From an uncultured Alphaproteobacteria bacterium (lineage in GTDB: Bacteria > Pseudomonadota > Alphaproteobacteria > Micavibrionales > Micavibrionaceae), in assembly GCA_937934135.1 (NCBI GenBank), contig CALHAW010000038.1, positions 1-38,704 of the forward strand: 38,704 nt of DNA, read 5' to 3'. The notes beneath the pieces are model-generated. The model saw nothing but the letters and a program-made list of their open reading frames with translations. It was not told the origin of the DNA and did no database searches. Of this stretch, positions 1-38,704 are shown one piece after another (the first letter of the stretch is position 1; each line of letters begins with the position of its first letter). Made by a program: the position numbers and the translations under genes.

Positions 1-1
1 T

Positions 2-325
2 AAGAAAAAAGTAGCAGCCAAGAAAAAGCCAGCAGCGAAAAAGAAGGCAGCTCCTAAGAAAAAAGTAGCAGCCAAGAAAAAGCCAGCAGCGAAAAAGAAG
101 GCAGCTCCTAAGAAAAAAGTAGCAGCTAAGAAAAAGCCAGCGGCGAAAAAGAAGGCGGCTCCTAAGAAAAAAGTAGCAGCTAAGAAAAAGCCAGCGGCGA
201 AAAAGAAGGCGGCTCCTAAGAAAAAAGTAGCAGCCAAGAAAAAGCCAGCAGCGAAAAAGAAGGCGGCTCCTAAGAAAAAAGTAGCAGCCAAGAAAAAGCC
301 AGCAGCGAAAAAGAAGGCAGCTCCT
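2..325. repeat. Six tandem 54-bp coding repeats
   Basis: Units start at 2, 56, 110, 164, 218 and 272. Each encodes the same 18 residues, and they differ at only a few synonymous third positions (GCA/GCG, GCC/GCT). Near-identity at the nucleotide level points to recent expansion by slippage or unequal crossover. Copy number is likely to vary between strains and could be collapsed in short-read assemblies. Confidence 0.9.
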
Positions 326-379
326 AAGCGTAAAACAGCGGCGAAAAAGAAGCCTGCAGCAAAGCGTAAGAAGAAGTAA
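2..379 (+). CDS. Histone H1-like Lys/Ala/Pro-rich protein (5' end outside window)
   Basis: The reading frame is open from the left edge and ends at TAA 377-379, so only the C-terminal ~125 residues are seen. They are almost entirely Lys, Ala and Pro with a few Val, in six perfect 18-residue units (KKKVAAKKKPAAKKKAAP type) followed by a short Arg-containing tail ending RKKK. This composition matches the C-terminal tails of bacterial histone H1-like proteins (HctA/AlgP-type), which bind DNA through charge and are unstructured in solution. A nucleoid-associated role is therefore inferred. No folded domain is visible here; the N-terminus would decide whether it carries one. A clear terminator follows. 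Confidence 0.75.
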   Translation, partial: KKKVAAKKKPAAKKKAAPKKKVAAKKKPAAKKKAAPKKKVAAKKKPAAKKKAAPKKKVAAKKKPAAKKKAAPKKKVAAKKKPAAKKKAAPKKKVAAKKKPAAKKKAAPKRKTAAKKKPAAKRKKK

Positions 380-406
380 TCTTCGTATTTTCTATAAATT
401 TGAAAG

Positions 407-433
407 CACCCGTCCGTTGGCGGGTGTTTTTTT
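407..433 (+). terminator. Rho-independent terminator of the H1-like gene
   Basis: Stem CACCCG (407-412) pairs with CGGGTG (421-426) across an 8-nt loop that can itself pair CC/GG, and is followed directly by seven T (427-433). It lies 28 nt after the stop codon. Confidence 0.9.
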
Positions 434-459
434 GTCTGTTTATTGTGCCATTTTATATA
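432..459 (+). promoter_or_regulatory. Possible sigma70-type promoter for thrC
   Basis: TTGTCT (432-437) and TATATA (454-459) are separated by 16 nt. Each matches consensus at about 4 of 6 positions. The site falls between the terminator and thrC, where a promoter is expected. Weak call based on pattern only. Confidence 0.3.
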
Positions 460-527
460 GCGATCTTATCCAGTAACACGCGGACGGTAATGCGTGACAT
501 TTTGGGAATCCCAAGGTAAAAAATACT

Positions 528-1928
528 ATGAAATACAGATCAACACGCGGCGGTGAGGCCGCACAAAGCTTTACTGATGTTCTTTTGAAAGGATTGGCGT
601 CCGATGGAGGGCTTTTTATCCCTGAAGAATGGCCATCTTTCTCGGCAGAGGAGATGAAAATGCTCGCAGGTGCGCCCTATATTGATATTGCGCAAGCCGT
701 AACGGCGCCGTTTATTGGCAATGATATTGCGCCTGATGTCATGAAACGCATTTTTGCAGAAACCTATCAGGGGGAGTTTAAGCATTCTTGTGTTGCGCCC
801 TTGGTTCAAATTGGCCCAAATGTTTGGATTATGGAGCTGTTCCACGGTCCTACCTTGGCATTTAAAGATTATGCCTTACAGGTTTTGGGTCGTCTTTTTG
901 ACCATGTATTGAGCGAGCGTGGCGAGCGCGTGACCATTGTGGGCGCGACATCTGGTGATACTGGTTCTGCCGCGATTGAGGCCTGCAAGGGCTGTAAAAA
1001 TATTGATATCTTTATTTTACATCCAGAAGGGCGTACATCCGAAGTACAGCGCCGCCAGATGACCACCATTGATGCGCCTAATGTTCATAATATTGCCCTT
1101 GATGGGAATTTTGATGATTGCCAAAATTTGGTCAAAGCAATGTTTAATGATACGAAATTCCGTGGAGATATGAATTTATCTGCGGTAAATTCAATTAATT
1201 GGGCGCGAATTATGGCGCAGATTATTTATTATTTCTCTGCGGCGCTCTCATTGGGGGCGCCAACACGTAAAGTGTCCTTTGCTGTACCCACAGGTAATTT
1301 TGGGAATGTCTATGCGGCCTATGCGGCGCGGCAAATGGGCTTGCCGATTAAGCGCCTTATTATTGGATCAAACCAAAATGATATTCTCACCCGCTTTTTC
1401 GAAACAGGCACAATGAAGGGCGAAGAAGTCGCGCCATCTTTGTCGCCCAGTATGGATATTCAAATTTCGAGCAATTTTGAACGCTACCTTTGCGATCTTT
1501 TGGGGCGTGATACCGCCAGTATCGCTAAATTAATGGATGCGTTTAAAGACCAAGGTAAGTTTTCTATTGGTGATGAATATATGTCGCAGGCGCGTCGTGA
1601 ATTTGACGCGCATCGTTGCGATGATGAACAAACCAAACAAATGATGGCGGTTTGTTACAACGAAACGGGCTATGTGCTTGACCCCCATACGGCAGTGGGG
1701 TTGTGCGCGGGTATGCAGGTGCGTGAAGATCCGTCTATCTCCTTGGTTGCGCTGGCTTGTGCGCATCCTGCAAAATTCCCTGATGCGGTACAAAGCGCTA
1801 TTGGTATGCGCCCAGATTTACCCCCTCACTTGGCAGATTTATATGACCGCAAAGAGCATGTGACGTCATTAAGCAATGATTTAGCAACCGTGCAAGATTT
1901 TGTAAGAGCCAATGCGGGCGCAGTGTAA
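528..1928 (+). CDS. thrC: Threonine synthase
   Basis: Converts O-phosphohomoserine to threonine in the cytosol using PLP, the last step of threonine synthesis. The 466-residue protein begins MKYRSTRGG, typical of the long proteobacterial form. It has the PLP-lysine motif HGPTLAFKD with Lys113, the SGDTGSAA phosphate-binding stretch (about 143-150) and the PTGNFGN motif further on. Start ATG 528 has AAGG at 513-516. The stop overlaps the next start by one base (TAATG), so thrC and the M16 peptidase are probably translationally coupled. The thrC-M16 peptidase pair is common in alphaproteobacteria. Confidence 0.97.
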   Translation: MKYRSTRGGEAAQSFTDVLLKGLASDGGLFIPEEWPSFSAEEMKMLAGAPYIDIAQAVTAPFIGNDIAPDVMKRIFAETYQGEFKHSCVAPLVQIGPNVWIMELFHGPTLAFKDYALQVLGRLFDHVLSERGERVTIVGATSGDTGSAAIEACKGCKNIDIFILHPEGRTSEVQRRQMTTIDAPNVHNIALDGNFDDCQNLVKAMFNDTKFRGDMNLSAVNSINWARIMAQIIYYFSAALSLGAPTRKVSFAVPTGNFGNVYAAYAARQMGLPIKRLIIGSNQNDILTRFFETGTMKGEEVAPSLSPSMDIQISSNFERYLCDLLGRDTASIAKLMDAFKDQGKFSIGDEYMSQARREFDAHRCDDEQTKQMMAVCYNETGYVLDPHTAVGLCAGMQVREDPSISLVALACAHPAKFPDAVQSAIGMRPDLPPHLADLYDRKEHVTSLSNDLATVQDFVRANAGAV

Positions 1929-3154
1929 TGATTATATCTTCCAAACTCCCTAATGGTTTACGCGTTGTAACAGATACGGTAGATACCGTTGAATCCGTTG
2001 CGATTGGTATTTGGTGTGATGTGGGGACACGTCATGAAGATTTAAAATATAATGGCGTGGCGCATATGGTTGAACATATGATGTTTAACGGTACACCAAC
2101 GCGCAGCGCGCAGGATATTGTAAACCAAATTGAATCCGTGGGTGGGCAAATGAACGCTTATACCTCGCGTGAACTGACGGCTTATTACGTTCATCTGTTG
2201 AAAGAACATGCGCCGATGGCGCTTAATATTTTAAGTGATATGATCCAGCGCTCTACTTTCCCAGAAAGCGAGATTGAGAAAGAGCGTGGGGTGATTTTAC
2301 AAGAAATAGGCATGACCCTTGATACGCCAGACGACCTTGTTTTTGATATGTATCAAGAAACGGCCTATCCCAATCAATCTTTGGGCGCGCCTATATTAGG
2401 GACTGCAGAGATTATTGAAAAAACTATCCAAAAAGAAACGATGCAAGATTACGTGCGGCGCTTTTACACGCCTGATAATTTGGTGATCTCTGCGGCGGGA
2501 AATGTCACGCATGATGAGGTGTTAAAATGGGTAGAGGAATATTTTACTGAACTGCCTGCTCATTCAAATGAAGATTATGCCCCCGCACAATATAGAGGCG
2601 GTGAAAAGCATGTTGAAAAAGAGTTAGAACAAACCCATATCGTTTTGGGGTATCAGGGGATTTCAAAAGATGATCCTGATTATTACGCGGCCTTATTGCT
2701 TTCGACCATTATGGGCGGCGGCATGTCATCACGCTTATTTCAAGAAGTCCGTGAAAAGCGCGGCTTGGCCTATTCCGTGTATGCGGCGCACACGGCCTAT
2801 CACGATGATGGGCAATTTGAAATTTATGCGGGTACCGGTCCCGATAAAGCCAATGAATTAATGCCCGTGCTTCATAATGAGATTGAAAAAATCAGCACGA
2901 ATTTAGTCAGCGCCGAAGAATTACAAAGCGCTAAAAATCAAATGAAATCTGGTATTTTAATGGGGCGTGAATCAATGCTATCGCGTGCCAACCGTCAGGC
3001 CAAATTTATGATTAATTTTGACCGTGACCTCAATATTCAAAAAATTATTGATGATGTTGAGGGCGTGACGCCAGAGAACGTGCAGAGCGTTGCCGCGCGG
3101 ATTTTTTCTAATAATTCAACAAAATCTATTCTTGGAAATTCTAAATTTAATTAG
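1928..3154 (+). CDS. M16 family zinc metallopeptidase (mitochondrial-processing-peptidase-like)
   Basis: A 408-residue single-chain peptidase of the PqqL/MPP-beta type. The inverted zinc motif HMVEH is at residues 46-50 (His46, Glu49, His50). Glu126 in ERGVILQEIG fits the distal zinc ligand. The C-terminal inactive half carries the usual GGGMSSRLFQEVREKRGLAYSV signature (the R..Y motif that contacts substrate). No signal peptide is seen, so it is likely cytoplasmic, as for other alphaproteobacterial members. It is coupled to thrC by a one-base overlap. The physiological substrate is unknown; oligopeptide turnover is the general expectation. Confidence 0.93.
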   Translation: MIISSKLPNGLRVVTDTVDTVESVAIGIWCDVGTRHEDLKYNGVAHMVEHMMFNGTPTRSAQDIVNQIESVGGQMNAYTSRELTAYYVHLLKEHAPMALNILSDMIQRSTFPESEIEKERGVILQEIGMTLDTPDDLVFDMYQETAYPNQSLGAPILGTAEIIEKTIQKETMQDYVRRFYTPDNLVISAAGNVTHDEVLKWVEEYFTELPAHSNEDYAPAQYRGGEKHVEKELEQTHIVLGYQGISKDDPDYYAALLLSTIMGGGMSSRLFQEVREKRGLAYSVYAAHTAYHDDGQFEIYAGTGPDKANELMPVLHNEIEKISTNLVSAEELQSAKNQMKSGILMGRESMLSRANRQAKFMINFDRDLNIQKIIDDVEGVTPENVQSVAARIFSNNSTKSILGNSKFN

Positions 3155-3374
3155 GTAAAGATGGGTTAGTGTTTCCCATGCGTTGCACTAGGCGAATGGC
3201 TTCTGCTGCGTCTAATTCAAAGAGAGCCTCTTGGTCGGCATAAATGTGAGGTGGAGGGAACTCTCCCGCAGCCTGATATAACGTAACAATACTTGCCCCG
3301 TCCGTAGCGCCGTTCTTGAATAAACGACTGGCGGCATGAAGGGCGCTTTTCTGAAATCGTATAATATCATCCAT
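3147..3374 (-). CDS. Small hypothetical protein (75 aa)
   Basis: Not recognised. The 75-residue product is mostly helical in composition, with an Ala-rich N-terminal half and an acidic EALFELDAAEAIRLV stretch. Its stop overlaps the 3' end of the convergent M16 gene by 8 bases. It lies just downstream of the PBP1A gene on the opposite strand to thrC, with no strong Shine-Dalgarno. Natural amino-acid composition supports coding, but the call rests on the open frame and on the gap it fills. Confidence 0.45.
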   Translation of the reverse strand: MDDIIRFQKSALHAASRLFKNGATDGASIVTLYQAAGEFPPPHIYADQEALFELDAAEAIRLVQRMGNTNPSLPN

Positions 3375-3406
3375 AGAAAATAATAAATCAAATTTTCTTG
3401 ATTATG

Positions 3407-6151
3407 TCAATATATTCCATTGCCGCCTGTGAAGTCTTGGTTTGGGCGGCTGGGGGCTGTGCGGGGTTCATCTTCATATTGGCGTGGAGGTGGGGGCGCT
3501 ACTCTTTTGGGGCGCTTGTAACCGCGTTGATCGTCACGCCAATTTAGATTGGGGTCGGCTTGTTCTTGTCCATCATTTTGCTGTCTTTTCTTGTTTGAGA
3601 AATAAGAAAAGGAGTTATCGGGCTTGCTGGGTTCGTTCAAATCATACACTTGCACCGTCCCATCATTATAAACGGGATTTGGACCGTTTTGGTTATTGAA
3701 TGGACCATTCATTTGATCATTATGGAGACCGTATGAATCTTCACTAACCGCATAATAATTTGCGCCGCCAATAATTTTTCTTTGGGTCAAATAATCATCG
3801 CGTTTTGGTTCTGTTCCATTGACGAATACTTCCCAAATGACGTTTTTATTCCCCGCCTGTGCGATGCGTCCAGATTTTAAATCAACACGCACGTTTTTTA
3901 AGCCAGCAGGTTGGCGAAACGGTAAGGGTGGTGTGTCTGCCAAGGCGTGTTTCATAAAGTCCCCCCAAATTGGCGCCGCCACAGAAGACCCTGTTTCTTT
4001 TTTACCTAATGATTTTGGATCATCAAACCCAACAAAAACACCAACGGCTAAATTAGGAGAAAACCCAACAAACCACGTATCTTTTGATTCATTGGTTGTG
4101 CCTGTTTTACCCGCCAGCGGATAACCAATTTCTTTTAAACGGCGTGCTGTTCCACGTTGAACAACGCCTTCTAACATGGTTACTGTTTGGTAGGCGGCTT
4201 TTTCATCGACTAATTGCACCCTGTCATCGGGGATAATGGGTGTGGTCTGGCCATCCCACCGGATAAGATCACCACAATTAGGGCAGGGGCGTCCATCATA
4301 ACTGAAAATTGTTTTCCCGCGGCGGTCTTGAATACGGTCAACGAAAGTTGGGGTGATGGCTTTGCCACCATTAACAATCATGCCATAAGCCGCCGTCATT
4401 CTTAAAAGCGTCGTTTCCCCTGCGCCCAAGGAATAGGAAAGAAATTCTTCCATATTGTCATCAATGCCAAAACGCTTTGCGTAATCAGAAATTTTGTCCA
4501 TTCCAATTTCTTCGGCAAGGCGCACTGTCATTAAATTCCGTGATTTTTCCAATCCAACACGCAGGGTAGAGGGGCCATATACTTTTTCTGAATAATTTGT
4601 TGGTGACCATATTGTGCCATCGGGCTGTTTCATTTCAAATGGCGCATCCAAGACAAGGGTTGATGGCGTCATTTCACTTTCCAGCGCGGCCAAATATACA
4701 AACGGCTTAAACGCCGACCCCGGTTGGCGTTGTGCTTGCGTCGCACGGTTAAAGCTAGAGGCGCTTTGTGTCCATCCGCCCTGCATCGCAAGGACACGCC
4801 CCGTATGGGGATCAAGCGCCACCAGCGCGCCTTGTACTTTTGGAATTTGGCGCAAGACCCATTGGTCTTTTTTGTCACCATCAAGTTTTTCAATCATGAT
4901 GACATCGCCTTTTTTAATGACTTGATTTATTTTAATGATTTCAGGGCCAAGGCCATAACAATCAGCAATACATTTGCGCGCCCACCGCACACTATCAAGG
5001 GTTAGTTTTGTTTTCCCTCCCCCATTTAAGCCAACCTGCGCACTTGTATCCTCAACAGACAACACGGCGGCCAATTCCCAATTATTAAGGAACCCTTCGG
5101 GGATGGCAATATTACCCAGCCGTTCAATCCATTTATTGGATTCAGATTTTATATTTTTTAAATTGGCGACCGGCCCGCGCCAGCCATGACGCTTATCATA
5201 TGTCATTAAGCCATCACGTAAGGTTTTGACCGCAATTTTTTGAAGCGCTGGATCGATTGAGCTACGAACGGATAATCCCCCTTGATATAGGCTTTGTTGA
5301 CCATAGCGATGGTTTAATTCACGGCGTATTTCTTCGGAAAAGAAATCGGCTTCCACGGTTTGAATAAAGTTCCGTTTTTCAGTTTTTAACGGCTTCATCA
5401 CCGCTAAATCAGCCTCGCTGCGGGTGATATATTTATCCTCATTCATGCGTTTAATAACCCAATTACGGCGGTCTAACGCGGCTTGATATTTGCGAACGGG
5501 GTGGTAATTATTAGGTGCCTTGGGCAGCGCCGCAAGATACGCCACTTCTTCAATATTTAATTCATCAAGCGACTTATTAAAATAAGTCTGCGCCGCTGCC
5601 GCCACGCCATAAGCCCGTTGCCCAAGAAAAATTTCATTCAGGTAAAGCTCTAATAACTGATCCTTGGTTAGGGCTTTTTCCATCCGCATGGCCAAAATCG
5701 CTTCTTTGATTTTCCGCTCATAAGATACCTCATTGGTTAGTAGGAAGTTTTTGGCGACTTGTTGGGTAATGGTGGAGGCCCCAACCAAACGGCGGCCTTT
5801 TCCTGCATTGCGTAAGTTAATCACCACGGCGCGGGTGACGGCCTTTAGGTCAACGCCATTATGTTCATAGAAATTTTTATCCTCCGCCGATAAAAAAGCC
5901 TGCTTAACGATATCAGGCATTTTTTGAATCGGGACAAAGACCCGTTTTTCCTGCGCATATTCTGCCAGCAAATTCCCATCTCCTGCATAAATACGCGTGA
6001 TGATGTTGGGTTCATATTCTTGAAGCTGGCTGTAATCTGGTAAATCTTTGCCGTAATAATTAATAACAAACGCAATTCCCCCAATTCCGGCAATCAAACC
6101 CAGAAAGCCCAGTGAAAATAATGCTAAAAATATACGTCCAAACCATTTCAT
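3407..6151 (-). CDS. mrcA: Class A penicillin-binding protein 1A (bifunctional transglycosylase/transpeptidase)
   Basis: Polymerises and crosslinks peptidoglycan at the outer face of the inner membrane. Residues 8-32 form the membrane anchor. The GT51 transglycosylase follows, with EDKNFYEHNG (Glu90 catalytic) and a GASTITQQVAKN motif near 124-135. The transpeptidase has SAFK (Ser479 nucleophile, Lys482), SRN (537-539) and KTGT (682-685). At 914 residues it is longer than E. coli PBP1A because of a hydrophilic Pro/Gln/Asn/Arg-rich tail of roughly 130 residues. A CPNC pair (623-626) sits in a loop before KTG, with two further cysteines at 394 and 398. The gene ends the leftward block after mlaE-mlaF and the 463-aa gene. 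Confidence 0.97.
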   Translation of the reverse strand: MKWFGRIFLALFSLGFLGLIAGIGGIAFVINYYGKDLPDYSQLQEYEPNIITRIYAGDGNLLAEYAQEKRVFVPIQKMPDIVKQAFLSAEDKNFYEHNGVDLKAVTRAVVINLRNAGKGRRLVGASTITQQVAKNFLLTNEVSYERKIKEAILAMRMEKALTKDQLLELYLNEIFLGQRAYGVAAAAQTYFNKSLDELNIEEVAYLAALPKAPNNYHPVRKYQAALDRRNWVIKRMNEDKYITRSEADLAVMKPLKTEKRNFIQTVEADFFSEEIRRELNHRYGQQSLYQGGLSVRSSIDPALQKIAVKTLRDGLMTYDKRHGWRGPVANLKNIKSESNKWIERLGNIAIPEGFLNNWELAAVLSVEDTSAQVGLNGGGKTKLTLDSVRWARKCIADCYGLGPEIIKINQVIKKGDVIMIEKLDGDKKDQWVLRQIPKVQGALVALDPHTGRVLAMQGGWTQSASSFNRATQAQRQPGSAFKPFVYLAALESEMTPSTLVLDAPFEMKQPDGTIWSPTNYSEKVYGPSTLRVGLEKSRNLMTVRLAEEIGMDKISDYAKRFGIDDNMEEFLSYSLGAGETTLLRMTAAYGMIVNGGKAITPTFVDRIQDRRGKTIFSYDGRPCPNCGDLIRWDGQTTPIIPDDRVQLVDEKAAYQTVTMLEGVVQRGTARRLKEIGYPLAGKTGTTNESKDTWFVGFSPNLAVGVFVGFDDPKSLGKKETGSSVAAPIWGDFMKHALADTPPLPFRQPAGLKNVRVDLKSGRIAQAGNKNVIWEVFVNGTEPKRDDYLTQRKIIGGANYYAVSEDSYGLHNDQMNGPFNNQNGPNPVYNDGTVQVYDLNEPSKPDNSFSYFSNKKRQQNDGQEQADPNLNWRDDQRGYKRPKRVAPPPPRQYEDEPRTAPSRPNQDFTGGNGIY

Positions 6152-6192
6152 GATGGTCTTTTATGCCACAGGATAGGGGCAGAAAAAAGGCT

Positions 6193-7584
6193 TTATGCCG
6201 CTATAGATGGTTTTGATGCGTGACGATTTAAAAAACTATTCTCATTCATGCTTCTTGGTTCATTACTAAATAGTAATTCTTCTGTTCTTGCTGATTCAGT
6301 TGCAAATTCTTCGTTACCTGATACGCGCTCCCAAATCTTATAGAGTGCATCACGCTTTTCTTTATCGTCTTCTATGGTTTCGGCAAATGAGATACATTCT
6401 GCATATTTCTTATTTTGAAGCAGGTTGTTGTACTTTTTATCCCCCTCAAGTGACTCTTCATATTTTTTCACCGCACTATCAATTCTTTTATGAATATTTT
6501 TGTATAGCTTACCTTCAGGGACTTGTTCTTTTAGTTTTTCTAAAGCTTCACCCTGTTCGTTTAACGATAAATCTTTGACCGCATTCATTGCAATCGTAAA
6601 AAATGGTTTTCTATAATCTTCTTCTTCTTTGTGTCCAAAAAAGGTCGGCTTTTCAATTAGAAAAATAGGTGCAGTTTCTAATGCGGTATCAAAGGCAAGT
6701 TTTCCTTTTAACTCTTGTATGTTTTCTAGAATCTTTGAAGAAAGTTCATCTTTAATATCACTACGATAATTTGCTAATTTATAAAGCTTAGTAGTCATAC
6801 CTAAATGCTCGCCTACTGGATGTGCCGTTACAGAATCTAATGCTATGCGTAAGAAGTTTTCTTTTTGTTCGTCTTTGAATAATTTAATTGCTTCAGTATT
6901 ATTGTCATGTTTCTCTATGATAAAAGAAAATCTTTCAGCAATAGGTACTTTTTTAATTTGTGATAGGGCTTGTTTTTTTAATGCAGGCAGTTTTTTATTA
7001 TATTCATCTCTCTTTATTAAACCAATAGTGGCTAAAAACTTTTTATTCTCAGGCAGATTAGAGATGGCGCTATGTGCCAAATCAAAAACTTGCCTTTTTA
7101 ATCCCTCTAGATGTTTTATTTGGTTACGATATTTTTTTTCAGTTATTTTACGGATGTGATCTTCACGTAGGTATCCATGAATTGTATTTCGGGTGGACCC
7201 GATGTTTATAAATAAAGTATCAAATTCTTTGATTTGTTGCTCTGGTGATAGAAACGGAATAGTTTCAATTTTTTTCTTAATACTATATTTATTTTTCTCC
7301 CATGAATGTTGGCTTCTAATCATTGCTGCAGCCTTTGAGCGTTCCTCCTTAGGTAATTTATCGATAATTATATCCAAAACATTGGTAATAGATATGCGTT
7401 CGAAATTAGTGTTATAGAGCTTATCTATATACTCTCCAAAATAAGGTTGAATATCTTCTAGTGTAAAATCTGGCTTTTTGGCCATTTCAAAATGGATTAA
7501 GGCGAGGTACTTATCTGAATTAAGAGACATAATGTTACTTTCTGTATTAACTATAGCGACATGCTTAATTTTTAAGGCTGCCAT
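6193..7584 (-). CDS. Unrecognised AT-rich helical protein with weak internal repeats
   Basis: Not recognised. The 463-residue product is strongly helical, Lys/Glu-rich, and has no signal peptide or membrane segment. Similar segments recur about 80 residues apart near 164, 243 and 327, with the pattern F-x2-A-x2-(A/S)(I/V) followed by an acidic LP/LN turn. A weaker copy lies near 61-85 (LPKEER). This suggests an alpha-solenoid built of diverged repeats. The gene is visibly more AT-rich than its neighbours and lies between mlaF (25 bases upstream) and PBP1A. Start is uncertain: ATG 7584 has AGG only three bases away, while ATG 7530 (MSLNSDKYL) begins a more natural N-terminus. Confidence 0.75.
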   Translation of the reverse strand: MAALKIKHVAIVNTESNIMSLNSDKYLALIHFEMAKKPDFTLEDIQPYFGEYIDKLYNTNFERISITNVLDIIIDKLPKEERSKAAAMIRSQHSWEKNKYSIKKKIETIPFLSPEQQIKEFDTLFINIGSTRNTIHGYLREDHIRKITEKKYRNQIKHLEGLKRQVFDLAHSAISNLPENKKFLATIGLIKRDEYNKKLPALKKQALSQIKKVPIAERFSFIIEKHDNNTEAIKLFKDEQKENFLRIALDSVTAHPVGEHLGMTTKLYKLANYRSDIKDELSSKILENIQELKGKLAFDTALETAPIFLIEKPTFFGHKEEEDYRKPFFTIAMNAVKDLSLNEQGEALEKLKEQVPEGKLYKNIHKRIDSAVKKYEESLEGDKKYNNLLQNKKYAECISFAETIEDDKEKRDALYKIWERVSGNEEFATESARTEELLFSNEPRSMNENSFLNRHASKPSIAA

Positions 7585-7609
7585 GCACCTATGTCAATAG
7601 GTAAGCTTG

Positions 7610-8386
7610 CTATGCCTTAAAATTGGCGTGTTTGGTGATGGGGCCTTCGGCGCGGCCATGGATGAATTGCTCTACATAGCTATTGCCTGAATCATAAAGT
7701 GCGCTGACATCCCCGCTCCAGATAATTTTACCTTCATAAATCATGGCAACTTTATCGGCGATTTTGCGGGCGCTGGCCATGTCATGGGTAATGGTTAGGG
7801 CGGTTGCCCCTAAATCTTTTACGCAATTTACGATTAAATCATTAATGACATCCGCCATAATTGGGTCCAGACCCGTGGTTGGCTCATCAAAGAAAATAAT
7901 ATCGGGATTGGTGGCAATGGCGCGGGCAAGGCTCACACGCTTTTGCATGCCGCCAGAAAGTTCTGCCGGGTACATGTCGCCAGTATTTGCGTTTAATCCC
8001 ACTTGTTGTAATTTTTTACAGGCAATGGCGCGGGCTTCATCACGGCCCATTTTTTTGCTTTGAATCAAGCCAAAGGCAATGTTCTGCCATACAGGCATGG
8101 AGTCAAATAATGCCCCCCCTTGAAACAACATACCAAATTGTCCCATTAAACCATCGCGTTGCTTTTGGGAATAAGTCGTGATTTTCTGTCCATCAATTTT
8201 GATAGAGCCGCTATCGGGTGTAATAAGACCCAGCACAGATTTTAGCATCACAGATTTCCCTGTGCCTGATCCCCCGATGATCACCATTGATTCGCCTTTA
8301 TTGACGGTCAAATCAACGCCATCCAAAACGACCTTATTGCCGAAAGATTTTTTTACATTGTTTAATTCTATCTTCGGCATGCTCAT
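7610..8386 (-). CDS. mlaF: MlaF-type ABC transporter ATPase (lipid asymmetry)
   Basis: Cytoplasmic ATPase of the MlaFEDB-type inner-membrane complex, which moves phospholipids between the inner and outer membranes. The 258-residue protein has Walker A GGSGTGKS (38-45), Q-loop near 89, signature LSGGMQ (143-148), Walker B IIFFDE (163-168) and an H-loop His in ITHD. The TTGLDP stretch and overall layout match MlaF/Ttg2A rather than other importers. It overlaps mlaE by four bases (ATGA), so the two are co-translated. No MlaD substrate-binding gene follows; it must be elsewhere or replaced. Confidence 0.93.
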   Translation of the reverse strand: MSMPKIELNNVKKSFGNKVVLDGVDLTVNKGESMVIIGGSGTGKSVMLKSVLGLITPDSGSIKIDGQKITTYSQKQRDGLMGQFGMLFQGGALFDSMPVWQNIAFGLIQSKKMGRDEARAIACKKLQQVGLNANTGDMYPAELSGGMQKRVSLARAIATNPDIIFFDEPTTGLDPIMADVINDLIVNCVKDLGATALTITHDMASARKIADKVAMIYEGKIIWSGDVSALYDSGNSYVEQFIHGRAEGPITKHANFKA

Positions 8387-9198
8387 GAGAAGAATACCTG
8401 TGTGAGAATATAGTTGAATATCAAGATTAAGATGGAGGCGGATACAACCGCGTAAGTTGTTGCTGTTCCAACCCCTTGCGCCCCGCGGCCAGAATTAAAG
8501 CCGTGATAACATCCCATCATGGATACAATAAAACCAAAGACCGCGGCCTTATAAAGGCCAGAAAGAACATCAATCTTAGTCAAAATATCCCATGTTTGTT
8601 CAACATAACTGCCAGATGAGAAGCCGAGATTATAGATACTAACGATATAACCGCCATAAATCCCGATAATATCAGCCGTTAACACCAGCAGCGGGAGCAT
8701 TAATGTTCCCGCAATTACGCGTGGTGCAATCAAATATTTAAATGGATTAACCGAAAGCGTCACAAGCGCATCAATTTGTTCTGTCACGCGCATTGTACCA
8801 ATTTCTGCGGCAATCGATGCACCCACACGTCCTGCAACCATTAGACCGGCTAAAACAGGGGCTAACTCACGGGTGACGGATAAGGCCACCACGCCCGCAA
8901 TCGCCCCTTCGGCATTAAAGCGGGTAAAACCAGTATAGCTTTGTAAGGCCAGCACCATACCCGTAAAAAGCGCGGTCATCCCAACAACGGGTAGGGAGTA
9001 GTACCCAATATCAATAAATTGTTTTAAAATCAGGCGTGGGTAAAATGGCGGCCTAAAACAATGGCTAGCGGCCTTACCAATAAACATCGCCAATGCGCCA
9101 ATAGATTGAAAAAAGCCTAAGAGAGCCGCGCCAATAGACTGACACAGATTCTGCGCCATATGTGTAAGCTTATAATTTTTTATAGTTTCAATAGACAT
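8383..9198 (-). CDS. mlaE: MlaE-type ABC transporter permease
   Basis: Integral membrane permease partner of MlaF in retrograde or anterograde phospholipid transport. The 271-residue protein has five to six hydrophobic segments and the conserved MlaE-family core: the EIGTMRVTEQIDAL motif, which forms the cytoplasmic coupling helix that contacts the ATPase, and a GRVGASIAAE motif just before it. The start at 9198 lies 39 bases from the end of alr. Gene order alr-mlaE-mlaF on one strand suggests a single envelope-related transcript. Confidence 0.93.
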   Translation of the reverse strand: MSIETIKNYKLTHMAQNLCQSIGAALLGFFQSIGALAMFIGKAASHCFRPPFYPRLILKQFIDIGYYSLPVVGMTALFTGMVLALQSYTGFTRFNAEGAIAGVVALSVTRELAPVLAGLMVAGRVGASIAAEIGTMRVTEQIDALVTLSVNPFKYLIAPRVIAGTLMLPLLVLTADIIGIYGGYIVSIYNLGFSSGSYVEQTWDILTKIDVLSGLYKAAVFGFIVSMMGCYHGFNSGRGAQGVGTATTYAVVSASILILIFNYILTQVFFS

Positions 9199-9237
9199 TA
9201 GAATTGGTTGTACCTTTTTTACAAAGCTCTGAAAAGC

Positions 9238-10320
9238 TTAAATATATGTACGGGTATAACGCCGCCCAAGCGAGGTGAGAATTTCATATCCAATCGTGCC
9301 GACTGTATCGGCCAGATCATCAATGGTTTGATGGGGGCCTAAGATTTCTATCATATCACCCGCTTGCGGTTTTTGCGTCAAATGGGTGAGGTCAATGGTG
9401 ACCAAATCCATTGAAACACGGCCAATGATGGGGCAGGACTGTCCTTTATAATAAACGTATTTTTGTTTATCGGCGCGGCGTTGGAAGCCATCAGCATATC
9501 CCATTCCAATGGTGGCGGTGACGCTGTCTTGGTCAAAAATATGGGACGCGCCATAGCCAATGGATTCGCCTTCTTTACAATGACGGGTTTGTAAAATACG
9601 GGTTTCTAACGTCACGACCGCCTGCATGGGATTGCTTGTTTCTGGCGTGGGATTACCACCATAAAGCGCATATCCGGGGCGTACCATATCATGATGGTGC
9701 GCGTCACTGCGAAATAAGCCGGGGGAATTGGCGAGGGATTTTTGCGACTGTTCAAAATGCTGTGCGATATTCGCAAAATCATGCGCTTGTTTTTTGGTCA
9801 GCGGGTGATTTTTATCATCGGCGCAGGCAAAATGCGTCATGATGGTTTTGATTTCAATGCCTTCGAACTTTGTTTTTCCCTGTAATAAAGCGCTGGTTTC
9901 ATCGGCGCTTAAGCCCAGACGGTTCATGCCCGTATCAATATGTAGAAAAGCAGGCAGCATTTGCGATTTCTGACCCGCTAAATCTTGCCATCGTGTAATA
10001 TCATCGGGGGAATTAAGGATGGGTGTAATATTATGATGTAGATAATCATTCTCTGCCCTATGAAATAGGCCGCCAAGAACCGCAACAGGCGCTTTGGCGT
10101 TAACGTCCCGTAACTGTATAGCTTCATCCAATGTGGCGACAAAATATTGTGGGCAATCCAGCGCGGTTAATGCTTTCACAATGGTTTTTAACCCCAACCC
10201 ATAGGCATCTGCCTTCACAACCCCCGCCACGGCGCAAGAATCCCCGACTTTGTCCTGAAATAGACGGTAATTGGCGGATAACGCCTTTAAATTAATGACT
10301 AAATTTCCAGTTTTCTGCAT
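9238..10320 (-). CDS. alr: Alanine racemase
   Basis: PLP enzyme that interconverts L- and D-alanine and supplies D-Ala for peptidoglycan. The 360-residue protein carries the PLP-lysine motif VVKADAYGLG (Lys36, Tyr40) at the start of the TIM barrel. The opposing catalytic tyrosine is Tyr256 in SIGYGASH, in the C-terminal beta domain. The MVRPGYALYGG motif is present. Placement beside dnaB (with one small gene in between) and upstream of the mla and PBP genes is typical for alphaproteobacteria and fits a cell-envelope transcript. Confidence 0.96.
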   Translation of the reverse strand: MQKTGNLVINLKALSANYRLFQDKVGDSCAVAGVVKADAYGLGLKTIVKALTALDCPQYFVATLDEAIQLRDVNAKAPVAVLGGLFHRAENDYLHHNITPILNSPDDITRWQDLAGQKSQMLPAFLHIDTGMNRLGLSADETSALLQGKTKFEGIEIKTIMTHFACADDKNHPLTKKQAHDFANIAQHFEQSQKSLANSPGLFRSDAHHHDMVRPGYALYGGNPTPETSNPMQAVVTLETRILQTRHCKEGESIGYGASHIFDQDSVTATIGMGYADGFQRRADKQKYVYYKGQSCPIIGRVSMDLVTIDLTHLTQKPQAGDMIEILGPHQTIDDLADTVGTIGYEILTSLGRRYTRTYI

Positions 10321-10405
10321 GGTAATAATTTAACATTAAGGACACAAATATCACAAAGAATAAAAATATCTTGCTTTTTCTTATTTTCCGTAATATACAA
10401 ATATC

Positions 10406-10786
10406 ATGATGAATAAAGTAGAAAATTTAGACGAATGGAGAACATCTCCAGCGAAACCATGTCTTGCTGCGAGATTTCAGCAAGCGGTGCTTTTAATTGA
10501 TCAATTTAAGTTTTCAGACTATTTAGATAAAACGCAGGTTGGGCGCGAAACGGCGCTCTATCAAATGACTCATGATATCGTTGACGTTATCAATGAAAAT
10601 GAATGTCGAGAAGCGTTTGAGGAAGCCGTTTATAAATGTTTAGTATCTGCATTTGGGAATTTGAATGCTGTTGAAGAAAAAATGTTTAATGACCGTAATG
10701 CAAAGCAAATTAAACAAATGACTAAAGAATCTTTGCGACAAACATTAAATTCATATGCCCAAGGATGGAAATTAGGACTTTGTTAA
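10406..10786 (+). CDS. Hypothetical cytoplasmic protein (126 aa)
   Basis: Not recognised. The product is soluble and helical, with no export signal. A motif LAARFQQAVLLIDQFKFSDYLDKT lies near the N-terminus, followed by helices with conserved-looking acidic faces. The start is one of two adjacent ATGs at 10406 and 10409 region (MMNK), with no clear Shine-Dalgarno. It occupies the space between divergent alr and convergent dnaB, ending only 7 bases before the dnaB stop. The shared 85-base region upstream with alr is AT-rich and likely holds divergent promoters. Confidence 0.65.
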   Translation: MMNKVENLDEWRTSPAKPCLAARFQQAVLLIDQFKFSDYLDKTQVGRETALYQMTHDIVDVINENECREAFEEAVYKCLVSAFGNLNAVEEKMFNDRNAKQIKQMTKESLRQTLNSYAQGWKLGLC

Positions 10787-10793
10787 ATAAACG

Positions 10794-12296
10794 CTAATCA
10801 TATTTCTTTTCAAGATCACTAAATCTGGTGACGCTGGATTCGAAGTGGAGTGAGACCGTCCCAATCGGTCCGTGACGTTGCTTGGCCACAATCACATCGG
10901 CGGTGTTACAGCAATTTGCCAGATCGCTTTGCCATTGTTCGTATCTGTCATTAAATTTGCTGTCATCTTCGCCAGGCTTTTTCTCTGGCTCTTCACGGCT
11001 TAGATAATATTCACGGCGATAAATAAACATCACAACATCCGAGTCCTGCTCAATCGATCCTGATTCCCGCAGGTCAGAAAGCATTGGGCGTTTATCATCG
11101 CGCTGTTCTACCGCCCGTGAAAGTTGTGATAGCGCAATGACCGGAATTTGTAATTCTTTTGCGATTGCCTTCAGACCACGCGTAATTTCTGAAATTTCCA
11201 AAACGCGGTTGCCTGATGATTGGGCAGAGCCTGACCCTTGAAGCAGCTGTAAATAGTCAATCACCAACATTTGCAAACCATGTTGACGTTTTAATCGTCT
11301 TGCCCGTGTCCGCACTGCGCCAATAGACAGCGCTGGTGTATCATCAATATAAAGTGGAATTTGGCTCATTTTATGCGCCGCTTCGGCAAATTTTCTAAAG
11401 TCTGTTTCCTTGATGTTTCCTTTACGGATATCATCCCCAGAAATACCAGATTCATCGGCAATAATACGTGTCGCCAGTTGGTCTGATGACATTTCGAGGG
11501 AGAAGAACCCGCAAATAGCCCCTTCTTTGCCTCCAGATTCGGCATAGGCTTTCGCCGCGTTATACGCAACATTCACAGCGAGTGATGTTTTACCCATGGA
11601 TGGCCGTGCCGCTAAAATCAGCAGGTCAGAATTATGAAGCCCCCCTAATTTATGATCAAGGTCGGTTAAGCCCGTTGTCACCCCCGTCACATGCCCTTGC
11701 GTTTTAAAAGCTTTTTCAATGACCTCAATCGCAATGGCGGTTGAGTCTTTTAGAGTTTGAAACCCATTTTGCGCCACACCACTCTCAGACAGGGTAAAAA
11801 GCTGGCTTTCCGCCTGTTCAATGATGGCTTGCGCGTCTTTTTCAATATTAAAATTAAGTGCTTCGTGATTAATATCTTGATTCATACGGACAATTTCGCG
11901 GCGTAAATAACGGTCATAAATTGCATTGGCATAATCACTAATATTATTAATCAGCGGTACTTCATTGGCTAACGTCCCCAGATAAGCAGAACCCCCTACG
12001 GCCTCTAACCCTTCATCTTTTTCAAAATAATCTTTTAAGGTTGCGGGCTTTGCTTCTAAACCGCGCTCAATCATTTTTTCAATCGCCGCAAAAATATTTT
12101 GGTGGGACGGGTGGTAAAAATGAATGGCTTTTAATTGGTCACTAATCCGTTCTAGATTCATATTATCAATCAACAGCATTCCTAACAGCCCTTGCTCTGC
12201 CTCAATATTATGGGGCATTTCCGTGATGGTTGTACGGTTTTGGGTGTCGCCATTTAAGTCAGGCGGGAATTGGGCTATATCAGATGTCATTCCCAT
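10794..12296 (-). CDS. dnaB: Replicative DNA helicase DnaB
   Basis: Hexameric 5'-3' helicase that unwinds DNA at the replication fork and recruits primase. The 500-residue protein begins with a DnaB N-terminal domain (about 28-135, MPHNIEAEQGLLG), a linker, then the RecA-like motor with Walker A RPSMGKTS (231-238), FSLEMS (motif H1a region), and DYLQLL and LSQLSRAVEQR typical of motifs H2-H3. No intein is visible. An insertion-like acidic stretch (EEPEKKPGEDDSKFNDRY) near residues 430-450 is longer than in E. coli. Start ATG at 12296 is preceded by only a short AT-rich leader. Confidence 0.97.
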   Translation of the reverse strand: MGMTSDIAQFPPDLNGDTQNRTTITEMPHNIEAEQGLLGMLLIDNMNLERISDQLKAIHFYHPSHQNIFAAIEKMIERGLEAKPATLKDYFEKDEGLEAVGGSAYLGTLANEVPLINNISDYANAIYDRYLRREIVRMNQDINHEALNFNIEKDAQAIIEQAESQLFTLSESGVAQNGFQTLKDSTAIAIEVIEKAFKTQGHVTGVTTGLTDLDHKLGGLHNSDLLILAARPSMGKTSLAVNVAYNAAKAYAESGGKEGAICGFFSLEMSSDQLATRIIADESGISGDDIRKGNIKETDFRKFAEAAHKMSQIPLYIDDTPALSIGAVRTRARRLKRQHGLQMLVIDYLQLLQGSGSAQSSGNRVLEISEITRGLKAIAKELQIPVIALSQLSRAVEQRDDKRPMLSDLRESGSIEQDSDVVMFIYRREYYLSREEPEKKPGEDDSKFNDRYEQWQSDLANCCNTADVIVAKQRHGPIGTVSLHFESSVTRFSDLEKKYD

Positions 12297-12367
12297 CTTA
12301 TGCCATACACATCAATAAAAAGGGAAGTTTTCTTGATGCCTGACCCTGTGGATAGTGGGGATTGAAA

Positions 12368-12738
12368 TTATATACGTGGCATCCAACTTAAAAAATGCCC
12401 ATAATTATGAGAGAGTTTTTGAATAGTGGGATGTTTTGTTGAGAGAATGTTTATAATATTATGTTCGAATTTATTAATGTTAGCATTTACATACGTACTA
12501 ACTTTTTGTGAAGTGATGTCAAAATCCGACATATCTGATTTCCTTATTGAATCGAGATAATTGCCTTCTAATCCAGGAACAGTACCTAGTTGTGTAGAGT
12601 TAAAAATATTCTGAAAAGAAGATTGTTTTTTATAGTTTTTTCCTTGAAAAAATTTATTTGTTGTATAGTTGCAAGTGCTGGATCATCATATTGCATTTCC
12701 AAGTATGAATCAGATTTTCGTTTATAAAACTTAGGCAT
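12368..12738 (-). pseudogene. Small gene (about 123 aa) split by a one-base frameshift
   Basis: Reading leftward, ATG at 12738 (MPKFYKRKSD) has a strong Shine-Dalgarno, AGAGG within GAAGAGGTATT. That frame stops at TAG 12586-12588 after 50 residues. The -1 frame, however, is open from the homopolymer at 12647-12652 (six T on the coding strand) to TAA 12368-12370. It reads like a normal protein (NSTQLGTVPGLEGNYLDS and onward, ending GHFLSWMPRI). Adding one T to the run gives one continuous 123-residue frame. Causes could be a real disabling indel, a sequencing error, or -1 ribosomal frameshifting, since the run forms T TTT TTC. The family is not recognised; it fills the 578-base gap between dnaB and fabD. 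Confidence 0.55.
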
Positions 12739-12874
12739 AATACCTCTTCTGTAAATAATTTTTCATAATAAATCAAGGTTTTTATGAAATTCAAACTGCT
12801 AGGGTTTTCAGGACTCATTGTGCGGTGTATAAAGCTTATTTAATATTTACGAATAAATCTTAGGAGCAACAAAC

Positions 12875-13819
12875 ATGACACGCGCATTTATCTTTCCGGG
12901 GCAGGGGTCGCAATTTATTGGTATGGGTAAAGATTTGGCCGATACCTTCCCCGAAGCCAAAGCAACCTTCCAAGAAGTTGATGATGCGCTGGGGCAAGAT
13001 TTATCGGGCCTGATGTTTGGCGGTGAAGAAGCCGATTTAAACCTGACCGAAAACACACAACCCGCCCTGATGGCGGTGTCCATGGCAGTGGTCAATGTGT
13101 TGAAGGCGCAAGGGGTTAAATTGGATATGGCGTGCGCATTTATGGCAGGGCATAGCTTGGGCGAATATTCTGCGTTGGCGGCGTCTGGCGCGATTGACTT
13201 GGCGCAAACGGCAAAGCTTTTGAAACTGCGCGGGCAGGCCATGCAAAAAGCCGTCTCTGTTGGTGAAGGCGCTATGGCGGCGATTCTCGGTTTGGATTTT
13301 GATAAGGTGCAAAAAATAGCCACGCAAGCCAATACAACCAATATTTGTGAGCTTGCCAATGATAATAGTGTTGGCCAAGTGGTCGTAAGTGGTCATAAAG
13401 ACGGCGTTGCCAAAGCGGTAGAGCATGCCACCGCAGCAGGCGCAAAACGCGCTGTTATTTTGCCCGTCAGTGCGCCGTTTCATTGTTCTATGATGGCACC
13501 GGCGGCGGACGCCATGGCAACGGCCTTAGGGGCGGCGAAAATAAATGCGCCCTGTGTTCCCATTGTCGCAAATGTTACGGCGCAGGCCGAAAGCGACCCC
13601 GCAACCCTTCAAAAATTATTGGTCGACCAAGTCACCGGCATGGTTCGCTGGCGCGAAAGCGTATTGTGGATGGGTGCAAACGGTGTGACAGAAATGGTAG
13701 AGCTGGGCGCTGGTAAAGTACTTTCAGGCCTGATAAGACGCATTAACAAAGAAATCAACTGCGAAAGCGTTGGCACACCAGAGCAGATCGAAGCGTTGAT
13801 AGAGAAGTTGAAAACCTAA
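12875..13819 (+). CDS. fabD: Malonyl-CoA:ACP transacylase
   Basis: Transfers malonyl from CoA to acyl carrier protein, supplying the elongation unit of type II fatty acid synthesis. The 314-residue protein starts MTRAFIFPGQGSQ, has the nucleophile elbow GHSLGEYSA with Ser94, and the catalytic His203 in APFHCSMM. Strong Shine-Dalgarno AGGAG at 12862-12866 sets the start. The stop overlaps the next start by one base (TAATG). It opens the fatty-acid cluster that runs to mltG. Confidence 0.96.
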   Translation: MTRAFIFPGQGSQFIGMGKDLADTFPEAKATFQEVDDALGQDLSGLMFGGEEADLNLTENTQPALMAVSMAVVNVLKAQGVKLDMACAFMAGHSLGEYSALAASGAIDLAQTAKLLKLRGQAMQKAVSVGEGAMAAILGLDFDKVQKIATQANTTNICELANDNSVGQVVVSGHKDGVAKAVEHATAAGAKRAVILPVSAPFHCSMMAPAADAMATALGAAKINAPCVPIVANVTAQAESDPATLQKLLVDQVTGMVRWRESVLWMGANGVTEMVELGAGKVLSGLIRRINKEINCESVGTPEQIEALIEKLKT

Positions 13820-14409
13820 TGAATGAAGTGCTTGGCGGTATAACAATTATCCTTGTTTTGTGGGTTTATACTACATACATTGCGCGCGCTGTTTCTGGAA
13901 AAATAACACCCCATCCTTTTAGCTGGTCAATCTGGATTATTATAATGGGAGTGGTCGTTGCGGCTCAAATGAATGATAATGCCGGCCCTGGGATGTGGGC
14001 TAATGCTGTTGTTTTTTTTGCTAATATTATTATAACGCTCATTGCCCTTAAAAACGGTTTCAAAAATATAAGCAAAGTTGATGTTTTTGTTTTTGCGTTA
14101 GGAGTTTTGGCTATACCAGCATGGATTTTAACGAGTGACCCACTTTATGCGGTTTTGTTAGTTTGTTTTGCTAATATTTGCGCATTCATCCCAACATTCA
14201 GAAAATCATGGCTAAAACCTAATGAAGAACCCCTTGATTTTTTTGCCATCAATGTTGTACGCCATAGCTTATCAATTATGGCTTTAGCGCATTATTCGCT
14301 TGTTACAACACTTGCACTGATTGTATTTGCAGTATGTAATGCTTTATTGTTGATTTTGTTAATAATGAGAAGAAAAATTTTATTTAAACAAAGGATAAAA
14401 CATGTTTGA
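13819..14409 (+). CDS. Multi-pass membrane protein of unknown function
   Basis: Not assigned. A 196-residue protein with about six or seven predicted transmembrane segments (roughly 4-24, 37-55, 60-80, 90-108, 112-128, 148-187) and a Lys/Arg-rich end on the cytoplasmic side. The stretch HPFSWSIWIIIMG followed by a second helix pair is loosely like PQ-loop/SWEET-type small transporters, but no proline-glutamine pair is seen, so this is not a family call. It is translationally coupled on both sides: one-base overlap with fabD and eight-base overlap with fabG. It is not a standard member of the fab cluster. Confidence 0.8.
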   Translation: MNEVLGGITIILVLWVYTTYIARAVSGKITPHPFSWSIWIIIMGVVVAAQMNDNAGPGMWANAVVFFANIIITLIALKNGFKNISKVDVFVFALGVLAIPAWILTSDPLYAVLLVCFANICAFIPTFRKSWLKPNEEPLDFFAINVVRHSLSIMALAHYSLVTTLALIVFAVCNALLLILLIMRRKILFKQRIKHV

Positions 14410-15139
14410 TTTAACGGGAAAAATGGCACTGATTACGGGCGCAACGGGGGGTATTGGCGGTGAAATTGCCAAGGCACTACACGCACAGGGCGCAACCGTC
14501 GCCGTATCGGGGCGGAATAAAGAAAAGCTGGATGCGCTGGCGGCAGAGCTGGGCTCTAATGTTCATACGATTGTGGCGGATCTTTCAAACAGTGACGGCA
14601 TTCTCTCCCTTATTAAAGACGCCGAAGAAGCGATGGGGCAGATTGATATCCTCGTTAATAATGCAGGGCTGACGCGGGATAATCTTTCCATGCGGATGAA
14701 GGATGATGAATGGGATGATGTGATTGATGTGAATTTAACCGCGCCCTTTAAGCTGGCGAAGGCCTGCCAACGCGGGATGATGAAACGCCGCTCGGGGCGC
14801 ATTATTAATATTTCTTCTGTTGTTGGCACAACAGGAAATCCGGGGCAATGTAATTACGTTGCCAGTAAAGCGGGTATGTCAGGTTGGACCAAAGCCATGG
14901 GAATGGAAATTGCCTCCCGCGGTATTACCGTTAACTGTGTTGCTCCCGGCTTTATTGCCACCGCAATGACGGAGGCTTTAAACGAAGATCAAAAATCAAA
15001 AATTAACAGCACCATTCCCGCAGGGCGTATGGGTAACCCCAATGAAATCGCCTCTGCCGTTGCGTATTTGGCAAGTGATGAAGCGTCTTATATCACCGGC
15101 GCGACCATCCACGTCAATGGCGGCATGGCGATGATTTAA
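14402..15139 (+). CDS. fabG: 3-oxoacyl-ACP reductase
   Basis: NADPH-dependent reduction of beta-ketoacyl-ACP, the first reduction of each elongation cycle. A 245-residue short-chain dehydrogenase with the cofactor motif TGATGGIG (12-19), NNAG (86-89), catalytic Ser near 138, Tyr152 and Lys156 in YVASK, and the ITGATIHVNGGMAMI C-terminus standard for FabG. The start lies inside the end of the membrane-protein gene. Context between fabD and acpP confirms FabG over other SDR enzymes. Confidence 0.97.
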   Translation: MFDLTGKMALITGATGGIGGEIAKALHAQGATVAVSGRNKEKLDALAAELGSNVHTIVADLSNSDGILSLIKDAEEAMGQIDILVNNAGLTRDNLSMRMKDDEWDDVIDVNLTAPFKLAKACQRGMMKRRSGRIINISSVVGTTGNPGQCNYVASKAGMSGWTKAMGMEIASRGITVNCVAPGFIATAMTEALNEDQKSKINSTIPAGRMGNPNEIASAVAYLASDEASYITGATIHVNGGMAMI

Positions 15140-15195
15140 TGGGGATTAGGTGTTTGAGAATTAGAGATTAGAGGATTGGGAATTGGACTAGTAGA

Positions 15196-15915
15196 ATGAA
15201 TGTTAATACCGAACCATCTAAGCCCTTAATGCCTAATTCATTACTCCCTGACTATGATCTTATAATATTCGACTGTGATGGGACGTTGGTAAATAGTCAT
15301 GATATGAACCATTCAATCATGGCAGAAATTGCCAATCAATACGGGGGATTATCTTATAGTCTTGAGAGCGTTGAAAAAGAATATTTGGGAATTGATTACG
15401 CCAAATTTTTCAAAATGGTATCGGCAAAAGAAAATATCGATATTCCTGATGACGCCGCAAACCAATGCGTTGCAATGGTCTATGAACGCATTCCCACTAT
15501 GATGAAAAAAATTGACGGCACGTATGAAGCCCTTGAAAGATTAGCGCCATATTACAAACTGAATGTAGCCTCCAATGCGAACTTAAAAATTGTGCAAGAT
15601 TCTTTGCGTGCAACAGGGTTAGATCAGTTTTTTGATTTGGATAAAATTATGGCAGGGCGTGCCATGGCCACACCAAAACCTGCGCCAGATTTATTCTTGG
15701 CTGCGGCACAAAATATGAATGTTGCGCCGCAAAAATGCCTTGTGATTGAGGATAGCCCTACGGGTGTACAAGCAGGGGTTGCGGCAGGAATGGAAGTTTG
15801 GGGTTTTACCGGTGCGGCAAGAGAGCCTGAATTAACGTCAAAAGCGCTTAAAAGTGCAGGGGTATCGCGCGTGTTTTCTTCCTTTATCCACATAGCGGAT
15901 GGGTTAAGGGACTGA
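15196..15915 (+). CDS. HAD-superfamily hydrolase (phosphoglycolate-phosphatase-like)
   Basis: A 239-residue HAD subfamily IA phosphatase. Motif I is FDCDGTLVNS (Asp26 nucleophile, Asp28 general acid), motif II is ASNAN, motif III is the Lys in PKPAPD, and motif IV is VIEDSPTGVQAG. The helical cap between motifs I and II is of the size seen in Gph and beta-phosphoglucomutase relatives. The true substrate cannot be read from sequence. The start may be ATG 15196 or the internal Met12 (15229), because no good Shine-Dalgarno precedes either. It sits between fabG and acpP, which is not a usual position. Confidence 0.88.
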   Translation: MNVNTEPSKPLMPNSLLPDYDLIIFDCDGTLVNSHDMNHSIMAEIANQYGGLSYSLESVEKEYLGIDYAKFFKMVSAKENIDIPDDAANQCVAMVYERIPTMMKKIDGTYEALERLAPYYKLNVASNANLKIVQDSLRATGLDQFFDLDKIMAGRAMATPKPAPDLFLAAAQNMNVAPQKCLVIEDSPTGVQAGVAAGMEVWGFTGAAREPELTSKALKSAGVSRVFSSFIHIADGLRD

Positions 15916-15961
15916 AAAATCTACAAAAATCTTGTAAGAGGTGCTAAAAATACGAAATTGC

Positions 15962-15989
15962 TTGCAATCAAATGCCAGCTTGCTACATT
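15962..15989 (+). promoter_or_regulatory. Possible promoter for acpP
   Basis: TTGCAA (15962-15967) and TACATT (15984-15989) are spaced 16 bases apart, preceded by an AT-rich stretch, about 45 bases upstream of the acpP start. Highly expressed acpP often has its own promoter. Pattern-based and weak. Confidence 0.3.
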
Positions 15990-16031
15990 CCAGCCGAATT
16001 TATGGTGCAACTAACATTAAAGGAAAACCAC

Positions 16032-16271
16032 ATGAGTGATATTGCAGACCGCGTAAAGAAGATCGTTATTGAACATCTTGGCGTAGACGAAGAAAAAGTA
16101 AATGAAGGCGCAAGCTTTATTGATGATTTGGGTGCTGACTCCCTCGACACTGTTGAGTTAGTGATGGCGTTTGAAGAAGAATTTAAAGTTGAAATTCCAG
16201 ATGATGCCGCAGAGAACATCCAAACTGTTGGTGACGCTGTGAAATTCATCACGGAAAATTCTGCTGAATAA
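16032..16271 (+). CDS. acpP: Acyl carrier protein
   Basis: Carries growing acyl chains on a phosphopantetheine arm. The 79-residue acidic protein has the attachment motif GADSLDTVE with Ser37 and the usual four-helix pattern. The start is ATG 16032: it has AAAGGA at 16019-16024 and gives the standard [12 protein letters not shown]-terminus. A longer frame back to 15972 would add 20 atypical residues and is not used. It stands 42 bases before fabF. Confidence 0.98.
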
Positions 16272-16313
16272 GCGGGATTTATTTTCACCTGATTGGGTGA
16301 AAGTATAAAAATA

Positions 16314-17597
16314 ATGAGACGCGTTGTTGTCACAGGTATGGGAATGGTTACGCCGCTTGGTGTAGGTGTAGACCACAACTGGGAATCAATTATTGCAGGC
16401 AAATCTGGCCTTGGCAAAATTGATCATTTTAACGCGCCTTATAATATCGATGATTTTGCCTCTCGTATCGCAGGGGTTGTTCCAAAAACAAAAGATGAAA
16501 ATCCAACGGGCGGCGCATTTAATGCGGATCTTTATATGGCGCCAAAAGAACAACGTAAAGTTGACCCGTTTATTGTTTATGGGATGGCGGCCGCGCAAGA
16601 GGCGATTGAAGATTCTGGTTGGGTTGCCGATACAGATGAAAAGCGCGAACGCACAGGTGTTCTTGTTGGTGCGGGTATTGGTGGTTTAACCACCATGTAT
16701 GAAAGCGCGACGACGCTTCTTGAAAAAGGGCCGCGTCGTTTATCACCTTTTTGTATTCCGGCAATGCTGATTAATTTGGCCTCTGGTCATATCTCCATTA
16801 AACATGGTTTTAAGGGGCCTAACCATTCCGTCGTGACGGCTTGTTCCACGGGCGCTCATGCGATTGGCGATTCTGCGCGTATCATTCAATATGGTGATGC
16901 AGATGTGATGGTTGCTGGCGGTGCCGAAGCGGCCGTAACACCGCTTGGTGTTGGTGGTTTTGCAGCGGCGCGGGCGCTCTCAACGCAATATAATGATAAC
17001 CCAACGGCAGGATCACGCCCGTTTGATGAAGGCCGTGATGGTTTCGTTATCGCCGAAGGGGCGGGCGTTGTTGTTTTAGAAGAATACGAACATGCAAAAG
17101 CGCGCGGCGCAAAAATTTACGCTGAAGTGATTGGATATGGTATGTCTGGCGATGCGTATCACATTACATCCCCTGCCGAAGATGGCAATGGTGGTTTCCG
17201 TGCGATGCGGGCGGCGTTAAAACGCGCAGAAATCAACCCAGAAGACGTTGATTATATTAATGCACACGGCACGTCCACACCTGTTGGTGATGGTATTGAA
17301 TGTACCGCTGTTAAACGGTTATTTGGGTCTGCGCTGGATAATCTCTCTATGTCTTCTACAAAATCTGCGATTGGTCATTTATTGGGCGCGGCAGGCGCTG
17401 TGGAAGCAATTTATTCAATGAAAGCGATTCAAACAGGAGCGTTACCGCCAACGTTGAATTTGGAAAATATCTCTGAGCCTTGCCAAGGGATTGATCTTGT
17501 TCCAAAAGTCACCAAAGAAAAGAAAGTGACGACCGCACTTTCTAATTCATTTGGTTTTGGTGGTACAAATGCTTCACTTGTGATGCGTCGCGTCTAG
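16314..17597 (+). CDS. fabF: 3-oxoacyl-ACP synthase II
   Basis: Condenses malonyl-ACP with acyl-ACP in fatty acid elongation. The start ATG 16314 gives MRRVVVTGMGMVTPLG, the family's normal N-terminus, and 427 residues; the frame also has a TTG seven codons earlier that is unlikely. The thiolase-fold catalytic triad is Cys177 (TACSTG), His318 (NAHGTST) and His355 (SAIGHLLGAAG). A roughly 13-residue insertion near 55-70 (KTKDENPTGGAF) is longer than in E. coli FabF. The acpP-fabF-mltG order is standard in proteobacteria. Confidence 0.97.
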   Translation: MRRVVVTGMGMVTPLGVGVDHNWESIIAGKSGLGKIDHFNAPYNIDDFASRIAGVVPKTKDENPTGGAFNADLYMAPKEQRKVDPFIVYGMAAAQEAIEDSGWVADTDEKRERTGVLVGAGIGGLTTMYESATTLLEKGPRRLSPFCIPAMLINLASGHISIKHGFKGPNHSVVTACSTGAHAIGDSARIIQYGDADVMVAGGAEAAVTPLGVGGFAAARALSTQYNDNPTAGSRPFDEGRDGFVIAEGAGVVVLEEYEHAKARGAKIYAEVIGYGMSGDAYHITSPAEDGNGGFRAMRAALKRAEINPEDVDYINAHGTSTPVGDGIECTAVKRLFGSALDNLSMSSTKSAIGHLLGAAGAVEAIYSMKAIQTGALPPTLNLENISEPCQGIDLVPKVTKEKKVTTALSNSFGFGGTNASLVMRRV

Positions 17598-17616
17598 CTT
17601 TATACTTTGCTTCATC

Positions 17617-18603
17617 ATGAAGCATATCTTTCTTTCTGTCCTGTCTATTTTTTTGCTCGGCCTTGCAGCTGCTGCCGTGATTGGTAGTTTTGGCGCACAT
17701 CAATATTTGAGCGAAGGGCCTTTGCAAGACTCTAAATTGATAATAATTGAACGCGGTAGCGGCGTTAGTCAGATTGCACAACAATTAGAGAAAGAGGGCA
17801 TTATTAACCACGCCCTTCTTTTTAAAATTGCCACGCGTTTTGGAACCAGTCTAAAAGCGGGAGAATATGAATTTTCACCTAAAATACCGATGGTTGAGGT
17901 TATATCGATGATGCAAGAGGGGGTGGTTTTTGACCGTAAAATCACAATCCCCGAAGGATATACAGCGTGGCAAATTGTCCAAATTTTAAATGCCCGTGAA
18001 GAATTAACAGGCACGATTTCAAAAATCCCTCCTGAAGGTACATTAATGCCTAATACTTACCACTTTGTTGCAGGCGAAGACCGTTATGACATTATCAAGC
18101 GCATGCAAAGTGCGACGATCAAAGCAATGAATGAATTATGGGAGAGCCGTGCCAGTAACTTACCAATAAAAAATAAAGCAGAGGCGTTGGTTTTGGCGTC
18201 GGTTATTGAAAAAGAAACGGGCGTCGCCAATGAGCGTGAGCGTGTTGCAGGGGTTTTTATTAATCGCCTTAGAAAGGGCATGTTGCTTCAAACAGATCCA
18301 ACGGTTATTTATGCCATCACAAAGGGGAAGATTCAAACGGCAGGCAAAGGGCCTTTGGGAAGGCGCTTGCTGCGCAAAGACTTACAAATTGATGATCCTT
18401 ATAATACTTATAAATATGTTGGTTTGCCTCCTGGGCCTATTGCTAATCCAGGGTATGATTCTATCAAGGCTGCATTAAACCCTGAAGAACATGATTATAT
18501 TTTCTTTGTGGCGGATGGGACTGGTGGGCATGTTTTTTCCAAAACATTAGCCCAGCATAACCAGAATGCCGCGAAATGGCGTAAAATAAGGAATGCGCAA
18601 TAG
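17617..18603 (+). CDS. mltG: Endolytic murein transglycosylase MltG
   Basis: Cleaves nascent glycan strands in the periplasm and so sets peptidoglycan chain length. The 328-residue protein has an N-terminal membrane anchor (about 4-27), a LysM-like region, and a YceG catalytic domain with VIEKETG (residues 196-202), the acidic pair that includes the catalytic glutamate, followed by RVAGVFINRL and LQTDPTVIYA. It lies 19 bases after fabF, the usual neighbour. Confidence 0.95.
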   Translation: MKHIFLSVLSIFLLGLAAAAVIGSFGAHQYLSEGPLQDSKLIIIERGSGVSQIAQQLEKEGIINHALLFKIATRFGTSLKAGEYEFSPKIPMVEVISMMQEGVVFDRKITIPEGYTAWQIVQILNAREELTGTISKIPPEGTLMPNTYHFVAGEDRYDIIKRMQSATIKAMNELWESRASNLPIKNKAEALVLASVIEKETGVANERERVAGVFINRLRKGMLLQTDPTVIYAITKGKIQTAGKGPLGRRLLRKDLQIDDPYNTYKYVGLPPGPIANPGYDSIKAALNPEEHDYIFFVADGTGGHVFSKTLAQHNQNAAKWRKIRNAQ

Positions 18604-18677
18604 ATGTCATGAAGCGTTATATTGTAAAATTTCTATTTAATGTTAAAATATGCTTTGTTTCATTTTAGAAAGGCCTG

Positions 18678-19688
18678 ATGCCAATGCCAATACGAATTAA
18701 CAAATCTGAAAATGGTTTTACCTTATTAGAAGTTGCGATCGTGATTAGTATTATTGGCATTTTGTTGTCTTTATTGACATCGGCGCTCCTTACTTTTGTT
18801 GAAAAAAACAGAATTGAAACGACAGAATTTAGAATAGAAAAAATTCAAGAATCCTTGACACAATATTTAAATGTTAATCGGAAATACCCTTGTCCTGCCT
18901 CAAGAATCTTGGGTCCAGATGTGACTGAATTTGGGAAGGAAGTTGGGCTTGATTGTAATGCAGGGACGCATGCAGGAACGGCGCGAAATGGTAGTGTGCG
19001 AATAGGGGCGGTTCCTAATCGTAGTTTAAATTTACCTGATGAATTTGCCATTGATGCATGGGGACGAAAATTCACTTATGCAGTGACAGAAGATCTAGCC
19101 ACGGCGAATGCATTTTCTGCAGATGGAGGACAGATTATTGTTGTCGATAGCGGTGGCAATGAACTGGTTAGCCCGCCTTCTAATCCCACCAGCCGTGCGC
19201 ATTATGTGGTGTTAAGCCATGGACCAACAGGGGATGGCGCCTATCCGTTAAATGCCACATCCACGCCCGCTGTCCCTTGCCCTGCGAGCAGTCAGGACGC
19301 CGAAAATTGTGATAATGATTCTACATTTCGTTATACATTGTTAAATTCTGACGCGGACCTTTCAGATTTTTATGATGATTATATTTCCTATGCGGGTCAA
19401 ACTACGCCCATCTTATCTATTCCCCCGGGCGCGATTATTCCATTTGCGTCAACACGTTGTCCTGATGGTGGTTGGGCGCCTTATAGAGAAGCCGAGGGCC
19501 GGTTTGTTTATGGCTTTGATCCAACACCTGATACGCTTGATTTACATGAAATGACATCAATTATTTTACCTGGCGGCGCGACAGATTCAACGGTGCTGAG
19601 TCCGGGTGTAACAGACACATCCGCAGGAGATGATGAAGCCATCATCCCGCCTTTTGTGACACTGCTTTATTGTAGAAAATTACCTTAA
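18678..19688 (+). CDS. Pseudopilin-like protein with type IV prepilin N-terminus and tail-collar-like C-terminus
   Basis: A 336-residue protein. Residues 8-40 are a class III-type prepilin signal: short leader ending ENG, cleavage before Phe14, Glu18 at mature position +5 (G/FTLLEV), then a long hydrophobic helix. The head domain begins with a KYPCPA motif and IGAVPNRSLNLPDE, both shared with the protein at 21531-22568, showing common ancestry. The last ~90 residues (IPPGAIIPFAS, CPDGGWAPY, ending PPFVTLLYCRK) resemble the tips of phage tail-collar or fibre proteins; this likeness is by eye. It is probably assembled or displayed through a type II or type IV pilus-like machine encoded elsewhere. 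GAAAGG at 18668-18673 fits ATG 18678 or 18684. Confidence 0.8.
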   Translation: MPMPIRINKSENGFTLLEVAIVISIIGILLSLLTSALLTFVEKNRIETTEFRIEKIQESLTQYLNVNRKYPCPASRILGPDVTEFGKEVGLDCNAGTHAGTARNGSVRIGAVPNRSLNLPDEFAIDAWGRKFTYAVTEDLATANAFSADGGQIIVVDSGGNELVSPPSNPTSRAHYVVLSHGPTGDGAYPLNATSTPAVPCPASSQDAENCDNDSTFRYTLLNSDADLSDFYDDYISYAGQTTPILSIPPGAIIPFASTRCPDGGWAPYREAEGRFVYGFDPTPDTLDLHEMTSIILPGGATDSTVLSPGVTDTSAGDDEAIIPPFVTLLYCRKLP

Positions 19689-19712
19689 TAATACGCGTTG
19701 AAGCGCGTGTTA
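19689..19712. terminator. Hairpin between convergent genes
   Basis: TAATACGCG (19689-19697) pairs with CGCGTGTTA (19704-19712), nine pairs with one G-T, across a 6-base loop. It begins right after the pseudopilin stop and includes the stop of the leftward EF-hand gene, so it may terminate both. There is no strong T tract on either side. Confidence 0.5.
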
Positions 19713-20513
19713 TGAGAAGAAATCAAAGAAGGTTTCAATCACTTCGCTGACAACTTTACCAACACCTTCAATAATACGGGTGAAGGTTCCTGCTTGCGTG
19801 ACCCGGTTTCCTTCACGGATTTCGTCAGCGGTTTGATATTGAACACTAATTTCTTCAAATTTATGTTCATTAAGGGTTTTCAGCTCACCTTCATCCGTTT
19901 GCCCGTTTCCATTTGCGTCAACCCAAAGCTGTAGATTTTTCCATACATCATCATCTTCGTTAATAACACCATCTTGGTTCAGGTCGTACTGCGCAAGGTC
20001 AGCATAAGCGGCAACTTCATTATTTCCAAAAAGTTCTGATTGATCATCAATAATACCATTTCCATTACGGTCAATGGCGAGTAAGCCATCATTTGGATCG
20101 ACCCATCCTGTTTGGTTGACTTCACCATCATTATCAATATCAAACATAACGCATTCATCAACATTAATAAGCGAAACACCGTTTCCGTCTAAGTCAAAGA
20201 TAAGGGGATCACCACCTGAACCATCACCAGATCCATCGCCAGATCCATCTCCGCCATCACCAGATCCATCACCATCACCACTTGTTGTTGTGCGTGGGCA
20301 GCTATAACTGCATCCCCCTCTTGTTGTTGCGGGTCGCATACCATTTTGATCACAGAGATGATGTTTGTTTGCCCCAAGGGTTTCCCCTTTATGATTCAGA
20401 CATGCAATAGGCCTGATTTGATTTCCTATGCAGGTCTGTGCTTTTAATTCTGTATGCGCCGACAAAAATAAAGCGGCTGTTGCAACACTTGCGAGTAAAA
20501 TATTCTTTTTCAT
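19710..20513 (-). CDS. Exported EF-hand / RTX-module calcium-binding protein (copy A)
   Basis: A 267-residue secreted protein with a clear Sec signal peptide (about 1-25, MKKNILLASVATAALFLSAH). A small five-cysteine module follows (Cys at 28, then spacings of 9, 15, 13 and 3), then a Gly/Asp/Ser linker (about 75-100). The last part is a module known from the C-terminal regions of RTX adhesins and toxins, with Asp-rich loops DLDGNG, DIDNDG, DRNGNG, DLNQDG and DANGNG, each matching an EF-hand/dockerin calcium loop. The end is hydrophobic and aromatic (VIETFFDFFS). It is about 92% identical over the last ~168 residues to the neighbour at 20567-21505. Here the module stands alone with a Sec signal, not in a large RTX protein. 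Partner and role are unknown. Confidence 0.82.
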   Translation of the reverse strand: MKKNILLASVATAALFLSAHTELKAQTCIGNQIRPIACLNHKGETLGANKHHLCDQNGMRPATTRGGCSYSCPRTTTSGDGDGSGDGGDGSGDGSGDGSGGDPLIFDLDGNGVSLINVDECVMFDIDNDGEVNQTGWVDPNDGLLAIDRNGNGIIDDQSELFGNNEVAAYADLAQYDLNQDGVINEDDDVWKNLQLWVDANGNGQTDEGELKTLNEHKFEEISVQYQTADEIREGNRVTQAGTFTRIIEGVGKVVSEVIETFFDFFS

Positions 20514-20527
20514 TTCATATACCTTTT

Positions 20528-20539
20528 TATAGCGCTATA
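20528..20539. promoter_or_regulatory. 12-bp perfect palindrome upstream of EF-hand copy A
   Basis: TATAGCGCTATA is a perfect inverted repeat with no loop. It lies just upstream of the leftward Shine-Dalgarno (AAAGG) of copy A, in the 53-base gap between the two paralogues. It could be an operator or a processing site. No function can be read. Confidence 0.4.
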
Positions 20540-20566
20540 AGTTATTTTAGCTTAATAGAAAAATAG

Positions 20567-21505
20567 TTATGAGAAGAAATCAAAGAAGGTCTCAATCACT
20601 TCGCTGACAACTTTACCAACACCTTCAATAATACGGGTAAAGGTGCCTGTTTGCGTGACGCGGTTTCCTTCACGGATTTCATCAGCGGTTTGATATTGAA
20701 CACTAATTTCTTCAAATTTATGTTCATTAAGAGTTTTCAGCTCACCTTCATCCGTTTGCCCATTACTATTTGAATCAACCCATAATTTTAAATTGTCCCA
20801 AACCTTATCATCTTCGTTGATAATACCATCTTTATTTAGGTCATATTGGGCAAGATCAGCATAAGCCGCTACTTTATCATTTCCAAAAAGCTCTGACTGA
20901 TTATCAATAATACCATTTCCATTACGGTCAATGGCGAGTAAGCCATCATTTGGATCCACCCACCCCGTTTGGTTGACTTCACCATCATTATCAATATCAA
21001 ACATAACACATTCATCGGCATTAATTAATGAAACACCATTACCATCTAAATCGAAAATGAGAGGATCTCTACCTCCATCACCGTCGTTAGTATTGGTATT
21101 TCTTGCCTGGCAAGAATAACTGCATCCCCCACGTGTTGTTGATGGTCTAGAACCATTTTGATCACAGAGATGATGTTTGTTTGCCCCAAGGGTTTCCCCT
21201 TTATGATTAAGACATGTAATAGGCCTGATTTGATTTCCTATGCAAGTAGTAGTGCCAAAGCTTCCGCCATCGCCGCCACCATCGCCATCGCCGCCATCGC
21301 CATCGCCGCCACCATCGCCACCACCACCATCGCCATCGCCATCGCCACCATCGCCACCGCCATCGCCGCCAGCCCATGCGTTAGAGTGATAAATAGTGAT
21401 ATTTAGCCCTTTGTACGGATCTTTCACTTCAATTTTAATAGGAGTTGCCAAAAGAAGAGCAAGTAAGCTTGTTCCTATTAATAGTTTATGGTGTGTATTG
21501 TTCAC
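20567..21505 (-). CDS. Exported EF-hand / RTX-module calcium-binding protein (copy B)
   Basis: Paralogue of copy A, 312 residues. The N-terminus has a hydrophobic export segment (about 8-22) and a probable cleavage near NAWA (about 42-46). A low-complexity Gly/Asp linker of about 36 residues follows, longer than in copy A and placed before, not only after, the five-cysteine module (CIGNQIRPITC and onward). The EF-hand/RTX-type module and the FFDFFS end are nearly identical to copy A. The Shine-Dalgarno AAAGGGA lies in the 25-base gap from the TSR-containing pseudopilin gene, so all three leftward genes may be one transcript. Tandem duplication followed by linker change is the simplest history. 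Confidence 0.82.
   Translation of the reverse strand: MNNTHHKLLIGTSLLALLLATPIKIEVKDPYKGLNITIYHSNAWAGGDGGGDGGDGDGDGGGGDGGGDGDGGDGDGGGDGGSFGTTTCIGNQIRPITCLNHKGETLGANKHHLCDQNGSRPSTTRGGCSYSCQARNTNTNDGDGGRDPLIFDLDGNGVSLINADECVMFDIDNDGEVNQTGWVDPNDGLLAIDRNGNGIIDNQSELFGNDKVAAYADLAQYDLNKDGIINEDDKVWDNLKLWVDSNSNGQTDEGELKTLNEHKFEEISVQYQTADEIREGNRVTQTGTFTRIIEGVGKVVSEVIETFFDFFS
21263..21370. repeat. Gly/Asp-coding triplet-based microsatellite
   Basis: On the + strand this is a run of CCATCG, CCGCCATCG and CCACCATCG units; on the coding strand it encodes the Gly/Asp linker of EF-hand copy B. Units are multiples of three, so length change would alter the linker without shifting frame. A shorter relative at about 20208-20280 encodes the copy A linker. 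Confidence 0.8.
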
Positions 21506-21530
21506 TTTATATTCCCTTTGATCTTGTAGT

Positions 21531-22568
21531 TTACGGCTTGCAATTACGTCTGTCTGGGATTCTTACATTTCCAGATGCTTGGCATTGCCCATAAGAGCCA
21601 GCCTGCCATGTACACGGTCCTAAACCACAAACCCTACTGGGTTGCGGGCGCGCTGTATGAATACAGGGATTTTTATTAGCGTTATTTAAATCTGCTTCAG
21701 CGATTTGAACAATTTCACCATTATTTAAGTTACGGCATGTCACGTCTCTACTTTGTGTGCCAGAATAACAATCACCATCACACTCGGACCAAGGCCCAGT
21801 GTTCCATCGATAAGGGATTTCATTGGCAGCAAAAGCGTAGCTATGCTCTAACCCTTTTTCATCCTTATTATAATTTTTGGATAATGTTGTAACAAAAGTA
21901 GCAGGTGTATTTGCCGTCGTTTGAAATTGACAATTTTGCCCTGCATCTGCCGTTACATCACATGCGGTAATAAGATTCCCATCAATATCATAAGCGCCTC
22001 TTGAATCCTCCCCATAGCTTAATAAGGCAAAAATAGCATGCCCGCCTACAGCAGAAAGATCATGTCCTTCCGCATTTTGTACGGTAATAACACCATGTTC
22101 TGCATAAGGATCCGTTCCGATGGTCGCCATACGTTCTGTCACGGCATAGACGTAGCGTTTATTATGACCGTCCACCATCATATTATCTGAAAGATTAAGA
22201 GCGCGTGTCGGAACAGCGCCAATTCTGACGGTTTCGCCGCCACGGCCAATGGCTTTAAATGTGCCTGTTCCTACCGGTGCGGAGAGACAATTTGTAGAGA
22301 TTTCTTTTCCAAATTGCGCGGAATCTATTTTGGCATTAAGGGGTGCAGGACAAGGATAGCGGCCCTCTCTACTGACGAAAGCGGCGATAGCATCTTGAAT
22401 TTCACGTGATTGATCAATGCTGGTTTGATCATCCTGTACGCCGTTATATTTTTGATAAAGGTAAAGCCCCGTTGTTCCCATGACGCTTAAAACTAACATT
22501 AAAAAAGAAAGAGCAATAAGACTGCCGCCTTTTTCATTCAACCGAGTCGTTGAGATATGTGTAATCAT
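21531..22568 (-). CDS. Pseudopilin-like protein with thrombospondin type-1-like repeat
   Basis: A 345-residue protein. The N-terminal leader NEKG is followed by GSLIALSFLML, a long hydrophobic helix like GspK/PilX-type minor pilins, without the +5 glutamate. The head shares RYPCPA, FGKE, IGAVPTRALNL and YAVTE with the protein at 18678-19688. The C-terminal segment has a thrombospondin type-1-like repeat: WNTGPWSEC (about 255-263), Cys at 263, 267, 278, 302, 314 and 319, GTQSRDVTC and SRVCGLGPC. A second repeat starts (CTWQAGSYGQC) but ends after ~25 residues at RNCKP. Shine-Dalgarno AGGGG precedes the ATG. It is likely the first gene of the leftward cluster with the two EF-hand genes. Confidence 0.8.
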   Translation of the reverse strand: MITHISTTRLNEKGGSLIALSFLMLVLSVMGTTGLYLYQKYNGVQDDQTSIDQSREIQDAIAAFVSREGRYPCPAPLNAKIDSAQFGKEISTNCLSAPVGTGTFKAIGRGGETVRIGAVPTRALNLSDNMMVDGHNKRYVYAVTERMATIGTDPYAEHGVITVQNAEGHDLSAVGGHAIFALLSYGEDSRGAYDIDGNLITACDVTADAGQNCQFQTTANTPATFVTTLSKNYNKDEKGLEHSYAFAANEIPYRWNTGPWSECDGDCYSGTQSRDVTCRNLNNGEIVQIAEADLNNANKNPCIHTARPQPSRVCGLGPCTWQAGSYGQCQASGNVRIPDRRNCKP

Positions 22569-22687
22569 TTTTACCCCTGTTTATTATTACAATGCCTTAT
22601 TTATAGTATATTAAAAAGTTCTTAAATATTAGTTAAAATATCAGACAGATAGGGGTATTTAAGTGCTGTTTTGTTAAAATTGCCTTC

Positions 22688-23710
22688 TTACCACCCCTGT
22701 AACTCATGGCGGATATAGTGGCTGAGGAGAGTAATATGGCTGTCGCGGTCGTTGAGGCAGGGGATATAGGTAAATTCTTCTCCGCCTGCTTCAATAAATT
22801 CGTCTTTGACTTCCATTGCTATTTCTTCTAGTGTTTCAATACATTCACAAACAAAGGCAGGGGAGACAACCGCGATGCGTTTAACGCCGTCATGGGCCAG
22901 TTTTTCTATGGTTTTATCTGTATAGGGTTGCAACCATTCTTCGGGGCCAAAACGCGATTGGAAAGTGTTAATCCATTTATCTTCAGGCCAGTCCAATTTT
23001 TCACGAACCAACCGCGATGTTTTACAGCACATGCAATGGTAAGGATCACCTTGCATTAAGTAGCGCTTAGGAAGGCCATGAAAGGATGTTAAGATGACTT
23101 CAGGTGGCTGTTCCAATGTTTCAAGCTTTTCTGTGATGGAATCTGCCAAGATATTAATATAGGCATCATCATCGTGCCAGGGCGGCATTGTGCGAATGGC
23201 GGGTTGCCATGGCATTTTTTTCAGATAATCAAAAACCTTATCATAGGCGGTGGCGGTTGTTGTGGCGCTATATTGAGGATAAAGAGCGACAGAAAGAATT
23301 TTTGTGCATCCTGCTTCTTTTAATTTATCCATCGCGCTGGCCGTGGAGGGATTACCGTAGCGCATACCAAATTCAATGATGATTTCGTCATGAGGGGAAA
23401 ATTCTTTTTGAATTTTTTCTGTGATGGAACGGGTATAGACTAATAAGGGCGATTCATTGGTGCGCGTATCCCAGATTGATTTATAGGCCGCGCCACTGCG
23501 AAAAGGGCGTGAGGTCAAAATAATGCCCTGTAATAAGGGTTGCCAAAACCAGCTGGGATAATCAATCACGCGTTTATCACTAAGAAATTCGGAGAGGTAG
23601 CGGCGTACAGAAAAATAATCTGTCGCATCAGGTGTCCCAAGATTAAGCAAGAGAACGCCAATTTTTTGTTTTTTAACGGGAGGGTGCGTATCAGGAATGT
23701 GTTGTGTCAT
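22688..23710 (-). CDS. hemH: Ferrochelatase
   Basis: Inserts ferrous iron into protoporphyrin IX, the last step of protoheme synthesis. The 340-residue protein has GVLLLNLGTPD at the start, the active-site SFHGLPKRY with its catalytic His, and the acidic FVCECIETLEEI stretch with the catalytic Glu. A cysteine cluster (HCMCC) lies shortly after the His motif. It overlaps the upstream glycosyltransferase-type gene by four bases, so it is co-translated with the mtnP operon. Confidence 0.95.
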   Translation of the reverse strand: MTQHIPDTHPPVKKQKIGVLLLNLGTPDATDYFSVRRYLSEFLSDKRVIDYPSWFWQPLLQGIILTSRPFRSGAAYKSIWDTRTNESPLLVYTRSITEKIQKEFSPHDEIIIEFGMRYGNPSTASAMDKLKEAGCTKILSVALYPQYSATTTATAYDKVFDYLKKMPWQPAIRTMPPWHDDDAYINILADSITEKLETLEQPPEVILTSFHGLPKRYLMQGDPYHCMCCKTSRLVREKLDWPEDKWINTFQSRFGPEEWLQPYTDKTIEKLAHDGVKRIAVVSPAFVCECIETLEEIAMEVKDEFIEAGGEEFTYIPCLNDRDSHITLLSHYIRHELQGW

Positions 23711-24387
23711 GGTATCTTTTTTAAAGCATTTTTGATGATGTTGAAATCCTCTTTATCCATTAAATTTATTTCATGCAAAAGGGGTGGGATATCTTCCACT
23801 TCATCAAGATCTGTTTTGAACGGAAGAAGGGGCGTTTTACCGCCTAATTTCTTTAGAAATTCTTCTAAAGTATTGGATTGTGAATAGGGTACGGATTCCC
23901 AGATTTCCTGTGTTATCCGGGTTTTATGTGCGCCAAATAGATAATATCCGCCATCATGGGTGGGGCCTGCGATTATAGGGTGTTTTTCTAACAATGTTAC
24001 GGCGTTTCTTAATTCACCGGCGCTGATATGGGGGCAATCGGCGCCGATAAAAATGATATTTTTGTGGGTTTTGTTCAGGGTTTGGTAAATAGTGCTGAGG
24101 CGTGTGCCTAATTCCCCATCCCCTGTCCAAAGACGGTTAAAGGACTTATTTTGCCAAAAAATATGATCAACCCCGTTTTCTTCGGCAATACTCCAGATGA
24201 TATCCCAGTTTGGGTTTTGTTGTTGGAAGATGTTGAGAGTGTGATGGAGTGTTTTAAGACAGTGAATAAAAATATCTTCTGCTTTGTTTGTACCAATGGT
24301 TTTAGCAAGGCGCGTTTTAACAGGGGTTAAACCCGGCGTCTTTGTGAAAACGGCAATACATCCTTCTTTTTTATTCTGATTGTTCAT
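23707..24387 (-). CDS. TIGR04282/DUF2064-type glycosyltransferase
   Basis: A nucleotide-diphospho-sugar transferase-fold protein. It begins with the family signature FTKTPGLTPVKTRLA and has the GADCPH motif with metal-binding Asp, then GPTHDGGYYLFG. Members are annotated as arsenosugar-pathway or molybdenum-cofactor-guanylyltransferase-like glycosyltransferases; the substrate here is unknown. The start is placed at ATG 24387, giving a classic four-base ATGA overlap with the upstream gene, rather than GTG 24405 or ATG 24396. It pairs with the TIGR04283-type gene, as these two families commonly do. Confidence 0.85.
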   Translation of the reverse strand: MNNQNKKEGCIAVFTKTPGLTPVKTRLAKTIGTNKAEDIFIHCLKTLHHTLNIFQQQNPNWDIIWSIAEENGVDHIFWQNKSFNRLWTGDGELGTRLSTIYQTLNKTHKNIIFIGADCPHISAGELRNAVTLLEKHPIIAGPTHDGGYYLFGAHKTRITQEIWESVPYSQSNTLEEFLKKLGGKTPLLPFKTDLDEVEDIPPLLHEINLMDKEDFNIIKNALKKIP

Positions 24388-24998
24388 TTGAACCATTGCG
24401 ACCACGTGAGTTTAATCGTTAATTTAATCCATAAATATTGACGCAATATAGTGAGTTTAAGCCACCCTTTTTTTCTATATTCACGGGCGCTTGTAATAAG
24501 GGAAAGGGAGATAGTATTTAACTTTATTTTATTTTTATGCGCGCGTAAAATAAGTGCATGGTCTTCGCCATATAATAATTCTTCATTATACTGACTTAAG
24601 ATATTAAAATTTTCCTTTGAAAGCGCGAGCGCTTGATCGCCCCATGGTAATCCTAAAAAATAGGAACGTATATTGGCACCAATGGTGTTTAATTTCATAA
24701 GAAACGGCCCATCTTGATCAAATTTTAAAGTGAAAAAATGGATATAATGCGGATGATTTTTTATGTTCTGTTTAAGCGCAGTAACGTGTTTTTCTTCTAA
24801 TTTTGTGTCTGCATGGATAAACCATAAATAATCATGCATGGCCTGTGAAGCACCATTATTCATGGCGTTGGCACGGTTTTCCCCTTGGGAAATAATAACT
24901 TCAATAGCAGAATCATTCAGGGTTTCAAAGAATATACAGAGCGCGTGATGCTTGGTTTCTTTGGGATGCGTGGGTATGATAACGGATATTTTAGGCAC
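24384..24998 (-). CDS. TIGR04283-type family 2 glycosyltransferase
   Basis: A 204-residue GT2-fold protein. The start ISVIIPTHP is the usual GT2 first strand. A GENRANAMNNGA segment and the HADT metal/sugar-diphosphate motif follow, then GLPWGDQALALS as the acceptor-site loop. Annotated members are linked to arsenosugar synthesis, but no arsenic gene is visible nearby, so only the general class is supported. It overlaps mtnP by eight bases and its partner by four, indicating a tightly coupled operon. Confidence 0.87.
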   Translation of the reverse strand: MPKISVIIPTHPKETKHHALCIFFETLNDSAIEVIISQGENRANAMNNGASQAMHDYLWFIHADTKLEEKHVTALKQNIKNHPHYIHFFTLKFDQDGPFLMKLNTIGANIRSYFLGLPWGDQALALSKENFNILSQYNEELLYGEDHALILRAHKNKIKLNTISLSLITSAREYRKKGWLKLTILRQYLWIKLTIKLTWSQWFK

Positions 24999-25851
24999 GA
25001 AGGATGTTTAACCATTCTTGTTGTTTAGGGCTTAAATGTTTTTCTGGTGTCAGGACGGCATGGACAATGGCATTACGTATCCATTCTGGTGCATCAGATA
25101 GTCCTGTATGGCATAAATCTTGAATAATTTTTTTAATACTGTCGATTGTTTGCCCGTATATTTTAAAGACTTCCTCTATTGTGACATGGCGGTTTTCGTC
25201 ATCCATCCAGCAATCATAATCTGTTAAAATTGCTAAGGTGACATATCCCATTTGTGCTTCACGCGCTAAAAATACTTCGGGTACATTGGTCATACCGACC
25301 ATATCTGCCTTAACGGCATCCTTTAAGAAAAAGCTTTCGGCGCGTGTACCAAGGCGCGGCCCTTCAATACAGGCATAGGTTGCATGATTATGTGGTGTAA
25401 TATTTTGTTTGGCGGCGGCGTTTATTATATCTGATGTCAGAGCGGGACAAGTTGGTTTTGCGCTCATGATATGGCCGCTGACACCATTGCCAAAAAAACT
25501 ATAATCACGCTTCCCGCGTGTATGGTCAAAATATTGGGCGGCTAAGGCGATATCACCGGGTTTAAAATCTTGGCGTAAAGATCCAGTTGCGGAAATACTC
25601 AAAACGCTGCGCGCTCCAAGTTTTTTTAATGCCCAGATGTTGGCGCGGTAATTGACTTCATGGGGTAGAAATTGGTGATGGCGGCCATGGCGGGGTAGAA
25701 ATAAAAGTTCTTGCCGTCCGATATTACCCTCAATAATAGGAGCAGAAGGCTTGCCGAAGGGGGTGTCGATATTATGCTCTGTAATATTTTCTAAATTATC
25801 TAATTGGTAAAGACCTGTCCCACCAATAACGGCTAAATGATTTTGTGTCAT
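24991..25851 (-). CDS. mtnP: S-methyl-5'-thioadenosine phosphorylase
   Basis: Phosphorolysis of methylthioadenosine to adenine and methylthioribose-1-phosphate in methionine salvage. The 286-residue PNP/MTAP-family protein begins VIGGTGLYQL (phosphate-binding Gly/Thr), has PRHGRHHQFLPHEVNYRAN, ISATGSL, CIEGPRLGTRAE and MVGMTNVPE, and TDYDCW with the purine-contacting Asp. That pattern favours MTAP over plain purine nucleoside phosphorylase. It begins the operon running to hemH. A link to a nucleoside-type by-product of the downstream transferases is possible but is inference. Confidence 0.92.
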   Translation of the reverse strand: MTQNHLAVIGGTGLYQLDNLENITEHNIDTPFGKPSAPIIEGNIGRQELLFLPRHGRHHQFLPHEVNYRANIWALKKLGARSVLSISATGSLRQDFKPGDIALAAQYFDHTRGKRDYSFFGNGVSGHIMSAKPTCPALTSDIINAAAKQNITPHNHATYACIEGPRLGTRAESFFLKDAVKADMVGMTNVPEVFLAREAQMGYVTLAILTDYDCWMDDENRHVTIEEVFKIYGQTIDSIKKIIQDLCHTGLSDAPEWIRNAIVHAVLTPEKHLSPKQQEWLNILRA

Positions 25852-25943
25852 AAAAAATGCCTGCTTTTTTCGTTACTACAATAAATATTTCTGACATTAG
25901 CAGTTTTTTAAACGTCTAGCGAATGCATTATCGGGGTAAAATA

Positions 25944-25967
25944 TAGAATAATTAAATTATTATTCTA
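25944..25967 (-). terminator. AT-rich hairpin after the RRM gene
   Basis: TAGAATAA (25944-25951) pairs with TTATTCTA (25960-25967) across an AT loop. It begins at the stop codon of the leftward RRM gene and is followed, on that strand, by TATTTTA. This fits a weak intrinsic terminator separating it from mtnP. Confidence 0.45.
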
Positions 25968-26196
25968 CCTGTTTAACGCGGATTCTTTTTTCATTGACGG
26001 TACTGCCATGTAGTTTTTTGATCGTTAATTCCCCTTCATGGGCAAGCGCCATTTCTACAAAACCAAATCCTTTTGATTTCCCCGTATCTTCATTGAGAAT
26101 AAGCGTGCAAGATTTAATATTGCCAATATCTTTAAAAAGAAGGGCAAGGGATTGTTCATTAAAATTCCGGGGTAGGTTTAGAACGATGAGCTTCAT
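25960..26196 (-). CDS. Small RRM RNA-binding protein
   Basis: A single 78-residue RNA-recognition motif. RNP2 is LIVLNL (3-8) and RNP1 is KGFGFVEM (42-49), with aromatic residues at the RNA-contacting positions. Such single-RRM proteins are known in cyanobacteria and scattered proteobacteria and are often cold-induced; the target RNA here is unknown. Strong Shine-Dalgarno (TTAGGAG) fixes the start. It lies 21 bases after the ABC-F gene and could be co-transcribed with it. Confidence 0.92.
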   Translation of the reverse strand: MKLIVLNLPRNFNEQSLALLFKDIGNIKSCTLILNEDTGKSKGFGFVEMALAHEGELTIKKLHGSTVNEKRIRVKQVE

Positions 26197-26217
26197 TATA
26201 AGTCTCCTAATGACTGT

Positions 26218-28068
26218 TTAATTATTTTGGGCGTTGAGCCATTCTGTTTCAAGGGCTTCTAATTCTTCGATTATTTTTTTGTAATTATCTTGTTCTTTGG
26301 TGATTTCATTTTGTGGTTTTTTGTAAAAATCTTCTGCGCTCATCATTGTTTCAAGCTTTATTTTTTGCGTCTCTAACTTTGTAATTTTCTTTTCTAGCTT
26401 TGCAATTATTTGTGGATTTTTGACGGGTGATTGTTCATCTGGCGCATTAATTTTTTTGTTCTTTTTCTTTTTACCTTCTTTGCGTTGGTCACGGCGCGCC
26501 TGAATGGTGAATTTACGGTAATCATCTAAGTCCCCTTCAAAATCCTGACAGGCACCGTCCTTGATTAACCACAGACGGTCGGCGACACGTTCAACCATGT
26601 TTGGATCATGGCTCACGATGACAATAGCGCCTTCATAGGCGTTTAAGGCCTGTACAAGGGCTTCACGGGCATCAATGTCCAAATGGTTTGTTGGTTCATC
26701 GAGCAATAAGAGATGCGGCGCATCAAAGCTCATAAAGGCAAAAAGCAAGCGGGCTTTTTCACCGCCACTTAAGGCGCCAATTTTATTATCGGCCAAGTCG
26801 CGGGAAAATCCGAATGCACCCAGCTTTGCCCGTACAAGATGTTCTGCTGCGCCGCCATTTTTCTTTTGAAAAAGAGCAAACATTTCATGGTAGGGCGTCG
26901 ATTCTACATCTAATTCTTCTGTTTGATGTTGTGAAAAATACCCGATTTTTAATTTTTTAGAGCGAGTAACTTCGCCTTCCATCACGCCAAGACGATCAGC
27001 GATGAGTTTCATTAAGGTTGATTTACCCTCACCATTTGCGCCCAATAAGGCAATGCGGTCGTCATTATCAATATTACGATGAATATTTTTTAAGATAGGC
27101 GTTCCTTCATTATACCCCACATTGGCATGATTGATTGAAATCATGGGAGAAGCGATTTGTTGTGGATTTGGAAATACAAAACGGACGGCGCGATCCGCAA
27201 TAACGGCGTCTACAATATCCATTTTTTCTAACGCCTTCATACGGCTTTGTGCTTGGCGGGCTTTACTGGCTTGTGCTTTAAAACGGTCAACGAAAGCTTG
27301 CATATGTTCGCGCGCTGCCATTTGTTTTTCATGCATTTTTTGCTGTAACCCTGCGGCTAAGGCTCGTTCCCGTTCAAATGTGTCATAATTTCCTGTTGAA
27401 AGAGTAAGCTGCATTTTATCAACATGGATCACGTGATCGATACATTTATTCAGTAATTCACGATCATGTGAGATAATCATGAGGGTATGGCGATAATCTA
27501 ATAAATAGGTTTCTAACCACATGATGGCTTCAAGATCTAAATGGTTTGTTGGTTCATCAAGAAGCAAGATTTCAGGCTCTACAAAAAGTGCCGCGGCCAA
27601 TGCCACCCGCATACGCCACCCCCCAGAAAAAGAGGAGAAAGGCATTTGCAGTTCTTCTTCTTTAAACCCAAGTCCAGTTAAAAGCATAGAAGCCTTTGCC
27701 GGTGCGCTATAGGCGCCAATATCATCAAGGCGTTGGTAAATTTCTGCAATTTTATTACCGTCTTCTTCGGTTGCGGCGCGATGCCATAGATTGGCCATTT
27801 CTTCATTGGCGGCGAGTACGACATTCAGTAAGGGTTCATCTGTTTCGGGCATATCCTGGCGTACCATGCCCATATTTTGCCCTGCGCTGATACTGATTGC
27901 GCCGCCATCGGCCTGCAAATCACCAGAGATAAGTTTAAATAATGTTGATTTCCCTGCCCCATTATGGCCGATCACCCCTACGCGCCATCCATCCATGACA
28001 CAGATATTTCCGTTCTCGATAATTGTGCGTGGGCCAATTTGATAGCTGAGGTCTGTAATATTAAGCAT
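26218..28068 (-). CDS. ABC-F family ATPase (YheS/Uup-like)
   Basis: A soluble tandem ABC protein of the translation-associated ABC-F class, 616 residues. The first Walker A is GHNGAGKS (34-41), with signature FSGGWRMRVALA and Walker B LLLDEPTNHLDLEA. A charged linker of about 80 residues (P-site tRNA interaction motif region) follows. The second half has GANGEGKS, LSGGEKARLLF and LLLDEPTNHLDIDA. The Lys/Glu-rich C-terminal coiled coil (about 535-612) and the FSGGW form match YheS best; assignment within ABC-F is tentative. No membrane domain, so not a transporter. Confidence 0.93.
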   Translation of the reverse strand: MLNITDLSYQIGPRTIIENGNICVMDGWRVGVIGHNGAGKSTLFKLISGDLQADGGAISISAGQNMGMVRQDMPETDEPLLNVVLAANEEMANLWHRAATEEDGNKIAEIYQRLDDIGAYSAPAKASMLLTGLGFKEEELQMPFSSFSGGWRMRVALAAALFVEPEILLLDEPTNHLDLEAIMWLETYLLDYRHTLMIISHDRELLNKCIDHVIHVDKMQLTLSTGNYDTFERERALAAGLQQKMHEKQMAAREHMQAFVDRFKAQASKARQAQSRMKALEKMDIVDAVIADRAVRFVFPNPQQIASPMISINHANVGYNEGTPILKNIHRNIDNDDRIALLGANGEGKSTLMKLIADRLGVMEGEVTRSKKLKIGYFSQHQTEELDVESTPYHEMFALFQKKNGGAAEHLVRAKLGAFGFSRDLADNKIGALSGGEKARLLFAFMSFDAPHLLLLDEPTNHLDIDAREALVQALNAYEGAIVIVSHDPNMVERVADRLWLIKDGACQDFEGDLDDYRKFTIQARRDQRKEGKKKKNKKINAPDEQSPVKNPQIIAKLEKKITKLETQKIKLETMMSAEDFYKKPQNEITKEQDNYKKIIEELEALETEWLNAQNN

Positions 28069-28193
28069 CGGAAGCTTATGGCATATAAAGCACGGAAAAG
28101 GGAGCTTTTTATGTGTCTTTAGGGGAGGGCTGACTCTTTTAAGGATATACCTTATAGTGCGTGTCTTATTCTGTAATCTTGGAAAGAAAATTT

Positions 28194-28490
28194 ATGTCAG
28201 AAACACAACAATGGGAACCATGCGAGTCTATCGAAGTTGGTGAAACACTTAGATGGAATGAACCCCTATGGGCAGCGCCAAATAAACCACGCGGTAAACG
28301 CGATAAAATTGGTGAACAGGAAATTATTGGGGAACTGATTGGTATTGAAGATATTTTGGAATTTAAAGTCGTTAGTATTAAAAAATTATCTGGTGATAAT
28401 GCGATCTTAAGCGTGAAAGAAAATGATTATATAAGACGTAAACAATCCAGCGTTGAAAAAGGTGATTGTTATAAATTGGTTGAGTCTTAA
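28194..28490 (+). CDS. Hypothetical protein (98 aa)
   Basis: Not recognised. A short soluble protein with an N-terminal WEPCESIEVGETLRWNEPLW segment and a beta-rich, charged rest. The start is ATG 28194, preceded by GGAAAG at 28181-28186; a GTG 11 codons earlier is possible but lacks a Shine-Dalgarno. It ends 6 bases before the flavoprotein gene, so the two are one transcript. Confidence 0.7.
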   Translation: MSETQQWEPCESIEVGETLRWNEPLWAAPNKPRGKRDKIGEQEIIGELIGIEDILEFKVVSIKKLSGDNAILSVKENDYIRRKQSSVEKGDCYKLVES

Positions 28491-28496
28491 TATTTA

Positions 28497-29708
28497 ATGA
28501 CAAAAAACGTTGCGATTATTGGCGGTGGCCCATCAGGATTAATGGCCGCAGATGTTTTATCTGCGCATGGTCACATGGTCACAATTTATGAACGCAAGCC
28601 CAGCATGGGACGAAAGTTTTTGATGGCAGGGCGGGGTGGTCTTAATATCACGTATTCTGAAAATTTGGAGAAATTTATTCAAAAATATAATGAAGCGGCG
28701 GATATTTTAAAACCTGTGATTCATCATTTTACACCACAAGATATGCGAGATTGGTGTGAGGCGTTAGGAGAGGAAACCTTCATTGGATCAAGCGGCCGTG
28801 TTTTCCCCAAAAGTTTTAAGGCCTCCCCCCTTTTACGGGCATGGTTGGCGCGTCTTGAGGCGCAAAAAGTAATTTTTAAAACACGCCATGATTGGCAAGG
28901 GTGGCGCGGCGATGCGCTATATTTCCAAACAAATGATGGTGCGGTTACGGTGCAAGCCGATGCAACGCTTTTGGCGCTAGGTGGGGCTTCGTGGCCGAAT
29001 TTGGGATCAGATGGGTCATGGGTTGATATCCTTGAAGGGCAGGACGTTAAGATTGCCCCATTACGCCCATCAAATTGTGGATTTATTGTTAAATGGTCTG
29101 ATGTTTTTTCAAAAAAATTTGAAGGTAAGTCATTGAAAGCTGTTGCGCTGTCTTATGATGGTAAAACAATAAAAGGTGAGTTTATAATCACCAAAAATGG
29201 TGTCGAAGGGGGCGCTATTTATGCGCTTTCATCTTTTTTGCGTGAAGGCGTTGCGGATAATGGATTGGCGTCACTTATTCTGGATTTAAAGCCTGATTTG
29301 AGTGAAAAAGAAATCATAAAGCGCTTACAAAAACCAAAATCAAAATTATCCATGTCGAATTATTTGCGTAAAACGCTTAATCTATCTGATGTTGCGATTG
29401 GTTTGATTATGGAACTTCCAGAACGTCAGAAATTAAATGATTATACGCCGCAAAATATTGCGCAGCTTATTAAATTTTATAAGTTAGATTTGAAAGAAAC
29501 TTTTGCGATTGATCGGGCCATTTCAACGGCAGGCGGTGTGACGTTTGATAATATAGATAGGAATTTTATGTTGAAGAATAAACCAAGCGTCTTTGTTACG
29601 GGCGAAATGCTGAATTGGGAAGCGCCAACAGGTGGTTATCTGCTTCAGGCCTGTATGGCAAGCGGTTCGTATGTTGGGCGTGGCATATCAGATTGGTTTA
29701 AAGATTAG
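28497..29708 (+). CDS. HI0933-like NAD(P)/FAD-dependent oxidoreductase (TIGR03862 type)
   Basis: A 403-residue flavoprotein. The dinucleotide-binding motif GGGPSG (9-14) is followed by the family signature ERKPSMGRKFLMAGRGGLNIT. A second signature near the C-terminus (AISTAGGVTFDNI, then FVTGEMLNWEAPTGGYLLQACMASG) binds FAD. The family contains BaiN-type and related reductases of unknown physiological substrate. It is convergent with, and overlaps by four bases, the YcfD-like gene. Confidence 0.9.
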   Translation: MTKNVAIIGGGPSGLMAADVLSAHGHMVTIYERKPSMGRKFLMAGRGGLNITYSENLEKFIQKYNEAADILKPVIHHFTPQDMRDWCEALGEETFIGSSGRVFPKSFKASPLLRAWLARLEAQKVIFKTRHDWQGWRGDALYFQTNDGAVTVQADATLLALGGASWPNLGSDGSWVDILEGQDVKIAPLRPSNCGFIVKWSDVFSKKFEGKSLKAVALSYDGKTIKGEFIITKNGVEGGAIYALSSFLREGVADNGLASLILDLKPDLSEKEIIKRLQKPKSKLSMSNYLRKTLNLSDVAIGLIMELPERQKLNDYTPQNIAQLIKFYKLDLKETFAIDRAISTAGGVTFDNIDRNFMLKNKPSVFVTGEMLNWEAPTGGYLLQACMASGSYVGRGISDWFKD

Positions 29709-30562
29709 TCATCTTCTGGAGTGGATGAGAAATACTCCACCAGCCATTTTGAAAAACTGTCTGTGTGCAGTGTGTTTAATAATTCATTTTTGATTGTTTC
29801 TTGTGCGTCCGTTGGGATTTCAAGGCAGGCGCTTTTTGCGGTTAAGCCTTCTCCCGCGTAGCGTTTATTATGTGTTTCTGTTTCTTCTAGGTAATAACCG
29901 TACTCAATAAAAAGCTCTGACATTTTGGGTCCTAAAAAACCGATAGAAAAAGTCATTGCTGTTTCGTGCGTCATGCCTTCATGGGCAAAGTTGGGCGGGA
30001 TATAAATGACATCCCCCATGGTGACTTCTATATCTTCGCCATCAAAACTTTCTTTTAAGACTTTTAAATCTAATCCTTCGATACATTCTTCATTTTGGGT
30101 AGGGGTGGTTGCAATACGCCATAAACGCTTTCCTATGCCCTGTATAAGAAAGACATGGTAGCTGTCTGTATGGGGACCAACACTGCCTGCGGGGGTGGAG
30201 TAACTGACCATGATGTCATCAAGAAGCCAACGGGGAGAAAAATTAAAGCTCTCTAATAATTTAGCTGTTTCAGGATGATATTGGTCAACATTTTGTACCA
30301 GAAGACTCCAGTTTTTATCCCCCAATGTTGAAAAATAACTTTCTTTAAAAGGGCCATGTTCACAAACCCATTTTCCGCCTTCATCCGCGGTTTTAACGAT
30401 GCGTGATTTAATATCATTTTCTAAAGACAACCCCGCAAGCGTATCGCCATCAATCAGCGTATCGAATAAGGCTTTATCAATACCACTACGTACAATAAAG
30501 GGTTTGCGTCCCCAATAGGTTTTATAAAATTCTTCAGTAGTTGGAAATGTGTTTAATAGCAT
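29705..30562 (-). CDS. JmjC/cupin 2-oxoglutarate oxygenase (YcfD/RoxA-like)
   Basis: A ribosomal-oxygenase-type protein, expected to hydroxylate an arginine of 50S protein L16 as E. coli YcfD does; this is inferred from likeness. The iron-binding facial triad is His131, Asp133 (PHTDSYHVFLIQG) and His194 (NFAHEG). The GKRLWRI segment and the DDIMVSYSTPAGSVGPH lead-in match YcfD. At 285 residues it is shorter than E. coli YcfD. The start is ATG 30562 (MLLNTFPTTE); the TTG eight codons upstream is rejected. Confidence 0.85.
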   Translation of the reverse strand: MLLNTFPTTEEFYKTYWGRKPFIVRSGIDKALFDTLIDGDTLAGLSLENDIKSRIVKTADEGGKWVCEHGPFKESYFSTLGDKNWSLLVQNVDQYHPETAKLLESFNFSPRWLLDDIMVSYSTPAGSVGPHTDSYHVFLIQGIGKRLWRIATTPTQNEECIEGLDLKVLKESFDGEDIEVTMGDVIYIPPNFAHEGMTHETAMTFSIGFLGPKMSELFIEYGYYLEETETHNKRYAGEGLTAKSACLEIPTDAQETIKNELLNTLHTDSFSKWLVEYFSSTPEDD

Positions 30563-30700
30563 GAGGTGGTCTCTTTTTATCGTCAATTTTCATGTAAGCA
30601 TATTGTGTAGGATAAAACGAGATATTTAAATATAGGAAAAGCCCGTTATGGCGTGATTTGATATTAGACTTACCAGTCTTTTTTCCTTTATGGTTCTTTG

Positions 30701-32527
30701 ATGAATGTTCTTCCCGTTATTGATGTTGCACCATTATCCCCTAAAGATGTTTTATCCTCTGTTTTTGGATATGACGCGTTCAGGGGTGAACAAGAACAGA
30801 TTATCGCTGATTTAATCGCAGGTAAAAGCTGCGGCGTACTAATGCCAACGGGAAGTGGAAAGTCGCTTTGTTATCAGATCCCATCAATCTGTATGGATGG
30901 AACGGGGATTATTGTCTCCCCGCTTATTGCCTTGATGAATGACCAGGTCATTGCGTTGCGGGAGGCGGGTGTAAAGGCCTCCGCGCTTCATTCAGGTCTT
31001 GATCAGGCGGATATGTGGGCGACATTGGATGATTTACGCAATGGCATGCTTGATTTGATTTATGTTGCGCCAGAGCGTTTGGTGCATGATTCATTTCTTG
31101 ATATTTTAGATCATATTAAGATCGCCCTTTTTGCGATTGATGAAGCACATTGTATTTCCCAATGGGGGCATGATTTCAGACCTGATTATCGCCAAGTCTC
31201 TCTATTAAGAACACGGTATCCCAACGTGCCGTGTATTGCCGTGACTGCAACGGCCGATAATGCAACGCGCAAAGATATTGTTGAGCGATTGTCCCTGCCA
31301 AAACTCTATGTGGCTGGATTTGATCGGCCAAATATTACCTATTACGTCTCTATTAAAGATAATCCGCGCAGTCAAGTTTTACGATTTTTAAAGGCACGTA
31401 ACGACGGTGAAAGCGGCATTGTCTATTGTTTATCGCGCCGTAAAGTTGAAGACACGGCGCAGTGGTTGACAGAAAAAGGATATAAAGCGCTACCTTACCA
31501 TGCGCGTTTAGATTCCAAAATTCGTGCAAATAATCAAGAGCGCTTTATTAAAGAAGAAGGCGTGATCATGGTCGCTACGATTGCTTTTGGCATGGGGATT
31601 GATAAACCCGATGTGCGTTTTGTAGTGCATTTGGATTTACCAAAAAATATCGAAGCTTATTACCAAGAAACAGGGCGTGCGGGGCGCGACGGTCTGCCGT
31701 CTGTTGCGTGGATGGTATATGGCCTGCAGGATTTAGCCCTACAAAGACAGATGATTGAAGGGTCAGAGTCACCCGAAGAACAAAAACGTATTGAACGACA
31801 AAAACTAACGGCGCTTTTGGGTTATTGTGAAAGCGCAACATGCCGCCGGCAAGTTTTGCTTAATTATTTTGATGATGCGGGAGACTCTTGTGGAAATTGT
31901 GATACTTGCTTGCACCCACCTGAAACATTTGATGGGTCAATTTCTGCGCAAAAATTATTATCCTGTATTTTACGCACGGGTCAAATATATGGTGGTGGGT
32001 ATGTTATTGATGTTTTGCTCGGTAAAACCAATGAACGTATTGAACGCCAAGGCCACGAAAATTTAAGCACATTTGGTATTGGTAATGAACATAACGCAAA
32101 AGAATGGCAAAGCCTTATCCGTCAACTTGTTGCCTGCGGGTTTTTATATGTGGACATGGACGCCCATGGCGCAATCAAAATTACGCATGATGGTGTTGCC
32201 TTTTTAAAATCTAAACCTATGTTGCAAATGCGTCTTGATCCTAAATCATTGGGGGAAAGCTCTGCGCGCTCTGGTACAAAAACTGATCCAGCATTGTTGT
32301 TGGAAGATGAAGCAGATCAAGCGCTCTTTATGGTGCTAAAAGCATTACGGATGGATATTGCAAAAGAAAATAATGTGCCGCCCTATGTTGTGTTTCATGA
32401 TAAAACATTGATTGAAATGGTATTGCAAAAGCCATCTACTTTAATGGCTATGAATGAAGTGCCAGGGGTTGGACGCTCTAAGCTTGAGAAATATGGACAG
32501 CTTTTTTTAAACAAGCTGCAAGGGTGA
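30701..32527 (+). CDS. recQ: ATP-dependent DNA helicase RecQ
   Basis: 3'-5' helicase for recombination and stalled-fork repair. 608 residues from ATG 30701; an in-frame TTG directly before it is ignored. The SF2 core has Walker A MPTGSGKS (48-55), DEAH (147-150) with ISQWGHDF aromatic loop, TATA motif III and QETGRAGRDG motif VI. The RQC zinc site has the cysteines of YCESATCRR and SCGNCDTC. An HRDC domain closes the protein (about 530-605). Full-length and intact. It is the last core gene before the island. Confidence 0.97.
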   Translation: MNVLPVIDVAPLSPKDVLSSVFGYDAFRGEQEQIIADLIAGKSCGVLMPTGSGKSLCYQIPSICMDGTGIIVSPLIALMNDQVIALREAGVKASALHSGLDQADMWATLDDLRNGMLDLIYVAPERLVHDSFLDILDHIKIALFAIDEAHCISQWGHDFRPDYRQVSLLRTRYPNVPCIAVTATADNATRKDIVERLSLPKLYVAGFDRPNITYYVSIKDNPRSQVLRFLKARNDGESGIVYCLSRRKVEDTAQWLTEKGYKALPYHARLDSKIRANNQERFIKEEGVIMVATIAFGMGIDKPDVRFVVHLDLPKNIEAYYQETGRAGRDGLPSVAWMVYGLQDLALQRQMIEGSESPEEQKRIERQKLTALLGYCESATCRRQVLLNYFDDAGDSCGNCDTCLHPPETFDGSISAQKLLSCILRTGQIYGGGYVIDVLLGKTNERIERQGHENLSTFGIGNEHNAKEWQSLIRQLVACGFLYVDMDAHGAIKITHDGVAFLKSKPMLQMRLDPKSLGESSARSGTKTDPALLLEDEADQALFMVLKALRMDIAKENNVPPYVVFHDKTLIEMVLQKPSTLMAMNEVPGVGRSKLEKYGQLFLNKLQG

Positions 32528-32565
32528 AGAATGGAACGCCAGAAGATCGCGGTTATAAAAAGTCT

Positions 32566-32610
32566 CAGGGTGTCTGCAGGCCTCATTTTGCCAAGAGGAG
32601 GCCGCCCCTG
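32566..32610 (+). terminator. Long hairpin after recQ
   Basis: CAGGG (32566-32570) pairs with CCCTG (32606-32610), and inside it GGCCTC (32579-32584) pairs with GAGGCC (32598-32603). An AT-rich run ending in six T follows at 32625-32630. Likely the recQ terminator, though the T tract is distant. Confidence 0.45.
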
Positions 32611-32630
32611 ACTGAATTTTAATATTTTTT

Positions 32631-32713
32631 AGAAGAAAGACTTGATTTTATGGGCCGTAAACCATTATAAAGCATTGTCTTTAAGACTATTTCTATGCGT
32701 CCCGTTCGTCTAG
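32631..32713. repeat. Left copy of tRNA-Glu promoter/5'-end direct repeat (att-like)
   Basis: This 83-base segment matches 37482-37564 at 72 of 83 positions without gaps. It includes a promoter (TTGATT 32642-32647, TTATAA 32665-32670) and, at 32699-32713, the first 15 bases of tRNA-Glu (GTCCCGTTCGTCTAG). After that the sequences diverge. It reads as the left junction of an element inserted at, or recombined with, the 5' end of the tRNA gene. Confidence 0.85.
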
Positions 32714-33000
32714 CAGAACAAAAGATTTACGACTTTAATCCACAAAGATATTACATACTTTCAAATGCAGGGGTTTTGGATCAAGAAAAAAATCAAGTCA
32801 TTATTGAAAAAGTTAAACAAAATCACGGTTGCCAAATTATTCTGAATGGCTTGCTACCAACTATAAAATACTATTTAAGACTTATCGTTTCTCTGGATGA
32901 TTTTGTAAGTATCTATTTAGATATGATAGAAAACGATACCGAATTGCAAGAAACTCACAAACTTATATGTAATGAATTTATAGAAAAGTATCTAAAATAA
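32695..33000 (+). CDS. Possible gene fragment (101 aa) starting inside the tRNA remnant
   Basis: ATG 32695 exists because the left repeat has ATGCG where the right copy has ATACG, so the first six codons (MRPVRL) come from tRNA sequence. The rest reads as real protein: RYYILSNAGV, HGCQIILNGLLPTIKYYLRL, then an acidic helical end. This is like the C-terminal end of some restriction-modification-associated proteins, from memory and with low confidence. It has no Shine-Dalgarno, so it may be the tail of a truncated gene, not a working start. The left-copy promoter could transcribe it. Confidence 0.5.
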   Translation: MRPVRLAEQKIYDFNPQRYYILSNAGVLDQEKNQVIIEKVKQNHGCQIILNGLLPTIKYYLRLIVSLDDFVSIYLDMIENDTELQETHKLICNEFIEKYLK

Positions 33001-33116
33001 CATTACAAGAAATTATAGGTGGCCTTTTTGGTGGCCCTACTTTACAAGAACAAGGCCATAGGGCAGTATAATCGCTTTACTGTTTCATAGTAGATAAAAA
33101 TATAGAGGAAAATAAC

Positions 33117-33122
33117 AAGGAG
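33117..33122 (+). promoter_or_regulatory. Shine-Dalgarno that supports a TTG start
   Basis: AAGGAG at 33117-33122 lies seven bases before TTG 33130. The nearer ATG at 33123 opens a frame that stops after four codons, so TTG is the supported start of the DUF4956 gene. A TATAAT at 33067-33072 upstream may be its -10, with a poor -35. Confidence 0.7.
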
Positions 33123-33129
33123 ATGACCG

Positions 33130-33810
33130 TTGAATGATCTTGATAAATTTGTAGAAATGGTCTCGGGCGACTCCGCCACCCTTGCTTTATTGCCAACTTC
33201 TTTTAATTTTATAATCTGCCTGATTATGGCCTTTATCGTCAGAGCATTCTACGTTAGGCGCTCTTTCTCTTTGACTGGAAAAAATCACATCGGCGCTATT
33301 TTGCCGATCCTCTCTGCTGTCGTTTTTTTGGTTATAATTGTAGTAAAATCTTCTTTGGCTTTATCTCTCGGCCTTGTCGGAGCCCTATCGATTGTACGTT
33401 TCCGCACACCCATCAAAGAACCTGAAGAGCTCGTCTATTTATTTCTCGCTATTGCTCTGGGTCTTGGTTACGGAGCGGGGCAAACATTAATCACAACCCT
33501 AATAAGCACCTTAATTCTATTCGTTGTCTATTTCTGGCTATCTAATCGTAAAGTAGGGCAAACAACAGAATATAACATGGTCATTAACTGGAATTCACCA
33601 GACATATCTTTTGAAAACCTCCTAGAATCTATAGATAGCAAGGTGGAAAGCCTCAAAATTGTACGATTAGATTACGGAGAAAAAACCAACACAGCCGTGC
33701 TCCTGATGGTCCCCAGCACAGGTGAGAATTTGGACGGCATTATTAGTACATTGCGCAGCTCAGTTGACGGCATTACATGTTCTTTCTTCGAGGCAAGGAC
33801 CAACTGGTAA
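33130..33810 (+). CDS. DUF4956 family membrane protein
   Basis: A 226-residue inner-membrane protein with about four transmembrane segments (20-42, 53-70, 74-90 and 100-137 region) and a cytoplasmic C-terminal domain of ~85 residues. The loop GALSIVRFRTPIKEPEELVYLF is the hallmark of DUF4956. Function is unknown. The family is often found beside VTC-domain and CotH-like genes, as here. The start is TTG with a strong AAGGAG. It is 26 bases from the CotH-like gene, first of a three-gene operon. Confidence 0.9.
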   Translation: MNDLDKFVEMVSGDSATLALLPTSFNFIICLIMAFIVRAFYVRRSFSLTGKNHIGAILPILSAVVFLVIIVVKSSLALSLGLVGALSIVRFRTPIKEPEELVYLFLAIALGLGYGAGQTLITTLISTLILFVVYFWLSNRKVGQTTEYNMVINWNSPDISFENLLESIDSKVESLKIVRLDYGEKTNTAVLLMVPSTGENLDGIISTLRSSVDGITCSFFEARTNW

Positions 33811-33836
33811 CAGGTGTTTGAAAACGGGAATATGGC

Positions 33837-36497
33837 ATGAACATAAAAACCCCTGAAGCCCGTACACCACTTTTGATTGCCTTATTTTTGCTGTGCATTA
33901 TCTTTGCCTTGAGCATTAATAAACAACGCATCAAAGAAGAAACCTTCACAGTAATTGACACAGTCATGACTTTAGATTGGGGTTTTTCTGGCTTAAAGGG
34001 CCTATTCGGAATCACTTCTTTTTTAGAATTCGGGGAAACGCCTACAGCTTTAGCTGTAGAGTTAGTGGCCCAATTGCCTGAGCGTGTTTTATTGCGCCTT
34101 CCAAATATCATTTACACAAAAATCACTAATTTTCAAGAACGCCCTAATATAGAACGCCTTGATATCGATATTAAATTTGAACACTATCAAACAATTCTCA
34201 AAGACCGTAAAGGCGCATTAAAAGACGACATTCTGACGCAGCCCCACGAAGTCCCCGCCAAAATTAGATATAAGGGTAAAACACATAAAGCTAAGTTACG
34301 CCTAAAGGGCGACCTCTATAACCACTGGCGATCCCCTACACGTATGAGCTTCCGTGTGTCACTAAAAGGTAATAAAACTATCAAAGGCTTTAAACGTTTT
34401 TCCCTGCATAAGCCCGCTGACCGACAATATCCTTACGACCAAATTTTTCAAAACCTTGTCGTTAAAAGCGGCAATATAGCCACAAAGCATGATTATGTTC
34501 AGATTTTTGTGAACGGCCAAAAATGGGGAATCATGAACATTGAAGAACACATGTCCAAAGAGCTATTAGAAAAGCAAGAGACCAAAAATTCTATCATTTT
34601 AAAACTTACAAATGAAAAAAATTGGTATTACCACAAAATAAAAGCACATCCCTATCAAGATTATCGCCTGTCTAATTTAGCATTTTCAACATCGGTGTAT
34701 CAAAGCAATAAATACCTAGCTGACCCCATACATCGTGCTCATTACAGCTACGTCGCTCATAAATTCGAGCGCGGCGAAGAAGATGATCTTCTGGATGTCG
34801 ATAGCTTTTCCAGCACTGCTCTAATCTCCATCATTTGGAATTCATTCCACAGTCTGGTCTCCAGTAATGCGCGTTATTATTTCAATCCCTACACCCTGAA
34901 GATAGAACCCGTCAGCGCTGATCAGAGCGTTTTTAAAGCCATCGAAAAAGAACAGTACTTATTCTCCGACCTCCATACTCTTGAAATGCCGTCTCTTTAC
35001 AAGAGAGCCCTATTTTCGGAAAAAGGGTTGACTCATTTCAGAAAAAACTTAAACACAGCCATACAAGCCGTAAAGCAAGCTCCGGAAATTTATGATTACC
35101 ATAGTAGCTTTTTCCCCAGTAACTATCCAATAGACATTGCGGTTCTTGCAAGTAACTTAGATGCGGTAAAGTCTCTAAAAACTCAAACTCCGCCAATGAG
35201 CATTAAAGCGGATCCCGTCGACCAAAAAGCAGAAAAAGACAGGCCCTCAATAACTCCACCAACACCAGAACAGGCTGCTGACCTTTTAGATCATATCCAT
35301 GTCCGTCACTATGATGATGGCCGGCTACACGTTTTTAATCTTCTAAACGTTCCTGTCCAACTCAAAGAAATTCTTTATGATAAAAAACCACTCGAGAGCG
35401 TGGAACCAGTAATTATCCCCCCGTACACAGAAAACAATGGCCTGCTCGTTATTCCCACAAATCAGATTGGTCTCCATGATAAAAAATTTACGCTAGTGAC
35501 ATCTTACGGCGGACATCAGCGTACAGCCCGTAATGAAGCCACTTTGGTAACAGCTGTATCAAACCCGTTAGCAGCAGCCTCAATCACCCAACCTGCTTTC
35601 GTTAAAAAAGATAAAAACACAACCTATGTTCCCGCTGGACAATGGAACGTGAAAACGCCCCTCGTCATTGATGGAAGCTTAACCCTTAAACCAGGAGCAA
35701 TATTAAGCTTTGCACCTGAGGCATATTTAATTGTAAAAGGTGCCTTAATCGCTAAAGGTACCGCTCAACTTCCTATAGTACTCAAGCCATCACAAAAGCA
35801 CTGGAAGGGTCTCTATGTCTTAGAAGCGCAAAAACCCTCCATCTTGAGCCATGTAACATTCACAAATACAAATGCTCTGCAAGACGGCCTTCTGACACTC
35901 ACAGGAGGCGTCACATTTTATAAATCTCCAGTAACTCTTGAACAGATTCAAATTATAGGCACACAAGCTGAGGATGCCCTTAATATTGTGAAGTCTGATT
36001 TTCTTATCAAAGATAGCTTTATTGCAAATACCCGTTCTGACGCTTTTGACAGCGATTTTTCAACAGGAAAAATTGTATCGACAATATTAGAAAACATTGG
36101 CGGTGATGCTCTCGATTTTTCAGGCGGTCAGGCCCATATCGAAAACGTCACCATTACAGACGTGCATGATAAATCCATCTCAGCAGGTGAACAAAGCAAC
36201 TTGACCGTAAAAAACAGTATCTTTAAGCGTGTCGGAGTAGGGATAGCCTCCAAAGATGGCAGCGTAGTCGCAGCCAGCAGCGTAACAGTACTAGATTATG
36301 CATTACATGCCGCAATGACCTACGTTAAAAAAGATATGTTCGGCCCCTCCGCTATGACAATTTCAGGCCTTACGCATAATGGTAGTACGCCGTTTTCACG
36401 GCAAAAGAAAACCGAACTATCGGTTGATGGAAAATGGATCCGTAGTAAAAAAATAGACGTCAAAGAGCTTTACAATAACGGAGTCATGCGTAAATGA
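33837..36497 (+). CDS. CotH-like protein with C-terminal parallel beta-helix
   Basis: An 886-residue exported or membrane-anchored protein. Residues 10-28 are an N-terminal membrane segment. The region about 140-430 resembles CotH (atypical protein kinase-fold) proteins: KLRLKGDLYNHW, SFRVSLKG, GFKRFSLHKPADRQ, the IFVNGQKWGIMNIEEHMSKELLE motif, and a degenerate late motif SADQS where CotH kinases have WD-x-D. A Pro-rich linker near 465-480 follows. From about 605 to 840 there are short beta-strand repeats (LTLKPGAILSF, GDALDFSGGQAHIENVTITD) typical of a right-handed beta-helix, often carbohydrate-binding or surface. Kinase activity cannot be assumed. It overlaps the VTC gene by four bases (ATGA). 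Confidence 0.8.
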   Translation: MNIKTPEARTPLLIALFLLCIIFALSINKQRIKEETFTVIDTVMTLDWGFSGLKGLFGITSFLEFGETPTALAVELVAQLPERVLLRLPNIIYTKITNFQERPNIERLDIDIKFEHYQTILKDRKGALKDDILTQPHEVPAKIRYKGKTHKAKLRLKGDLYNHWRSPTRMSFRVSLKGNKTIKGFKRFSLHKPADRQYPYDQIFQNLVVKSGNIATKHDYVQIFVNGQKWGIMNIEEHMSKELLEKQETKNSIILKLTNEKNWYYHKIKAHPYQDYRLSNLAFSTSVYQSNKYLADPIHRAHYSYVAHKFERGEEDDLLDVDSFSSTALISIIWNSFHSLVSSNARYYFNPYTLKIEPVSADQSVFKAIEKEQYLFSDLHTLEMPSLYKRALFSEKGLTHFRKNLNTAIQAVKQAPEIYDYHSSFFPSNYPIDIAVLASNLDAVKSLKTQTPPMSIKADPVDQKAEKDRPSITPPTPEQAADLLDHIHVRHYDDGRLHVFNLLNVPVQLKEILYDKKPLESVEPVIIPPYTENNGLLVIPTNQIGLHDKKFTLVTSYGGHQRTARNEATLVTAVSNPLAAASITQPAFVKKDKNTTYVPAGQWNVKTPLVIDGSLTLKPGAILSFAPEAYLIVKGALIAKGTAQLPIVLKPSQKHWKGLYVLEAQKPSILSHVTFTNTNALQDGLLTLTGGVTFYKSPVTLEQIQIIGTQAEDALNIVKSDFLIKDSFIANTRSDAFDSDFSTGKIVSTILENIGGDALDFSGGQAHIENVTITDVHDKSISAGEQSNLTVKNSIFKRVGVGIASKDGSVVAASSVTVLDYALHAAMTYVKKDMFGPSAMTISGLTHNGSTPFSRQKKTELSVDGKWIRSKKIDVKELYNNGVMRK

Positions 36498-37207
36498 TCG
36501 AAACAACCCCTAACAATGATGATCCTGACTTCAGATATGAAATTAAATTCGTCCTAGATCAAGCAGAACTCTCAAAAGCGCTCTCATGGCTCTACGGTTT
36601 CACCAGTGCATATGTAGCTCATCCTTCTCGTTCAGTAAACTCAGTGTATTTCGATGATCCTGCTTATTCCGCTGTGCGTGATAATTTAGCAGGTGTCTCA
36701 GATCGTCAAAAAATTCGCCTGCGCTGGTATCACAATGAAGAAAGAGAAAAAATTCATGGCGCACGCCTTGAAGTGAAGCACCGTACAGGACGATTGGGAC
36801 ATAAAGATAAATATCCCCTTTCAACGTTTGAGAAAGACCTACTGCAAACTGAGTATCGTGATTTATTTTTGTCTCTCCACCCCCATCTTGGCGGAGATGA
36901 TGTCTTCCCCCTTGAAAATCATTTATCTCCAGCGTTGCATGTTTCTTACCAACGTGAATATTATGAAGGACAAAACGGAATACGCGTCACGTTCGATCGG
37001 TCTATTAATTTTTATGCTCCCCTAGCACACTCCCGTCCTTTCAGTGACACTGCTGTTTCATACGCCTATACCATCATGGAAATTAAATTTGATCCTACAC
37101 AAAAAGATAACGTCTCAAAATCTTTACGCCGACTAAACTTAACGCCAAAACGTCACTCCAAATACTTAGTTGGGTTATCTGCTTTCGGGCAAGCTATCTA
37201 TTATTGA
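36494..37207 (+). CDS. VTC/TTM-type polyphosphate polymerase domain protein
   Basis: A 237-residue single-domain member of the VTC branch of the triphosphate tunnel metalloenzymes. Tunnel residues are visible in order: Glu16 and Lys18 (RYEIKF), YFD, KIRLRWY with two Arg, RLEVKHR, and a late IMEIKFD Glu, with a C-terminal basic KRHSKY. In yeast Vtc4 this domain makes polyphosphate from ATP; bacterial stand-alone members are annotated as polyphosphate polymerases but most are untested. Here it is translationally coupled to the CotH-like gene and preceded by DUF4956, suggesting that the three work together at the membrane. No polyP kinase or phosphatase is nearby. Confidence 0.88.
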   Translation: MIETTPNNDDPDFRYEIKFVLDQAELSKALSWLYGFTSAYVAHPSRSVNSVYFDDPAYSAVRDNLAGVSDRQKIRLRWYHNEEREKIHGARLEVKHRTGRLGHKDKYPLSTFEKDLLQTEYRDLFLSLHPHLGGDDVFPLENHLSPALHVSYQREYYEGQNGIRVTFDRSINFYAPLAHSRPFSDTAVSYAYTIMEIKFDPTQKDNVSKSLRRLNLTPKRHSKYLVGLSAFGQAIYY

Positions 37208-37481
37208 GTATTGCTGTTGATTTTTTTATACCATAGAGATTCTTTGCACTTATTGTATAAACGTCACCGCGCTTTTCTAAACCGTCTGGTTTTTTCACGT
37301 CTTCCATACTCCAATGTGTACCAAATGGAAGATTTCGTCTTTCTATACCAGTAAGTTATTTATTCTAAATAGAATGGTGGTGTAAGTAGTCATTTCCTAA
37401 CTATTCTCTACACAATTTACAAAACCCTTAGAAAATTAAGATGAGCCCGTTTTATCCAATATTATATTTTTCTTTTTTTTT
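37208..37481. other. AT-rich intergenic region at the right end of the island
   Basis: No convincing gene on either strand. It holds a small inverted repeat (ATTCTA, two bases, TAGAAT, at about 37361-37374) and a long T run near 37467-37481. It ends at the right copy of the direct repeat. No integrase fragment was seen. Confidence 0.5.
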
Positions 37482-37564
37482 ATAAGAAACACTTGATTTT
37501 ATAAGCAATTAACTATTATAAAGCATTGTCTTTAAGATCATTTCTATACGTCCCGTTCGTCTAG
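37482..37564. repeat. Right copy of tRNA-Glu promoter/5'-end direct repeat (att-like)
   Basis: Partner of 32631-32713; 72 of 83 positions match, no gaps. It runs through the tRNA promoter and into the first 15 bases of the intact tRNA. Most mismatches cluster in the promoter spacer, while the -35, -10 and tRNA bases are kept, which suggests selection on both copies or recent exchange. Confidence 0.85.
37493..37521 (+). promoter_or_regulatory. Promoter of tRNA-Glu
   Basis: TTGATT (37493-37498), 17-base spacer, TTATAA (37516-37521); shifted by one, TATAAA matches 5 of 6. It would start transcription about 20 bases before the tRNA. The same elements are intact in the left repeat. Confidence 0.6.
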
Positions 37565-37625
37565 GGGTCTAGGACACCGCCCTTTCACGGCGGCAACACG
37601 GGTTCAAATCCCGTACGGGACGCCA
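37550..37625 (+). tRNA. tRNA-Glu (anticodon TTC), CCA encoded
   Basis: Acceptor stem GTCCCGT (37550-37556) pairs with ACGGGAC (37615-37621). Anticodon stem CCGCC/GGCGG (37577-37581, 37589-37593) encloses loop CTTTCAC with anticodon TTC at 37584-37586. T arm ACGGG-TTCAAAT-CCCGT spans 37598-37614. Discriminator G is followed by encoded CCA (37623-37625). It is intact and carries its own promoter. Confidence 0.96.
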
Positions 37626-37695
37626 ATTATTTCAATGACTTAGCCTGTATTGCCAATAAATTTAGTGCTGTTTCTAGTGTGTATAGGCTATTAAT

Positions 37696-37862
37696 TTATA
37701 GAAGTTTTAATTGAAAGTAACCAGACTGCTCACTAACACTTGCATTCATAGCATCTCCTGCCATTCCCCAAAGTGATCCCATTGTAAGCGCACTGCTCCG
37801 TGGAGAAATTTCAAAAGTGTGGCTTGGCTCATTTCTTGGTTTTTCTTATCAGTGTTACTCAT
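37696..37862 (-). pseudogene. Small ORF (about 55 aa) broken by a one-base frameshift
   Basis: ATG 37862 (MSNTDKK) has AGGGG upstream. In its own frame the product stops after 38 residues (TGA 37746-37748). One base added to the five-A run near the seventh codon gives a continuous frame to TAA 37696-37698, reading KPRNEPSHTFEISPRSSALT and on to YFQLKLL, which looks like the natural protein. The family is not recognised. It may be a remnant next to the island, or a sequencing error in a homopolymer. Confidence 0.35.
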
Positions 37863-37990
37863 TTTACTTTTTCCCCTGTAATTTAGTCTTTTTACTCAAA
37901 AACAATATTTATTATTGCTGTGGGTATGATTTTTATAGACTTTAGGTTAAAAAATAGTTAATAATCTTAAAAAAACTAGGTGTAGGCATA

Positions 37991-38629
37991 ATGATTACAG
38001 TTCAACAACTCCGAATGGCACGCGCAGCCCTTAATATCTCACAGTCTGTAGTTGCAGAAGCAATTGGCCTAAATCCTATGGCTATAAGCGATATTGAGAA
38101 TGAAAAAACTAAGAATCCGAAAGCTTCAACATTATCTGCTCTTCAAGGATTTTATGAGAATTGCGGCTTAGAATTTACAGAGGCAGGTGGGGTTCGCCCC
38201 AATAATGCTGAAATTAAAATCTATAAAGGCGACGAAGGCTTTCGTAATTTTTATAATGATATTTATAGCACATCTAAAGATGGTAGCGGGGATATAGCTA
38301 TTCAAAATGGGTTGCCTGATTATTTAATTAAGCATTTAGGTTCTGATTACTACGATATGCATTCAAAAAGGATGGTTAAAATTAGCCCTAATGTTCGTGT
38401 CCTTATCAAAGAAGGTGATAAAAGTTTAATCGGCTCTAACTTTGCAACATATAAAACTGTTCCCGCTGAACACTTTAATGACCAAACAATTTATATTTAT
38501 GGTGACCAGACTGGCTTTATTACATTCGGTGATGAAGTCGAAGTTCTTGTTTTAGATAACCCTGAAATTACGCGTTCATTGCGTGTTTCTTTTGATGTGA
38601 TTTGGGAAAATGCAAAAGACATTCACTAA
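37991..38629 (+). CDS. XRE-type helix-turn-helix regulator with ligand-domain-like C-terminus
   Basis: A 212-residue protein. Residues 4-55 are an HTH_3/XRE DNA-binding domain (QLRMARAALNISQSVVAEAIGL, then ISDIENEK). The C-terminal ~150 residues are unlike a peptidase or cupin. The end, PAEHFNDQTIYIYGDQTGFITFGD followed by ITRSLRVSFDVIWENAK, resembles the C-terminal effector domain of TrmB-type sugar regulators, by eye. It lies 366 bases after the tRNA. It probably controls itself or the overlapping gene downstream. Start ATG with a weak AGG four bases away. Confidence 0.8.
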   Translation: MITVQQLRMARAALNISQSVVAEAIGLNPMAISDIENEKTKNPKASTLSALQGFYENCGLEFTEAGGVRPNNAEIKIYKGDEGFRNFYNDIYSTSKDGSGDIAIQNGLPDYLIKHLGSDYYDMHSKRMVKISPNVRVLIKEGDKSLIGSNFATYKTVPAEHFNDQTIYIYGDQTGFITFGDEVEVLVLDNPEITRSLRVSFDVIWENAKDIH

Positions 38630-38704
38630 TTATCATTTAGCCATATCCAAAGAACGATATGCAGACATAGATTATGATCTCGATGGTAGTGTTGAGGTCA
38701 TAGA
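38610..38704 (+). CDS. Start of a downstream gene (cut by window end)
   Basis: ATG 38610 lies inside the last codons of the XRE gene, in another frame, with GGGAAA just before it. The frame stays open for 31 codons (MQKTFTNYHLAISKERY, then acidic) to the window edge. Too short to assign; overlap suggests co-translation with the regulator. Confidence 0.4.
   Translation, partial: MQKTFTNYHLAISKERYADIDYDLDGSVEVI

Follow-up and report, generated by a model that had tools for sequence, protein, structure and literature searches.

Background

Homology-facilitated illegitimate recombination combines one homologous end with one illegitimate end, as set out in the part of PMC3240628 cited here. In islands that target tRNA genes, a partial tRNA copy has been ascribed to duplication of the attachment site, and the example in the cited section of PMC9897764 has 44-bp direct repeats. 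Genes for CotH, polyphosphate polymerase and DUF4956 proteins are described, in the portion of PMC7112168 used here, as an accessory set beside pel clusters in streptococci, clostridia and bifidobacteria.

The locus described here combines two copies of a tRNA-Glu leader, a truncated gene at the joint, a short integrase-type remnant and an accessory cargo. The window, that is, the whole stretch of DNA analysed, is the complete contig C38 (38,704 bases) of a genome of 1.72 Mb in 43 contigs that is 97% complete, and the whole locus, left joint included, is known from this single MAG contig. In a limited literature search we found no paper that treats Micavibrionales, a genomic island and tRNA together.

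Results

Layout of the locus

The features of the locus are:

30698..32527, plus strand: recQ helicase gene, left flank (Pfam RQC, DEAD, Helicase_C, RecQ_Zn_bind, HRDC)
32617..32713, plus strand: left copy, with tRNA-Glu promoter, leader and tRNA bases 1-15, a presumed severed stub (83/97 identical to 37468-37564)
32642-32647, plus strand: presumed -35 box TTGATT of the left copy (conservation)
32665-32670, plus strand: presumed -10 box TTATAA of the left copy (conservation)
32714..33000, plus strand: putative C-terminal remnant of a SacI-family-type restriction endonuclease gene (protein similarity)
33130..33810, plus strand: DUF4956 protein gene (Pfam PF16316, 1.3e-18)
33837..36497, plus strand: CotH kinase-like gene (Pfam PF08757, 1.1e-08), with a sub-threshold beta-helix match too
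36494..37207, plus strand: VTC-domain gene, polyphosphate polymerase type (Pfam PF09359, 3.1e-25)
37258..37380, minus strand: remnant with upstream DNA and about 17 first codons of an integrase-like gene, with CCACCA (DNA match to genome G124)
37468..37564, plus strand: right copy, with the promoter and leader of the intact tRNA-Glu and its bases 1-15 (alignment with the left copy)
37493-37498 and 37516-37521, plus strand: presumed -35 and -10 boxes of the right copy (conservation)
37550..37625, plus strand: intact tRNA-Glu(TTC) (ARAGORN; Rfam RF00005, 60.2 bits)
37626..37643, plus strand: attachment-arm-like ATTATTTCAATGACTTAG, directly behind tRNA-Glu and shared with other loci
37991..38629, plus strand: HTH regulator gene, GC 36% (Pfam HTH_3, 2.3e-08)

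The closest recQ matches among named genomes are from alphaproteobacterial MAGs, and one of the next ones is labelled Micavibrio. GC content is 42.6% in the window up to recQ, 41-42% in the cargo genes and 35% in the DNA after 37,626. Elsewhere in the window, positions 1-432 hold direct repeats with a spacing of 18 bases, in which copies 54 bases apart are nearly identical; an ORF at 6193-7584 has a GC content of 33%, far below that of its neighbours; and two adjoining ORFs at 19709-21505 share two stretches of DNA, 300 and 139 bases long, at 90% identity.

Two tRNA-Glu leaders

Positions 32617-32713 and 37468-37564 align without gaps over 97 bp, with 83/97 positions identical. At the tRNA end of the alignment the match is unbroken for 16 bases, the longest exact match between the two copies is 23 bases, and upstream of the alignment identity is at chance (12/60). 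TTGATT, TTATAA, the 17-base distance between them, the 22-base block TTATAAAGCATTGTCTTTAAGA and tRNA nucleotides 1-15 are identical in both copies, and the differences fall mostly in the promoter spacer (6/13 positions), the last leader bases and the upstream part. The names of the promoter boxes are our reading from conservation, and neither leader is among the 18 sites listed by a simple promoter scan. The initial annotation had reported the same 83-base segment in both places. Its coordinates hold, but the copies mismatch at 11 of those 83 bases, and an exact 83-base duplication is therefore rejected. The intact tRNA that it placed at the right end was recovered by ARAGORN as tRNA-Glu(TTC) at 37550-37625, and is the only intact one in the window. 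A whole-genome search with the repeat listed these two places and no third (E = 3e-26), and the 15-mer GTCCCGTTCGTCTAG, at <=1 mismatch, also has two occurrences in the genome; the repeat is thus no tRNA leader that recurs at many loci of this genome.

The left leader is 84% identical to the right one over 70 bases and about as close (85%) to the leader of another species, the congener G007; it is less like the leaders of other congeners. Over 28 relatives, which are not independent of one another, the left leader is nearer in 17 and the right leader in 7, among them G005 of the same genus, with 4 ties. In a leader tree of 11 rows, which has no supported fork, the left leader is closest to that of G007 (88% over 74 columns). 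The closeness to G007 and the count over the relatives suggest that the left copy is the severed native gene.

The left joint

An open frame at 32695-33000 (101 residues) starts within the tRNA leader, and the tRNA part ends in codon 7. Residues 7-98 of this frame resemble the C-terminal end of a 706-aa cytosine-methyltransferase fusion (39%, 2e-11), in which the matched domain has no Pfam name. The frame also aligns with a 223-aa ORF of genome G038 (88 columns, 32%), in which 130 residues precede the point matching the joint. By three comparisons the similarity starts at residue 7, 8 or 10 of the frame. Judged by these alignments, the tRNA stub is fused at 32713/32714 to the interior of a restriction-enzyme gene that lacks its front. 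The putative assignment to the SacI family is indirect, via the G038 ORF, which matches proteins annotated as SacI-family endonucleases (4/6 plasmid records). Neither the frame nor the G038 ORF has a Pfam family above cut-off, and the frame has no match in PDB or viral contigs; its weak matches to Pfam 'Yuri gagarin' and PADLOC Cmr5 were not used. Because the left end lies inside a truncated gene, the end of a site-specific integrase event is not expected at that place.

Cargo between the copies

The VTC gene was found in only 3/142 genomes of the order, counting the genome itself, G001 of the same genus and G023 of the same family, which bears out the initial view that the segment between the copies is accessory. 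DNA matches to all three cargo genes are present in both G001 and G023, and the VTC protein has no match in plasmids. In G001 about 1.3 kb, with a glutamine-amidotransferase-type gene in it, separates the cargo set from tRNA-Tyr, and the DUF4956 end of the set points towards tRNA-Tyr, whereas in the window it is the VTC end that has the tRNA-Tyr-type remnant beside it. The 13.8-kb G023 contig with the cargo set holds no tRNA. Given the opposite orientation in G001 and the tRNA-free G023 contig, a link between the cargo operon and tRNA-Tyr islands is a hint only.

The integrase-type remnant at the right edge

On the minus strand, the remnant at 37258-37380 matches the junction of tRNA-Tyr and a DUF6538 gene in G124 (79% DNA identity over 135 columns; E = 3e-28 in the search of the genome itself). 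About 50 of the 135 columns are coding (about 17 codons), followed by about 20 unrelated codons to a stop, and CCACCA is the sole part of tRNA-Tyr left. The remnant lies 87 bp from the right leader copy. The G124 gene stands directly behind tRNA-Tyr and is cut off by the end of its contig, and Pfam shows only PF20172 (DUF6538), which we take to be the N-terminal part of tyrosine integrases; a limited literature search found no paper joining DUF6538 with integrase. The remnant peptide has no Pfam match, and no catalytic domain of a tyrosine integrase was seen in it or in the truncated G124 gene. The initial statement that no integrase is visible thus stands for an intact integrase between the copies and fails for this short integrase-like remnant, which gives some backing to loss of the integrase, one of the options first proposed.

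The tRNA-Tyr gene of this genome is intact and on another contig. Behind it (locus L148, 1631-4086) are a DUF2924 gene and a serine recombinase, an element that differs from that of the remnant, and the gene on its other side is presumably rlmB. Since this tRNA-Tyr is intact with a different element behind it, the remnant was brought here from some other place or a different genome. Plasmids gave no match to the remnant peptide, and phages, plasmids and viral contigs none to the G124 gene. In G026, G018 and G079 the remnant peptide matched only weakly (E 0.01-0.02), and these matches were dropped; the ORFs at the G026 place are, by eye, not integrase-like, and a tRNA scan of the G018 and G079 places found none.

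The intact tRNA-Glu and the DNA behind it

The 3' end of tRNA-Glu (25 bases, <=3 mismatches) has a single occurrence in the genome, and in the last 8.7 kb of the window Rfam gave, beyond the tRNA, three matches far below gathering scores. With <=4 mismatches, ATTATTTCAATGACTTAG stands directly 3' of tRNA-Glu in 9/45 other rows and in three families of the order, where the 45 rows count one place twice (G116 C15, as L151 and L169), miss the second G116 copy, its tRNA end having been called one base off, and include G005 and G109 rows identical for >70 bases. This identity behind tRNA-Glu in G005 and G109 (L004 and L163), which belong to different genera, points to recent transfer or contamination. 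Several of the rows sharing ATTATTTCAATGACTTAG also have TACGTAACTTATACGTAATATACG-like sequence further on.

Separate tRNA-Glu 3' fragments were found in several genomes, for example in G051 (46 bases, 20 kb away); such a 3' fragment stands near a Phage_integrase gene in both G105 and G096. The shared 3' arm and the separate 3' fragments suggest that the tRNA-Glu 3' end is an ordinary island target in the order. The DNA after 37,626 probably belongs to a further island, of the ordinary 3'-end type, that continues past the end of the contig. Its HTH protein has no match in phages, and the leader, tRNA and 3'-arm patterns have none in viral contigs, where the leader 22-mer was searched as an exact match. 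In G035 (L124, 2079-3596) a serine recombinase gene on the opposite strand ends inside tRNA-Glu, the tRNA supplying the end of the frame; G096 has a similar gene (L170, 4230-6137), with a scaffold gap there.

tRNA-Glu loci in relatives

At E 0.001 or better, the tRNA-Glu query matched 118/142 genomes of the order, the genome itself included, and 24 gave no match. Four of the family genomes without a match at this threshold are 97-100% complete (G004, G010, G015, G020); their tRNA-Glu may have been lost at assembly breaks or be too different. Up to the best five candidates per genome were scored in the survey of the other 141 genomes (up to the best 14 in an earlier search), so that weaker second copies could be missed, and among the matches listed two were 5'-type pieces reaching into the tRNA, in G096 and G019. 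In G096 the seeming split after nucleotide 28 of tRNA-Glu is a scaffold gap of N. G019 has one intact copy and a second locus with about 32 bases of the tRNA-Glu 5' part and 3 leader bases matched; there (L167, 3453-3500) the fragment is followed by an apparently inverted anticodon-arm piece. G116, which belongs to the genus of G019, carries two genes for tRNA-Glu whose leaders differ; the second gene (L168, 8294-8366) has 73 instead of 76 bases, is shortened near the acceptor end and has an attachment-like arm behind it. Two tRNA-Glu genes are also present in G106 (ARAGORN) and G022 (BLAST). Second tRNA-Glu copies and their decay occur in this family.

Among eight congener tRNA-Glu loci, those of G001 and G008 agree in gene order and no two of the remaining six do; the tRNA-Glu body is identical in congeners G005, G006, G007 and G009. 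In G007, recQ is followed by three genes and then by tRNA-Glu, 4.8 kb downstream of recQ. The middle of these genes was not found in the genome studied here, and the last, by our reading an acetyl-CoA synthetase gene, is on another contig. In G009 a cupin gene adjoins tRNA-Glu. The G007 contig (L003) ends one base after the tRNA-Glu 3' end, and L020 and L027 end at its last base, a pattern to be expected of an end with more than one copy in the genome.

Of 80 recQ loci fetched, 16 were examined, and in none of these is recQ followed directly by tRNA-Glu (L049 ends inside recQ). The check initially proposed, relatives with this order and a single repeat copy, thus gave no case in these 16, and no empty site was seen there or at the tRNA-Glu loci of the eight congeners. 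No relative with both leader copies but no cargo was seen.

Discussion

We consider this locus to be, more likely than not, an island of composite origin, now decayed, at a tRNA-Glu hot spot, in which the left copy is probably the severed 5' end of the original tRNA-Glu. An illegitimate event at tRNA base 15 would have linked the original gene to the inside of a gene for a restriction enzyme carried by island DNA, and the cell would now depend on another, complete tRNA-Glu that lies 4.85 kb downstream and has a promoter of its own. This is supported by the unrelated debris at the two edges, a restriction-enzyme remnant on the left and a tRNA-Tyr-type remnant on the right. The single tRNA-Glu 3' end, the place of tRNA-Glu downstream of recQ in G007, and the second copies and their decay in the family also speak for it. 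Against it stand a leader tree without a supported fork, the 7 relatives nearer to the right leader, and stub promoter boxes that are unchanged, more than a stub without use would call for. Incoming DNA from a congener may have entered by homologous recombination on the right, at the tRNA-Glu that it carried, and by an illegitimate join on the left. Alternatively, tRNA-Glu may first have been duplicated, and a later deletion may have cut the left copy. Duplication and deletion would explain the data equally well as one-step homology-facilitated illegitimate recombination, and none of the relatives examined shows the pre-event arrangement.

The stub promoter, whose presumed boxes are unchanged, may now drive the cargo operon. 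No terminator-like site was found on the plus strand in 32500-38000, by a scan that finds no more sites than in shuffled DNA. With this terminator result and a promoter scan that lists neither leader, the captured promoter is a weak proposal.

The initial annotation had taken the two copies as the attachment ends of one element, which is at odds with a joint inside a gene, a right remnant of the tRNA-Tyr type and leaders that are 84% identical. An integrative element aimed at the 5' end of tRNA-Glu, with nucleotides 1-15 as a 15-base core, a replacement promoter and an integrase lost or supplied in trans, would account for the exact identity of tRNA bases 1-15 with its abrupt end, the intact tRNA at one end, the accessory cargo and the integrase-type remnant 87 bp from the right copy, and the single tRNA 3' end fits reconstitution. 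We nevertheless think such an element unlikely, given a left end within a truncated gene, not a likely element end, a remnant whose relative is behind tRNA-Tyr, a leader 22-mer found exactly in no viral contig and, among the matches listed for 141 other genomes, only G096 (a gap) and G019 (3 leader bases). The fuller proposal, in which the element recombines at the first 15 bases of tRNA-Glu, brings a replacement promoter and 5' end, leaves the old promoter driving the cargo and has its integrase in trans or lost, is quite unlikely. Integration dependent on a tRNA, as in some mycobacteriophages, would break the host tRNA-Glu at a short core and bring in a whole replacement tRNA-Glu with its promoter, and the locus does hold one broken copy as well as one complete copy whose leader is different. 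A search of the 97% complete genome did not find the 3' part of the host gene (nucleotides 16-76) that should stand at the far end, and no integrase for the site was found, so that we regard this as improbable, the more cautiously as the far end lies off the contig. These two readings are less favoured because each is without a defining feature.

The two leaders may instead be paralogous and have no link to island movement, the operon having been inserted between them separately. Some relatives do have two tRNA-Glu genes (G116, G106, G022), but the break in the left copy coincides exactly with a joint to debris of mobile type, which leaves this explanation a slim chance. It is highly unlikely that two tRNA-Glu loci, of this strain or of mixed strains, were misjoined in the metagenome bin. 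The genome is in 43 contigs, and contigs of relatives end at or one base past tRNA-Glu (G007; L020, L027), but the longest exact match between the copies is 23 bases, which is short for an assembly join, and the left joint continues into sequence with other homology.

If the locus is a decayed composite island, it offers a readable case of an essential tRNA gene severed and replaced at an island hot spot, with a tRNA promoter remaining in a position in which cargo genes could take it over. If an element targeting the 5' end were the true explanation, its target site would be one missed by island searches built on tRNA 3' repeats.

An element of the latter kind would have attachment sites outside its genes at both ends, and here the left end is in a truncated gene. 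The window shares with the tRNA-targeted islands, as presented in the cited section of PMC9897764, a partial and a complete tRNA copy flanking accessory DNA. It differs from them in that the 3' end is unrepeated, its partial copy consisting of the promoter with the 5' end. The distribution of its cargo is accessory, as in islands of the 3' type; a repeat of the tRNA 3' end was not found at both ends, the downstream island running off the contig, and there is no intact integrase between the copies, the contig ending downstream. With tRNA-dependent lysogeny, as far as the part of PMC10865867 cited here describes it, the window shares a broken host tRNA and a complete tRNA of the same isotype with its own promoter. 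In contrast to that system it has no host 3' remnant, matching integrase or phage structural gene; the 3' remnant was not found at the other end, where the right flank ends with the contig. The cargo groups the same three protein kinds as the pel-associated set in the cited portion of PMC7112168, but the genes between the copies have no pel-like Pfam match and the phylum is different. A further candidate likeness is homology-facilitated illegitimate recombination (PMC3240628). One illegitimate joint is present at the gene-internal position 32713/32714, both ends would stem from the same event, and the homologous anchor common to donor and recipient would be the tRNA-Glu body.
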